From Prochlorococcus sp. AG-409-F19 (GTDB lineage Bacteria; Cyanobacteriota; Cyanobacteriia; PCC-6307; Cyanobiaceae): a DNA stretch of 64,000 bases. A model generated the notes under the pieces. The model saw nothing but the letters and a program-made list of their open reading frames with translations, had not been told where the DNA came from and did not search any database. The position numbers and the translations under genes are program-made. Below are positions 1 to 64,000 of the stretch, in pieces. Positions within the stretch are counted from its first letter, which is position 1. Each line of letters begins with the position of its first letter. The stretch is from assembly GCA_003215795.1 (NCBI GenBank), contig QCJV01000003.1, forward strand, positions 46,473 through 110,472. Reading direction: 5' to 3'.

Positions 1-476
1 TAATCAACTTTAATATCTTTAATTAGTCCATCAATAGCAACCTCAAGCAAATCTAATACTTGATCAAATCCCTTCTCACCTCCATAATAAGGATCAGGAA
101 CATCTATCAGATCTTTATGAATAGAGTATGCAAGCAAAGGCTTAACTTGAGCTTTAGATCTAGTATCTAATTCCTTAATAAGTGATTTAACATGCATTAA
201 ATTCTCATTATCCATCGTAAGAATTAAATCAAATTTATTAAAGTCTTCTAAGCATATTTGTCTCGCTCTACTTTTAATACTTATTCCTCTATTTTCAGCA
301 GCACATCTCATTCTAGAATCTGCAAGTTTTCCCACATGCCAGTTACCAGTTCCTGCTGAATCAACTTCAAATTCATCTACTAGTTTTAGTTTTTCAAGCT
401 TATGTATAAAAATTGCTTCTGCTGCTGGAGAGCGGCAAATATTACCTAAGCAAACAAATAAGACTCTTTTTTTCAT
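1..476 (-). CDS. Low-molecular-weight protein tyrosine phosphatase (3' end at or just beyond window edge)
   Basis: Minus-strand translation from ATG at 476 gives MKKRVLFVCLGNICRSPAAEA..., the LMW-PTP P-loop CLGNICRSP. Absent from the ORF track because no stop lies inside the window. Confidence 0.88.
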   Translation of the reverse strand, partial: MKKRVLFVCLGNICRSPAAEAIFIHKLEKLKLVDEFEVDSAGTGNWHVGKLADSRMRCAAENRGISIKSRARQICLEDFNKFDLILTMDNENLMHVKSLIKELDTRSKAQVKPLLAYSIHKDLIDVPDPYYGGEKGFDQVLDLLEVAIDGLIKDIKVD

Positions 477-579
477 GAGACGATAAAAGAACAGTTAGAC
501 ATTTTATCTTTATTATATAATATTATCTTGATAAATTATTAAAGGAAATATAGGGGTATTATCCAAAGCTTAATCTAAA

Positions 580-1359
580 TTAAAAAAGAACTTTTTGAAT
601 ATAATCCTCTGTCCAATCATTCCCATAAAAACGTGTTAGCATTCCTCTAGCAGGATCCTTCTTAGACCTATAATTTAAATAAGATCTTTGACCATCTAAA
701 AGTTTTAATGAAATTTCTCTGGAAACCTTCTGAGACTTAGAAACTAATTGAAGATATAAAGAAAGGTATTCTCTAAATGCAGGTCTAATAACTGCTTCAA
801 TAATTGAATCCGATTCTGATCCCAACGGCAATCTAGTCCATAAAAATCCAGGAGAAAAATAAGGCTTTGCTTCTATTGGAATATCTCCACCATCTGGAAG
901 TAAAGACTGCCATCTATGATGAATAGGCAATAATTTTGACCAAACATCTTCTGTATGAAACCTCTCATTTTTTAAAACAGGTTGCAGGTCTAAAGCAAGT
1001 AAATGTCCATTCGCTAATGTGACAAAATCTGCTCCAAAGAAAGGTAAATTGTAATCAATAGAAGGTTTAATGACTAAATTAAATACTGAGAAAGTTTTAT
1101 GACATTGAATACAAGCTGCTCGTATCTGTTTAATCTTATTAAATTTACAAGCCCATGTAGATGTGGTTACTTCAATTGGTTTTCTTGAAGATCCGCTAAC
1201 AGCTTTTTTATATAGGAATTCAACAGGTATATCATAATCTTCTAATTGAAATGGAGACAATAAATCAATCATGTCATTAAAAACTGGCTGCCATAACCAT
1301 TCTTCTAAATCTAAAGGTGCTAAAGCATTCAATCTGTTTGTATTCAATTTAATCTCCAA
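580..1359 (-). CDS. pebB: Phycoerythrobilin:ferredoxin oxidoreductase PebB
   Basis: Ferredoxin-dependent bilin reductase motifs (FFGADFVTL.GHLLALDLQPVLK, SPGFLWTRLPLG, DPARGMLTRFYGNDWTE); downstream of pebA in a ho1-pebA-pebB order. Confidence 0.93.
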   Translation of the reverse strand: MEIKLNTNRLNALAPLDLEEWLWQPVFNDMIDLLSPFQLEDYDIPVEFLYKKAVSGSSRKPIEVTTSTWACKFNKIKQIRAACIQCHKTFSVFNLVIKPSIDYNLPFFGADFVTLANGHLLALDLQPVLKNERFHTEDVWSKLLPIHHRWQSLLPDGGDIPIEAKPYFSPGFLWTRLPLGSESDSIIEAVIRPAFREYLSLYLQLVSKSQKVSREISLKLLDGQRSYLNYRSKKDPARGMLTRFYGNDWTEDYIQKVLF

Positions 1360-2068
1360 TTAAACAATTTGGAAATAAGAAATTTTGGACAAAGTCATCT
1401 GCCCATTGCTTCCCAAAGTAGCTCTTAAATAGCCCATGCGCAGGGTCAATTTTAGCATTATATCTATCATAAGAAAGCTGTAATTTATTAACTTCAATTG
1501 GAGATAATTTTTTATAATTCTCTGTACTTATAGTGCCTAATAGCCAATATTTATCTAAAAAATCTAAAAATACTTCAACCAATGAATACTTTAAATTACT
1601 CCCATCACCTATATAAAAAAGAACCCATGGCGAGAAATATTTTTTCGAATCATATAAATTCATTTCTTTATTAGAGTAAAAATCAGGATAATTCTTCTTT
1701 AATTCCTTTAAGCCTTCAAAATATCTCTTTAGATAATGATCGTTCTGTATAAGAGGTTGGAAATCAAGTACAGCTACAAGTTTTTCCTTTTTCCCAAACC
1801 ATAAAAGATCAATCCCCAAAATTGGCTGATCATTAGAGTAATTAGGGTAAGCAACAGAATTAAGCACTTGAAGTTTTTCGCCAGCGTCCATTCTAGTTAC
1901 TCGCCATCGTCTAAAACCAGGGACATCCCATAAAAAACTTCTTATAACAGTATCTTTTTTTCTCGAAAAACATTCCTGAAATCTACTCTCAATATCTACC
2001 TTCAATCCACCATGGGAAATAATGCTAGTGTGTAATTCCTCAAAAATCTGATTAAACATAAATATCAA
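1349..2068 (-). CDS. pebA: 15,16-dihydrobiliverdin:ferredoxin oxidoreductase PebA
   Basis: SFLWDVPGFRRWRVTRMDAGEKLQVLNSVAYP and DPAHGLFKSYFGKQWAD are typical of PebA; overlaps pebB by 11 bp. Confidence 0.94.
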   Translation of the reverse strand: MIFMFNQIFEELHTSIISHGGLKVDIESRFQECFSRKKDTVIRSFLWDVPGFRRWRVTRMDAGEKLQVLNSVAYPNYSNDQPILGIDLLWFGKKEKLVAVLDFQPLIQNDHYLKRYFEGLKELKKNYPDFYSNKEMNLYDSKKYFSPWVLFYIGDGSNLKYSLVEVFLDFLDKYWLLGTISTENYKKLSPIEVNKLQLSYDRYNAKIDPAHGLFKSYFGKQWADDFVQNFLFPNCLIGD

Positions 2069-2158
2069 TACTTACAAAAAGTGTATATATTTAGAGACAA
2101 TCAAAAGGAAATATAAAGTATGCATTGCTCAATTCAGGTAAAATAATAAAGGAATGTT

Positions 2159-2878
2159 TTAAGTTGATGAAGATTCAGTACTTCCAACTCGTGAATTTCT
2201 TGTTAAAAGAGAAAAAAATAATTTACCAATTACGGTAATAAGATTACCCTCAAGTTCTTTGAACATATCCATATTATATTTAAAGGCTAGGTTAGCTTCA
2301 TCAACAATCAAATCAGCCATTTCTTGATCTATGGGCAATGAATTTAGAACTTTACTATAGTTTAATTTAAATTCTTTTGTATCTTGAATCATCTCGAAAT
2401 CATAAAACTTCAAGCCACTACTACCAGATATATTCATTGCCTTTTTAGCAATTCTTCTTAGGATCTGTCCACCTGAAAGATCTCCAATATATCTTGTATA
2501 GTGATGGCCTATTAACAACTCAGGTTGAGTAACAGCAATATTCTTAATCCTCTCTTCGTAGGCTTGAGCAGAGGAAGACACATGTATGAGCTTTTCCCAA
2601 TTCTCTCCAAAATAGAAGCTTAAATCTTCTTTCAGGGAATCCGCTCTATTAAGTTCCTCAAAATCAATAAAAGAAACAACAGGGTGGTTTTCCTGAACAA
2701 GTCTTGAAATCTCATCTTCCATTGCCAAATAAACAACATATAAGTCTGCAATCAATTTCCTATAAGTTGATTTATCAACAACCCCCTTTAAAAAACAACT
2801 TACAAAACCAGTATTTTCAGCCATTGTATGGGACTTTTTTGTCCCTTCTCTAAGTTGTGTTGCAAGAGCTACTGGCAT
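2159..2878 (-). CDS. ho1: Heme oxygenase (biliverdin-forming)
   Basis: LREGTKKSHTMAENTGFVSCFLKG and HHYTRYIGDLSGGQILRRIAKKA heme oxygenase motifs; upstream of pebAB. Confidence 0.95.
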   Translation of the reverse strand: MPVALATQLREGTKKSHTMAENTGFVSCFLKGVVDKSTYRKLIADLYVVYLAMEDEISRLVQENHPVVSFIDFEELNRADSLKEDLSFYFGENWEKLIHVSSSAQAYEERIKNIAVTQPELLIGHHYTRYIGDLSGGQILRRIAKKAMNISGSSGLKFYDFEMIQDTKEFKLNYSKVLNSLPIDQEMADLIVDEANLAFKYNMDMFKELEGNLITVIGKLFFSLLTRNSRVGSTESSST

Positions 2879-3359
2879 TGGAAAACTTTCAAAAGACTGC
2901 GTTTAAAAGTGCATGTCTACTCTAATAATTACATCTAATCAATGAGATAGGCCATTTGACTATCTTTTGAAACTCTCAGGTGCATAAAAATACTCTTAGC
3001 TTAAAATTTGGGCTTCCTATCAGGGAAATAAACAGACAGTCAAAGCTATCTTCTTCAAACCATAATCCTGTATTAGGCCCATCTCTACAAGCGCAGTCAT
3101 TTAGAAACGTTGCTGGGAGTAATACTTTACCAAGTTCCTTGAAGAGGAAATATCCTAGCTAACACTCCCTCAGTTTCTTCTGAATCAGTAGCATTCAAGA
3201 AAATTTCCTCTCCTCATAACTGAAGCAGGCATCAAATACATTCTTTTCTCATTTGGGTAGGAAAATATTAAAAATGCGTTCTGAAATACGGATTTATTCA
3301 AACTATTACCAAAAAGTCATATTCTCTAGAAATAACATCTAGAGGAAATTCAAATTTAA

Positions 3360-4784
3360 ATGGCTAATTTTGAAAAGCTTTGCCCCCCCAAGAAAGGCGA
3401 AACAATTAGATTTGAAAATGGATTGCCATTAGTTCCTGATAACCCAATTATTCCCTTTATACGAGGAGATGGAACAGGAGTAGATATTTGGCCAGCAACA
3501 CAAAAAGTAATTGATAAGGCAGTCCAAAAAGCCTATGGAAGTTCACGAAAAATTGAATGGTTCAAAATCTTTGCAGGTGATGAGGCGTGTGATGTTTATG
3601 GAACTTATCAATATCTTCCTAATGACACCATAGAAGCAATCAAAGAATATGGTGTTGCAATTAAAGGACCATTGACCACCCCCGTTGGTGGAGGAATTAG
3701 ATCTTTAAATGTTGCATTAAGACAAATCTTTGATCTATATAGTTGTGTCCGCCCATGTCGTTATTACAAAGGGACTCCCAGTCCACATAAACATCCTGAA
3801 GACTTAGATGTAATTGTTTATCGCGAAAATACTGAAGATATTTATGTTGGCATCGAATGGGAAGCAAATGATCCAATTGGGCGAAGCCTAATTGAGCATC
3901 TAAATAATAAAGTAATCCCATCTAGTGAATCAATTAAGAATAGAAAGATACCAAAAGGGTCAGGAATTGGGATCAAGCCAGTAAGCAAGACAGGCAGCCA
4001 AAGACATATCCGTAAAGCAATTCAACATGCATTAAAGCTTGAAGGAACAAAAAGGCATGTAACTCTTGTTCATAAAGGAAATATCATGAAATTTACAGAA
4101 GGTGCATTCCGTGACTGGGGATATGAATTAGCAACAACTGAATTCCGTGATTCTTGCATTACGGAAAGGGAAAGTTGGATTATCTCCAACCTTGAAAAAG
4201 ATCCTGAACTAAACATAGAAAATAATGCAAAAAAGATAGATCCTGGATATTCATCTTTAACCCAAGAAAAGAAAGATGTTATATGCAACGAAGTGCAGTC
4301 AGTAATTAATAATATTTATAAAACACATGGGAATGAAAAATGGAAGAAAATGGTTTTAGTAGATGACAGAATAGCAGATAGTATTTTTCAACAAATTCAA
4401 ACAAGGCCTCAGGAATATTCCATACTTGCGACACTAAACCTTAATGGTGATTATATTTCAGATGCTGCTGCTGCTATAGTTGGTGGATTAGGAATGGCCC
4501 CAGGTGCAAATATTGGCGATAATGCTGCCATATTTGAAGCAACACATGGCACAGCACCAAAACATGCTGGTCTAGACAAAATTAATCCAGGTTCAGTTAT
4601 TCTTAGCGGAGTTATGATGCTTGAATTTCTAGGTTGGGAAGAAGCTGCAAATCTAATTACAAAAGGTTTAAGTCAATCTATTTCTGACAAAAAAGTTACT
4701 TATGACCTTGCAAGACTTATGGATCCAAAACAGTCACCATTGTCTTGTAGTCAATTTGCTGAGGCTGTCATTGAAAGATTCTAA
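3360..4784 (+). CDS. icd: NADP-dependent isocitrate dehydrogenase
   Basis: IPFIRGDGTGVDIWPA, VYRENTEDIYVGIEW, ATHGTAPKHAGLDKINPGSVILSG; full-length 474 aa. Confidence 0.97.
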   Translation: MANFEKLCPPKKGETIRFENGLPLVPDNPIIPFIRGDGTGVDIWPATQKVIDKAVQKAYGSSRKIEWFKIFAGDEACDVYGTYQYLPNDTIEAIKEYGVAIKGPLTTPVGGGIRSLNVALRQIFDLYSCVRPCRYYKGTPSPHKHPEDLDVIVYRENTEDIYVGIEWEANDPIGRSLIEHLNNKVIPSSESIKNRKIPKGSGIGIKPVSKTGSQRHIRKAIQHALKLEGTKRHVTLVHKGNIMKFTEGAFRDWGYELATTEFRDSCITERESWIISNLEKDPELNIENNAKKIDPGYSSLTQEKKDVICNEVQSVINNIYKTHGNEKWKKMVLVDDRIADSIFQQIQTRPQEYSILATLNLNGDYISDAAAAIVGGLGMAPGANIGDNAAIFEATHGTAPKHAGLDKINPGSVILSGVMMLEFLGWEEAANLITKGLSQSISDKKVTYDLARLMDPKQSPLSCSQFAEAVIERF

Positions 4785-4805
4785 ATGTTTTTAATTTCTT
4801 TAATT

Positions 4806-6158
4806 TTAAACAGATTCCATAAGTGTAAACGCTTTTAAAAGAGTTGTTTTGTCTCCTAAGTTACCTGGAAAGGTAATGATAGGCAGTTTTTCCTTATCTT
4901 TTTCAGAAGTGCATACAACAGATAAGCCAGGAAGAATTTGTCCATGTAGATAAACAGATTGAAGTCTTAAACCCTTAGATATTAAATAATGAGTTGTAAT
5001 GCCTCCTTTGCTAATGATATATCCCAAACTACTAGAGATTTTATCAACCAAGCGGCCCATTAGTGCCGCAAGAAAAACACCAAATCCAAGCCTTTCTTTC
5101 ATAGAAGAGAAGAGAATTTCACCTCTACTTGTAAATAAAACTGGTGTCATTTTCTTATCAAGAATGCCTAACAACTCTTGATTCCACAAATTTTCTAAAT
5201 CTGCAATTAAACGATCTTGTTCACTACTCTGAAAAATTCTAGAGATTTTCTTTACAGGTAATTTAATTCCTATACATGTAGGGTGTTCCAATAATAGTTC
5301 TAATTGTTTATCTGCTAATTTGACATGAGATCCAACAATAACAATTCCTGGCTTTACGCTACCATTTTTATCTCTGAGCCTAAGATTAGAGAAATTTTTA
5401 ATAGTATTCTTCTCAGGATAGATCTTTGATAAAGAATTAATTAAACTTGCTGCTGATCGAAAAAGAAATTTCTTGCTCGTACCTAAAGCTTCGATTGCAG
5501 ATACAAATGTATCAAGATCTATTGAAGATTGAGCATCAACAATAACGGTTTGATTCGATGATAACTTTAACAATAAGTCAGTTAATCTTTTCATTCCTAA
5601 CTTATATTTATTTGCCTCTCTTAATTGCTTAATATTAATACAAATTACATCTTTTGATTTTATTTTAAAATTACTTTTTTCTTCTAAATATGTAGCCAAG
5701 TTACTTGATGAGAATCCAAAAATTTTATCTTCTCCAAAAATAGTCTTATGCACAGGAATACTATTTAATAAATGAATGCCGTTAACTGTAGTCCTACCTC
5801 CTTCAAAAAATGCTGGGACATGGAAAGTTGCATCAAAAGGTCCTAGTTCTTCATTTATTACTTTTGGCTCTAGAGTCGAATGACCTCTTAATGTTGAATC
5901 CCCCCGACTAACAAAAAGAATTTGATTAAGCCTTAAATCATTTTCTTTCAATACTTCCTTGAGATTTTCACAAACTTCACGAAGTCTGTACTCAGCATTT
6001 TCAGGAGATAAAGATCTAGTATTTGTTAGCAAAAAAAGTAATGGTGACGAATCTTTGATCCACTTAGTCAAAATTTCTTTATTCCACTGAAATAGTAAGG
6101 GGCACCCATAAACAGTTTGAGAGCCAGTCGGATCATCATCAAAAACAACAATCTTCAT
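4806..6158 (-). CDS. DUF1537 / four-carbon acid sugar kinase family protein (OtnK/DenK-like)
   Basis: N-terminal MKIVVFDDDPTGSQT and SRGDSTLRGH motifs of the four-carbon acid sugar kinase family; C-terminal KGGITTH nucleotide-binding motif. Confidence 0.8.
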   Translation of the reverse strand: MKIVVFDDDPTGSQTVYGCPLLFQWNKEILTKWIKDSSPLLFLLTNTRSLSPENAEYRLREVCENLKEVLKENDLRLNQILFVSRGDSTLRGHSTLEPKVINEELGPFDATFHVPAFFEGGRTTVNGIHLLNSIPVHKTIFGEDKIFGFSSSNLATYLEEKSNFKIKSKDVICINIKQLREANKYKLGMKRLTDLLLKLSSNQTVIVDAQSSIDLDTFVSAIEALGTSKKFLFRSAASLINSLSKIYPEKNTIKNFSNLRLRDKNGSVKPGIVIVGSHVKLADKQLELLLEHPTCIGIKLPVKKISRIFQSSEQDRLIADLENLWNQELLGILDKKMTPVLFTSRGEILFSSMKERLGFGVFLAALMGRLVDKISSSLGYIISKGGITTHYLISKGLRLQSVYLHGQILPGLSVVCTSEKDKEKLPIITFPGNLGDKTTLLKAFTLMESV

Positions 6159-6165
6159 AAAAAAG

Positions 6166-7338
6166 CTATTTCCAGCTATCGGGAATAGTTACATAAGACT
6201 GATCTAAATCCTCCACTGATTTGCAACCTAATAATTTCATGGTCCTTAGAACATCAGCTTTAATAATCTCAATTGCTCTAGCAACACCAGGTCCACCAGC
6301 TGCTGCCAATCCATAAGCATATGCCCTACCGATTAAAACAGCTTTAGCTCCAAGACATAAAGCTTTCACAACATCTCCTCCACGTCTTATTCCACCATCT
6401 AACAAAACATCTATCTGGCCATTCACTGCATCGACAACTTCAGGTAAAACTCGAATAGTTGGAGCAACGCTATCTAATTGACGAGCTCCATGATTCGATA
6501 CAACAATCGCATCCACTCCTTCATCAACAGCTTTTCGTGCATCATCTCCTATATGAACTCCTTTAACTACAATATCTCCCCCCCATGCTTCTCTAATCCA
6601 TTTAAGATCTTCCCATGTAACTACTGATGCCTCTAATGCAGGTCCAATTTCTGTGTAACCCATTGGACCATCATCAAGCTCAACATTAGGGAAACTCATT
6701 AATCCTCCATCGAGCAACCAATCAGTCATCCAACAAGGCTTTACAAGAATTTGAGCAAGGTAAGGGAACATCTTGATTGGATTCCTGGAAAGTAATTCTT
6801 TTGTCCCATTTCGCAAATCACGTTCTCTCAAACCTGAAACAGGGGTATCAATCGTGACGACTATTGCAGAGAAACCTGCTTTCTTGGCCCTATCAATAGT
6901 TTTCAATGCAACATCTCTTCCACCAAGTAAATAAAGCTGATACCAAGCAGGGGAAGTTGTCGCTTGCTTAACTTCTTCCAATCTACATCCAGATAAAGTC
7001 GAGAGTGTATAACCAGTACCTGCAATCCCAGCCTCACGTGCTGCAACAATTTCCCCCTTAGGAAAGAACAAGCGGCTACTACCTACTGGAGCAAGCATGA
7101 AAGGGAGTTGAAACTCTTGATTGAGAACCGAAGTCTTTAAATTGCAAGCGGGAGTAGCAACTGCACATCTTGGACGAAACAATATTTCGTTAAAGGCAGT
7201 ACAATTCTGAGATAAGGTTTGCTCTCTATCAGCACCACTGTCGATATAATCAAAAACCATTCGAGGAACACGCTTTTGTGCCAAACAGCGAAGATCACTG
7301 ATATTTACAACTGAAGGAGCCGAAACATTAGCTTGCAT
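6166..7338 (-). CDS. FMN-dependent alpha-hydroxyacid oxidase/dehydrogenase (LldD / glycolate oxidase family)
   Basis: VPRMVFDYIDSGADREQTL, LAPVGSSRLFFPKGE, VVSNHGARQLDSV, LLDGGIRRGGDVVKALCLGAKAVLIGR. Confidence 0.92.
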   Translation of the reverse strand: MQANVSAPSVVNISDLRCLAQKRVPRMVFDYIDSGADREQTLSQNCTAFNEILFRPRCAVATPACNLKTSVLNQEFQLPFMLAPVGSSRLFFPKGEIVAAREAGIAGTGYTLSTLSGCRLEEVKQATTSPAWYQLYLLGGRDVALKTIDRAKKAGFSAIVVTIDTPVSGLRERDLRNGTKELLSRNPIKMFPYLAQILVKPCWMTDWLLDGGLMSFPNVELDDGPMGYTEIGPALEASVVTWEDLKWIREAWGGDIVVKGVHIGDDARKAVDEGVDAIVVSNHGARQLDSVAPTIRVLPEVVDAVNGQIDVLLDGGIRRGGDVVKALCLGAKAVLIGRAYAYGLAAAGGPGVARAIEIIKADVLRTMKLLGCKSVEDLDQSYVTIPDSWK

Positions 7339-7457
7339 ATCGCACAGGGATTATTATCTAATCAAACATACTAAGATATTAAATGCCTAGAAAATTGGCA
7401 GAAAAGAACTTATTATGTATTGAAAATCAGAATTTCTTTACATACAGAGTTCTATCA

Positions 7458-9185
7458 TTATTCATAATTTTTCCGCTTAGATGTTTTACCTATACCTGAA
7501 TTAAATGTATTAGTTGGGTCCAGTTCTCGATAAAAATTTTTAAGGCTGTTATCAGCTTCATATAGGTGACCAACATTATGTTCAGCTGGGTATTTAGCTT
7601 TATTTCTATCTAAGATATATAAGATTTTATTTTTAAGTTTATCAACATCAATTCCTTCTTTAGCAACAAAATCCCAATGGAAAACCATACATAGGAAATG
7701 TCCCATTTGATAAGACTGGGCCATTTGAGAAAGTATTTCTGCGGGCAGTAGTTTATACCAAGAATCACAATTTCGCGGCAATGCCACATCTAAAGGGATA
7801 ATATTAGCAGAATTATATGAATGAAGTTTCCTATACCTACTTGGAGCAGAGCCTGCTACATAGCGATGTAAAAGTGCATCTTTACCTTCCAGGCTAGTAC
7901 ATTTTATATATTCATAATCTGTTTCGATTTTAGTTTCTTCATCCAACAGGTTATCCATTAGTTGAATGGTTGAATCAGATGCTAGAAACAACATGCAATG
8001 TTCAAATCTGTTGTTATATTGGCGTAAAATCGAAGGCAGATGATCAGGTAAAATAGACGATAAAAACTGCATAATATTGTCAGTTAAGTTACTTGGCAAG
8101 AAGTCATAGTCATCTATAAATTCATCAATTATCCTTTTAAAATAAAATATTCTTGGTAATGATTTTGTACCAAAATATTTAATTAGAATAAAAAGGTCCT
8201 TACAATATTTGTCTGAAGCATCAAAGTAACTTCTATGCATATACTCACCCATATCAGGTAAAGTTGGCATCTCAGTAAGAATCCTCTCTCTTAATTTTGT
8301 TAAATGATCTGGATTATTTGTTCCCACAAAGAAAACTTGTTCTCTTTCTGGCAGAGGAAAAGTATCGAGCCTAACAGCAAAAACAGCAATCTTTCCAGCG
8401 CATCCACTAGATTCGTATAATCGCCTTTGATCAGAATTAAATCTGGCAGGAGAGCTTGCAGTAATGTCACGTACTCGATTCTTATAATCCTTATCCGATG
8501 CTGCTTTAAGTGAAGAAGAAAGACCTTCTGTATTAAAATTAATGTTTTGGATATTTGTTAAAATTTCATCAACAGTGTCACCTAGTTCAATTCCTAAATG
8601 ATTAATTAGTTCTAATCGTCCATCTCGGTTTAATCGTGCAAAAAGTGATAATTCTGTATAGGCAGGACCACGATTAACTAAATTACCACCAGAGTTATTG
8701 CAAACACCACCAATCACTGAAGCACCTATGCAAGATGAACCAATAACAGAATGGGGTCCTCTACCCAAAGGTAAAAGATTGTCTTCTAATTGATATAAAG
8801 TAGTCCCAGGGAATGCAATGACTTGCTGACCTTTGTTAACCAAAATTAATTGATTAATTTTAAGTGTACTTATAATAATTACATCTCTATCGTAATCATC
8901 TCCAAATGGTGTAGAGCCACCTGTCAAGCCTGTATTTGCAGCCTGTAAAATTATAATTTGGTCAAAAGATATGGAAATTTCTAAGATTTTCCAAAGATGC
9001 AGCAAATTCTGAGGAAATAAAACAAAAGATGCCTGACCATTACCAACTCTTATGCCAGTGCTATAAAAAAGAGTCTTTTTAGGATCAGTTAATACATTTT
9101 TCCTCCCAAGAACAGCAATCAATTCTTGCTTGAGTTCTAAGATCCGATCTCCCCTCATCTTACAAATCCTAATACTCCTAAACAA
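7458..9185 (-). CDS. dld: FAD-binding quinone-dependent D-lactate dehydrogenase, E. coli Dld type
   Basis: IILQAANTGLTGGSTPFGDDYDRDVIIISTLKI, PHSVIGSSCIGASVIGGVCNNSGGNLVNRGPAYTELSLFARLN, KYPAEHNVGHLYEAD..FYRELDPTNTFNSGIGKTSKRKNYE closely resemble E. coli Dld as I remember it. Confidence 0.9.
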   Translation of the reverse strand: MFRSIRICKMRGDRILELKQELIAVLGRKNVLTDPKKTLFYSTGIRVGNGQASFVLFPQNLLHLWKILEISISFDQIIILQAANTGLTGGSTPFGDDYDRDVIIISTLKINQLILVNKGQQVIAFPGTTLYQLEDNLLPLGRGPHSVIGSSCIGASVIGGVCNNSGGNLVNRGPAYTELSLFARLNRDGRLELINHLGIELGDTVDEILTNIQNINFNTEGLSSSLKAASDKDYKNRVRDITASSPARFNSDQRRLYESSGCAGKIAVFAVRLDTFPLPEREQVFFVGTNNPDHLTKLRERILTEMPTLPDMGEYMHRSYFDASDKYCKDLFILIKYFGTKSLPRIFYFKRIIDEFIDDYDFLPSNLTDNIMQFLSSILPDHLPSILRQYNNRFEHCMLFLASDSTIQLMDNLLDEETKIETDYEYIKCTSLEGKDALLHRYVAGSAPSRYRKLHSYNSANIIPLDVALPRNCDSWYKLLPAEILSQMAQSYQMGHFLCMVFHWDFVAKEGIDVDKLKNKILYILDRNKAKYPAEHNVGHLYEADNSLKNFYRELDPTNTFNSGIGKTSKRKNYE

Positions 9186-9259
9186 AGTTAGCTCAAAAAA
9201 TTAGTCGAGATAGAAAGTTAATTTAATCTACTTGAATATAAAAATACTGAAATTAAAAT

Positions 9260-10123
9260 TTAAGCAAATTGATTCACTATAAACTCGCACTTTAGATGCT
9301 TTGCTTCGTCTGGCTTAAGCTCAATAGTACGGTCACCAGTAATCAAAGAGTTCCTGGGACTTGTCCATGGTTCCAAGCAAACCATTGGCCTGGGTGGTTC
9401 AGTCCAAATCACACTTAAGTCAAGAGGTTCTTCAGATTTCATTTCCAAAGAGGTATGATCTATTAAATCAAATAAAAATGTTGAAGAAGTAGTCCCTGCA
9501 ATGAAATCAACACCCTTGCTAAGTCTTTCTAACTCTAAATTAGTCTCCGACTTTATCATCGTCTTCTGATTTATACATTCCTTAGTAAGACCATCAATTC
9601 GGACATGATTTAAATCTTTAATGGAAAAATAAGGATGCAAGCCAAAGCTAAAAGGCATTAAATTTTTACTATTATTTATTACTACTGTCAGAATCTCTAA
9701 CGATTGAGTCCTCAATCTTATTTCCATCTGCAAGGTAAACTCAAATGGGTAAGCCCTTAAAGTTACTTGAGTTTGTTTTAATCGAAGTTTTACACCAGAC
9801 TGATCATTAAGAACATTCAATTCCCACAAGGCATTTCTAGCAAAACCATGCTGTTCTAAAAAATATTCATTATCACCTAAAGTATATCTACCATCTCGCA
9901 AGTTTCCACAAATAGGAAAAAGAACTGGTATACCTCCTCGAACACTCTTCAAAGGATCCATAAATCGTAATTGGTCAAGATATAAAATCTCTCTACCATT
10001 ACATACCCAACTAGTTATTAATCCCCCACGTTCAGGAACAATTCGCAAGTAATCTCCACTTTCTAAACTTCTACATTCCCAATGTTTATAAGGAAAATCT
10101 TTGCTTGCAAGAGTAACTGACAT
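9260..10123 (-). CDS. Aldose 1-epimerase-like / glucose-6-phosphate 1-epimerase-like protein
   Basis: RGGIPVLFPICGNL, YFLEQHGFARNALWEL, FGLHPYFSI, CLEPWTSPRNSL are mutarotase-like (YeaD family) motifs. Confidence 0.82.
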   Translation of the reverse strand: MSVTLASKDFPYKHWECRSLESGDYLRIVPERGGLITSWVCNGREILYLDQLRFMDPLKSVRGGIPVLFPICGNLRDGRYTLGDNEYFLEQHGFARNALWELNVLNDQSGVKLRLKQTQVTLRAYPFEFTLQMEIRLRTQSLEILTVVINNSKNLMPFSFGLHPYFSIKDLNHVRIDGLTKECINQKTMIKSETNLELERLSKGVDFIAGTTSSTFLFDLIDHTSLEMKSEEPLDLSVIWTEPPRPMVCLEPWTSPRNSLITGDRTIELKPDEAKHLKCEFIVNQFA

Positions 10124-10131
10124 TTAATGAG

Positions 10132-11085
10132 TTAATGACCTTTCAGCCAATTCAACATTTCTTTGTTAACCAAATCAGGGACTTCATCATGAGGGCAATG
10201 TCCAGCATTTAAAAGAACCTCTTTAACTTGTAAAGAAGCTTTTTGAGCAAATGAGCGGAATTTATCTTGTTTGCTTTTTGGATTTCTCAACCAAGGGTCA
10301 CTATCTCCCCAAAGAAGTAATAACGGAGCTTCCAACTCTTTAAATAATTCATCAATAGGTTTACCTTTAAGGCCTCGTGCTTGGAATACTTTTTGAAAAA
10401 CTTTAAACGCACCTGGTTCTAAGGAAGGTCTACGAATCGACTCAATTAAATAATCATCGACATTAGTAGGATCAACATAAACCTGCTTAAGAGTACTCCG
10501 AATAACATTAGGTCTGCGTAAATTCTCAAATATTAATCTCTGAATTAACGGATAAATAAGCCACTTAACAAGAATATCTCTAGAGATACCTGCACCAATC
10601 ATCTTACGAAGCCTGGCACTTAATTCTTTTGGTTCAGAAATAACACTTTCATCGCTGAAATATCCAGCAGCATTTAACAAAACAACACCAGCAGATTCAG
10701 ATTTAAGAGCAGCAGCAGCAGCAAGCGCCGCGTAACCTCCTAAAGAATTACCAACAATGACAGTTCGTTTTCTAATTCGCTCTTTAACGTATGCAACGAT
10801 CTGATCCTTCCAAAGCTCTCCTCCATATTCCAATTCTGCAGGCTTTTGACTACGGCCAAATCCAAGTAAGTCAATTGCGTGCACTTCGTGCGTTTTAGAC
10901 AGTTCTGGAATGTTGTAACGCCAATGATCTGTTGAAGCTCCAAAGCCATGCACGAGTAATACAACTGGGTTATTTGCAGAAGAATCATTCTCAGAGACAT
11001 CGCGCAATGGACTACTTACGGAATAAACTTCATACCCTAGATGGCTCCAAGTCGGATTGGGTTGAGCGTTGAAATCAGGCATCAA
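10132..11085 (-). CDS. Alpha/beta hydrolase
   Basis: VVLLVHGFGASTDHWRYNI, DLLGFGRS, VGNSLGGYAALAAA nucleophile elbow, NAGHCPHDE catalytic His region. Confidence 0.9.
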   Translation of the reverse strand: MMPDFNAQPNPTWSHLGYEVYSVSSPLRDVSENDSSANNPVVLLVHGFGASTDHWRYNIPELSKTHEVHAIDLLGFGRSQKPAELEYGGELWKDQIVAYVKERIRKRTVIVGNSLGGYAALAAAAALKSESAGVVLLNAAGYFSDESVISEPKELSARLRKMIGAGISRDILVKWLIYPLIQRLIFENLRRPNVIRSTLKQVYVDPTNVDDYLIESIRRPSLEPGAFKVFQKVFQARGLKGKPIDELFKELEAPLLLLWGDSDPWLRNPKSKQDKFRSFAQKASLQVKEVLLNAGHCPHDEVPDLVNKEMLNWLKGH

Positions 11086-11199
11086 GAAATAAAAGCAAGG
11101 GAAACGAACAAGGTTGATATCTGTCTTGAAACAACCAGAAATTTAATTATTGATTTGTTGTTCCTCAAAAAATGCATGAAATAATGATTGATCAATTTT

Positions 11200-12573
11200 C
11201 TAGATTAAGCCAACTGGATCAGCCGCTACATCATCTGGAATTGAATTGCCTCCTCCAGGCTTTTTGTCTTTCAAAACAATCCGAAGGAGTACAGGTGCAA
11301 GAAAAGTTGTCCCAATCACCATTAACAAAATCGCAGCTTCTAAAGAAGGAGTAAGCAAACCTGCACTCGTCCCAAGTCCTAGAAAAATTAGCCCCACTTC
11401 CCCTCGAGGCATCATTCCTAATCCAACAACTAACCGATCAGTAGGCTTATCAATTACAAATGACCACCCAGCTGCAATTTTTCCAATAATTGCAACAACC
11501 AAAAGGAATCCGGCAACAATTAAAGCAGAGCGGCTTGATGGATCTAAAGGATTAATTACTGACAAATCCATGCCAGCTCCAACTAAGACAAAGAAAATCG
11601 TTGCAAACAAGGAGACTAAAGGTAAAACAGATTGTTGAATTGCATGATTATTCTTTGAACTACTCAAGATCAAGCCAGCCGCGAAAGCTCCCAAAGCAGC
11701 TTCTAACCCTATTGCCGTGGCAACAAAACAACTTAAAACAAGAATTACAAATGACGCAACTACAACAGCACCAGGTGCCTTAAGTCGTTCTAACAACCAA
11801 TCAAAAGCTGGAGCAGCAGTTCTACTTAAAGCAATTGCAGCTATCACAAAAACAGTGGCAGCAACAACTAATTTCAAAATTGGGGCAATTTCTAGAGAGC
11901 CACCTGTAGCTAAAGCAACTACTACAGCAAGAATTACTATTCCAAGAATGTCGTCCAAGACTGCTGCACCAATAACTATCTGCCCTTCTCGAGTTTTGAG
12001 ATAACCAAGTTCTCCAAAAACACTTGCCGTAATTCCAATACTAGTTGCTGTCATAGAAGCACCAGCAAAGATTGCTGGTATTAAGCCCACATGAAAAATG
12101 AACATAAGGCCAAATGTTCCAAAGGCAAAAGGCAAAATCACACCTGCCATAGCAACTGTGAAAGCCTGAGCACCTACTGCAACCAATTCTTCTAACTCAC
12201 TCTCCAAACCCGTCAGGAAAAGCAATGCATACAATCCAAGGGTTGCCACTGCCTGCAAAGAAGGAAAAGTCTCAAAATACAAATCTGGAACTGCCTCTTT
12301 AGGGATAGAAGCGAGAGAACTTATGACATTAATGAATCCTTGATTCAAAGCCACATGCGCACTAGGTGGAATAAGTAAATGCAAACCAGATGCGCCAATC
12401 AAGACTCCTGCTAACAATTCCCCTACAATTGTTGGCAAGCTTAACCGAACTAGAATCTCTGCCAAAAGCCTCGCAGCAACAAAAATCAGCAAGAAGCGAA
12501 TAACACCAATTAATGTTTCTGCAACCTCTATATCATGTGTACTGAGAACAGAGACAACTGGCGATAGCAACAT
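11200..12573 (-). CDS. Monovalent cation:proton antiporter, CPA2-type (Na+/H+ or K+/H+)
   Basis: Polytopic protein with LPTIVGELLAGVLIGASGLHLL, GLESELEELV, GAAVLDDILGIVILA, PRGEVGLIFLGLG. Confidence 0.88.
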   Translation of the reverse strand: MLLSPVVSVLSTHDIEVAETLIGVIRFLLIFVAARLLAEILVRLSLPTIVGELLAGVLIGASGLHLLIPPSAHVALNQGFINVISSLASIPKEAVPDLYFETFPSLQAVATLGLYALLFLTGLESELEELVAVGAQAFTVAMAGVILPFAFGTFGLMFIFHVGLIPAIFAGASMTATSIGITASVFGELGYLKTREGQIVIGAAVLDDILGIVILAVVVALATGGSLEIAPILKLVVAATVFVIAAIALSRTAAPAFDWLLERLKAPGAVVVASFVILVLSCFVATAIGLEAALGAFAAGLILSSSKNNHAIQQSVLPLVSLFATIFFVLVGAGMDLSVINPLDPSSRSALIVAGFLLVVAIIGKIAAGWSFVIDKPTDRLVVGLGMMPRGEVGLIFLGLGTSAGLLTPSLEAAILLMVIGTTFLAPVLLRIVLKDKKPGGGNSIPDDVAADPVGLI

Positions 12574-12738
12574 GATCTAAAAAGTGAAGCCTTAATCTAT
12601 TAGAAGCATAAATTACAAGATAGCCATTTTTGGCATAGTTTCTAATAAACAAATTTTGTCAGATCAGGTGTTGATCTGAACTTACTAAAGATCGAATTCG
12701 AAAAGCTTGGCTAGCGTCCATCAATATCAATCTCTAAT

Positions 12739-15261
12739 ATGAGCAGCTCACAGCCTAAAGATCTGCGTCTGCCCACTCCTGGATGTTACGCAGATCCAAT
12801 AAAAGCAGGTATTGACGCAGATGCAGTCTTCGATGGAATGACTGAGCATCTCTTTTTTACCCTTGGAAAACTTGCTACGACTGCAAGCCTCAGAGATCTT
12901 TATATGGCATTAAGTTATGCCGTAAGAGATAGGCTAATGACTAGATATCTTGCATCGCAAGAAGCAATACGAGCTAAACCTCAGAAAACAGTTGCTTATC
13001 TTTCAGCTGAATTTTTAATCGGTCCTCAACTTAATAATAACCTCCTTAATCTTGGAATAACAAAAGAAGCTGAAGACGCCGTACATAGATTTGGAATTGA
13101 ATCCCTAAGCCATATTCTTGAAGTAGAAGAAGAACCTGGTTTAGGAAATGGAGGTCTAGGAAGACTTGCAGCTTGCTATATGGAATCACTGGCCAGTTTG
13201 CAAGTACCTGCAATTGGCTATGGAATTCGTTATGAATTTGGGATATTTAATCAAATCATTCGAGATGGTTGGCAAGTTGAAGTAACAGATAAATGGCTTA
13301 AAGGTGGATGGCCCTGGGAATTACCTCAACCAGATGAATCATGTTTTGTAGGATTTGGAGGTCGTACAGAAAGTTATATAGATGACAAAGGTAAATATCG
13401 TTCTAGATGGATTCCTTTAGAGCATGCAATTGGGGTGCCTCACGATATACCAATTCTTGGTTATAGGGTAAATAATTGCGATCGACTTCGTCTGTGGAGA
13501 GCAGATGCAACCGAAAGTTTTGATTTTTATGCTTTCAATATTGGTGATTATTATGGCGCCGTAGAAGAGAAAGTTGCTTCAGAAACTATTTCCAAAGTAC
13601 TTTATCCAAATGATGGAACTGATGAAGGAAGACGCTTAAGACTAAAACAACAACACTTTTTTGTAAGCTGTTCACTTCAAGACATGCTTAGAAGCCTTGA
13701 GAAAAGAGGAATAGATGTTTCTCACTTTTCAAAACACTGGACAGTTCAACTGAACGATACTCACCCAGCTATTGCAGTAGCAGAGCTAATGAGATTACTG
13801 ATTGATCATTATCACTTCGAATGGGAAAAAGCCTGGGAAATCACTACAAACTCAGTTGCATATACAAACCACACCTTGCTTCCTGAAGCACTTGAAAAAT
13901 GGGATTTAAATTTATTTCATAGTCTTTTACCAAGACACTTAGAAATTATTTATGAAATAAATAAAAGATTCCTGCAACAAGTTCGCTTACGTTATCCAGG
14001 GAATGATGTCATCTTAAGAAAGCTCTCAATCATTGATGAGGATGGATCCAAAGCCGTCAGAATGGCTCATTTAGCAACAATTGGTGCTCACCATGTCAAT
14101 GGTGTAGCTGCATTGCATTCCGATCTTATTAAAAGACAATTGATGCCTGAATTTGCTCAGTTGTGGCCAGAGAAATTTACCAATATTACTAATGGAGTAA
14201 CACCTCGTAGATGGGTAAGTTTGGCTAACCCTGAGTTATCTAATCTGCTTGATAAAGAAGTCGGAAAAGATTGGATAACAAATATGGAACTACTCAAAAA
14301 ACTAGAAGAAAAGGAAAATGATTCTGAATTCTTAAACTTATTTGCTAAAACAAAGCTTTCTGGGAAACGAAAACTTGCAGGATACATTCATAGGCAAACT
14401 GGTGTATTAGTAGACCCATCGAGCTTATTTGATGTTCAAGTAAAAAGAATTCATCAATATAAGCGCCAACATCTAAATGCTCTACAAGTAATTGCACAAT
14501 ATCTTCGCATTAAAAATGGATCAACCAAAGATATTGCACCTAGAACTGTGATTTTTGGAGGGAAAGCAGCACCTGGATATTTTATGGCAAAACTAATGAT
14601 TAGATTCATTAATGGTATTGCTGAAGTTGTCAATGCAGATCCTGATATGGATGGTCGTTTGAGAGTGGTTTTTCTTCCAGATTACAATGTAAAGCTTGGA
14701 GAGCAAGTCTATTCTGCTACTGATCTATCTGAACAAATTTCCACAGCTGGGAAAGAAGCCTCAGGAACAGGCAATATGAAATTTGCAATGAATGGAGCAC
14801 TCACAATTGGAACACTTGATGGGGCAAATATCGAAATTCGAGACAGAGTTGGTTCGGAAAATTTCTTTCTATTTGGAAAAACAGAAAGTGAAGTAATGAA
14901 GTTAAGAGACGAAGGTTACGACCCTAAAAAATATATTGAAAACTGCGATGAATTATCTGAGGCATTGAGATTAGTGGAAGTAGGTCATTTTAGTAATGGA
15001 GACAATGAATTATTCCTTCCACTAATTAATAGCCTAACAGGTAGTGACCCATTTTTTGTTATGGCTGATTTTGCAGATTATCTGCGAGCCCAAGACGAAG
15101 TTGATCAGGCTTGGAAAAATCCACAAGATTGGAATCGAATGGCACTTCTTAATACTGCAAGATCTGGTTTCTTTTCATCTGACAGGTCTATCCGTGAATA
15201 CTGCCAATCTATATGGAAAGTAAATCCTTTAAATGTTGAAATATCCTGTAATATCAGTTAA
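12739..15261 (+). CDS. glgP: Glycogen/starch/alpha-glucan phosphorylase
   Basis: KTVAYLSAEFLIGPQLNNNLLNLG, LGNGGLGRLAACYMESLA, FDVQVKRIHQYKRQHLNAL, EASGTGNMKFAMNGALTIGTLDGANIEI. Confidence 0.97.
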   Translation: MSSSQPKDLRLPTPGCYADPIKAGIDADAVFDGMTEHLFFTLGKLATTASLRDLYMALSYAVRDRLMTRYLASQEAIRAKPQKTVAYLSAEFLIGPQLNNNLLNLGITKEAEDAVHRFGIESLSHILEVEEEPGLGNGGLGRLAACYMESLASLQVPAIGYGIRYEFGIFNQIIRDGWQVEVTDKWLKGGWPWELPQPDESCFVGFGGRTESYIDDKGKYRSRWIPLEHAIGVPHDIPILGYRVNNCDRLRLWRADATESFDFYAFNIGDYYGAVEEKVASETISKVLYPNDGTDEGRRLRLKQQHFFVSCSLQDMLRSLEKRGIDVSHFSKHWTVQLNDTHPAIAVAELMRLLIDHYHFEWEKAWEITTNSVAYTNHTLLPEALEKWDLNLFHSLLPRHLEIIYEINKRFLQQVRLRYPGNDVILRKLSIIDEDGSKAVRMAHLATIGAHHVNGVAALHSDLIKRQLMPEFAQLWPEKFTNITNGVTPRRWVSLANPELSNLLDKEVGKDWITNMELLKKLEEKENDSEFLNLFAKTKLSGKRKLAGYIHRQTGVLVDPSSLFDVQVKRIHQYKRQHLNALQVIAQYLRIKNGSTKDIAPRTVIFGGKAAPGYFMAKLMIRFINGIAEVVNADPDMDGRLRVVFLPDYNVKLGEQVYSATDLSEQISTAGKEASGTGNMKFAMNGALTIGTLDGANIEIRDRVGSENFFLFGKTESEVMKLRDEGYDPKKYIENCDELSEALRLVEVGHFSNGDNELFLPLINSLTGSDPFFVMADFADYLRAQDEVDQAWKNPQDWNRMALLNTARSGFFSSDRSIREYCQSIWKVNPLNVEISCNIS

Positions 15262-15262
15262 T

Positions 15263-15727
15263 TTAATTGGAACTCTTGTCAGGAAGATCTGGCGTCTGAT
15301 GTAACAATCGATTCAATCTTAAGCGATCAGGATTTAATGGATCAGGAGCTAATTCTCCAGCTAACTCCCTAAATTTATCTTCTACAATCTCTGGTACTCT
15401 GACATCAAATATTTTCTCCATTAATACCTCAATTGAAAACAGATGAGCATTAATATTTTCAAGATCAGTTAAAGCTTGATGTAATTCCTCACTAGGTTCA
15501 CTTTCACTGAGAACATCACCATTAGATTCTAAAGAAGCTTCGCTAAGTTTATAACCATGCTGCTTCTGAAAATCCTCTAAGACTCTGCCGGCTAAAGTCC
15601 TGAAAGACTGTAAAGCTGCCCAATTTAGCTCTTGCTGTTGGCGAAGGGTAGGGAATTCACGAACCAAGCGATCATGTTCTTTATAGAACCTTTGACAGTC
15701 TGGGCATTGGCAAGGTTCTTCAGACAA
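15263..15727 (-). CDS. Conserved hypothetical protein with N-terminal CxCPxC motif
   Basis: Intact ORF in coding register with CQCPDCQRFYKEHDRL; sits tail-to-tail with glgP. Confidence 0.65.
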   Translation of the reverse strand: MSEEPCQCPDCQRFYKEHDRLVREFPTLRQQQELNWAALQSFRTLAGRVLEDFQKQHGYKLSEASLESNGDVLSESEPSEELHQALTDLENINAHLFSIEVLMEKIFDVRVPEIVEDKFRELAGELAPDPLNPDRLRLNRLLHQTPDLPDKSSN

Positions 15728-15797
15728 GAAACTACCTATATCTCATTACCATCATGACATCATAAAGGTCACTACAAACAAAAATCTAAAAATTATT

Positions 15798-16094
15798 TTA
15801 TGTCTCCTCTAATTCATCAGAACTTTCAGGAATTGGAACCTCAATACTAGTGACAACTTGAATCACATCTCGCAATCTCATTGAATCAGCAAACCAACCC
15901 ATTGCTTGCTCTGTATCTCCTTTTGATTCTGCTTCACTTGCCTGATCTTCATGAGCTTCAGCTAACAATGCGAGCCAACACAAGCATCGAGCTTGAACTA
16001 TTGAAAGATCTAAATCAGTAGGTTGAGATTTAGCAATTTGCTCACTCTCTTGTTGCACCAAGAGTCGAAGTCGTAAATCGTGAAGTTGTGTCAT
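15798..16094 (-). CDS. Conserved hypothetical protein, acidic
   Basis: 98-aa ORF with a good GGAGAG ribosome-binding site 7 nt upstream of ATG. Confidence 0.6.
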   Translation of the reverse strand: MTQLHDLRLRLLVQQESEQIAKSQPTDLDLSIVQARCLCWLALLAEAHEDQASEAESKGDTEQAMGWFADSMRLRDVIQVVTSIEVPIPESSDELEET

Positions 16095-16130
16095 CTAATC
16101 TCTCTCCATAAATATACGCTAGCGAGAGAG
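16095..16130 (-). promoter_or_regulatory. Putative RBS-sequestering hairpin upstream of the 15798..16094 gene
   Basis: Minus strand CTCTCTC (16130-16124) is perfectly complementary to GAGAGAG (16106-16100), which includes the Shine-Dalgarno region. Confidence 0.4.
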
Positions 16131-16184
16131 TTGGTAGTTTGGCCACCCACTACATGTAGGTTATGCAACTATTTTTATCATTTA

Positions 16185-16258
<74 letters not shown>

Positions 16259-16297
16259 ACTGGAAGATTTTCCCTCTTCAAGGCATTATGGAATCTG

Positions 16298-16703
16298 AAA
16301 GCAGGAGAGGTGATCGCAATCGAGATTTGTTGTTTTTCCACAACAAAGTCTCGGTTGAGGAAAGTCCGGGCTCCCAAATGGTCGAACTTGCTGGATAACG
16401 CCCAGTGCGGGTGACCGTGAGGATAGTGCCACAGAAACACACCGCCGATGACTTGAGATTGAGCCATGCTCATCACTAGGACAGGCAAGGGTGCAAAGGT
16501 GCGGTAAGAGCGCACCAGCAGTATCGAGAGGTGCTGGCTTGGTAAACCCCGGTTGGGTGCAAGGCAAAGGTTTTAGGATGACCATCTTGCCTATCTCCTA
16601 TATAAAGGCCGCTAGAGGCTGTTGGCAACAACCGTCCCAGATAGATGATCACCCACTATCTAAGCTTAGATAGTGAACAGAACCCGGCTTATGACCTGCT
16701 TTC
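16298..16703 (+). ncRNA. rnpB: RNase P RNA
   Basis: GAGGAAAGTCCGGGCTCCC (P4/CR-I region), GGTAAACCCC, ACAGAACCCGGCTTATGACCTGC 3' region; ends pair (GAAAGCAGG with CCTGCTTTC). Confidence 0.96.
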
Positions 16704-16750
16704 ACACAATTCAATTATTAATAGCCAAATAATGTACCTAGTAATAGAAA

Positions 16751-17497
16751 ATGACTACTAAAAAAAAAGAAGTTATTACTGTTGCAAGAATTAAAAGTAT
16801 TTATACATTGCTAAAAAATAGCAACTTGCAGTTCAAAGATTTAAATAGGATCAAGCAAAATGAACCTTTTTGCATGAAAATTCTTGATGAGGCCTTAACA
16901 CATACTTCAACAAACTCATCAGTAAATCATGAAAGACTAGAGTTTCATGGTGATGCAGTTCTAAGACTCGCTGCCTCAGAATATATTCAAATTCATTTCC
17001 CTAAACTAAAAGTTGGAGATCGATCAGCATTAAGAGCACAATTAGTCAGTGATGAATGGCTAGCTAAAGTAGGTCACAAAATAAAAATAAAAGAGGCAAT
17101 GTTGATAGCTCCTAAAGCTTTCAAAGATGCAGCTGCTACAGAAACAATTTGCTCAGAAGGTACTGAAGCATTAATCGGAGCATTATATGAATGTTTAGAC
17201 AGTATTAGATCAATACAGAATTGGCTAGAGCCTTATTGGGAGATGGAAAGCAAAGAAATATTATCTGATCCTCATAAGCAAAATGCCAAGTCCGCTCTTC
17301 AGGAATGGAGCCAGGGTAAAGGGTTAAATCAACCTATTTATGAAATCAAAGAAATGTCAAGACAGCATGGCGACCTGAAAAGGTTCTACTGCAAAGTGCA
17401 CATACAAAAAGATCTAATGGGAGAGGGGTGGGGCAGTTCTAGAAAAAAGGCTGAAAAAGAAGCTGCAAAAGAAGCACTGAAAAACTTAAAGAACTAA
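16751..17497 (+). CDS. rnc: Ribonuclease III
   Basis: NHERLEFHGDAVLRLAASEYI signature; C-terminal dsRNA-binding domain GEGWGSSRKKAEKEAAKEAL. Confidence 0.95.
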   Translation: MTTKKKEVITVARIKSIYTLLKNSNLQFKDLNRIKQNEPFCMKILDEALTHTSTNSSVNHERLEFHGDAVLRLAASEYIQIHFPKLKVGDRSALRAQLVSDEWLAKVGHKIKIKEAMLIAPKAFKDAAATETICSEGTEALIGALYECLDSIRSIQNWLEPYWEMESKEILSDPHKQNAKSALQEWSQGKGLNQPIYEIKEMSRQHGDLKRFYCKVHIQKDLMGEGWGSSRKKAEKEAAKEALKNLKN

Positions 17498-17679
17498 AGA
17501 AGCTCAAGCTCATTTAATGGAATTGTCAACAACTTGTCCCAGTTACCTCCCTCAAAAAGAACGGCTGCTTTTTTTTCAGTAATCCGCTGTACAAAACCCT
17601 TGTATCCATTATAAATAGAAGCAGGGTTATTCACAATTACGGATGATCCTGGAAGAATTATGTCTTCTGAATTAATCAA
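17494..17679 (-). CDS. ndhS: NAD(P)H dehydrogenase-like complex subunit S
   Basis: 61-aa SH3-like ORF ILPGSSVIVNNPASIYNGYKGFVQRITEKKAAVLFEGGNWDKLLTIPLNELE resembles cyanobacterial NdhS (DUF3252). Confidence 0.8.
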   Translation of the reverse strand: MINSEDIILPGSSVIVNNPASIYNGYKGFVQRITEKKAAVLFEGGNWDKLLTIPLNELELL

Positions 17680-17725
17680 GTTTTTAGTTAAATCAATTAT
17701 TATTTTAAATCTCTTTTAACTACAG

Positions 17726-18256
17726 ATGTATAAAGAAATCATTTGGTTAACTGTTGGAGAGATTGTTGCTCCCCATGGTCTTCGAGGTGAAGTGAGGGTT
17801 AATCCCAGTACTGACTTTCCTGAAAGATTTATAAAGCCAGGTGAAAGATGGCTTCAAAGCAAAGATGAAGAGCCTCAAAATATTCAATTAATCTGTGGAA
17901 GACAAATACCAGGTAAATCTATTTTTGTAGTATCTTTTCAAGGAATAAATGACCGTACGACAGCAGAATTGTTAGTTGGTAAAAAAGTTCTAGTTAATTC
18001 GAAGCAACGGCCAAAACTTAAGGAAGGTGAATTCCACCTTTTAGACCTTGTAGGATTAAAAATCAAGCTTCAAACAGAAAAGCGTGAAATTGGACAGATA
18101 ATAAATCTCATAAATGCTGGGAATGATCTTTTAGAAATAGAATTGAAGTCAGGGAAAAAAGTTCTAGTGCCTTTTGTCTCAGAAATAGTTCCTAAAGTAA
18201 ACCTTAAAGAAGGGTGGGCAATTATTACCCCACCCTCTGGTCTATTGGATCTATAA
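17726..18256 (+). CDS. rimM: 16S rRNA processing protein RimM
   Basis: TVGEIVAPHGLRGEVRVNPSTDFPERF and PRC-barrel-like C-terminus. Confidence 0.95.
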   Translation: MYKEIIWLTVGEIVAPHGLRGEVRVNPSTDFPERFIKPGERWLQSKDEEPQNIQLICGRQIPGKSIFVVSFQGINDRTTAELLVGKKVLVNSKQRPKLKEGEFHLLDLVGLKIKLQTEKREIGQIINLINAGNDLLEIELKSGKKVLVPFVSEIVPKVNLKEGWAIITPPSGLLDL

Positions 18257-18288
18257 AAAAATAGAAACTATAAAGAGTAGATTGAGAA

Positions 18289-19743
18289 ATGAGCCTAATC
18301 AATGTAGTGACTAACAATTCTATAACCCCTGTCATCCTTTGTGGTGGTTCAGGGACAAGGCTATGGCCATTATCAAGAGAAAGTTATCCAAAACAATTCT
18401 GGGCTCTAAGCAATAAGAGTGATAAAACATTACTTCAGCAAACTTGTCAACGTATTCAAGGAATTAAAAAGCTTGAAAGCCCTTTTTTGATTTGCAATGA
18501 AGAGCATCGGTTCATAGTTGCAGAACAAATGCGTCAAATAAATCTCAAAGAAAGTACTATTTTTTTAGAACCAATAGCCCGAAATACAGCCCCAGCGATA
18601 ACAATTGCTGCCTTAAAAGCCAAGGGATCCAACAAAGATCCTTTACTACTTGTGCTATCTGCTGATCATATTATAGCTGATAACAAAAGTTTTTTAGAAG
18701 CAATAGAAGCTGGACGTTCTGCCGCAGATTCAGGAAGGTTGGTGACTTTTGGAATCTGTCCAACCTCGCCTGAAACAGGCTATGGATATATCGAAGCATG
18801 CGCCAATACAAATAATGCATTGACGTCATCAACAATTAAAAGATTTGTAGAAAAACCTGATAAAGAAACTGCTCAGAAATTCATTACTGATGCTCGTTTT
18901 ACTTGGAATAGTGGAATCTTTCTATTTAAAGCAAGTACAATTCTTGAAGAACTAGAGAATTTAGCACCTGAAATTCTTCGTTCCTGTAAGAAAGCACTGG
19001 AACAAAATTCAAAAGATCTAGATTTTCAAAGGTTAGATAAAAAAGCGTTTACCAAATGTCCTAATTTGTCAATTGATGTAGCAATTATGGAAAAAACTAA
19101 ACTAGGAACTGTGATTCCTCTAAATGCCGGATGGAATGACATTGGAAGCTGGGATGCACTCTGGAAAGACTCTACAAAAGATATCAATGGAAATGTTTTA
19201 CAAGGAAAAGTGATTTCGAAAAATAATTCAAACTGCTATTTAAGAAGCGAAAATCGCTTAATAGTTGGACTTGGCGTAAAAGACTTAGTCGTTGTTGAAA
19301 CAGACGATGCTGTTCTCATTGCAGACCGCAGTAAGTCTCAGGATATAAAGTCAATAGTCAGAAAGTTAAAAGAAGACAATAATATTTCAGGAAGATCCCA
19401 TACAAAAGTATATCGTCCTTGGGGTTATTATACTTCACTAATTAATCACAACAGTTGGCAAGTAAAGAAGATCCAAGTTAACCCTGGAGCTAGTCTTTCG
19501 CTCCAAATGCATCATCATCGCTCAGAGCATTGGGTAGTGGTTAAAGGTACTGCTTTAGTAGAGAATGATTCTAAGAAAGAATTACTAGAGGAAAATCAAA
19601 GCACTTATATACCATTAGGATGTAAACATAGGCTTACAAATCCTGGCAAAATACCTTTAGAGTTAATAGAAATACAAAGTGGAAGTTATATTGGAGAAGA
19701 TGATATTGTTAGATTTGATGACAATTATGGACGTACAAATTAG
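18289..19743 (+). CDS. Mannose-1-phosphate guanylyltransferase / mannose-6-phosphate isomerase type II
   Basis: VILCGGSGTRLWPLSRESYPKQFW, FVEKPD, C-terminal cupin RPWGYYTSL..LQMHHHRSEHWVVVKGTA. Confidence 0.95.
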   Translation: MSLINVVTNNSITPVILCGGSGTRLWPLSRESYPKQFWALSNKSDKTLLQQTCQRIQGIKKLESPFLICNEEHRFIVAEQMRQINLKESTIFLEPIARNTAPAITIAALKAKGSNKDPLLLVLSADHIIADNKSFLEAIEAGRSAADSGRLVTFGICPTSPETGYGYIEACANTNNALTSSTIKRFVEKPDKETAQKFITDARFTWNSGIFLFKASTILEELENLAPEILRSCKKALEQNSKDLDFQRLDKKAFTKCPNLSIDVAIMEKTKLGTVIPLNAGWNDIGSWDALWKDSTKDINGNVLQGKVISKNNSNCYLRSENRLIVGLGVKDLVVVETDDAVLIADRSKSQDIKSIVRKLKEDNNISGRSHTKVYRPWGYYTSLINHNSWQVKKIQVNPGASLSLQMHHHRSEHWVVVKGTALVENDSKKELLEENQSTYIPLGCKHRLTNPGKIPLELIEIQSGSYIGEDDIVRFDDNYGRTN

Positions 19744-19764
19744 ATCGATTTACTTAAAATCCTT

Positions 19765-21669
19765 CTATTCAACTGTTACACTTTTTGCGAGATTGCGAGG
19801 TTGATCAACATCCAAGCCGCGTTGTGCAGCGATATGATAGCTCAATAATTGAAGCGGAATTACAGTTAACAATGGACTAATCCATTCGCTTACCTTAGGA
19901 ATAGGTAATAGATGATCAAAGATTTGAGTCTCAGCTGATTCAGGTGCTATACCAATCAAGCAAGCATTTCTAGCCTTAGCTTCTTGCGCATTACTCAAGA
20001 CTTTTTCAAAAACTACTCCATGAGTAGCTATTGAAATAACTGGAACCTTATGATCTAACAATGCAATAGGTCCATGCTTCATTTCTCCAGCAGGTAAACC
20101 TTCAGCATGAATATAACTAATCTCCTTTAATTTCAATGCAGCCTCTAATGCTATTGGATAATTAATTCCTCGGCCTAAAAAAATTACATCCTTAGTATTA
20201 ACAAATTGGTAAGCTAATTTTTCAGTAAGTTTATTATGATTATTAATTAAATCTCTTAAATAGTTTGGAACTAATTTCAGCTCTTCACATATATCATTTA
20301 TTTCTTGTATAGATCGATTTTTATTCCTGGCTGCAATCATTATAGCTAAACCGTAAAAAGCTAATAATTGACCTAAGAAGGTTTTAGTAGCTGCAACTCC
20401 TACTTCTAATCCTGCTCCTATATCAATGATATTAGTGACTTGTCGAGCCAAGGAACTTTCTATTCTATTCGTTATTCCTAATACCCTAGAAGAGAATAAA
20501 TCATCTTTAAGAGTTGAACGTCTTTCAGATTCCATCATCAATGCCGCAAGCGTATCAGCTGTTTCTCCTGATTGAGTAACACCAATAGTTAAAATATTGG
20601 GGGCTAGAGGAGGCGGAGCATAACGAAATTCACTTGCAAAGAAAACTGTCGATGGCAAGCCAGAAAATTGTTCCAAAAGATAAGCACCAACCATGGCTGC
20701 ATGTCGACTTGTTCCACACGCTAAAATTTGAACCGCTTCTATAGAGTCATACAAGGAATCCTTAAACGGAAAAGCAATTGGCGATGAAGTAGGTAATTTA
20801 TCAGGTAAAAATCGCGCAATCCACTGTTCAGCAGTTTCAGGCTGCTCATAAATCTCTTTAAGCATGAAATGTCGAAATTGACCTTTATCGATATTCTTTT
20901 CAGAACCAACTATCAATGAAGGTTTTCTATATTGTCTTTTCCCTTCAGAATCATAGATCTCTACCCCTAAAGGAGTAAGCAAAGCTAATTCTTTATCTTC
21001 CAAAGGCAAAACTGTTTTTGTAAATCCAGCAAAGGCTGTTGAATCACTTGCACAAAGAAACTCACCTTGAGTAAACCCTATTAATAATGGGGCTTTGTTC
21101 TTAGCAACAATCAAAACATCTGGAGTCTCAGTCCATATGACTGCCAATGCATATGATCCTTGCAATAAATTAAGAACCTCCCTAACAGCTAAAAACAACA
21201 TTTCTCCTTTAGAAGCCACACCCTCCTGTTTTAATCGAGTCAATGCTTCTGAAATCAAATGAGGAATAACCTCAGTATCAGTATCAGAAACAAATCTAAT
21301 GCCTTGTTTCTGAAGTTTTTCTCTTAATAACGTGTAATTCTCAATGATCCCATTTTGAACAACAGCCACTTGGTCTGAAGAGTCAAGATGAGGGTGAGCA
21401 TTTCTAACCTCAGGCTTGCCATGGGTAGCCCATCTTGTATGACCTATTCCGATATTCCCTGGAGCTCCATCTTTTGAAAGCAAATTTAAAAGATTAACTA
21501 ATTTACCTTTAGCCTTCTTACAAGTAATAAAACCTCTGTCACTACTTCCCTTAGTACTTATAGTAGCCAGTCCGGCAGAATCATATCCTCTATATTCAAG
21601 CTTTTTAAGGCCCTCTAAAAGAATCGGAGATGCTTCACGAGAGCCAACTAGTGCGACTATTCCACACAT
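19765..21669 (-). CDS. glmS: Glutamine--fructose-6-phosphate aminotransferase (isomerizing)
   Basis: MCGIVALVGSREASPILLEGLKKLEYRGYDSAG, HTRWATHGKP, two SIS domains, C-terminal DQPRNLAKSVTVE. Confidence 0.98.
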   Translation of the reverse strand: MCGIVALVGSREASPILLEGLKKLEYRGYDSAGLATISTKGSSDRGFITCKKAKGKLVNLLNLLSKDGAPGNIGIGHTRWATHGKPEVRNAHPHLDSSDQVAVVQNGIIENYTLLREKLQKQGIRFVSDTDTEVIPHLISEALTRLKQEGVASKGEMLFLAVREVLNLLQGSYALAVIWTETPDVLIVAKNKAPLLIGFTQGEFLCASDSTAFAGFTKTVLPLEDKELALLTPLGVEIYDSEGKRQYRKPSLIVGSEKNIDKGQFRHFMLKEIYEQPETAEQWIARFLPDKLPTSSPIAFPFKDSLYDSIEAVQILACGTSRHAAMVGAYLLEQFSGLPSTVFFASEFRYAPPPLAPNILTIGVTQSGETADTLAALMMESERRSTLKDDLFSSRVLGITNRIESSLARQVTNIIDIGAGLEVGVAATKTFLGQLLAFYGLAIMIAARNKNRSIQEINDICEELKLVPNYLRDLINNHNKLTEKLAYQFVNTKDVIFLGRGINYPIALEAALKLKEISYIHAEGLPAGEMKHGPIALLDHKVPVISIATHGVVFEKVLSNAQEAKARNACLIGIAPESAETQIFDHLLPIPKVSEWISPLLTVIPLQLLSYHIAAQRGLDVDQPRNLAKSVTVE

Positions 21670-21748
21670 ATATAAAAGTATGAACTTAAATCCATAGCCT
21701 TACGGACTGTAAAGAACATACTCCAAAGACGAATTTTACAAAAGCAAG

Positions 21749-22000
<252 letters not shown>

Positions 22001-22128
22001 CTATAGATAACGTTACTTGTAAAAAACTTTACTCAATTTGGTTCAACATAAAGAGATTCATGCATCTGGCTTCACTCTTGTTAACTCGCGACCATTAACT
22101 CGTAAGATAGGAACAAATCTCTAGAATT

Positions 22129-22371
22129 ATGTCTCAGGAAGCAATTCTCGAAAAAGTTCGTTCCATCGTTGCAGAGCAACTTAGTGTTGATGCAGGCGAA
22201 ATCAAGCCGGATTCCAATTTCCAGAATGATCTTGGAGCAGACTCTCTGGACACCGTCGAATTGGTAATGGCTCTCGAAGAAGCATTTGATATCGAGATTC
22301 CAGATGAATCTGCAGAAGGCATAGCCACAGTGGGTGATGCCGTTAAATACATAGAAGACAAGCAATCCTGA
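22129..22371 (+). CDS. acpP: Acyl carrier protein
   Basis: [26 protein letters not shown] phosphopantetheine attachment motif; followed by fabF. Confidence 0.98.
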
Positions 22372-22378
22372 GGACCTA

Positions 22379-23626
22379 ATGATGGAGAACCTCCATCGAG
22401 TTGTAATAACTGGTCTTGGCGCTATTACTCCTATTGGCAATACCGTCAAAGATTATCTCCTTGGATTACAGTCTGGCCGCAATGGGGTCGGACCTATCAG
22501 CCTGTTTGATGCTTCTCAGCATGCTTGCAGGTTTGCAGCAGAAGTTACCAATTTTGATCCAATTGGAATACTAGAACCAAAAGAATCCAAAAGATGGGAT
22601 CGATTCTCAAAGTTTGGTGTTGTTGCTGCAAAAGAAGCAATTGCAGATTCCGGACTAACAATCAATGAAAGCAATGCATCGCGTATTGGAGTCATTATTG
22701 GGTCTGGCGTTGGAGGATTGCTCACTATGGAAACGCAAGCCCAAGTTCTCAATAACAAAGGGCCAGGAAGAGTTAGCCCTTTTACTGTTCCAATGATGAT
22801 CCCCAACATGGCAACTGGTCTTGCCGCAATTGCTCTTGGGGCAAAAGGCCCTAGCTCAGCTGTCTCAACAGCATGTGCTGCCGGTTCTAACGCTATCGGA
22901 GATTCATTTAGGCTTCTTCAATTGGGAAAAGCAGACGCAATGGTTTGCGGAGGTGCCGAAGCCAGCATTACTCCTCTTGGAGTAGCAGGATTTTCTAGTG
23001 CAAAAGCTCTATCGTTCCGTAATGACGACCCTTCTTCTGCAAGCAGACCTTTTGATGCTGATAGAGATGGTTTCGTAATAGGAGAAGGGTCAGGCATACT
23101 AGTACTTGAGACACTTGAGCATGCAAAAAATCGTAATGCTCAAATTTATGCTGAAGTGATTGGATATGGCACTACCTGCGATGCTCATCACATTACAGCA
23201 CCTTCTCCAGGCGGCATCGGTGGATCAAAAGCTATTGCAGAGGCTCTTCAAGATGGAAGCATAGATTCTCAAGAAGTTGATTACATTAATGCTCATGGAA
23301 CAAGCACATCTGCTAATGATAAAAATGAAACTTCAGCAATAAAAACTGCATTAGGAGATAGAGCTAAGCAAATCCCAATTAGCTCAACAAAATCTATGAC
23401 AGGTCATCTTCTGGGAGGATCTGGGGGCATTGAGGCCGTAGCATGTGTACTTTCTATTAGCCATGGAGTAGTTCCACCAACCATCAATTACTCCAAGCCA
23501 GATCCTGACTGTGATCTGGACTACGTTCCTAACACAGCTAGAGAAAGCAAGTTAAATGTTGTATTGTCTAACTCATTTGGTTTCGGAGGGCATAATGTTT
23601 GCCTTGCCTTCCGAAAAATGAGCTAA
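22379..23626 (+). CDS. fabF: 3-oxoacyl-[acyl-carrier-protein] synthase II
   Basis: VVITGLGAITPIGNTV, STACAAGSNAIGD active site, NAHGTSTSANDKNE, KSMTGHLLGGSGGIEA. Confidence 0.98.
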   Translation: MMENLHRVVITGLGAITPIGNTVKDYLLGLQSGRNGVGPISLFDASQHACRFAAEVTNFDPIGILEPKESKRWDRFSKFGVVAAKEAIADSGLTINESNASRIGVIIGSGVGGLLTMETQAQVLNNKGPGRVSPFTVPMMIPNMATGLAAIALGAKGPSSAVSTACAAGSNAIGDSFRLLQLGKADAMVCGGAEASITPLGVAGFSSAKALSFRNDDPSSASRPFDADRDGFVIGEGSGILVLETLEHAKNRNAQIYAEVIGYGTTCDAHHITAPSPGGIGGSKAIAEALQDGSIDSQEVDYINAHGTSTSANDKNETSAIKTALGDRAKQIPISSTKSMTGHLLGGSGGIEAVACVLSISHGVVPPTINYSKPDPDCDLDYVPNTARESKLNVVLSNSFGFGGHNVCLAFRKMS

Positions 23627-23675
23627 TCAACTACTTACTCAACCAGTCTGAATCTTTCAATTACCAATTAACAAA

Positions 23676-25685
23676 ATGGTCGCTGCGCCCACTTCACTTG
23701 AATCACTCTGCATCAATAGCATCAGAATGCTTGCAGTTGACGCTGTAAATAAATCTAATAGTGGTCACCCAGGTCTGCCAATGGGCTGCGCTCCTATGGG
23801 TTATACACTATGGGATCAATTTCTCCGTCATAATCCTAAAAATCCAAAATGGTTTAACCGAGATCGTTTTGTTCTATCAGCTGGACATGGGTGCATGTTG
23901 CTTTATGCACTTTTACACCTCACTGGTTATGACTCAGTATCTATAGAAGATATAAAACAGTTCAGACAATGGGGAGCTAAAACACCAGGTCATCCAGAAA
24001 CATTTGAAACACCTGGAGTTGAGGTAACAGCAGGACCACTAGGAGCTGGAATTTCTAATGCAGTAGGACTTGCGATAGCCGAAGCTCACTTGGCCGCAAA
24101 GTTTAACAAGCCAGATTCAAAAATTGTTGATCATTTTACTTATGTGATCATGGGGGATGGATGCAACCAAGAAGGTGTTGCTTCAGAAGCATGTTCACTA
24201 GCAGGACATCTGAAATTAGGAAAATTGATCGCTCTATATGACGACAATCACATCACCATTGATGGAAGAACTGATGTTTCTTTTACTGAAGATGTTCTAA
24301 AAAGATATGAATCTTATGGTTGGCATATTCAGCACGTCCCGGATGGAAATAAAGACGTAAATGCAATTGCAAATGCTATTCAAGAAGCAAAAAAAGTTAC
24401 TGATAAGCCTTCTATCATCAAAATCACTACAACTATTGGGTATGGATCACCTAATAAAAGTGACACCGCAGGGGTTCATGGTGCTCCTCTTGGTGCAGAA
24501 GAAGCGGATTTAACCAGAAAATCATTAGATTGGTCTTATGGCCCTTTCGAAATTCCACAAGAAGCCTACGGGCAATTCAGAAAAGCAATCGAAAAAGGAG
24601 CAGCCCTAGAAAGTGAATGGAATGAACAATTAAACGATTATCGAAGAAAATATCCCTCAGAAGCCAAGGAATTTGAGCGCTCATTAAGAGGTGAACTACC
24701 CGAGAACTGGGACAAAGATCTCCCTACTTATACAACAGCTGATAAAGGTTTAGCTACAAGAAAACATTCACAAATTTGCCTAGGTTCTATTGGGCCAAAC
24801 CTACCTGAATTAATTGGAGGGTCAGCTGATCTCACGCATTCAAACTATACGGATATTAAAGGAGAGACTGGCTCTTTCCAAGCCGATACTCCAGAAAAAA
24901 GGTATCTACATTTTGGGGTAAGAGAACATGCTATGGCAGCAATTTTAAACGGTATCGCTTATCACGACAGTGGCTTAATTCCTTATGGCGGAACATTTCT
25001 TGTCTTCGCTGACTACATGAGAGGTTCAATGCGACTATCAGCGTTGAGTGAACTCGGAGTAATTTATGTCCTTACTCATGACTCAATTGGAGTTGGTGAG
25101 GATGGTCCTACGCATCAGCCGATTGAAACAATTCCATCATTGCGAGCAATACCAAACATGATGGTTTTCCGACCTGGAGATGGCAATGAAACTAGTGGGG
25201 CGTACAAAGTTGCAATTAGCAATCGTAAACGTCCAAGTTCTCTTTGCTTAAGTAGACAAGGAATGCCAAATCAAGCCAATTCATCAATAGAGAAAGTAGC
25301 TTTAGGTGGCTATATTCTTGAAGATTGCTCAGGAACACCTGAATTAATCTTTATTGGGACAGGTAGCGAGTTGCATTTATGTGTTGACGCTGCCAAGGAA
25401 TTAACCAATCAAGGTAAAAAAGTTAGAGTCGTATCCATGCCCTGCGTAGAACTTTTTGAAGAGCAAAGTGACTCTTACAAAGAAGAAGTTCTACCATCCA
25501 ATGTACGAAAACGCATTGTTGTAGAAGCCGCTGAAACGTTTGGATGGCATAAATATATTGGGCTTGATGGAGACAGTGTAACTATGAGTAGCTTTGGTGC
25601 GTCTGCTCCAGGAGGAACTTGTATGGAAAAATTTGGTTTTACAGTTGAAAATGTATTAAATAAAGCGAAGAGACTTCTTAGCTAA
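23676..25685 (+). CDS. tktA: Transketolase
   Basis: [41 protein letters not shown]-binding motif, [20 protein letters not shown]. Confidence 0.97.
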
Positions 25686-25700
25686 GATTAAAAAAATAAA

Positions 25701-25733
25701 AAAGGGTTTAATTATTGAATTAAACCTTTTTTT
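25701..25733. terminator. Bidirectional intrinsic terminator between convergent tktA and thiC
   Basis: AAAGGGTTTAATTATTGAATTAAACCTTTTTTT: 9-bp GGTTTAATT/AATTAAACC stem flanked by A and T runs on both sides. Confidence 0.85.
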
Positions 25734-25734
25734 G

Positions 25735-27153
<1,419 letters not shown>

Positions 27154-27169
27154 TTAGAACCATGCCTTG

Positions 27170-27268
27170 ATCACTCTCTTTCACTTTCCTTCGCCGGGAT
27201 CAACCGTATCAGGTTCAGAGGGTGTGATCTCAGCCAAAAGCAAAAGCTCTTATGGCACCCCTAGTGAT
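27170..27268 (-). promoter_or_regulatory. TPP riboswitch (THI element) upstream of thiC
   Basis: Minus strand: CTAGGGGTGCC...GGCTGAGATCACACCCTCTGAACCTGATACGGTTGATCCCGGCGAAGGAAAGTG, the conserved TPP aptamer core. Confidence 0.96.
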
Positions 27269-27323
27269 ATGTTCAAGCTAGCTATTTTTTAAGCTCTAGG
27301 TCCTTTTCTGTAAAATCAAATTA

Positions 27324-27542
27324 TTAATTCAGAGTATTTCTTCTATTCAACATTTGATTTAACAATTTTTTCCGCCGTTTAGTTCTACCTAAAGTATTCG
27401 AAAAAATAAGTCCTATCCCAACAACTAAAGCTGGTATTGCTTGAACACGATTATTGTCTTTACGATGAAAAAAGCCAATTATTGCAATAAGAACTAAGCA
27501 TGGTGCTGCAAGAGATAATAAAAAATTCTTAGAAGTTTTCAT
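27324..27542 (-). CDS. Small conserved membrane protein (DUF3188-like)
   Basis: From the internal Met (MKTSKNFLLSLAAPCLVLIAIIGFF) there are two hydrophobic segments; ATG overlaps the upstream stop. The ORF track start at 27584 is probably too long. Confidence 0.6.
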   Translation of the reverse strand: MKTSKNFLLSLAAPCLVLIAIIGFFHRKDNNRVQAIPALVVGIGLIFSNTLGRTKRRKKLLNQMLNRRNTLN

Positions 27543-28738
27543 TTCAAAGACTCTCTTGAACAAAATTGTTGTTTTTCCATCCAAGTCATTAGGCTTTGAA
27601 AAATTACACGAATTCCAATTTCAATACTTTTTTCATCAGGAGAAAAATAACCATTATGTAATGGAGCACATCCTTCAGGAGGCGCTACTCCAAGACGAAA
27701 CATTGTCCCAGGAACATCATCTAAAAATTCTGCAAAATCCTCTGCACCCAAGGAAGGTAATTCTAAGTGCTTCACATTTTCTTCTCCAAGCAAAGATTTT
27801 CCGGCTTCTTCAACGAAGGCTGTTAAACCAGGATCATTCCAAACAGGAGGTGCAATAGATGTATATTTAACCAAAGCCTCTGCCCCAAAGCTTTTAGCAA
27901 TTCCTTGAACTATATCTTCAATCCATTTAGGAAGAGTTTCATTTAAACTTGCATCTAAACAACGTACTGTTCCCAAAAGCTTTACTCTATCCGCAATTAC
28001 ATTAAAAGCTTGACCACCGTCAATTTTCCCAAAACTTACAACAACTGGCATCAATGCATCTAGTTGCCTTGCAATCGCTTCTTGAATACCACTAATAATC
28101 TTTGATGCTATCCAAATCGAATCAATAGTTTGATGAGGCCTAGCACCATGTCCTCCATTACCAATAATTTGAATTTCCAACTTGCCAGCTGCTGCAGTTA
28201 ACGTTCCACTTCGAACGCCAATACTACCAACAGGAAGTTCTGGATATACATGAACGCCAAAAAGCGCGTCTAAGCCTTTTGTTGCTCCATCTTGCTTCAT
28301 CCATCTTGCACCAGAGGCAATCTCTTCAGCAGGTTGAAACAATATTCTTACACCAGTTAATTGACTGTGATTTGCGGCAAGTAATCTTGCAACACCTAAA
28401 CCGATACAGGTATGAATATCATGTCCGCATGCGTGCATCACGCCTTTTGTTAAAGAAGAATAGGGAAGTCCGGTTTTTTCTTCCACAGGCAAAGCATCCA
28501 TATCTACTCTTAAACCAACTAGAGAAGTAGATATATTTCCCAACTCAGCAATTAAGCCTGTTCTACCTATTGATTCTGTGACCGTCCATCCGTACTTTCT
28601 TAATTCACCCGCCACAAGTGCAGCTGTTTGATGCTCTTCGCCACTCAATTCTGGATGTGCATGTAAATGCCTCCTAAGATCAATTAAATCAGGCAAAAAA
28701 GACTCTAAACTCAACACTGACTTTTTCAAAACATTCAT
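27539..28738 (-). CDS. M20 family amidohydrolase (hippurate hydrolase / N-acyl-amino acid amidohydrolase type)
   Basis: LRRHLHAHPELSGEEHQTA, MHACGHDIHTCIGLGVA, FQPAEEIASGARWM, LPSLGAEDFAEFL. Confidence 0.93.
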   Translation of the reverse strand: MNVLKKSVLSLESFLPDLIDLRRHLHAHPELSGEEHQTAALVAGELRKYGWTVTESIGRTGLIAELGNISTSLVGLRVDMDALPVEEKTGLPYSSLTKGVMHACGHDIHTCIGLGVARLLAANHSQLTGVRILFQPAEEIASGARWMKQDGATKGLDALFGVHVYPELPVGSIGVRSGTLTAAAGKLEIQIIGNGGHGARPHQTIDSIWIASKIISGIQEAIARQLDALMPVVVSFGKIDGGQAFNVIADRVKLLGTVRCLDASLNETLPKWIEDIVQGIAKSFGAEALVKYTSIAPPVWNDPGLTAFVEEAGKSLLGEENVKHLELPSLGAEDFAEFLDDVPGTMFRLGVAPPEGCAPLHNGYFSPDEKSIEIGIRVIFQSLMTWMEKQQFCSRESLK

Positions 28739-29529
28739 ACTGCTTCTAAATCAACAAATGCCATCAGATCATGTATTGGATCAGAAGGCCACCGTCTCAC
28801 ATTTATAAGCCATTTTTCTTCTCTATATCTACTGTCAAGTCCAAATGCTGCAGTCCAATGGCTTTCAGCCTCTCCTGTTGACCCTTCTCTCCATAAAAGA
28901 GCAGTCAGCGCTGCCCTTGCATCTGCAAACATTGGATATTTACGAATCAGTGTCCTAAGCTCTTGTTCAGCTTGGGCAAATTGATTTAATTGATATGAAG
29001 CCAATGCTTTGCTAGATCGAGCCATAACATCTCCTGGATTAGCTATGGATGCTTTATTAAATAACTCTTGTGCTTGTAACCAATCACCTTGAACAGACCC
29101 CATGACATTTCCTAAATTATATAAAGCAGAAGAATTTTCTGGTTCTCTAGTAAGAACCCATTGATAATCATTAATAGCTTCTTTCCATTGACCTAAGGCT
29201 TCCTCAGCAATGCCTCGATTTAAATAAGGATCAGTTTCCAAAGGAAGAATCTTAATTGCCCTTGTTTGATCGAGAATCGCACCCTCATAATCACCCAATG
29301 CTAAACGTACATTTCCACGATTACTTAAAGCCGCTGCATTTTTTGGAGAAGACACTAGAAAACGATCCCAGCTTTCTAATGCAGCTACAAAATCACCTTT
29401 CTTGCTTTCATACAATGCCTTCTCATACAAGGAGGCATTGAATTCATTCCCAACTCCAACAGCACACAATGGAACCCCAATGCAAAATAAACAACATATA
29501 AAAAAAGAAAAGAAGATCTGATGCCTCAT
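28735..29529 (-). CDS. TPR-repeat protein with N-terminal signal/lipoprotein-like segment
   Basis: N-terminal hydrophobic segment then TPR units (NAAALSNRGNVRLALGDYEGAILDQTRAIKI, PYLNRGIAEEALGQWKEAINDYQ). Confidence 0.85.
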   Translation of the reverse strand: MRHQIFFSFFICCLFCIGVPLCAVGVGNEFNASLYEKALYESKKGDFVAALESWDRFLVSSPKNAAALSNRGNVRLALGDYEGAILDQTRAIKILPLETDPYLNRGIAEEALGQWKEAINDYQWVLTREPENSSALYNLGNVMGSVQGDWLQAQELFNKASIANPGDVMARSSKALASYQLNQFAQAEQELRTLIRKYPMFADARAALTALLWREGSTGEAESHWTAAFGLDSRYREEKWLINVRRWPSDPIHDLMAFVDLEAV

Positions 29530-30633
29530 TTAACTAGATATCCTTGTACTTCTATCAAAATTAAGATGATCTATTGCTGCTGAAGTGACAATTCTTCCAC
29601 GAGGTGTTCTTTTTAAAAAACCAATCTGTAAAAGAAATGGCTCCACCACAGTTTCCAATGTCAAACTTTCTTCTCCTAATGCAGCAGCAATAGTCTCTAA
29701 TCCCACAGGTCCACTATCATGAGCTTCAATAATGAATGACAACAAACGTCTATCTGTCTGATCTAAGCCACACTCATCTACTTGATGCAATTTTAAAGAT
29801 TTATTCACTATATCTTTGTCAACAACCTGAATTCTGTCTTCGACAGTGGCAAAATCTCTGACTCTACGAAGCAATCTATTAGCAATTCGTGGAGTCCCTC
29901 TACAACGACGGGCAATTTCCATACTTCCTTCAGTAGATAAACGCAATCCCAAAAGATCTGCTGCTCTTTGGATAATCTTCTGAAGATCATCCAATTGATA
30001 AAAATTCAATCGATGTGTAATACCAAAACGATCTCTTAATGGTGAGCTAATTAAAGCAGGGCTAGTAGTTGCACCAATCAAAGTAAAGCGAGGAAGATCT
30101 ATTTCCCGTGTTCGTGCTGTTGCACCTTTCCCAACAGTTAAATCAAGTCGAAAGTCTTCTAATGCAGGGTATAAAAGCTCTTGCGCAACCTTTGAAAGTC
30201 TATGAATTTCATCAACAAACAATAATTCATGAGGTTTTAAGTTCAGTAATAAACCAATAATGTCTCTTGGTCTTTCTAAAGCTGGTGCACTGGTAATACG
30301 ACATTTAACCCCCAGCTCTCTGGCTAGAACTAAAGCCATAGTAGTTTTTCCCAAACCTGGAGGTCCATACAACAAAACATGATCCAAGGCTTCCTTTCTT
30401 GATAAGGATGCTTTGACAGAAATAGACAGTACTTCTTTTAATTCAGACTGACCTACAAAATCATTCCAAGATTGAGGCCTCAATGAATCGTCTTTACGTT
30501 TTTTTGTTTCCTCTTCAAGCCTTTTAGGATCCAACAACCTTGTCTTTCCATTAAGGTTATAGGAAGAAGGTTTCTTTGAGCCAGAAGACACAATTGCCAT
30601 ATTCAAAGGATAGGGACAGTTGTGTACTCTCAA
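29530..30633 (-). CDS. ruvB: Holliday junction branch migration helicase RuvB
   Basis: [34 protein letters not shown] Walker [39 protein letters not shown]. Confidence 0.98.
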
Positions 30634-30650
30634 AAGAGTAATGTCAGAAA

Positions 30651-31148
30651 ATGTCTAAAGCGAGTCATAAAACAAAGTCAAAACAAACAAACGGCAAGCT
30701 CACAAAAAACTTGGCAGAAAACCGTTTTGCTAGATATCAATATGAAATAATGGAGACATTGGAAGCAGGGATTGAACTTTTGGGAACAGAAGTTAAATCA
30801 ATACGGGCAGGGAATATTAATTTGAGAGACGGATTTTGTCTAATTCGTGATGGAAATATTCAGTTGCATAATGTTCATATCTCAAAATTTAATAACGCAA
30901 GTACTTTTTTCAATCATGATCCATTGCGAGTACGTCAATTATTAGCTCATCAAAAAGAAATAAATAAATTAGAGTCAAATCTAAATAAAAAAGGACTGAC
31001 ATTAATACCAATAAAACTTTACCTGAAGGGTTCATGGATAAAAATAACAATAGGTCTTGGCAAAGGTAAAAAGCTTCATGACAAACGAGAATCTGAAAAA
31101 AGAAAACAAACTGCTAAAGAAACTAAGGAAGCACTTTCTCGCTATTAA
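30651..31148 (+). CDS. smpB: SsrA-binding protein SmpB
   Basis: [48 protein letters not shown] and [14 protein letters not shown]. Confidence 0.97.
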
Positions 31149-31181
31149 TATATATTCGTAAACAAATGATTCTATTTCAGT

Positions 31182-31412
31182 ATGAATAGAGAACAAAAAA
31201 GAATCACATTAAAGTTGCAACGAGAAAAGTTAATGAGTGAGCTAGATAAGGTTTACAAAAATGCATTTAATGAACTTAGTAGTTTAGATATTGAAGAAGG
31301 CTCATTAGCAAAACTCTCACAAATATTTCTTTTATCTAGAGAGGCAGCGATGAATTCATTACAAAAAGAAATAGAAAAGCCAATCATTACTCAATCGCCT
31401 CAAAAAGAATAA
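31182..31412 (+). CDS. Small hypothetical protein
   Basis: 76-aa ORF in same direction as smpB; helical and charged; no recognised family. Confidence 0.4.
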   Translation: MNREQKRITLKLQREKLMSELDKVYKNAFNELSSLDIEEGSLAKLSQIFLLSREAAMNSLQKEIEKPIITQSPQKE

Positions 31413-31584
31413 ATCAAAATGAAAATCGAAAAATATCATCTTTCCTAGAAATTACGAAAAATCGCAAATGTCAGGAAACCCTTGCAAATAAAAAATTTTT
31501 TTTTGGGTTAAGTGGCGTTAAATTGCACAAATATGCTCTGATTTTATACAAAAAACAATTTCTTGGGCAGTTGAAACCTGGAAA

Positions 31585-31848
31585 TTATTTTGCATCTGAG
31601 GGTGGCTCAAGGCTCACATTATCTGGAGGAGGGGTTGGGTCAGGATCTGCAATCAACATATGTTGCAAAACAATTTCAGGACGCTCACTATCCCTCCATC
31701 TGATGCGATAGGCAGGCATTTTAGTCCCACGACTAGTTGTCTGCTCTACAGGCTCCATCACCCAACCTCGTCTAGAACGACCTTGAGGATTGCGCTTAAC
31801 CACAGCATCAGTGTGCTTAAACCTGAAACCAACGCGCTCTCCGCTCAT
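31585..31848 (-). CDS. Conserved cyanobacterial hypothetical protein (DUF2862-like)
   Basis: MSGERVGFRFKHTDAVVKRNPQGRSRRGWVMEPVEQTTSRGTKMPAYRIRWRDSERPEIVLQHMLI; family name is from memory. Confidence 0.65.
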   Translation of the reverse strand: MSGERVGFRFKHTDAVVKRNPQGRSRRGWVMEPVEQTTSRGTKMPAYRIRWRDSERPEIVLQHMLIADPDPTPPPDNVSLEPPSDAK

Positions 31849-31901
31849 CCCTGGACGTCTTCATACTTGCTCTATTATCCACTTTGATGGCCCCCTTTTG
31901 A

Positions 31902-33410
31902 TTACTGAGAACCGGCCTCAGGTCGAAGCAATGGAAAAGCAATAACATCTCTTATAGATGAACTATCTGTTAAAAGCATTACTAAACGATCAATCCCAAT
32001 ACCAAGACCACCAGTCGGAGGCATTCCTACCTCTAAAGCATTAAGAAAATCTTCATCTATAGAATGCGCTTCTATGTCACCATCATTTTTACGATTCTGT
32101 TGCTCCTGAAGGCGCTCTCGTTGATCAACTGGATCAATTAATTCGCTAAAAGCATTAGCAGTCTCTCGTCCAGCAATAAACAATTCAAATCTCTCGACCA
32201 TCCCTTCCTTGCTACGGTGTTTTCTAGCTAAGGGCGATATTTCAATTGGATAATCAATAACAAAAGTAGGCTGAATTAATTTTGGTTCTACGTGTTGCTC
32301 AAAAACCTCATTAATGAGTCTGCCAACAGAATTAGCTTCGTCAGAAACTTCTAAACCAGCATCAAGCATTGCAGAAGAAGCCTTTTTTAGATCATTACCA
32401 AAAGTAGAAAAATCTAGCCCAGTTGCTTCTAAAACAAGATTCTTCATAGTTTCTCTTCGCCAAGGGGGCGTGAGGTCCAATTCTGTTCCTTGATAAGAAA
32501 TTTTTGTAGATCTACAAATCTGCAAACAAATTGATGAAACCAATTGTTCTGTCAAATTCATCATCTGGTTGTAATCAGCAAAAGCTTGATAAATCTCTAC
32601 TGATGTGAATTCAGGATTATGTCTTGTGCTAATACCTTCATTCCTAAAGATACGACCAAGCTCATAAACTCGTTCAAAACCTCCTACGACTAACCGCTTT
32701 AAATGTAGTTCTGTCGCTATTCTCAGATACAAAGGCATATCAAACGTGTTGTGATGAGTAATAAATGGTCTTGCTTCAGCACCACCAGCTTCTGATTGCA
32801 AAACAGGAGTTTCAATCTCCAAAAAACCACGGTCATCCAACCATCTACGTATTGCACTAATAGCCAAGGCTCTTTTCTTAAAGGTCTTTCGTGTCTCAGG
32901 GTTCACAATTAAATCAAGATAACGCTGCCTATACCTCTTTTCAATGTCTGAAAGACCATGCCATTTGTCAGGTAATGGTTGGAGAGATTTAGATAACATT
33001 GTCCAAGATTGAACCTTTACAGATAATTCACCACGATCTGTTCGCCTCAAGACTCCATGGACTCCTAACCAATCTCCTGTATCAACAAAATCCGTAATTT
33101 GCTTAAATGCACTCGGTTCTTGTAACTCAGGACTAAATTCTTGAAGGGTGGCTTTTTCCAAAAATAATTGAATCGATCCACTTTCATCAGACAAAGTAAA
33201 AAAAGCCAGCTTGCCCATAACGCGCCGGGCAAGAATACGTCCTGCGAGGCAAACTTCCACATTCCTCTCTTGGCCATTAGGCAAATCCTTATGCTCTAGC
33301 TGTAACTGAGCAGCTGTAGAAGTAGATTGAAAGCTAATGGCATAAGGCTCCCTGCCAACTTTTCGCAATGCAGCAGCCTTAGCTATACGAGTTTCTCTTA
33401 AGTCAGCCAA
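31902..33410 (-). CDS. lysS: Lysyl-tRNA synthetase (class II)
   Basis: [25 protein letters not shown] (motif 2), [34 protein letters not shown] (motif 3). Confidence 0.98.
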
Positions 33411-33489
33411 CGGAAAAATGAAAAGGAGATATTTATATTGAGATTAGTTAGTCAAGAGAATAAAAAAAGTAATTTTTTATATTTAAGAG

Positions 33490-34293
33490 CTAACAGGAGG
33501 GAACTTCCCCCAATCTCTGAGAAGAATACCCAATTCCTCTAACAGTAAGTATTAATTCAGGATTGCGAGGATCAGGTTCTAGTTTCCCTCTTAAACGTGC
33601 AACATATACATCAACCACTCTGAGATCAGCAGCTCGACGAGGAGGATATCCCCACAGCTGTTCCAAGATCTCTGCTCGTGGTACAACCTTCCCAGGATCA
33701 CGGAAAAGCAATTCAAGCAAGCTAAATTCTGTATAAGTTAGTCCAATCCTTTCCCCACCTCTACTTACTTGTCTCCGGTTAGTATCAACAACTAATTCCC
33801 CTAGTTTCATAACTCCTTGCCCTGCAGGGATCTCCCTTGGTTCAGCAACAGATGCACCAGGACCCATTCTACGCAAAATTGTAGCTATTCTTGCTTCTAA
33901 TTCTTTTGGACTAAACGGCTTAGATAAGTAATCATCAGCCCCTAAATCCAACCCTGCAACCCGCTCAGAAATAGCCTCAAGAGCACTAAGAAAAATTATT
34001 GGGACAATTGATTCGGCCCTTAATCTCCTACAAACTGCAAATCCATCCAATTTTGGGAGCATTACATCCAAAACAACCAGGTCAGGAGATTCCTTATGAA
34101 ATACGTCTAAAGCCTCTTCTCCATCTTTGGCAGAAACAACTTTATAGCCAGATAACTCAAGTCTTGTAACTAAGACTTTTAAAACTGCGGGTTCATCATC
34201 AACAACCAAAATAGTTGCATTATTTCGAGATGAAGCCGTTGAGACAGATCCATCTTTGCTCTTCTCAAGCATGGATGAACCTTCTTCATACAT
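33490..34293 (-). CDS. rpaB: OmpR-family response regulator, RpaB-like
   Basis: Receiver domain ILVVDDEPAVLKVLVTRLELSGYKV..DLVVLDVMLPKLDGFAVCRRLR plus winged helix RAADLRVVDVYVARLRGKLEPDPRNPELILTVRGIGY. Confidence 0.88.
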   Translation of the reverse strand: MYEEGSSMLEKSKDGSVSTASSRNNATILVVDDEPAVLKVLVTRLELSGYKVVSAKDGEEALDVFHKESPDLVVLDVMLPKLDGFAVCRRLRAESIVPIIFLSALEAISERVAGLDLGADDYLSKPFSPKELEARIATILRRMGPGASVAEPREIPAGQGVMKLGELVVDTNRRQVSRGGERIGLTYTEFSLLELLFRDPGKVVPRAEILEQLWGYPPRRAADLRVVDVYVARLRGKLEPDPRNPELILTVRGIGYSSQRLGEVPSC

Positions 34294-34501
34294 AGTGATG
34301 ATCTTTCACTCAGCCCTAATAATAATCTTACACCCCCAACCTAATGCAGTTCCTATAACCACAAATATTATATTTTTCCAATTTCTTTAACATTTGACAG
34401 GCATTGGCGCCTAATAAACAAATCATTCTGAATATTGGAACCTATATTCGATTACTTTTTTCGATAACTTGACAAACTAGACATCTTCTTCCTTTAAATT
34501 T

Positions 34502-35044
34502 CTAGGGCTTTCCTCGAAAAAAAGTATTTAAAGATAGTGAACAAAGCAATGGGGCAATAAGTCCAGAAACTATTGATCCTGCCAATACAGTGTGCAAAGC
34601 CCAGACATTAAAAAAGCTTCCTTGAAATTGAAAACTTTGTTGAAGCCATATGCTAAAACCACTAAGAAAAGATCCAAATAAAATCAGGGTGCCAAGTACA
34701 AAACTTTTATCCGAATATTTTCTCTTTCTACCTAAGCAACCCCACCAATAACCAAGAAAAATCAGAGCAGGTATCTGTGACGAACCATCGAGATTAAGTC
34801 CATCCAAAATAATTCCTAAACAAAATCCAGCAAATAATCCTGCAAAAGGTCCTTCTTCTAAGGCCCAGGGTAATAACCACAACTCAGCCCACCTTGGACC
34901 AACTCCTGAAATAGAAAGCCAAGTTGGAGAAACTAGTGTCATCAAAGGTACCAACAAAGCTAAACACTTATACAAAATTCTATTCTTATCTCTTTTCATT
35001 GCTCCTCTGAACTCGAACCCAATCAATAGCCTCTGGCGATGCAA
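34502..35044 (-). CDS. mreD: Rod shape-determining protein MreD-like
   Basis: Polytopic hydrophobic protein directly downstream of mreB-mreC. Confidence 0.75.
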   Translation of the reverse strand: MHRQRLLIGFEFRGAMKRDKNRILYKCLALLVPLMTLVSPTWLSISGVGPRWAELWLLPWALEEGPFAGLFAGFCLGIILDGLNLDGSSQIPALIFLGYWWGCLGRKRKYSDKSFVLGTLILFGSFLSGFSIWLQQSFQFQGSFFNVWALHTVLAGSIVSGLIAPLLCSLSLNTFFRGKP

Positions 35045-35741
35045 TTAACTGAACAACAGCATATGGGGAGGGAAGATTTTGCTCATCAATTGACTGAATC
35101 ACTCCCACTGGAAGATTTGGTGGCATAAGAGTACTCACCGGTGAAGTACTAACAATGTCGCCTAATTTTGCATCAGGCATTTTCTCTAGAAAGTTTAGCT
35201 GCGGACGATTAGTCCCTATCCCAGTTAAAACCCCATGCACCTTCGAACGCTCAATCCATACTCCCAGCTTAGTTGCTGGTGCTGTCAACAATCTCACCCT
35301 AGAAGTTGTAAGGGTCACAGTTTCAATTAGCCCAAGCAATCCTCCAGGGCCAAGCACTGCATCACCTGCATTGATTCCATCTTTAGCACCTTTGTTCAAC
35401 TCCAATTGCTGCCAGAAATCTTTCGATCTTCTAGAAATGACAGCAGCTGAAACCTGATTCTTTTTACTGGAATTCTGCAACTTTAATATCTGCCTAAGTC
35501 GTTGATTATCTTTTTCTAATAAGTCAATTCTGATTTGTTGCTCCAAATTAGTGCCATTTACAATCCATTCCTTCTGAGCAGTACCAGGCCAAAAAGGTCT
35601 GGAAAAAACAGCAAATATATCAAGAAGAAAAGCTCCTTTAGAAAAGCGAATAAAAAGCAAAAATATACTTAGAAAAAACCAATACCAAAAACTTTTTCTA
35701 GACCACCAACGAAAAGCTACTTTTCGTCGAGTATTAACCAT
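34986..35741 (-). CDS. mreC: Rod shape-determining protein MreC
   Basis: N-terminal TM, coiled coil LLEKDNQRLRQILKLQ, GINAGDAVLGPGGLLGLIETVTLTTSRVRLLT; between mreB and mreD. Confidence 0.93.
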   Translation of the reverse strand: MVNTRRKVAFRWWSRKSFWYWFFLSIFLLFIRFSKGAFLLDIFAVFSRPFWPGTAQKEWIVNGTNLEQQIRIDLLEKDNQRLRQILKLQNSSKKNQVSAAVISRRSKDFWQQLELNKGAKDGINAGDAVLGPGGLLGLIETVTLTTSRVRLLTAPATKLGVWIERSKVHGVLTGIGTNRPQLNFLEKMPDAKLGDIVSTSPVSTLMPPNLPVGVIQSIDEQNLPSPYAVVQLIASPEAIDWVRVQRSNEKR

Positions 35742-35745
35742 ACAA

Positions 35746-36798
35746 TTAGTCTCTTACAGCATTTCTAGCAAAATCAGGAGTATCAACAACTCTTTTTAAG
35801 CGTCTAAAGTCATCTAAAACATGTCCACATCCATTCACAACACACAACAATGGGTCTTCAGCTACATGTGTAAAGATACCCGTCTCATGGCTTACCAAGT
35901 CGCTTATACCTCTTACTAATGCTCCACCTCCTGCAAGCATGATGCCTCTATCGACAATATCTGCAGCCAATTCAGGTGGGGTTCTCTCTAAAACGCGTTT
36001 AACAGCTTCAACAATTTTATTAAGCGGCTCAGACATTGCTTCTCGCAACTCACCAGCTTGCAAAGTAATCGAACGAGGCAACCCAGAAAGCAAATGGAGT
36101 CCTCGAACATCCATTGATTGCAAGTCAAATTCATTATTAGGAAAAGCAGACCCAATGCGAATCTTTATTTCTTCTGCAGTTCTTTCGCCAACAACCAAAT
36201 TTTGGACCTTCTTCAAATAAGTTGCTATCGCATCATTTATCTCATCACCAGCAACTCGCACAGATTCACTAAGTACTGTTCCACCTAAACTAAGGACTGC
36301 AACCTCTGTCGTTCCTCCACCAATGTCAACAATCATAGTCCCTATTGGTTCGGTTACAGGTAAATGTGCACCAATGGCAGCTGCTACAGGTTCATCAATT
36401 AAATGAACTTCTCTAGCTCCTGCTAGACCAGCTTCTCGAACTGCTCTACGCTCAACACTAGTTACCCCACTGGGTATTCCGACAACTAATCTTGGAGCAA
36501 GAATTCCACGCCCTTCATTACATTTTTGAATAAAAGACTTGAGCATTTGCTCTGCAGCATCAAAATCAGCAATCACTCCATCTCTTAAAGGCCTAACTGC
36601 TCGAATATTGCCAGGAGTACGGCCTAACATCAATTTGGCATCATCACCAACCGCCAATGGCTCGCCTTCCTCTAGATCCATGGCTACTACAGATGGTTCT
36701 TCTAAAACAATTCCTTTTCCTTGAACGTAAATCAAAGTATTTGCAGTTCCAAGATCTATACCAATATCACGCGATAAACGAAAACGTCTGAAAAACAC
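35746..36798 (-). CDS. mreB: Rod shape-determining protein MreB
   Basis: DIGIDLGTANTLIYVQGKGIVLEEPSVVAMD, MIVDIGGGTTEVAVLSLGG. Confidence 0.98.
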   Translation of the reverse strand: MFFRRFRLSRDIGIDLGTANTLIYVQGKGIVLEEPSVVAMDLEEGEPLAVGDDAKLMLGRTPGNIRAVRPLRDGVIADFDAAEQMLKSFIQKCNEGRGILAPRLVVGIPSGVTSVERRAVREAGLAGAREVHLIDEPVAAAIGAHLPVTEPIGTMIVDIGGGTTEVAVLSLGGTVLSESVRVAGDEINDAIATYLKKVQNLVVGERTAEEIKIRIGSAFPNNEFDLQSMDVRGLHLLSGLPRSITLQAGELREAMSEPLNKIVEAVKRVLERTPPELAADIVDRGIMLAGGGALVRGISDLVSHETGIFTHVAEDPLLCVVNGCGHVLDDFRRLKRVVDTPDFARNAVRD

Positions 36799-36934
36799 GG
36801 TCTTACCAAAAAATGTTATTAGTAACCAAGACTAGAAGAATCTTCAAAAAAAACAAAAAGTCGTTTCAGAAAAAACACTTTTTACTTACTGAGATGCCAA
36901 GCTATAATTTTTCCAGTAACTAACATCATAAATA

Positions 36935-37306
36935 ATGAGTATTAATGCTATTAATCTTGTAGGAAGAGCAGGACGAGACCCTGAAGTGAGATATTTCGAA
37001 TCAGGCAGTATAGTTGCTAACTTGACACTTGCTGTAAATAGACGCAGTAAGAATGAAGAACCTGATTGGTTTAATCTAGAAATATGGGGTAAACAAGCTC
37101 AAGTAGCTGCTGATTATGTAAAGAAAGGTTCACTCTTAGGAATAAGTGGAAGTTTTAAATTAGATCAATGGAAGGATAAAAATACTGGAGAAAATAAATC
37201 TAAACCAGTTATCCGAGTAGATAGGCTAGATCTTTTAGGATCAAAAAGAGATTCTATTAATAATGAATCATCTAACAATCAATACAGTAACAATATTCCA
37301 TTCTAA
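36935..37306 (+). CDS. ssb: Single-stranded DNA-binding protein
   Basis: INAINLVGRAGRDPEVRYFESGSIVANLTLAVNRR..DWFNLEIWGKQAQVAADYVKKGSLLGISG OB fold; terminal IPF. Confidence 0.94.
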   Translation: MSINAINLVGRAGRDPEVRYFESGSIVANLTLAVNRRSKNEEPDWFNLEIWGKQAQVAADYVKKGSLLGISGSFKLDQWKDKNTGENKSKPVIRVDRLDLLGSKRDSINNESSNNQYSNNIPF

Positions 37307-37959
37307 TTTAATTTCTTAGCAAAAAAGGAGCGTATACATAACCAAACAAATGCAATAGATATCAAAAGAGCCAATATAAATTTAATGCCCTTTGAAAACG
37401 GCTCAATCCAGATTTCGACTGCACTGTAACTTTCACCTAAAAGTATGCCTGAAACTGTTAAGAACACAATCCACAGAAAACTGCCTGCAGTTGTCCAAAA
37501 TATGAAAGGTGTTAGAGGCATTAATTCAATGCCAGCAGGCACAGAAATTAATGTACGTATACCAGGAATCAACCTTCCCCAAAAAACCAATGCTATTCCA
37601 TACTTAGAAAACCAACTATGGCTTTTGTTTAATTCATTAGGTCTTATACCTAACCATTTCCCATATTTATTCAGCCAAATCTCTATCTTTTCTTCATTCA
37701 CTAATCTGCCTAATCCATACCAAGGGAATGCGCCTAATACCGTACCAATAAGACCTGCAATAATAACTGGGAAAAAACTTAATTGACCTTGAGAAACATA
37801 AAAACCACCAAGGGGCATAATTAATTCAGAGGGTATAGGTGGAAACAAATTCTCTAAAAACATAGCAATTAAAATTGCCCCATAACCAATCCACTGATTA
37901 GACTCAACTGCATTACCAATTAGATCAGGTAATGAGAGTAAGGTATCAGCAATATTCAT
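37303..37959 (-). CDS. DedA-family membrane protein
   Basis: GYGAILIAMFLENLFPPIPSELIMPLGGF and FWGRLIPGIRTLISVPAGIELMPL motifs. Confidence 0.93.
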   Translation of the reverse strand: MNIADTLLSLPDLIGNAVESNQWIGYGAILIAMFLENLFPPIPSELIMPLGGFYVSQGQLSFFPVIIAGLIGTVLGAFPWYGLGRLVNEEKIEIWLNKYGKWLGIRPNELNKSHSWFSKYGIALVFWGRLIPGIRTLISVPAGIELMPLTPFIFWTTAGSFLWIVFLTVSGILLGESYSAVEIWIEPFSKGIKFILALLISIAFVWLCIRSFFAKKLN

Positions 37960-37986
37960 GTATTGATTTTACAAAGTTAGTTCTTA

Positions 37987-39426
37987 TTAATAACGGTATT
38001 GATCAGGTTTATAAGGGCCTTGCACAGGGACGTTAATATAATCAGCTTGTTCACTCGTAAGTTGTGTTAATTTAGCGCCAATTTTGTCTAAATGAAGGCG
38101 GGCAACCATCTCATCAAGATGTTTAGGTAAAACATAAACATTGTTATTATAATCTTTCCCTTTAGTAAATAATTCTATCTGCGCTAAAACTTGATTTGTA
38201 AATGAATTGCTCATTACAAAGCTTGGATGACCAGTGGCACATCCCAAGTTTACTAAACGACCTTCAGCTAAAAGAATTATCTTATTACCGCTCGGAAGAG
38301 TTATGTGATCAACTTGGGGCTTAATGTTCTCCCATTGATAAGACTTTAACGAAGCAACATCAATTTCATTGTCAAAATGACCAATGTTAGAAACTATGGC
38401 TTCATCTTTCATTCGAATTAAGTGCTCATGACAAATCACCTGATAATTACCAGTGGCAGTAACAAAAATATCAATTTGTTCGACCACATCGTCTAATCGA
38501 ACGACTCTGTATCCCTCCATTGCAGCTTGCAAAGCACAAATTGGGTCAATTTCGGCAATCATTACTGATGCACCAAGTCCTCTTAAAGATTGAGCAGAAC
38601 CTTTCCCAACATCGCCATATCCAATAACTAAAGCCACTTTGCCAGCTACCATTACATCAGTTGCTCTCTTAATGCCATCTACTAGAGATTCGCGGCAACC
38701 ATAAAGATTATCAAATTTACTCTTAGTAACTGAGTCATTAACATTAATTGCTGGAAAAGGGAGTTCACCAGTCTTTTGCATTTGATATAACCTTGCAACT
38801 CCAGTAGTTGTTTCTTCAGTCACCCCCTGAATCATCCCTTTAATGCGTGAATAAAATGATGGGTCTTCAGACAATTTTTTGCGAATAGAAGAAAATAAGG
38901 CTATCTCTTCTTCGTTGGAAGGGCTTTCCAACACAGAAAGATCCTGAGAAGCTTTATCGCCAAGAATGACTAAACCAGTTGCATCGCCACCATCATCCAA
39001 AATCATATTCGGTCCTTTCAATTCACCCCACTCAAGAATTCGATGGGTATAAGACCAATATTCATTTAATGTTTCTCCTTTTTTGGCGAACACTGGGATC
39101 CCATTTTTTGCAATCGCTGAGGCTGCATGATCTTGTGTAGAAAAAATATTGCAAGAGGCCCATCTAACTTGAGCTCCTAATGCAACTAAAGTTTCTATCA
39201 ACACTCCTGTCTGAATTGTCATATGAAGGCTTCCAGCAATACGAGCACCCTTCAACGGCTTTTCTGTACTATATTTTTCACGCAATGCCATTAATCCAGG
39301 CATCTCTTTCTCCGCTATAGCAAGCTCTTTACGACCAAAATCAGCAAGTTCGATATCTGCGACTTCATAAAATGAATCATCAACTAATTTTGAACTGGAT
39401 ACTGTAGAAGAAACCATAATTAACAA
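37987..39426 (-). CDS. ahcY: S-adenosyl-L-homocysteine hydrolase
   Basis: [69 protein letters not shown]-terminal PYKPDQYRY. Confidence 0.98.
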
Positions 39427-39461
39427 GAAGCAAAGTGTTTTAGAAAATCAAATTTTGAACC

Positions 39462-39950
39462 ATGATCACTAATTACTCTAACCAATCAAGCTGGATTCTT
39501 AAGAATCATGCCAGCACAATAAAATTTGGGAAATCCTTAGCAGAAGAGCTTATCAATACAAAAGTGCTTTTAATCGAGGGTCCTTTAGGGGCCGGTAAAA
39601 CATCTTTAGTAAAAGGAATTGGCAAAGGTCTGGAAATCAGCGAAGAGATTACAAGTCCAACTTTTGCATTATCCCATCATTATCTCCAAGGTAAAAGAGC
39701 ACTGTTGCATTTAGATCTTTATAGGTTAGAAGAACCAAAAGCAGCCAATGAATTGTTTCTTCAAGAAGAAGAAATATCTAGCCAGCTCAATGGCCTACTA
39801 GTAATTGAATGGCCATCTCGATTAACTCTTTCGATCAATGATGCTTGCAAAATTCGCATAATGTACTTAGTCAACGAAGGTCGCGAGATTCAAATCATGT
39901 CTTCTTCTAACGAGGCTAAGAAATTTTCCACTACTGAAGAGCTTGGCTGA
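39462..39950 (+). CDS. tsaE: tRNA threonylcarbamoyladenosine biosynthesis ATPase TsaE
   Basis: EGPLGAGKTSLVKGIGKGLEISEEITSPTFALSHHYLQGKRALLHLDLYRLEE. Confidence 0.94.
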   Translation: MITNYSNQSSWILKNHASTIKFGKSLAEELINTKVLLIEGPLGAGKTSLVKGIGKGLEISEEITSPTFALSHHYLQGKRALLHLDLYRLEEPKAANELFLQEEEISSQLNGLLVIEWPSRLTLSINDACKIRIMYLVNEGREIQIMSSSNEAKKFSTTEELG

Positions 39951-40909
39951 GGGTCAATTGCTCCTTTCCCGCCACAAACTAAAGCTCCACATGCAGCTGC
40001 AAAACGAATAATATGATTTGCGTCAAGCTTATTACGAGGGCAAAAAGGAGAAGTTAAAAGTTGAGAAATAATCCCAGCAGTAAAAGAATCGCCAGCACCA
40101 GTTGTATCTACTACTAATGATGATGGAGATATTGCTTCGGTTGTACCTGAAAAATCTCCTAAAACCCATCGAATAGGTTGAGCTCCATCAGTAACAATGA
40201 CACTTGGCTTATTTAGTAAAGATTCTGAAATATCTATGGGGTTTTCACTGTTAAAGAACCAAAGAGCTTCTTCCTTAGCAAGCTTTAGTAACGATGCTTG
40301 CTCCAAAAAAGGTTTCAATAAAGAGCAAATTTCAAAATTCGGAGGGCTGTCTGGATCTAAAGATGGGCCCCAAAAAGTAGGCCGCCAATTCACATCAATT
40401 GCGATATTCAGATTATTTTTTCTAGCATTTTCTAGAATCCAAGTAACTGCTTCTCTTGATGATTCTGATGCAAATGGGATCGTACCAGTTAACAGCCAGC
40501 TTGACTCTTTAGAAAGAGAATGCCATATCGATTTTATTCTCTGCAAATTTAATTTTTGATCGGCAAATGAATTATTAGATCCTCCAACAAAGCCTCCAAA
40601 AGAACGTTCTCCTTTCATATCGCGATGGACCAGAACAATACGAGTTGGAAATTCATCATTTAACTGAAGGCCTGAAATATTTACACCTAAAGAAGTAAAT
40701 AAATTACAAAACTCTTTTCCAATAGAATCATTACCTAGTCCCCCAAGGAATGCTACATCTACACCTAACTTAGATAAGCCACATGCAACATTGGCGGGAG
40801 CACCCCCTAATAAATCATCAAAACCGTTATCTAGACTAGGCGTTCCACCTGGGTTTCCTAAACGATCGACCAAAGCTTCACCTATACAAATTACTTTAGA
40901 GTTATTCAT
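39890..40909 (-). CDS. PfkB-family carbohydrate kinase (fructokinase-like)
   Basis: CIGEALVDRLG, GGAPANVACGLSKLGVDVAFLGGLGNDSIG, VVDTTGAGDSFTAGIISQL. Confidence 0.92.
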   Translation of the reverse strand: MNNSKVICIGEALVDRLGNPGGTPSLDNGFDDLLGGAPANVACGLSKLGVDVAFLGGLGNDSIGKEFCNLFTSLGVNISGLQLNDEFPTRIVLVHRDMKGERSFGGFVGGSNNSFADQKLNLQRIKSIWHSLSKESSWLLTGTIPFASESSREAVTWILENARKNNLNIAIDVNWRPTFWGPSLDPDSPPNFEICSLLKPFLEQASLLKLAKEEALWFFNSENPIDISESLLNKPSVIVTDGAQPIRWVLGDFSGTTEAISPSSLVVDTTGAGDSFTAGIISQLLTSPFCPRNKLDANHIIRFAAACGALVCGGKGAIDPQPSSSVVENFLASLEEDMI

Positions 40910-40968
40910 TTCCGTAAGTAATAAATATTTGATTTAAATGCAAAATAATGGAAAAATAAACTTCTTTA

Positions 40969-42117
40969 TTAAGTTTCGAAAGAAAGTAGATAATCTTTTA
41001 TTGCGGAAATCATTTTTTGATTAGCAGCAGGAAATGGGTAATTTATTAATTCAGTTGGGTTTACCCATTTAGTTTGAACACTTGATAAAGGTTTTGGAAC
41101 CCCAGAAATCAACTGGCAGATATAAACAACAAAATGAAGCTTCTGATGGGAGTAAGAATAATCAAATTCCACAAGTTTCTTAGCAACTTTTACGTTAATC
41201 CCTAATTCCTCAAACAGTTCTCGAATAACTGTAGATTCAATATTCTCACCTTTCTCTTGCTTCCCACCTGGAAACTCCCACATTCCAGCCATACTCTGAT
41301 TATTTGTCCGTTGATCAATAAGCACTTCTCCTGCATCATTAAAAACTATACCTATACCAATAACTGAAAATGGCAAAATTTTTTTAGGACCCTTTATTGG
41401 GAACTCAGATGGGTTACCTGCATGATAGGCGAGACAATATCTTTGCCATGGGCAACAAACACATTTCGGATTCCTATAAGTGCAAATTGTTGCACCTAAA
41501 TCCATAAGCGCCTGATTAAAATCCCTGGGATAATAAGGGTCCAAAAGAAAATCACTTAACTTCCAAAGCTGTTTCAAATTTTTGGAAAAGGTTTTTTGAC
41601 TACCGATTAATCTTGAAAGAATCCTTTTAACATTTCCATCCAATAAAGCTTCAGGAATATTAAATGCAGAAGAAATGATACTTGCGGCAGTAGTCCGACC
41701 AATCCCAGGTAAAGCCATCCAACTTTCTAGATCCATAGGCCAAGAATCTGGATTTAAATGATCACTATCACCCAAAACATCTAACAATGCTTTAGATGTC
41801 TTATGAATTCTTTGAGCTCTAGCGTAATAGCCAAGACCTTGCCAAACAAACAAAACTTCGTGATCTAAAGCGCTAGCCAAATCAAGGACAGTTGGGAAAA
41901 TCTTCATCCAGTTTTCCCAATAAGGCAATGCGACGTTTAATTGAGTTTGCTGAAGCATTACTTCTGCAACCAAAATTGGATAAACAGGAAGTTTTTCTTT
42001 CTTTTTTGGAACGCTACCATCTGGTTTAAGCTTCCAAGGAATCCAATGCCGTCCGTGACTTGCATGCCATTGCAATAGTTCAAATCTCATTTCTTCAATA
42101 CTCTTTAAAATTTCCAT
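40969..42117 (-). CDS. mutY: A/G-specific adenine glycosylase MutY fused to a Nudix domain
   Basis: VAEVMLQQTQLNVALPYW, LPGIGRTTAASIISSAF, 4-Cys cluster CTYRNPKCVCCPWQRYC, C-terminal Nudix GGKQEKGENIESTVIRELFEELGI. Start at MEILKSIEEMRFELL preferred over the longer ORF start at 42150. Confidence 0.94.
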   Translation of the reverse strand: MEILKSIEEMRFELLQWHASHGRHWIPWKLKPDGSVPKKKEKLPVYPILVAEVMLQQTQLNVALPYWENWMKIFPTVLDLASALDHEVLFVWQGLGYYARAQRIHKTSKALLDVLGDSDHLNPDSWPMDLESWMALPGIGRTTAASIISSAFNIPEALLDGNVKRILSRLIGSQKTFSKNLKQLWKLSDFLLDPYYPRDFNQALMDLGATICTYRNPKCVCCPWQRYCLAYHAGNPSEFPIKGPKKILPFSVIGIGIVFNDAGEVLIDQRTNNQSMAGMWEFPGGKQEKGENIESTVIRELFEELGINVKVAKKLVEFDYSYSHQKLHFVVYICQLISGVPKPLSSVQTKWVNPTELINYPFPAANQKMISAIKDYLLSFET

Positions 42118-42129
42118 GGAGCAACAATC

Positions 42130-43041
42130 TTGACTAATGCTAATACGCATATTCTTAACTGGAATGGATTAGATGTTGCCTGGCAACAACAAGGAAAGTT
42201 GATGAACTCCCAATTATCAACATTATTAATTCATGGTTTTGGTGCTAACAAAGATCATTGGCGACACAATCAAACTGTCCTTGGAACTGTTAGTCAATGT
42301 TATTCAATAGATTTAATAGGTTTTGGAGAAAGTAGTCAACCAAATTCTTTTATTAATGGGGAAAGAATAAGACCAGATTCCTTTTGTTACAACTTCGATA
42401 ATTGGGGCCAACAAATTGCAGACTTTACAAAATTAGTTATTAAACAACCAGTAATACTAGTTGGAAATTCAATTGGTGGGATTATTGCGCTAAGGGCAGC
42501 AAAGATTCTTGGTTCTAAGTGTAAAGGAGTGATTTTAATAAATTGTGCTCAAAGATTGATGGATGACAAACAACTTTTAAAGCAATCTTTCTTTCAGAAA
42601 AGCTTCAGGCCTGTCTTAAAATTTTTCACTCGGCAAAGATGGCTTAGCAAAAGCCTCTTTAGGAATGCTGCCAAACCTAATTTCATCAAAAAAGTTCTTG
42701 AAAAAGCTTATCCAAGTGGCTCGAATATAGATGAAGAGTTAATTTATATGCTTTATAAGCCAACTTTGGGCTTAGGAGCTCCTGAGGCTTTTCACGGTTT
42801 TATCAATATCTTCAATGACTACTTAGCACCTGATCTAATGAATCAACTTGATGTACCAGTTGATATGATTTGCGGACAAGAAGATCCTTGGGAGCCGATT
42901 GCTGAAGCAAAGCATTGGTTCTCTTATATTAAATGTATTCGATCATTAGAAATAATCCCGAATTCAGGTCATTGTCCTCACGATGAAACCCCTGAATTAG
43001 TTAACCCAATTTTATTAAAACTAATTCAAGAAGCTACATAA
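42130..43041 (+). CDS. Alpha/beta hydrolase (paralog of 10132..11085)
   Basis: LLIHGFGANKDHWRHNQ, SIDLIGFGESSQP, VGNSIGGIIALRAA, NSGHCPHDETPELVNP. TTG start in the ORF track. Confidence 0.9.
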   Translation: MTNANTHILNWNGLDVAWQQQGKLMNSQLSTLLIHGFGANKDHWRHNQTVLGTVSQCYSIDLIGFGESSQPNSFINGERIRPDSFCYNFDNWGQQIADFTKLVIKQPVILVGNSIGGIIALRAAKILGSKCKGVILINCAQRLMDDKQLLKQSFFQKSFRPVLKFFTRQRWLSKSLFRNAAKPNFIKKVLEKAYPSGSNIDEELIYMLYKPTLGLGAPEAFHGFINIFNDYLAPDLMNQLDVPVDMICGQEDPWEPIAEAKHWFSYIKCIRSLEIIPNSGHCPHDETPELVNPILLKLIQEAT

Positions 43042-44066
43042 GCCTCAACAGAATGACTAAATTTCCTCAATCCTTTGAGCCCATCACGTTCAAGGTTCCT
43101 TACTCTATCTCTACTAATTCCCAAAATACGACCGATCCCAGTCAACGTCATAGGGTCTTCACCATTGATCCCATAACGCATTCTTAAAACTCTATTCTGT
43201 AGTTCAGGCAACTTTTGCAAAAGAACTTCTAAGTCTCCTTTCATGCAATCCATTTCAATCTTTTGACTAGGCAAATCACTTTCTGAAGAAAGTAAGTCTA
43301 ACAAAACAGTATCTTCTCCATCACCTACTCTTGATTCCAAACTCACAGGCTGACTAGCCCTAAACATTAATTCCTTAACTTCCTCAATTGGAATATCTAA
43401 ATAAGTTGCCAGTTCTTGCATAGATGGAGTTCTAGCTAACTCTTGGCTCAACTCTCTTTGCCCTTTCTTCAATTTATTAAGAACCTCCGTGATATGAATT
43501 GGCAAGCGAATAATTCGACTTTTTTCCGCAATGGCCCTTGTGATTCCCTGTCGAATCCACCAATAAGCATATGTTGAAAATTTATACCCTCGTGCTGGGT
43601 CAAATTTTTCAACACCTCGAACAAGTCCAATTGTCCCTTCTTGAATTAAATCCAAGAGTTCCATATTCCTCTTTGTATATTTTTTCGCAACGCTGACTAC
43701 TAAGCGCAAATTCGCTGCAACCATTCTCTCTTTCGCACGATTGCCTCTCCGCACTGTCTTCAATAAATCCTCGATCATCATTCCAGCCTCTTTAGCCAAT
43801 TCTTCTTTTGAAAGTTTTTTGCCCTTTGAGCTTTCTATCTCCTGTTCCAACTTTTCAAGATGCATCAAATCTTGGACTTGACGACCTAATGTAATTTCTT
43901 GCTCATTTGTTAAAAGTGGAACCCTACCAATATCTCTTAGGTAAGAACGAACTAAATCAACCTCAGCCAAGGTTTTCTTAGGTGGAGCAATCACTGATGA
44001 TTGGGTGGATGTAATTTGAGGACTTGTCACGATGACAACTCTATTGAGTTTTGTAAAGAATATCAT
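43026..44066 (-). CDS. RNA polymerase sigma factor, sigma-70 family (group 2-like)
   Basis: AANLRLVVSVAKKYTKRNMELLDLIQEGTIGLVRGVEKFDPARGYKFSTYAYWWIRQGITRAI and DPMTLTGIGRILGISRDRVRNLERDGLKGLR; first residues probably untranslated. Confidence 0.95.
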   Translation of the reverse strand: MIFFTKLNRVVIVTSPQITSTQSSVIAPPKKTLAEVDLVRSYLRDIGRVPLLTNEQEITLGRQVQDLMHLEKLEQEIESSKGKKLSKEELAKEAGMMIEDLLKTVRRGNRAKERMVAANLRLVVSVAKKYTKRNMELLDLIQEGTIGLVRGVEKFDPARGYKFSTYAYWWIRQGITRAIAEKSRIIRLPIHITEVLNKLKKGQRELSQELARTPSMQELATYLDIPIEEVKELMFRASQPVSLESRVGDGEDTVLLDLLSSESDLPSQKIEMDCMKGDLEVLLQKLPELQNRVLRMRYGINGEDPMTLTGIGRILGISRDRVRNLERDGLKGLRKFSHSVEAYVAS

Positions 44067-44130
44067 TAAGAACTGTAAAATACGAAAAACTTCTTGATTC
44101 TCTCAGATTTAGGTTTAAATACTTGACCAG

Positions 44131-45573
44131 TCAACTTCCTATTCGTGTCAATAACCAGGAAGCTGTTGCAAAATAAATCCAAACACCTGCAACATCAGTT
44201 GCTGTAGTAATAAACGGAGCTGACATCAACGCTGGGTCTAAACCCATTCTCTGAAACAATAATGGAAGAGTGGCTCCTGCCGTTGCGGCAAGGGTTGTTA
44301 TAGCAAGAAGACTTATGCCCACAGCAGTTCCTACTAAAACACCTTCATCGCCGTGCCCAAGCCAGAGTGCACAAGGAACAACAAACAAAAGCATCAATAA
44401 GCCAAGCAAAGCACCGGCAATGGCTTCCCGAAAAACAGCTTTAGTAAGCCCTAGCGCCTGAATTCTCTGAGTACTCAAACCCCTAATAACAACCGTTGAA
44501 CTCTGGGCACCAACATTGCCTCCTGCACCTATCAAAAGGGGAATAAAGGCTGCCAATAACACAATTTGACTTGTAATAGTCTCATTAGTTGCAATAACTT
44601 TGGCAGTCAATCCATTAGCAATAACCAAAACAAACAACCAAACAACTCTCCTACGAGCTACTGAGAACAAATTGCTTTGAAAATAATCATCTTCATCCCC
44701 AGCTTGAATAGCTCCTGCTGCATAAATATCCCGTGTCGCTTCTTGCTCAATGACGTCAATAACATCATCAACGGTAACTATTCCAACCAAACGTTTTTCT
44801 CTATCAACAACTGGGAGAGCCAAAAAATCATACCGTTGTATTGCCCTGGCAACCTCTTCTTGATCAGTATCAGTACGAACATTTACCACCTCTCTAGTCA
44901 TTACATCACCAATTTTTGTTTCTGGGTCAGCAGTTACCAAGTCTCTCAAAGAAAGAATCCCCGTCAAATGTCTCTCTCTATCAGTGACATAAAGGCTATA
45001 AATAGTTTCTGTATAAGGAGCTTGCCGCCTAACAATGTTTAAAGCCTCTAAAGCAGTATGAAATTCCTTTAAATCAATGAACTCATTTGTCATCAACCTT
45101 CCCGCAGTTTCAGCTTCATAGCCCAACATCTGCGCTGTTACACGCCTTTCTTCAGGGCTAAGTTCTGCAAGTAGTCTTCTGACCACTTTCGCAGGCAATT
45201 CGTCAAATAAACTCACCCTGTCATCAGGGGACATCCTTTCAACTAATTCAAGCACTTCCCCAGAACGAAGTCGATCAAGAAGGCTCTGCTGAACAGCAGG
45301 ATCAAGATATTCATAAACTTCTATAGCTTCATTTTTATTTAGAAGCCTAAAAGCCAATGCTTGCAATATTAACGGTAAGTTCCCTATTGCTTCAGCAATA
45401 TCAACTGGCTGCACAGGCTCAAGCAAGATTTTTACACCGTCATAGTTGCCAGCAGACAACATAGTTTCTAATTGCTGAGTTACTAGCTCAGCAACTAGAG
45501 GACCATTGACCGATGATTCACCATCAAGAGATGCAACTATCCCTTCATTCATTGGCGCACCAAAAGGGTTCAA
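44131..45573 (-). CDS. mgtE: Mg2+ transporter MgtE
   Basis: N-terminal MgtE domain, CBS pair (GDVMTREVVNVRTDTDQEEVARAIQRYDFLALPVVD), C-terminal TM domain GAGGNVGAQSSTVVIRGL. Confidence 0.95.
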   Translation of the reverse strand: MNPFGAPMNEGIVASLDGESSVNGPLVAELVTQQLETMLSAGNYDGVKILLEPVQPVDIAEAIGNLPLILQALAFRLLNKNEAIEVYEYLDPAVQQSLLDRLRSGEVLELVERMSPDDRVSLFDELPAKVVRRLLAELSPEERRVTAQMLGYEAETAGRLMTNEFIDLKEFHTALEALNIVRRQAPYTETIYSLYVTDRERHLTGILSLRDLVTADPETKIGDVMTREVVNVRTDTDQEEVARAIQRYDFLALPVVDREKRLVGIVTVDDVIDVIEQEATRDIYAAGAIQAGDEDDYFQSNLFSVARRRVVWLFVLVIANGLTAKVIATNETITSQIVLLAAFIPLLIGAGGNVGAQSSTVVIRGLSTQRIQALGLTKAVFREAIAGALLGLLMLLFVVPCALWLGHGDEGVLVGTAVGISLLAITTLAATAGATLPLLFQRMGLDPALMSAPFITTATDVAGVWIYFATASWLLTRIGS

Positions 45574-45584
45574 ACATCCTATGT

Positions 45585-45944
45585 CTATAGAGACGGAAAT
45601 AATTGCTTAATTGTCTTTCCGAGTAAAAAACCTAACGTTAATGACAAAAAGCCCGCAAGCAAAGTTGAACCAATTAATACACTTGCTCGCAATAAGAAGC
45701 CGCCATTAATCAATTCAAATGCATCGACCATCCAGCCGCTAAATGTAGTTAAAGATCCACAAAAGCCTACTATCCAAAAAAAATAAGAACGAGAGTTTAA
45801 TTTAAGGCCAAAAATGATGCCCAAAAGAAAGACTCCTAAGATATTTGCAAAAAAATAATTGTTAAGTTGATAACGCAATAAAGCACCTGGAATTGCACCT
45901 ATGCAAACTAATAAGACTTGATTGCTTACAGATATATCTTTCAA
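45585..45944 (-). CDS. crcB: CrcB/Fluc family fluoride channel subunit (copy 1)
   Basis: CIGAIPGALLRYQLNNYF..GFCGSLTTFSGWMVDAFELINGG. Confidence 0.9.
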   Translation of the reverse strand: MKDISVSNQVLLVCIGAIPGALLRYQLNNYFFANILGVFLLGIIFGLKLNSRSYFFWIVGFCGSLTTFSGWMVDAFELINGGFLLRASVLIGSTLLAGFLSLTLGFLLGKTIKQLFPSL

Positions 45945-45950
45945 AAGCTT

Positions 45951-46346
45951 TTAAAGATTTCCAAAATACTGACCTAAGAAGACAGAAAAAAGAGCTAAGA
46001 AAATAGAACAAGTAACCATCGAAAAAAAATCAATAAATCTATGCTTACGTGAAAAAGTATAAAGCTCAAAAACTAAAGAAGAAAAAGTACTGAAACTCCC
46101 CAAAAAACCAACACATACAAATAAATATAAGGATTGGTTATAAGCAATCAGTTCTGATTTTGATTGAATAGAAAGAAAAAAGCCTAGTAAAAATGTAGCA
46201 ACTGAATTGACTGTTAAGAAACCAGTTAATTTAGATTTAGTATAAAAGGATAATTTATTAGAAATTATCATTCTCAATAAAGCACCTGGAATTGCTCCAA
46301 TTGCAATTAATAAAGAAGATCTATGATTCGCTAAAAAAGTCAACAT
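45951..46346 (-). CDS. crcB: CrcB/Fluc family fluoride channel subunit (copy 2)
   Basis: AIGAIPGALLRMIISNKL..FLTVNSVATFLLGF..GFLGSFSTFSSLVFELYTF. Confidence 0.9.
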   Translation of the reverse strand: MLTFLANHRSSLLIAIGAIPGALLRMIISNKLSFYTKSKLTGFLTVNSVATFLLGFFLSIQSKSELIAYNQSLYLFVCVGFLGSFSTFSSLVFELYTFSRKHRFIDFFSMVTCSIFLALFSVFLGQYFGNL

Positions 46347-46668
46347 TAATCCATCCTCTACTTGGCTTCAGCCCAGGAGCATGAAACAAACTATTATTAG
46401 AAAGTTGCACTTGAAACCAGCTTGAGCCATCAGGATTATTCCAAAGCCTAATGATCCTAAGACTAGTTCCTATATGTATATTATTATTAGATTCTGCTAA
46501 TTGTGAGGGGAATGGGTATAGATGACAAGAATCTCCTGCAAAACAAATGTCTGTCTCTTTTCTATTAATGAATTCAAATTGTGTTTTACTCGCACCACCG
46601 GCAGGCAAAGCTATCGGAGCAACTAACCCAAGAGATAGTAAACACCCCCAATTAAATAAAGTTCTCAT
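46321..46668 (-). CDS. Secreted/periplasmic SH3-like domain hypothetical protein
   Basis: N-terminal signal peptide MRTLFNWGCLLSLGLVAPIALPAGGA; C-terminal SH3-like pattern GTSLRIIRLWNNPDGSSWFQVQL. Confidence 0.6.
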   Translation of the reverse strand: MRTLFNWGCLLSLGLVAPIALPAGGASKTQFEFINRKETDICFAGDSCHLYPFPSQLAESNNNIHIGTSLRIIRLWNNPDGSSWFQVQLSNNSLFHAPGLKPSRGWINVDFFSES

Positions 46669-46678
46669 ACCTTCCTTA

Positions 46679-48685
<2,007 letters not shown>

Positions 48686-48812
48686 TTACAAAATTCATCT
48701 AACAGAAACCTTAACCTGGCAATTTCAATTTACCACTGGGAACTAAGAATGACTTAAAAGAAATTGCTAACAAAACAAAAGTTCTTCCCAACCGAATTTT
48801 TTCAGCTTCTTT

Positions 48813-49733
48813 TTGAAAGTATTTATGCAAACATCTAAACCAGTTGTAATTGTTTTACTTGGCCCAACAGCAAGCGGAAAAACTGATCTTGGTATTGAAA
48901 TAGCTAAGAGAATCAATGTAGGGATACACAATATTGATTCTCGACAATTATATAAAGGAATGAATATAGGCACAGCTAAGCCAACTTTCGAACAACAAGA
49001 ACAAGTCAAGCATTACCTACTTGATCTCAAGGAACCTAATCAGCCAATAACACTACATGACTTCAAAAAAAAAGCAGAAGATAGCCTAGAAAAAACAATA
49101 AAAGAAAAAAATATTGGCTTCCTAGTTGGAGGGAGTGGTCTATATTTAAAAGCTATTACCAGTGGTCTAAGGCCCCCAGAAGTCCCTCCTCAAAGAAAGT
49201 TACGGGAAGAGCTCAACCAAATTGGGCAAGCAGAATGTTATCAAATACTTGAAAAATGCGATCCAACAACATGGAAAAAAATTGGACAGCGAGATTCTAT
49301 TAGAACCATCAGAGCACTAGAAGTGTTTTATGCAACTGGAAAAAGCATTAGCTCTCTTCAATCCTTTCAAACACCTCAATGGAAGCTAATAGAGCTTGGA
49401 CTAGATCCCATCAATCTACATAAGAGGATTGAAATGAGAACAAAAAAATTATTTGAGAATGGTCTCATTGAAGAAACACAACAGCTAATTAGTAAATATG
49501 GGGAAGAGCTATCTTTACTACAGACCATTGGTTATAAAGAGTCACTTAAAGTGATCCAAGGAAATTACTGTTTAGACGAAGCCCTAGAATCCACAACCCT
49601 AAGAACCATTCAATTTGCCAAAAAACAAAGGACTTGGTTTAGAAGGCAACATAATCCAAAATGGCTAAATGAAAAAAACTCACTAGATGAAGCTCTCTCT
49701 TTGATCCAAAACGTTATAGGGTTAAGGAAGTAG
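48813..49733 (+). CDS. miaA: tRNA dimethylallyltransferase
   Basis: VIVLLGPTASGKTDLGIEIAKRINVGIHNIDSRQLYKGMNIGTAKP, VGGSGLYLKAITSGL, QRTWFRRQ. Confidence 0.97.
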   Translation: MKVFMQTSKPVVIVLLGPTASGKTDLGIEIAKRINVGIHNIDSRQLYKGMNIGTAKPTFEQQEQVKHYLLDLKEPNQPITLHDFKKKAEDSLEKTIKEKNIGFLVGGSGLYLKAITSGLRPPEVPPQRKLREELNQIGQAECYQILEKCDPTTWKKIGQRDSIRTIRALEVFYATGKSISSLQSFQTPQWKLIELGLDPINLHKRIEMRTKKLFENGLIEETQQLISKYGEELSLLQTIGYKESLKVIQGNYCLDEALESTTLRTIQFAKKQRTWFRRQHNPKWLNEKNSLDEALSLIQNVIGLRK

Positions 49734-49789
49734 ATTTAGAATTGGTGTCCTACCTCTCTAAGTTCTGCTTTATAACCTCAACACACTGA

Positions 49790-50395
49790 ATGCCACCACG
49801 TCCCCGGTTTGATCGACGCGCTCCTGTAAGAGAGCTTCCAAACATTAACGAACGTATCAAATATCCCAAGCTAAGGGTAGTTGATTCTGATGGAGCACAA
49901 CTTGGAGTAATCACTCGTGAAGAAGCATTAGAAGTAGCTCAAGCAAGAGAGCTTGATCTGGTTTTAGTAAGTGAAAAGGCAGACCCTCCAGTTTGCAGAA
50001 TAATGAATTATGGAAAATTCAAATTTGAACAAGAAAAGAAAGCAAAGGAAGCTAAGAAAAAATCCCATCAAACCGAAGTCAAAGAAGTGAAAATGCGATA
50101 TAAGATTGACCAACATGATTATCAAGTTCGTATTGGGCAAGCAACACGTTTCTTAAAAGCAGGGGATAAAGTGAAATGCACAGTTATTTTTAGAGGCAGA
50201 GAGATACAACATACGAACCTTGCAGAATCATTGCTTGCTCGAATGGCCAAAGACTTAGAAGAGCAAGCAGAAATTCAACAAGCTGCAAAAAGAGAAGGGC
50301 GAAATATGATCATGTTCTTAACTCCTCGTAAAACACCTCTTTTAAAAAAAGAAATAGAAGTAAAAACGATCTCAAAGGCAAAAAGAACTATTTAA
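49790..50395 (+). CDS. infC: Translation initiation factor IF-3
   Basis: [65 protein letters not shown]. Confidence 0.98.
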
Positions 50396-50540
50396 ATAAT
50401 TCAGAAAATCATCGTTCATTAAAATCTTTTTTTTAAGCAAGGCATTAGTCAAGCCTGTCACATAAGCTTGGGACAAACAAATAATTGTCACCCCATCAAA
50501 TAGTCACTATCGTGGTCACATTGAAACCTGGCATAAAGGC

Positions 50541-51527
50541 GTGAAGTTCCATATACAGCAGGAGAGTGATATCCCTGCATCAACTCAACTTTATAACCAA
50601 ATCTGTTTTGCCATTGCAGCAAGGCATTTCCCACCAAGCCATAGGCTTCCAAGCACGCGGCAACTGGCAATGCAGACAGGTTTACACAGAAATACAATCA
50701 GCAAGGTTTATCGCCAATTAGAAACGGATGGAGTAGTTGAAGCAATAGCTGGGTCAGGCATTTATGTCCGAAATCAACAAAAAAAACGTGAGTCACAAAC
50801 TCCGAGCAACTTCAGAAGAAAAGAGATCACAGATTTAGATAACGAAGTGAGAAAAAGTGTAGATGAACTATTAAATGCTGGCTGCACTCTTCAACAAACA
50901 CGAGAGTTATTTATTAAAGAGATTGACTGGAGGCTTCGATGCGGAGCACGCGTCTTGGTAAGTACTCCTAGAGAAGATCTAGGTGCATCAATGTTAATTG
51001 CCGAAGAGCTTGAACCAAACCTTGATGTACCAGTTGAAGTAGTCCCTATGGAAGAACTTGAAGGAGTTTTGGAAAGCTCGAATATTGGCACCGTTGTGAC
51101 TAGTCGATATTTCTTGCAACCCCTAGAAGAAGTTGCGAAAAAGCATCGAGTTAGGGCCATTGCAGTTGACCTGAGTGATTTCAGTAAAGAGCTTTCAATG
51201 CTTAAAGAATTACGTCCTGGTAGTTGCGTTGGGATAGTTAGCATTAGCCCAGGCATCCTAAGAGCAGCTGAAGTTATATTGCACAGCATGAGGGGTAACG
51301 AGTTATTACTGATGACTGCCAATCCTGATATAGGAAGTCGCTTGCTAGCACTATTAAGAGCAGCGAATTATGTTTTATGTGATAGTCCTAGTCTTCCTTT
51401 GGTTGAGCACACCCTACGTCAAAATCGATCCCAACTAATTAGAATGCCTCAAGTACATTGTGCTGAAAAGTACTTGAGCGAATCTACCCTTGAAAGACTG
51501 CAAAAAGAAATCGGTCTCCTTAAATAA
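50541..51527 (+). CDS. GntR-family transcriptional regulator with non-aminotransferase C-terminal domain
   Basis: HTH region IPASTQLYNQICFAIAARHFPPSHRLPSTRQLAMQTGLHRNTISKVYRQLETDGVVEAIAGSGIYV; GTG start. Confidence 0.88.
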   Translation: MKFHIQQESDIPASTQLYNQICFAIAARHFPPSHRLPSTRQLAMQTGLHRNTISKVYRQLETDGVVEAIAGSGIYVRNQQKKRESQTPSNFRRKEITDLDNEVRKSVDELLNAGCTLQQTRELFIKEIDWRLRCGARVLVSTPREDLGASMLIAEELEPNLDVPVEVVPMEELEGVLESSNIGTVVTSRYFLQPLEEVAKKHRVRAIAVDLSDFSKELSMLKELRPGSCVGIVSISPGILRAAEVILHSMRGNELLLMTANPDIGSRLLALLRAANYVLCDSPSLPLVEHTLRQNRSQLIRMPQVHCAEKYLSESTLERLQKEIGLLK

Positions 51528-51548
51528 CTCATTTATTCCTTTGAGCAA

Positions 51549-52295
51549 ATGCTAAAGGCTTTCTATTCAGACTTAGCAATCATACGTGAAAGAGATCCTG
51601 CAGCAAGAGGTCTTTTGGAGATTCTTCTTTGCTATCCAGGTTTCCAAGCGTTAACCCTTCACCGCATTAGTCATAAACTATGGAGAATTGGCTTGCCTCT
51701 TTTTCCCAGAATATTGAGCCAACTAAATCGATCATTAACTGGAATAGAAATTCATCCTGGTGCTCAAATAGGAAAAGGAGTTTTCATAGACCATGGGATG
51801 GGTGTAGTGATAGGCGAAACTACTGAAATTGGGAATCATTGCCTGCTATATCAAGGTGTAACCCTAGGGGGCACAGGGAAAAGTCATGGCAAAAGACATC
51901 CAACATTATCAGAAAATGTTGTGGTAGGTGCTGGGGCCAAAGTATTAGGAGCAATTACAGTTGGAGCTAACACTAGAATTGGTGCTGGATCAGTTGTAGT
52001 AAGAGATGTAGAAGCCAATAGCACAGTAGTAGGCGTACCTGGGAGAATTATTCATCAAAGTGGTGCTCGTATAAATCCTTTAGCTCATTCAGCACTGCCA
52101 GATGCTGAAGCTACTATAATCAGAAATCTTATGGAAAGAATTGACTCCTTAGAGAGTCAGGTACGCATCTTAAATAGCTGTCTTCAGGAAATTAGACAAG
52201 GTAATATTCCTAAAAAGATCTTCCCTGCAGAAGCGCAGAATCTTAAAGATAGAGAAATTATTGAATTTTTAGGTGATGATTTGCATGAAAATTAA
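51549..52295 (+). CDS. cysE: Serine O-acetyltransferase
   Basis: Hexapeptide-repeat protein GIEIHPGAQIGKGVFIDHGMGVVIGETTEIGNHCLLYQGVTLGGTGKSHGKRHPTL. Confidence 0.97.
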   Translation: MLKAFYSDLAIIRERDPAARGLLEILLCYPGFQALTLHRISHKLWRIGLPLFPRILSQLNRSLTGIEIHPGAQIGKGVFIDHGMGVVIGETTEIGNHCLLYQGVTLGGTGKSHGKRHPTLSENVVVGAGAKVLGAITVGANTRIGAGSVVVRDVEANSTVVGVPGRIIHQSGARINPLAHSALPDAEATIIRNLMERIDSLESQVRILNSCLQEIRQGNIPKKIFPAEAQNLKDREIIEFLGDDLHEN

Positions 52296-52305
52296 ATCAA
52301 ATTTA

Positions 52306-55140
52306 TTATTTATCTGAAGCAGCTGGTTGAAACATAAACATCGAGTAAATAACATTTCTTCTCATATTTGTCATCATTTCAAGAAACATATCATATCCTT
52401 CATTCTTATATTCAATAAGAGGATCTTTTTGGCCATAGCCTCTTAAACCAACCGACTCTCTTAATGCATCCATAGATTGCAAATGTTCACGCCATAAAGT
52501 ATCAATTTGCTGAAGAATGAAGAATCTTTCGGCCTCTCTCATCAGTCCTGGACGCTTCTCTTCAATTTGTGACTCTTTAATATCATAAGCATTGCGCAAT
52601 TGTTCTTGCAAAAATGCCTGGAGTTCATCAATATCCAACCCTTCAAGATCCTTAGGTTGTAAATCATTTAACAAATAAACAAATTCTTGGACTTTACCAA
52701 CTAATTGCTTAAGATCCCACTCTTCTGAAGGCAAATCCGAGTTAACATAAGCATAGACTATTTCCTTCATTGTTCTTTCTCCATAACCTATAACCTGCTT
52801 TTTCAAACCTATTCCTTCTAACACTCTCCGCCTTTCAGAATAAACAGCACGTCTTTGATTATTCATAACCTCATCATATTCAAAAACTTGTTTCCTTATA
52901 TCAAAATAATAAGTCTCTACTTTCTTCTGAGCACTTTCAAGAGAACGCGTAAGCATACCAGATTCAATTGGCATATCTTCATCGACTCTAAAAGCATTCA
53001 TTAAGGCAGCAACTCTTTCTCCTCCGAATATACGCAGCAAATTATCACCTAAAGATAAAAAGAAGCGAGTACTACCTAGGTCCCCTTGGCGACCAGCTCT
53101 TCCTCTTAGTTGATTATCTACCCTTCGAGATTCATGCCGTTCGGTTCCAATAACATGCAATCCTCCCACTTCACGAACATGAACTTCTTCCTGCTTGACA
53201 ACAACATCGTACTCAGCCTTAACCAATGCAATAGCTGATCTCAATGATTGAATCAAAGAATCATTAGTCGGAGCTTTTTCAGCAGCTGTAGAAATACGAT
53301 CTTCTAATTCTATAGAACTTAATGTCCTATCACCCCATTCTCTAATTAACTCTCGCTCTAAAGAAATAAGAACTTCTTCAGTTTCTTCCGTTAAGACACA
53401 AGGGAAAAGAGTCTCAGCGACACTTTTGTTCTTAGATACATTTGATCTTTTAGGTTTTGATTCATCAATTTCTTGACCAAAGCCAGAAGATGATCCCTTA
53501 GTTCTTTGGAGAGGAACAGGAGGTTTGTGCCCTTCTTCTGGTTTAACTAGCTTTGGTAACAATACCTCTCTAAGTTTTAAGCGTGCCATGTAATCACTAT
53601 TGCCACCAAGAATAATATCTGTTCCGCGACCAGCCATATTCGTTGCAATAGTCACTGCACCGGCTCGTCCAGCCTGAGCAACAATCTCAGCTTCTCTTTC
53701 AACATTTTCTGGTTTTGCATTTAAAAGGTTGTGAGGAACCTGCTGCTCAGAAAGTAAAGCACTTAAAACCTCACTCTTCTCAACACTTGTAGTACCAACT
53801 AAGACAGGTCTGCCCTGCTTATGAATCTCTACTATTTCATTAGCTACAGCTCTCCATTTAGCAACTTCAGTTTTAAAAACTTGATCTACCCAATCCTGTC
53901 TTGAACGTGGTCGATTAGTTGGGATTACAGTTGTTTCAAGCTTATAAGTTTTTTCAAATTCTACTTCTTCGGTTTTAGCAGTACCAGTCATACCTGCAAG
54001 TCGTGGGTATAAAAGAAAGAAATTCTGGTAAGTAATTGAGGCAAGTGTTTGAGTTTCAGGTTGAATGGAGAGTTCTTCTTTTGCTTCTATTGCTTGATGC
54101 TGTCCATCACTCCATCTTCTTCCTGGCATGACACGACCAGTAAATTCATCTACAATCACAGCTTCATCATTTCTAACAATGTAATTGACATCTTTAACAA
54201 ATAATTCTTTAGCCTTTAAAGCATTAGTTATATAATGAGCCCATGGATCTTGTGGATCAAATAGATCATTTACTTTTAATAAATCCTCAGCTTTAGCAAA
54301 GCCTTCATCAGTTAAAGTACATGTTCTTTGCTTTTCATCAACTTCATAATCTCCCTCTGGATCTATACCATCTTTACCCATCTCTGCTGCTCGTATTAAA
54401 GAAGACACAACTTGCGCTGCTTTCTGATATTTCTCCTGGGGACGCTCAACTTGTCCAGAAATAATTAAAGGCGTCCTAGCTTCATCTATCAAAATAGAGT
54501 CAACTTCATCAATGATACAAAATTGAAAATTCCTTTGGACAATTTCGTTGATATCACTAGCCATATTATCTCTTAAATAATCAAAACCAAGTTCAGAGTT
54601 AGTTGCATAAGTGATATCACACTCATAACTTTTACGTCTTTCTAACGGACTCATATCCTGTTGAATTAAGCCCACTGACAATCCTAAAAATCTATGGACT
54701 TGGCCCATCCATTCAGCATCTCTACGAGCCAAGTAATCATTAACAGTAACAACATGCACACCTCGACCTGTAAGAGCATTCAAATAGCTTGGCAATGTTG
54801 CTACCAATGTCTTACCTTCACCAGTTTTCATTTCAGCAATTTGTCCTTCATGCAATACCATTCCACCAATCAATTGGACATCAAAATGGCGCATCCCTAG
54901 AACCCTCTTACTCGCTTCTCTAACAACTGCAAAGGCTTCAGGGAGCAAATCATCCAAGCAATCTTGCAACAAATTCTCAGAAGTTTTTTCCAATCGGGTT
55001 CGAAAATCTACTGTTTTAGATCTCAATTCATCATCAGTTAAAGAGGTGATGTCCTCCTCCAGAAGATTGATATCAGTCAGAATTGGCTGATAGCGCTTCA
55101 GCTTGCGAGCATTTGGATCTCCCAGCAAAAGCTTGAGCAT
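52306..55140 (-). CDS. secA: Preprotein translocase ATPase SecA
   Basis: [99 protein letters not shown]. Confidence 0.98.
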
Positions 55141-55220
55141 AATAATTACAACAAATACAAAGACCTTTTCAGCCTAACTACCAATAGACCTAGAAGGCAC
55201 TAAAGGATTAAGCGCTATAA

Positions 55221-55736
55221 ATGAAATATATAAATCTCTTTAATCCTAAATGCCTAAAATCAGATGATGATGTTTTCAAAATGCAAGGTTTAAAGCTTAT
55301 TAAGCACGCACCAGGAGCACCTGGGCTGCGTTTATTTGGCCTTGGACCAAACTATTTACCTTCAAAAGGATTATCAAAATTAAAGCTTTTATTTGATCAA
55401 CATGCCTTCTGGGCTAAAAATAGAGACTACAAATATATTCGACATTTGTTAGCAGGAAGCACAGTTGTTATTTCACTTTGGAAAAACGGTGAAGTCATCG
55501 GGTTTGGAAGAGCAACTAGCGATGGAATCTATAGAGCAGTTTTGTGGGACATCATTGTTGCCGATGAATTACAAAGACAAGGCCTAGGTAGCAAAGTTGT
55601 AGAAGCTCTTCTAGAGAGTCCAAAGATCAACAAAGTAGAAAAAGTTTATCTGATGACAACATATAGCTCAGAGTTTTATAAGCAACTTGGATTTAAAGAC
55701 TGTGCCAAGCAAAATTTATTAATTAGATCATCATAA
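55221..55736 (+). CDS. GNAT-family N-acetyltransferase
   Basis: Acetyl-CoA site pattern LWDIIVADELQRQGLGSKVVEALLE; MTTYSSEFYKQLGFKDC. Confidence 0.85.
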   Translation: MKYINLFNPKCLKSDDDVFKMQGLKLIKHAPGAPGLRLFGLGPNYLPSKGLSKLKLLFDQHAFWAKNRDYKYIRHLLAGSTVVISLWKNGEVIGFGRATSDGIYRAVLWDIIVADELQRQGLGSKVVEALLESPKINKVEKVYLMTTYSSEFYKQLGFKDCAKQNLLIRSS

Positions 55737-56004
55737 GATTTGTAGAAACGCTCAATAGAAATGATATTAAAAAGAGAACTTTTGGAAAGCTGTTGAACCT
55801 ATCAGCTAAAGCTGAGGTATTAGCTGCAACAATGTCCTCAACCTCAACATTTATATCTGAATAAATCCCTTGATCTAAAAATAAAGAATATATCAAGCAA
55901 GTTGGGACACAAACTGCCTGAATTCACAGCCCCAAACCTTTAGATGTTTTTTGCTCAAGAAACTAGGCAAAATAAAGGCCCTGATTCTTAGAGGCCTGTT
56001 GAAA

Positions 56005-56076
56005 AGCGGATGAAGAGATTCGAACTCTCGACCCTCTCCTTGGCAAGGAGATGCTCTACCACTGAGCTACATCCGC
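56005..56076 (-). tRNA. tRNA-Gly (anticodon GCC)
   Basis: Minus strand GCGGATGTAGCTCAGTGGTAGAGCATCTCCTTGCCAAGGAGAGGGTCGAGAGTTCGAATCTCTTCATCCGCT; full cloverleaf. Confidence 0.97.
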
Positions 56077-56164
56077 AAAAAGAAAAACTTTTTCTTTTTA
56101 TCCAAGCAGCATGACGTAAAAAAGGGACCTCGGTCAATAAATTCTTCTAATTGACACGGGTTGA

Positions 56165-56641
56165 TTAATTCAATGAATTCATCAAAGAACCCATTTCAAG
56201 AGCTTGCAAAGCAAAACTCCAACCAAGATTGCTCTTCACACCTGCTCTTTCCAAAGCTTGTTGCATGGTATCAGTTGTGAGTACTCCAAAAATAATTGGT
56301 ACGCCAGTTTCTCTTGATACTGCTGCTATTCCTTTACTCGATTCATTTATAACAACATCAAAATGAGGAGTATCTCCTCTAATTACTGCCCCAAGGGTAA
56401 TTAAAACTTGGTATCGTCCAGTTCTTGCCAAAGCTTGGGAAACCAATGGAAGCTCCAAAGAACCTGGAACCCAAGCCACATCTAATTGAGAACTGGTTTC
56501 TGAAGTATCAATCCCATGACGCTTTAAGCAATCTAGACAACCAGTTAAAAGTTTATTTGTTACCAAATCGTTAAAGCGAGCTACAACGATGGCCACTTTT
56601 AAATTAGACGCATTTGTAAAGCGTCCTTCAATGGAAACCAT
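56165..56641 (-). CDS. ribH: 6,7-dimethyl-8-ribityllumazine synthase
   Basis: [69 protein letters not shown]. Confidence 0.97.
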
Positions 56642-56695
56642 TAGTTAATCGCAAAATTCCCTATATACCCACCATCGCATGCAACGTGTTCAGTT

Positions 56696-56893
56696 TCAAA
56701 CAAAAGAGCTAAGAAGACCATTCAGTAATACTAAATGGAACCAAACTCCACCAATGATCTCAATTTTTTTGATCTCAGGGTTACGGCGATCACTTCGGTC
56801 AGACTGTGTCATGTAAAGCACAGGAACGCCGATAACTAATAATAAAGAGCAAAACAGAAGTGCTTCAACAGCAACTGAATTAATTAAATGCAT
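56696..56893 (-). CDS. psbZ: Photosystem II reaction center protein Z
   Basis: 65-aa two-TM protein; VGVP.LY.TQSDRSDRRNPEIKKIEIIGGVWFHLVLLNGLLSSFV-like pattern typical of PsbZ/Ycf9. Confidence 0.92.
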   Translation of the reverse strand: MHLINSVAVEALLFCSLLLVIGVPVLYMTQSDRSDRRNPEIKKIEIIGGVWFHLVLLNGLLSSFV

Positions 56894-57056
56894 GGGAACC
56901 GGAGCAATGGAGCAACGAGAGCTTTCTTAATTCACATAATTGTCACATGAGAAACGACATTTTGTACAAAGATGACAAGGGTTGTCGTGAGGCTTCACAT
57001 CCAAAAGTAAAAAACCGCTTTAACATGCCAACAAACAACTGGGCAGAAAACTATCT

Positions 57057-59804
57057 ATGACGCCCGAAAGTAAGCCTTTACAAGGGAGTTTGTTTAAAGA
57101 AGCTGATGCAAAACTAGCAAGCCCAAACTCGTTACAAAAGTCACAAACCCTTGAAAATTCAGAACTAAATGACGAAGCCCTCACGAAAGATGCTCAACAA
57201 AGACCAAGAAGAAAAAAAAGTAACACAAAAGAAAATAACCATGACTTAAAAAAGCAAGAATCTAATTCAAATGAAAATCAGCCTTCATGGTCTCATCACA
57301 GTTTGGTTGATAAAAATAAGTTAACACCTGTTCTAAGACATTATGTAGACCTAAAAGAGCAGAATCCTGGGAGGACCTTGCTCTATAGACTGGGAGACTT
57401 TTTTGAATGTTTTTTTGAAGATGCAATAAATTTGTCTCAATTATTAGAATTGACTCTCACCGGGAAAGAAGCTGGGAAAGGCATAGGCAGAGTCCCAATG
57501 GCTGGAATACCTCATCATGCTGCAACTCGTTATTGTTCAACACTGATCCAAAAAGGGCTTTCTATAGCTATCTGTGATCAACTTGAAAATGTTCAAGACA
57601 AAGAAGGAAAACTACTCAAAAGAGGTATTACAAGGATACTTACTCCTGGAACAGTCCTTGAAGAAGGAATGCTTTTAGCAAAAAAAAATAACTGGTTAGC
57701 AGCAATATTAATTACTAGAACTGAAAACCAGTCTTCTTACAACTGGGGTTTAGCTAAAGCTGATATAAGTACTGGTGAATTTAAAATCCAAGAAGGTAAT
57801 GGTATTAATTCTCTTGAACAAGAGTTATTAAATATTGAAGCCTCAGAAATAATCTGTGAAGAGTTAGATCAGGATATCTATGAACTATGGAAATCTAAGC
57901 GAATCAACATTACAAAGCAGTCTAAGACTTCCTTTAGTCTTCCCGAAGCAAAAGCAGTTCTTCAAAAGAATTACCAACTTAAAACAATTGATGGCTTGGG
58001 CATAAGTGAGTTTGAATTAGCTGTTAGAGCATCAGGAGGACTCTTAAGTTACCTAAATGAAACTAATCCAATAGTAGAAACAGGACCTAAGAAAAATAAA
58101 ACTTCTATTTTAAAACTTGAATTTCCTAAAGTAGATTTTTCTAATGACACATTAATCATTGATGCACAAACTAGGAGAAATCTTGAAATTACAAAAACAC
58201 AACGAGATGGCCAATTTCAGGGTTCTCTTTTATGGGCAATTGATAGAACGCTAACAGCAATGGGAGGGAGATGTTTACGTAGATGGATAGAAAAACCTCT
58301 GATTGATGCAAAGCAAATCGTTGAAAGGCAAAATGTAGTGAGTTTCCTCGTTCAACAAAGGTCTCTTAGGAAAAGATTACGTAACTTATTGAGAGCAATG
58401 GGAGATCTTGAACGGCTATCTGGGCGAGCAAGTGCAGGGCAAGCTGGAGCAAGAGAACTTGTAGCAATTGCAGACAGCTTGCTAAGAATTCCTCAATTAT
58501 CAGCAAATCTGCAGAATGTTCCAGTTGGACTTCCAAAATGGTTCAAAGAACTTCAAAATATCAACCCAGATCTTATAAAGCTAGCATCAACAATTAAAGA
58601 TAAATTAATAGATAATCCTCCACTAAGTATTACTGATGGAAATCTAATACATGATGGAGTGGATCCAATTCTTGATGGCCTCAGAAATCAACTAGAAGAT
58701 CAAGATGAATGGCTAAAAGAGCAAGAACAAAAAGAAAGGGAAGCAAGTGGAAATAATAATCTAAAACTTCAAAACCATAGAACTTTTGGCTACTTTCTAG
58801 CAGTAAGCAAATCAAAATCTCTTGAAGTACCATCTCATTGGATAAGAAGGCAAACTTTAGCAAATGAAGAAAGATTTATCACACCTGATTTAAAAGCAAG
58901 AGAAGGTAAGATCTTTCAACTAAAAGTGAGATCTTCAAATCGTGAATATGAATTATTTTGTGATCTTCGAGGAATAGTTGGTAATTATGCAACTATGATT
59001 AGAAAAACTGCACGAGCAGTTGCAGGCTTAGATGCACTGCTAGGATTAGGAGAGTTAGCAGCTACTAATAACTATTGTGCACCAGAAATCTTAAATAAAG
59101 TCGATGGTAAAAGTCCAAGGAAAATTAAATTAAAGTCTTCTAGACATCCAGTCGTTGAACAAATTCTAGTAGAAGAAAGCTTTGAACCTAATGATATAGA
59201 TCTCGGTGATAAAAAAGACATGATAATTCTTACAGGCCCTAATGCAAGTGGTAAAAGTTGCTATTTACGTCAGATTGGATTAATTCAATTACTTGCACAA
59301 ACTGGTAGTTGGGTTCCAGCAGAAGAAGCCTCATTAAGTATAGCTGACAGAATATTTACTAGAGTGGGAGCAGTGGATGATTTAGCTGCAGGACAGTCAA
59401 CGTTTATGGTAGAAATGACTGAAACTGCTTATATATTAAACCAAGCGACAAGATATTCGGTAGTTCTTTTAGATGAAATTGGTCGAGGCACGTCTACATT
59501 TGATGGACTTTCAATAGCATGGTCAGTTAGTGAATTCCTTGCAACTAGTATTAAGAGTCGAACAATATTTGCAACTCATTATCACGAATTAAATGAACTT
59601 TCTAAAGAAATTAAGAATATAGAGAACTTTCAAGTCTTGGTAAAAGAAACAGGGGACACTATATCTTTCCTTCACAAAGTAGTTCCTGGTGGTGCAAATA
59701 GAAGCTATGGAATTGAAGCTGCTCGTTTAGCAGGTGTTCCTGAAGCGGTTATCAATAATGCAAAAAAAATTCTTCACCGTCTTGAACAAAAGCATGAATC
59801 TTAA
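57057..59804 (+). CDS. mutS: DNA mismatch repair protein MutS
   Basis: [20 protein letters not shown] (Phe-x-Glu mismatch-binding), [30 protein letters not shown] Walker [27 protein letters not shown]. Confidence 0.97.
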
Positions 59805-59830
59805 TTATTATTCACCCAGGAAATTTAACG

Positions 59831-60463
59831 CTATTTAATTACAGAAGCTCTTAATAACGCATTTACTGTTGCAGCTGCCATAGCAGCTCCGCCTCTATGA
59901 CCATCAATTCTTATATGTGGCAAATCAGTTTGAGCCAAAATACTCTTACTTTCAAGGACTCTAATAAAACCAACAGGCATACCAATAATCAAGCTAGGTT
60001 CAATAGCTCCTTGAGAAATTAAGTCCAACAAGACTTCTAAAGCTTTTGGCGCACTGCCAAATAAAGCTAAAGGTTTATTGTTATTCGAACACTTACCTGT
60101 TAGATCAATCCAAGCATTTTTGATACCTATAGCTGTACGAGTTAATCCTTCTTGATCTCCAGTTGGAACCCAATCTAGAACACATTGAACAGATGATTGC
60201 AATGTACGTGCTGCCATTGGTGTTATAGCAGCAGCAGCCATATGTGTATCCGTCAATATACTAGCGCCAGATTTCAAAGCAGAAAGGCCTATATGACATG
60301 CATTAGGAGAAAATCTCAAGTATTCTTGAATAGAGAAATCACCACTTGAATGAATTAATCTCTCAAGCACTTGTTGCTCTAAGTCATTCAATTCTGGACA
60401 ATGAAGTCTGGAACGAATATATTGAAGACTTTCAGAAAAAATTGGGTGATCAATTCCAGTCAC
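59831..60463 (-). CDS. cobH: Precorrin-8X methylmutase
   Basis: VLERLIHSSGDFSIQEYLRFSP, ILTDTHMAAAAIT, LIIGMPVGFIRVLESK. Confidence 0.93.
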   Translation of the reverse strand: MTGIDHPIFSESLQYIRSRLHCPELNDLEQQVLERLIHSSGDFSIQEYLRFSPNACHIGLSALKSGASILTDTHMAAAAITPMAARTLQSSVQCVLDWVPTGDQEGLTRTAIGIKNAWIDLTGKCSNNNKPLALFGSAPKALEVLLDLISQGAIEPSLIIGMPVGFIRVLESKSILAQTDLPHIRIDGHRGGAAMAAATVNALLRASVIK

Positions 60464-60526
60464 TGTTTCTATATGCAGTGTAATTATTTAAGGGATGATT
60501 TATAAAGAAACACCAATCGACTCAAG

Positions 60527-61525
60527 ATGCCAATTCATTTACTTTGGGGAGATGATATTGGTGCAATTGATAGATCATTAAATGCCTTCATTAATCAAGC
60601 CCTAGATCCTAATTGGATAAGTATCAACCTTACTCGCTTAGATGGTCAAAGTCATGAACAAGCTCTCCAATCTCTTGTAGAGGTGCGTACACCTCCATTT
60701 GGAAGTGGACATCGTGTAATTATTCTGAAAAACAGTCCATTTTGCAATGGATGTTCCTCATTGCTATCAAGTCAATTTGAAAACATCTTGGACTTAATTC
60801 CAAAAACAAGTCATCTGATGCTAGTTAGTAAAAATAAACCCGATGGCAGATTAAAGACAACAAAGTTAATCAATCAATTAATCAAGGTTAAGAAAGCATT
60901 TGAAAAAAAATTTTTGCTGCCTGCTATATGGGACGAAATTGGCCAAAAAAAATTAATCCAAAGAACAGCTGATGAAATGAATATTGAGATTGAAGAGCAT
61001 GCAATTTATCCTCTTGTAGAAGCAATAGGCAGTGATAGCCAACGGCTAGTATTAGAACTAGAAAAGCTAATTTTACTAGAAGAAACAAAAAGCAAGGAAC
61101 AAGACATTGGAAGACTTGTAATTAGCCAAGAAACGGTAAATGAGCTCTGTCAAAGTATTACTAGTAACTCTATAGAGATTGGTTCATATATACTTTCAAG
61201 CGAATTGGGAAAGGCTATTACTAGAATTGATTCACTTATAAATCAAGGAGAGCCTGCCTTAAGAATACTGGCTAGCCTAACTACTCAAATTAGAGGTTGG
61301 CTATGGGTCAGTCTTCTCGAACAAGATGGGCAGAAAGAAATTGGTTTTGTTGCAAAACAAGCAGGAATAGCAAACCCAAAAAGAATTTATGTAATTCGAA
61401 AGCAAATACGAGGAAAATCGCCTTCATTCTTCATTAATCTTCTAAAGAAAGTGTTGGAAATCGAGATCCTACTTAAAAAAGGAACAGCCCCTAAAAATGC
61501 ATTTAGAGATTGTCTACTAACATAA
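60527..61525 (+). CDS. holA: DNA polymerase III delta subunit
   Basis: MPIHLLWGDDIGAIDRSLNAF, LEKLILLEE, GEPALRILASLTTQIRGWL pattern of HolA. Confidence 0.88.
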   Translation: MPIHLLWGDDIGAIDRSLNAFINQALDPNWISINLTRLDGQSHEQALQSLVEVRTPPFGSGHRVIILKNSPFCNGCSSLLSSQFENILDLIPKTSHLMLVSKNKPDGRLKTTKLINQLIKVKKAFEKKFLLPAIWDEIGQKKLIQRTADEMNIEIEEHAIYPLVEAIGSDSQRLVLELEKLILLEETKSKEQDIGRLVISQETVNELCQSITSNSIEIGSYILSSELGKAITRIDSLINQGEPALRILASLTTQIRGWLWVSLLEQDGQKEIGFVAKQAGIANPKRIYVIRKQIRGKSPSFFINLLKKVLEIEILLKKGTAPKNAFRDCLLT

Positions 61526-61576
61526 GCAGAGCCTAATGGCTATTCATCAAATAATCCAATCTCAGAAACCATTTAA

Positions 61577-63337
61577 ATGACTCTTTTGGTGCAAAAATTT
61601 GGCGGCACCTCTGTTGGTAACATTGAGCGAATTAAAGCAGTTGCAAAAAGAATTGCATTATCCAAAAAAGCAGGGCATGAGCTTGTAGTGGTTGTCTCAG
61701 CTATGGGAAATAGAACAGATGAATTAACTAACCTTGCTCTATCAGTAAGCAAAGATCCACCTTCAAGAGAGATGGATATGCTTCTTTCGACTGGAGAACA
61801 AATAACAATATCCTTACTTTCAATAGCCTTACATGAACTTGGTATTTCAGCAACTTCAATGACAGGGAGTCAGGTTGGGATAATCACTGAGTCTGCACAT
61901 GGGAAAGCGCGAATTCTGGAAATCAAAACCGATAGGATCAAAGAACTTTTGAAAAACGGTCATGTTGTTGTTGTGGCAGGATTTCAGGGAACCAGCCTTG
62001 GTAGCAGTCAAACTGCTGAAATTACGACATTGGGCAGAGGTGGATCGGATACTTCAGCTGTAGCACTTGCAACTTCATTAGAAGCAGACTGTTGTGAAAT
62101 ATATACTGACGTTCCTGGAGTTCTTACGACTGATCCTAGAAAAGTTGCAGACGCGCAAATGATTGCAACAATAACTTGCGATGAAATGCTCGAACTAGCA
62201 AGTCTTGGGGCAGCTGTACTACATCCAAGAGCAGTAGAAATAGCAAGAAACTATGGAATGCAAGTAGTAGTTCGCTCTAGTTGGGATGATAAACCTGGTA
62301 CAAAATTGACTAGTAACGAGAAACGATCACTAGGGAAAGAAGGCTTAGAACTAGGCAAACCAGTCAACGCAATAGAGTTAGTAGAAAAGCAATCTGTTAT
62401 AGGACTCTCTCATATTCCTGATCAACCAGGTATTGCAGCTGATTTATTTGAAACGCTCTCCAAAGGAGGTATTAACGTAGATTTAATTATTCAATCAACT
62501 CATCAGGGAAATAGTAATGATATTACATTCACAATTGCAGAAGAAGATCTAGAAAGCACAAAGTTGTTATGCCAAAAACTTATTGAAAAACTGGGGGGTA
62601 AACTGACAACTCAACAAAAAATGTCAAAATTAAGTATTCGTGGAGCTGGTATAATGGGGCGACCAGGAATTGCAGCAAAGTTTTTTGACACACTATCAAA
62701 GTCTGGAATCAACCTTAGGCTAATAGCAACTAGTGAAGTCAAAGTTAGTTGCGTAATTAATGCTGAATTAGGTAGCAAAGGTTTGAGATATGTTAGCGAA
62801 GCTTTTGATTTAAGAGATAAGCAAATTAAAATAAATCCCAAAAACACTTTTAATGGTGAACCAGAAGTCAGGGGTATAGCATTAGATCCAAATCAAGTCC
62901 AATTAAGTGTTATAAATATTCCAGATATTCCAGGTTCTGCAGCTATTTTATGTCAAGCCTTTGCTGACAAAGGAATATGTTTACATACCATTGTTCAATC
63001 AGAAAGAAAATATGAGTCTAATGGGAAAATAATCAGCTTTACAATGAATAAAGGTGATAGAAAGAATGCAGATAATATTTTAATTCCTCTATTAAAAGTA
63101 TGGCCACAAGCTTATTTAGAAGACGGTAGAGCAATTACAAGAATTAGTGCAGTAGGCGCAGGCATGCCAGTAAGTATAGGAACAGCAGCTCGGATGTTTA
63201 GAGCACTAGCAAATGCAAATATTAATATTCTAATGATTGCAACTAGTGAAATTAGGACGACATGTATTGTTGCCGAGAATGATGGTGTACGAGCCTTGAA
63301 GGAAGTCCATCAATTTTTCAAACTAGGCTCAGATTAA
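61577..63337 (+). CDS. lysC: Aspartate kinase with tandem ACT domains
   Basis: LLVQKFGGTSVGNIERIKAVAKRI, TLGRGGSDTSAVALA, TDVPGVLTTDPRKV; repeated ACT-like motifs (DQPGIAADLFETLSKGGINVDLI, GRPGIAAKFFDTLSKSGINLRLI, DIPGSAAILCQAFADKGI). Confidence 0.97.
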   Translation: MTLLVQKFGGTSVGNIERIKAVAKRIALSKKAGHELVVVVSAMGNRTDELTNLALSVSKDPPSREMDMLLSTGEQITISLLSIALHELGISATSMTGSQVGIITESAHGKARILEIKTDRIKELLKNGHVVVVAGFQGTSLGSSQTAEITTLGRGGSDTSAVALATSLEADCCEIYTDVPGVLTTDPRKVADAQMIATITCDEMLELASLGAAVLHPRAVEIARNYGMQVVVRSSWDDKPGTKLTSNEKRSLGKEGLELGKPVNAIELVEKQSVIGLSHIPDQPGIAADLFETLSKGGINVDLIIQSTHQGNSNDITFTIAEEDLESTKLLCQKLIEKLGGKLTTQQKMSKLSIRGAGIMGRPGIAAKFFDTLSKSGINLRLIATSEVKVSCVINAELGSKGLRYVSEAFDLRDKQIKINPKNTFNGEPEVRGIALDPNQVQLSVINIPDIPGSAAILCQAFADKGICLHTIVQSERKYESNGKIISFTMNKGDRKNADNILIPLLKVWPQAYLEDGRAITRISAVGAGMPVSIGTAARMFRALANANINILMIATSEIRTTCIVAENDGVRALKEVHQFFKLGSD

Positions 63338-63367
63338 TAAGCAAAATATACTTAGCTTACACATATT

Positions 63368-64000
63368 TTAGCGCAATAATTTGTTTCTTAATTGATGTAT
63401 CTGATCTCTTAATTGTGCAGCTTTTTCAAAATCTAAATTAGAAGCTGATATTTTCATTTTCTGCTCAAGGTCATCAATTAACTGTGGTAATCCTTCCATT
63501 GGTATATCAAAACTATTGTTTGATTTTAATTCGTTGACTACATTCGAAGACATCTCAACTAAACTATTATCAACCCCTTCCTTTTGAAGCCTCCTGGAAA
63601 GTTCTAAGAAAGAAAGTATTGAATTATTAGCTTTTTTACCAGCTGGTCTTGGAATTATATTATATTTATTATTATATTGAGACTGCATTGACCTTCTTCT
63701 TTCTGTTTCAGAAATTGCTTTCTTCATAGAATCTGTGAGGTTATCTGCATAAAGCAATGCCATGCCTTCAATATGCCTTGCTGCTCGACCAATTGTTTGT
63801 ATAAGTGATCTTTCAGATCTCAAAAAACCTTCCTTATCTGCATCAAGAATAACCACTAGAGATACTTCAGGTAAATCTAAACCTTCTCGCAATAAATTTA
63901 CACCTACCAAAACATCATATTCACCAAGTCTTAAATCCTGAATAATTTCAATTCTCTCTATAGAATGTATTTCTGAGTGAAGATAACGCACACGGACCTT
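63368..64000 (-). CDS. uvrB: Excinuclease ABC subunit B (C-terminal part, truncated by window end)
   Basis: [53 protein letters not shown] and C-terminal UVR motif [28 protein letters not shown]. Reads through the right window edge. Confidence 0.96.

Follow-up and report, generated by a model that had tools for sequence, protein, structure and literature searches.

Layout of the locus

The window, a stretch of 64,000 nucleotides from contig QCJV01000003.1 of Prochlorococcus sp. AG-409-F19, comes from a low-light-type Prochlorococcus whose own genome is 54% complete, so the absence of a gene from that genome alone means little. It carries three co-directional genes on the minus strand, all confirmed as open reading frames in agreement with the earlier note, and these encode a kinase, an FMN-dependent enzyme (hereafter OX) and a quinone-linked dehydrogenase (Dld). 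The features of the locus are as follows.

3360..4784, plus strand: icd, NADP isocitrate dehydrogenase; conserved flank and synteny anchor
4785..4805: gap from kinase to icd, 21 bp; the glcF slot in many GlcDEF-bearing relatives
4806..6158, minus strand: DUF1537-family (SBD_N + NBD_C) kinase, 450 aa; PF07005 and PF17042
6159..6165: gap from oxidase stop to kinase start, 7 bp; the equivalent distance is short in 34/34 OX genomes
6166..7338, minus strand: FMN-dependent alpha-hydroxyacid dehydrogenase (OX), 390 aa; PF01070; occupies the glcE slot of relatives
7339..7457: gap from Dld to oxidase, 119 bp; could hold a separate promoter
7458..9185, minus strand: E. coli-type quinone-linked Dld, 575 aa from TTG, start probably at ATG 9158; PRK11183
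9260..10123, minus strand: aldose-1-epimerase-family protein; conserved flank on the opposite side

Gene content was compared across 151 Cyanobiaceae genomes, where OX is found in 34, Dld in 26 and the kinase in 140. Every OX genome has OX immediately upstream of the kinase, with 10–58 bp between the ends of the matches (stop codons included); the gap in the window itself is 7 bp, not the 8 bp first counted. Dld and OX are 111–141 bp apart in 20 genomes, again between match ends. The spacing of OX and kinase would permit their co-transcription, and the 119-bp interval between Dld and OX is ambiguous in this respect. A scan of the locus for promoters and terminators gave matches no better than chance. 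Chance cannot account for the family matches or for the conservation of gene order.

The two hydroxyacid dehydrogenases

OX is a member of the FMN-dependent alpha-hydroxyacid dehydrogenase/oxidase superfamily, as had been proposed for the middle gene. A profile search returned FMN_dh (PF01070, E 2e-123), and the catalytic residues Tyr24, Tyr129, Asp157, Arg164, Lys230, His254 and Arg257 (spinach GOX numbers) are all present in the window protein and in 29 aligned relatives. OX has both features in common with the peroxisomal GOX and HAO1 of plants and animals, from which it differs in having Leu in place of Trp108 and a loop about 20 residues longer. This loop connects the active-site Asp/Arg with Lys and is 100 residues long (LldD, 99; soluble GOX and LOX, 78–79), and it carries the 'KP.W' (Pro-x-Trp) motif common to LldD; it is thus of the long, membrane-type LldD form. 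OX also has Val at the Thr78 position, as does the proteobacterial, quinone-linked LldD. Plant-type glycolate specificity corresponds to Thr, Trp and Val at positions 82, 112 and 212 of No-LOX, the Nostoc-type L-lactate oxidase. OX has Val, Leu and Ile there, the Ile coming from an uncertain stretch of alignment, which places it outside the Thr/Trp/Val type and nearer the lactate enzymes. With the glycolate-specificity residues missing, the strongest competitor as substrate is L-lactate.

The likeness to LldD stops short of identity: OX is 41% identical to LldD and scores under both of its cut-offs (PRK11197, 327.5 bits against 376; NF033901, 291 bits against 550). No named relative is closer than about 41%, and the placement of OX in the family tree is weak; it falls outside the clade of spinach GOX and No-LOX. 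No-LOX is likewise a cyanobacterial FMN_dh protein with Leu at position 112, but it has the short, soluble-type loop and sits in a separate clade (98/98 support) beside plant GOX; full-length matches in the phylum sample come from other families, mainly one of them. On the strength of tree and loop length, the reading of OX as a Nostoc-type LOX inherited within the cyanobacteria was rejected. Identification as the pre-mycofactocin synthase MftD was also rejected (312 bits against a TIGR03966 cut-off of 471), and a contig scan of genomes for named cross-phylum relatives of OX gave only Prochlorococcus single-cell genomes and one chance match. Catalase is reported as absent from Prochlorococcus (PMC12094017), which, together with the LldD-type loop, argues against OX as an H2O2-forming oxidase.

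Dld could be assigned at equivalog level over its full length. It matches Lact-deh-memb (PF09330, E 2e-111, profile positions 1–290 of 290) and scores 814 bits against the NCBIfam equivalog PRK11183, whose cut-off is 391. The sequence blocks that the earlier note likened to E. coli Dld are real, as the window protein shares 51% identity with an E. coli Dld and matches the E. coli structure (PDB 1f0x) over residues 20–574. An open reading frame of the proposed 575 aa does run from a TTG codon, but translation probably begins at the ATG at 9158, which would make the protein 566 aa long, as it is in most relatives. In-frame stops in some Dld matches are not breaks, full open reading frames of 565–566 aa being present. 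In a phylogeny, the cyanobacterial copies form one clade apart from four proteobacterial sequences (100/100). Dld is nested among the OX carriers: 25 of the 26 Dld genomes also carry OX, and nine OX genomes keep OX without Dld.

Probable replacement of GlcDEF at a conserved locus

GlcDEF is the three-subunit photorespiratory glycolate dehydrogenase, an iron-sulfur enzyme which recycles by-product glycolate, and D-lactate oxidation is also an activity of GlcDEF-type enzymes. The locus follows a conserved order, nhaS–abhydrolase–epimerase–[X]–kinase–[Y]–icd. In OX-less genomes (e.g. L090–L092), X is glcE, in divergent orientation, and Y is glcF, convergent with the kinase and, in L090 and L091, adjoining icd. 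Where OX is present it takes the X position, either alone or accompanied by Dld, and nothing stands at Y. The kinase-flanking proteins of the OX-less genomes have GlcE and GlcF as their best NCBIfam matches; a kinase gene without OX usually has glcE beside it and in many cases glcF too, though glcF is not next to it in every GlcDEF genome. The exclusion extends to the whole genome, with glcD, glcE and glcF all missing from the OX genomes (0/34, vs 107/117 of the others). High-light Prochlorococcus have neither OX nor GlcDEF.

A tree of icd and NhaS places all OX genomes within one fully supported Prochlorococcus clade, whose non-OX members either keep glcE/F or, if of high-light type, have nothing. 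One swap event or two, with losses afterwards, would account for this tree. As the 34 OX genomes stem from one or two events they are not independent, and the Fisher p-value for the exclusion of OX and GlcDEF overstates the evidence. Even so, in these deep-living relatives of the commonest photosynthetic bacterium in the ocean, OX is found where GlcDEF is missing and at the same locus, and its position in the glcE slot of relatives suggests replacement of the glycolate oxidation step. A GlcD-like FAD protein of weak similarity persists in nearly all genomes, including high-light ones. This weighs against the replacement, as such a GlcD2 might oxidise glycolate on its own, a question that PMC9723591 leaves open.

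We consider it somewhat probable (about 0.55) that OX took the place of GlcDEF as a glycolate/L-lactate dehydrogenase, probably quinone-linked and free of Fe-S, with Dld handling D-lactate and the kinase being older and separate. The ancestral GlcDEF would have been lost in most of the non-high-light Prochlorococcus sampled, and a single OX gene would have come to occupy the vacated glcE position beside the old kinase gene. OX would most likely convert glycolate to glyoxylate, and probably also L-lactate to pyruvate, with the quinone pool, not O2, as electron acceptor, so that the photorespiratory step would be taken over by an enzyme free of iron-sulfur clusters. Dld, whose gene mostly lies just upstream of OX, would convert D-lactate to pyruvate and feed the same quinone pool. 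Compared with the GlcDEF of cyanobacteria and E. coli, OX occupies the slot that glcE/glcF hold in relatives, and it probably likewise converts a 2-hydroxyacid to a 2-oxoacid with the electrons going to the quinone side; whereas GlcD and GlcE are FAD proteins and GlcF has iron-sulfur domains, OX consists of a single FMN protein with the FMN_dh fold. Partial hints of the swap have been published (PMC9723591, PMC2565063), and no account of it was found in the literature.

More tentatively, and with rather less confidence than in the replacement itself, much of Prochlorococcus may oxidise photorespiratory glycolate by a single-subunit, Fe-S-free, quinone-linked FMN dehydrogenase without plant-type GOX residues, as a stage between GlcDEF and complete loss in the high-light clades, with Dld restoring the D-lactate activity lost with GlcDEF. 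Photorespiratory glycolate is a large carbon flux between phytoplankton and heterotrophs. Which Prochlorococcus lineages re-oxidise it internally, and at what iron cost, bears on leakage, and the split between GlcDEF, an FMN enzyme and nothing at one conserved locus makes the question directly testable in cultured strains. Of these, MIT9211 and NATL2A reportedly have GOX/LOX candidates, and MIT9312 has neither GlcDEF nor OX.

The main competing explanation, which we regard as rather unlikely, is that OX and Dld are plain L- and D-lactate dehydrogenases, acting on lactate from methylglyoxal detoxification, fermentation or uptake, with the loss of GlcDEF reflecting streamlining and glycolate being excreted or handled by the GlcD2-like protein. 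The substrate-gate Val and Leu and the loop of OX resemble LldD (the gate also LOX) rather than GOX, Dld is a true D-lactate dehydrogenase equivalog, and high-light strains dropped GlcDEF with no substitute; moreover, such clusters are annotated as L- and D-lactate dehydrogenase in print (PMC9361551), and dld is up with glucose in SS120 (PMC2565063). However, this would leave both the positional substitution and the strict exclusion of OX and GlcDEF as coincidence, and it sits poorly with the retention of OX without Dld in nine genomes, the sub-cut-off LldD scores and the failure to find an LldP-type lactate/glycolate permease in any of 26 genomes, of which 20 carry OX. The lineage split at this locus calls into question the prevailing interpretation of these genes as serving 'lactate fermentation'.

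The DUF1537 kinase

The kinase matches both domains of its superfamily at full length (PF07005, E 5e-46; PF17042, E 4e-22) and PDB 4xfm by profile (E 3e-16). Its motifs DDDPTGSQTV, SR.DSTLRGH, PAF.EGGR and SKGG show little or no variation. These domains and motifs are common to the DtnK/OtnK/DenK four-carbon acid sugar kinases, so the proposed DUF1537 family stands, but 'OtnK-type' is too specific given scores of 67 bits for DtnK (cut-off 450) and 25 bits for OtnK (cut-off 350). Unlike those accessory catabolic enzymes, the window kinase is a core gene, with no pathway partners found; it occurs in 142 of 156 genomes across the phylum as well as in most Cyanobiaceae, and in 106 genomes without OX. 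It is an ancestral cyanobacterial gene that predates the proposed swap. It neighbours OX because it already neighboured glcE/glcF; it is probably part of some other process and does not have to share a pathway with OX. A role as photorespiratory glycerate kinase is unnecessary: one GlcDEF genome encodes a canonical GLYK-like enzyme (PDB 7xpc, E 4e-10), and such proteins occur in 5/5 Cyanobiaceae genomes inspected, G039 (with OX) and G117 (high-light type) included, which makes the later photorespiratory steps plausible with the DUF1537 kinase dispensable there.

It is possible, if unlikely, that the kinase supplies or repairs a phosphorylated C4 precursor of vitamin B6 (e.g. 4-hydroxythreonine to its 4-phosphate), filling the Epd/PdxB gap, with OX and Dld as unrelated neighbours; this covers the kinase only and is compatible with OX having replaced GlcDEF. 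PdxA/PdxJ are found in all cyanobacteria, whereas PdxB/PdxR and Epd are missing from them (PMC9997740), the literature lists 4-hydroxythreonine among the compounds that DUF1537 enzymes can phosphorylate, nearly all cyanobacteria sampled have the kinase, and glycerate is covered by the GLYK-like protein. Against this, no pdx genes were seen in kinase neighbourhoods, and such a role would require a source of 4-hydroxythreonine or erythronate. The analysis singles out a core cyanobacterial kinase while the B6 pathway has an unfilled gap.

The suggestion that kinase, oxidase and Dld jointly scavenge C3/C4 hydroxyacids, with the oxidase as a stand-in tetronate dehydrogenase upstream of an OtnK-like kinase, has become very improbable: phosphorylation of C4 acids by DUF1537 enzymes is documented in the literature and the short-gap adjacency to OX is universal among OX genomes, but the three genes do not co-occur as a set, the kinase being found so widely without OX, the slot filled by the oxidase is that of glcE, the kinase scores lie far under the DtnK and OtnK cut-offs, and the reading is weakened by the missing LldP-family permease and by the absence of a class II aldolase (OtnC family, PF00596) from nine near-complete OX genomes, the window's own genome not among them. 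What survives of it is a hydroxyacid-oxidising locus. In 15 genomes outside Cyanobiaceae, the kinase has neither glcE/glcF adjoining it nor conserved catabolic neighbours, the latter also being in keeping with a B6 role. The only recurrent partners there are minC/minD-like genes, which adjoin the kinase in 4 of the 15.

Gene order around the hydroxyacid dehydrogenase

Three minus-strand genes described in the earlier note were confirmed in the window, each as an open reading frame with a family match:

4806-6158, minus strand, DUF1537-family kinase
6166-7338, minus strand, FMN-dependent alpha-hydroxyacid dehydrogenase (FMN oxidase, OX)
7458-9185, minus strand, E. coli-type quinone-linked D-lactate dehydrogenase (Dld)

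The gap between kinase and oxidase measures 7 bp, not 8 bp as first claimed, and the likely start of Dld is the ATG at 9158, giving the 566 aa typical of most relatives. The host genome (0.91 Mb) is 54% complete, and the closest named relatives of the window are Prochlorococcus single-cell genomes, e.g. AG-402-G10.

The conserved gene order is nhaS, alpha/beta hydrolase, aldose epimerase, X, kinase, Y and icd, where X and Y are variable slots. In genomes without OX, slot X holds a FAD protein of ~400 aa on the strand opposite the kinase (at locus L090 the two starts lie ~14 bp apart) and slot Y, where its gene adjoins the kinase, an iron-sulfur protein of ~450 aa. Their best NCBIfam matches are GlcE and GlcF of the photorespiratory glycolate dehydrogenase (GlcDEF), at scores under the curated cut-offs and with no better-scoring family. 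Where OX is present it fills slot X, alone or together with Dld and in the kinase's orientation, and slot Y is empty. High-light-type genomes (group g17, loci L100 and L101; labelled from genome size and tree branch, not from names) have neither OX nor GlcDEF genes, leaving epimerase, kinase and icd adjacent. On the far side of icd, many relatives keep the genes found at 580-2878 of the window, heme oxygenase first and then PebA- and PebB-type bilin reductases, whose ORFs overlap by 11 bp and are both listed with TTG starts.

Mutual exclusion of OX and GlcDEF

OX (full-length, E below 1e-100) was found in 34 of 151 Cyanobiaceae genomes. Counting strong matches only, glcE occurs in 102, glcF in 100 and glcD in 99, with at least one of them in 107; these are 107 of the 117 genomes lacking OX against 0/34 with it, and no genome among the 151 has both systems (Fisher p = 3e-25, a statistic that ignores shared descent). 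The ten genomes with neither comprise five of high-light type, four that are 64-82% complete, and G025 (locus L108, 95% complete, on a long branch), which has lost GlcDEF and gained no OX, in what was apparently a separate event from the loss in high-light Prochlorococcus. A GlcD-like FAD protein of weak similarity, kept in nearly all genomes, may be the GlcD2 of an earlier study (PMC9723591).

An icd+NhaS tree places all OX genomes in one Prochlorococcus clade (100/100). Three GlcDEF genomes and the two high-light ones also fall in this clade, a pattern that fits one or two swap events followed by loss.

Nature and substrate of OX

All superfamily catalytic residues are conserved in OX. Between its active-site Asp and its active-site Lys lie 100 residues that include a 'KP.W' motif; this stretch resembles the one in LldD (99 residues, same motif) and exceeds the 78-79 residues of soluble GOX and No-LOX. 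In LldD and mandelate dehydrogenase, a long loop of this type accompanies membrane binding and the use of a quinone as electron acceptor. Prochlorococcus has lost catalase (PMC12094017), which makes a dehydrogenase a better fit than an oxidase that forms H2O2.

The substrate is the weak point. Plant-type glycolate oxidases carry Thr/Trp/Val at three specificity positions, and lactate oxidases Met/Leu-or-Val/Phe (PMC7020209). OX has Val/Leu at the first two, invariant in 30/30 sequences compared, and Ile at the third, where the alignment is uncertain. These residues point to L-lactate or dual activity; glycolate is suggested by the locus position and the exclusion with GlcDEF. On balance we slightly favour, at a probability of about 0.55, that OX replaced GlcDEF with glycolate as a main substrate. 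The gene cluster of the earlier note stands as an observation, while its proposed pathway of C3/C4 hydroxyacid scavenging largely gives way to this better-supported replacement of GlcDEF.

Parts of this gene set were known. Dld occurs in SS120 and MIT9211 and is induced by glucose (PMC2565063), GOX/LOX candidates were noted in MIT9211 and NATL2A, and MIT9312 is without glcE/glcF (PMC9723591). Clusters of FMN L-LDH and D-LDH in a few marine picocyanobacteria, interpreted as lactate fermentation (PMC9361551), may or may not be of the same families as OX and Dld. No statement of positional replacement or OX/GlcDEF exclusion was found in the open-licence literature.

Distribution and history of Dld

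Dld is present in 26/151 Cyanobiaceae genomes. Of the 34 OX genomes, 20 carry it immediately upstream of OX (111-141 bp between match ends) and nine lack it; in G109 a contig end may cut through it. Four OX genomes without Dld at the locus (G104, G078, G033, G039) carry diverged copies elsewhere (L053-L056; 54-56% identity), which form their own clade. The only carrier lacking OX, G120, has intact glcD/E/F; its copy (L051, G120:C3:54765-56462) falls in the Prochlorococcus Dld clade, at a site unrelated to the locus. The cyanobacterial copies all group in a single clade, separate from the four proteobacterial sequences included, so Dld was likely acquired once and then inherited largely vertically, although donor sampling is thin. 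GlcDEF-type enzymes also oxidise D-lactate, and Dld may restore this activity where it was lost with GlcDEF.

The DUF1537 kinase

Membership of the kinase in an accessory module was not borne out, as it occurs in 140/151 Cyanobiaceae genomes (92/94 of high-quality ones) against 34 for OX and 26 for Dld. The domain is present in 142/156 genomes sampled across the phylum; matches at the best 30 loci, nearly all cyanobacterial and outside Cyanobiaceae, are mostly 39-45% identical and almost full length. This near-universal kinase (window 4806-6158; L136-L165, L201-L215) falls far short of the equivalog cut-offs for DtnK and OtnK, and its nearest solved structures are DUF1537 entries deposited without assigned function. 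Cyanobacterial vitamin B6 synthesis has an unfilled Epd/PdxB gap (PMC9997740) and 4-hydroxythreonine kinase activity is known within DUF1537 (PMC7954711), making a B6-related role a candidate worth testing. In G292, a 2.8-Mb genome of another cyanobacterial family (congener 4.8 Mb), nothing more of the kinase is left than two short adjacent fragments of ~70 aa (G292:C1:574229-574614), apparently a pseudogene. Proteins resembling plant-type D-glycerate 3-kinase (GLYK; 314-356 aa, L196-L200) were present in 5/5 Cyanobiaceae genomes inspected, including one high-light-type Prochlorococcus and one OX genome.
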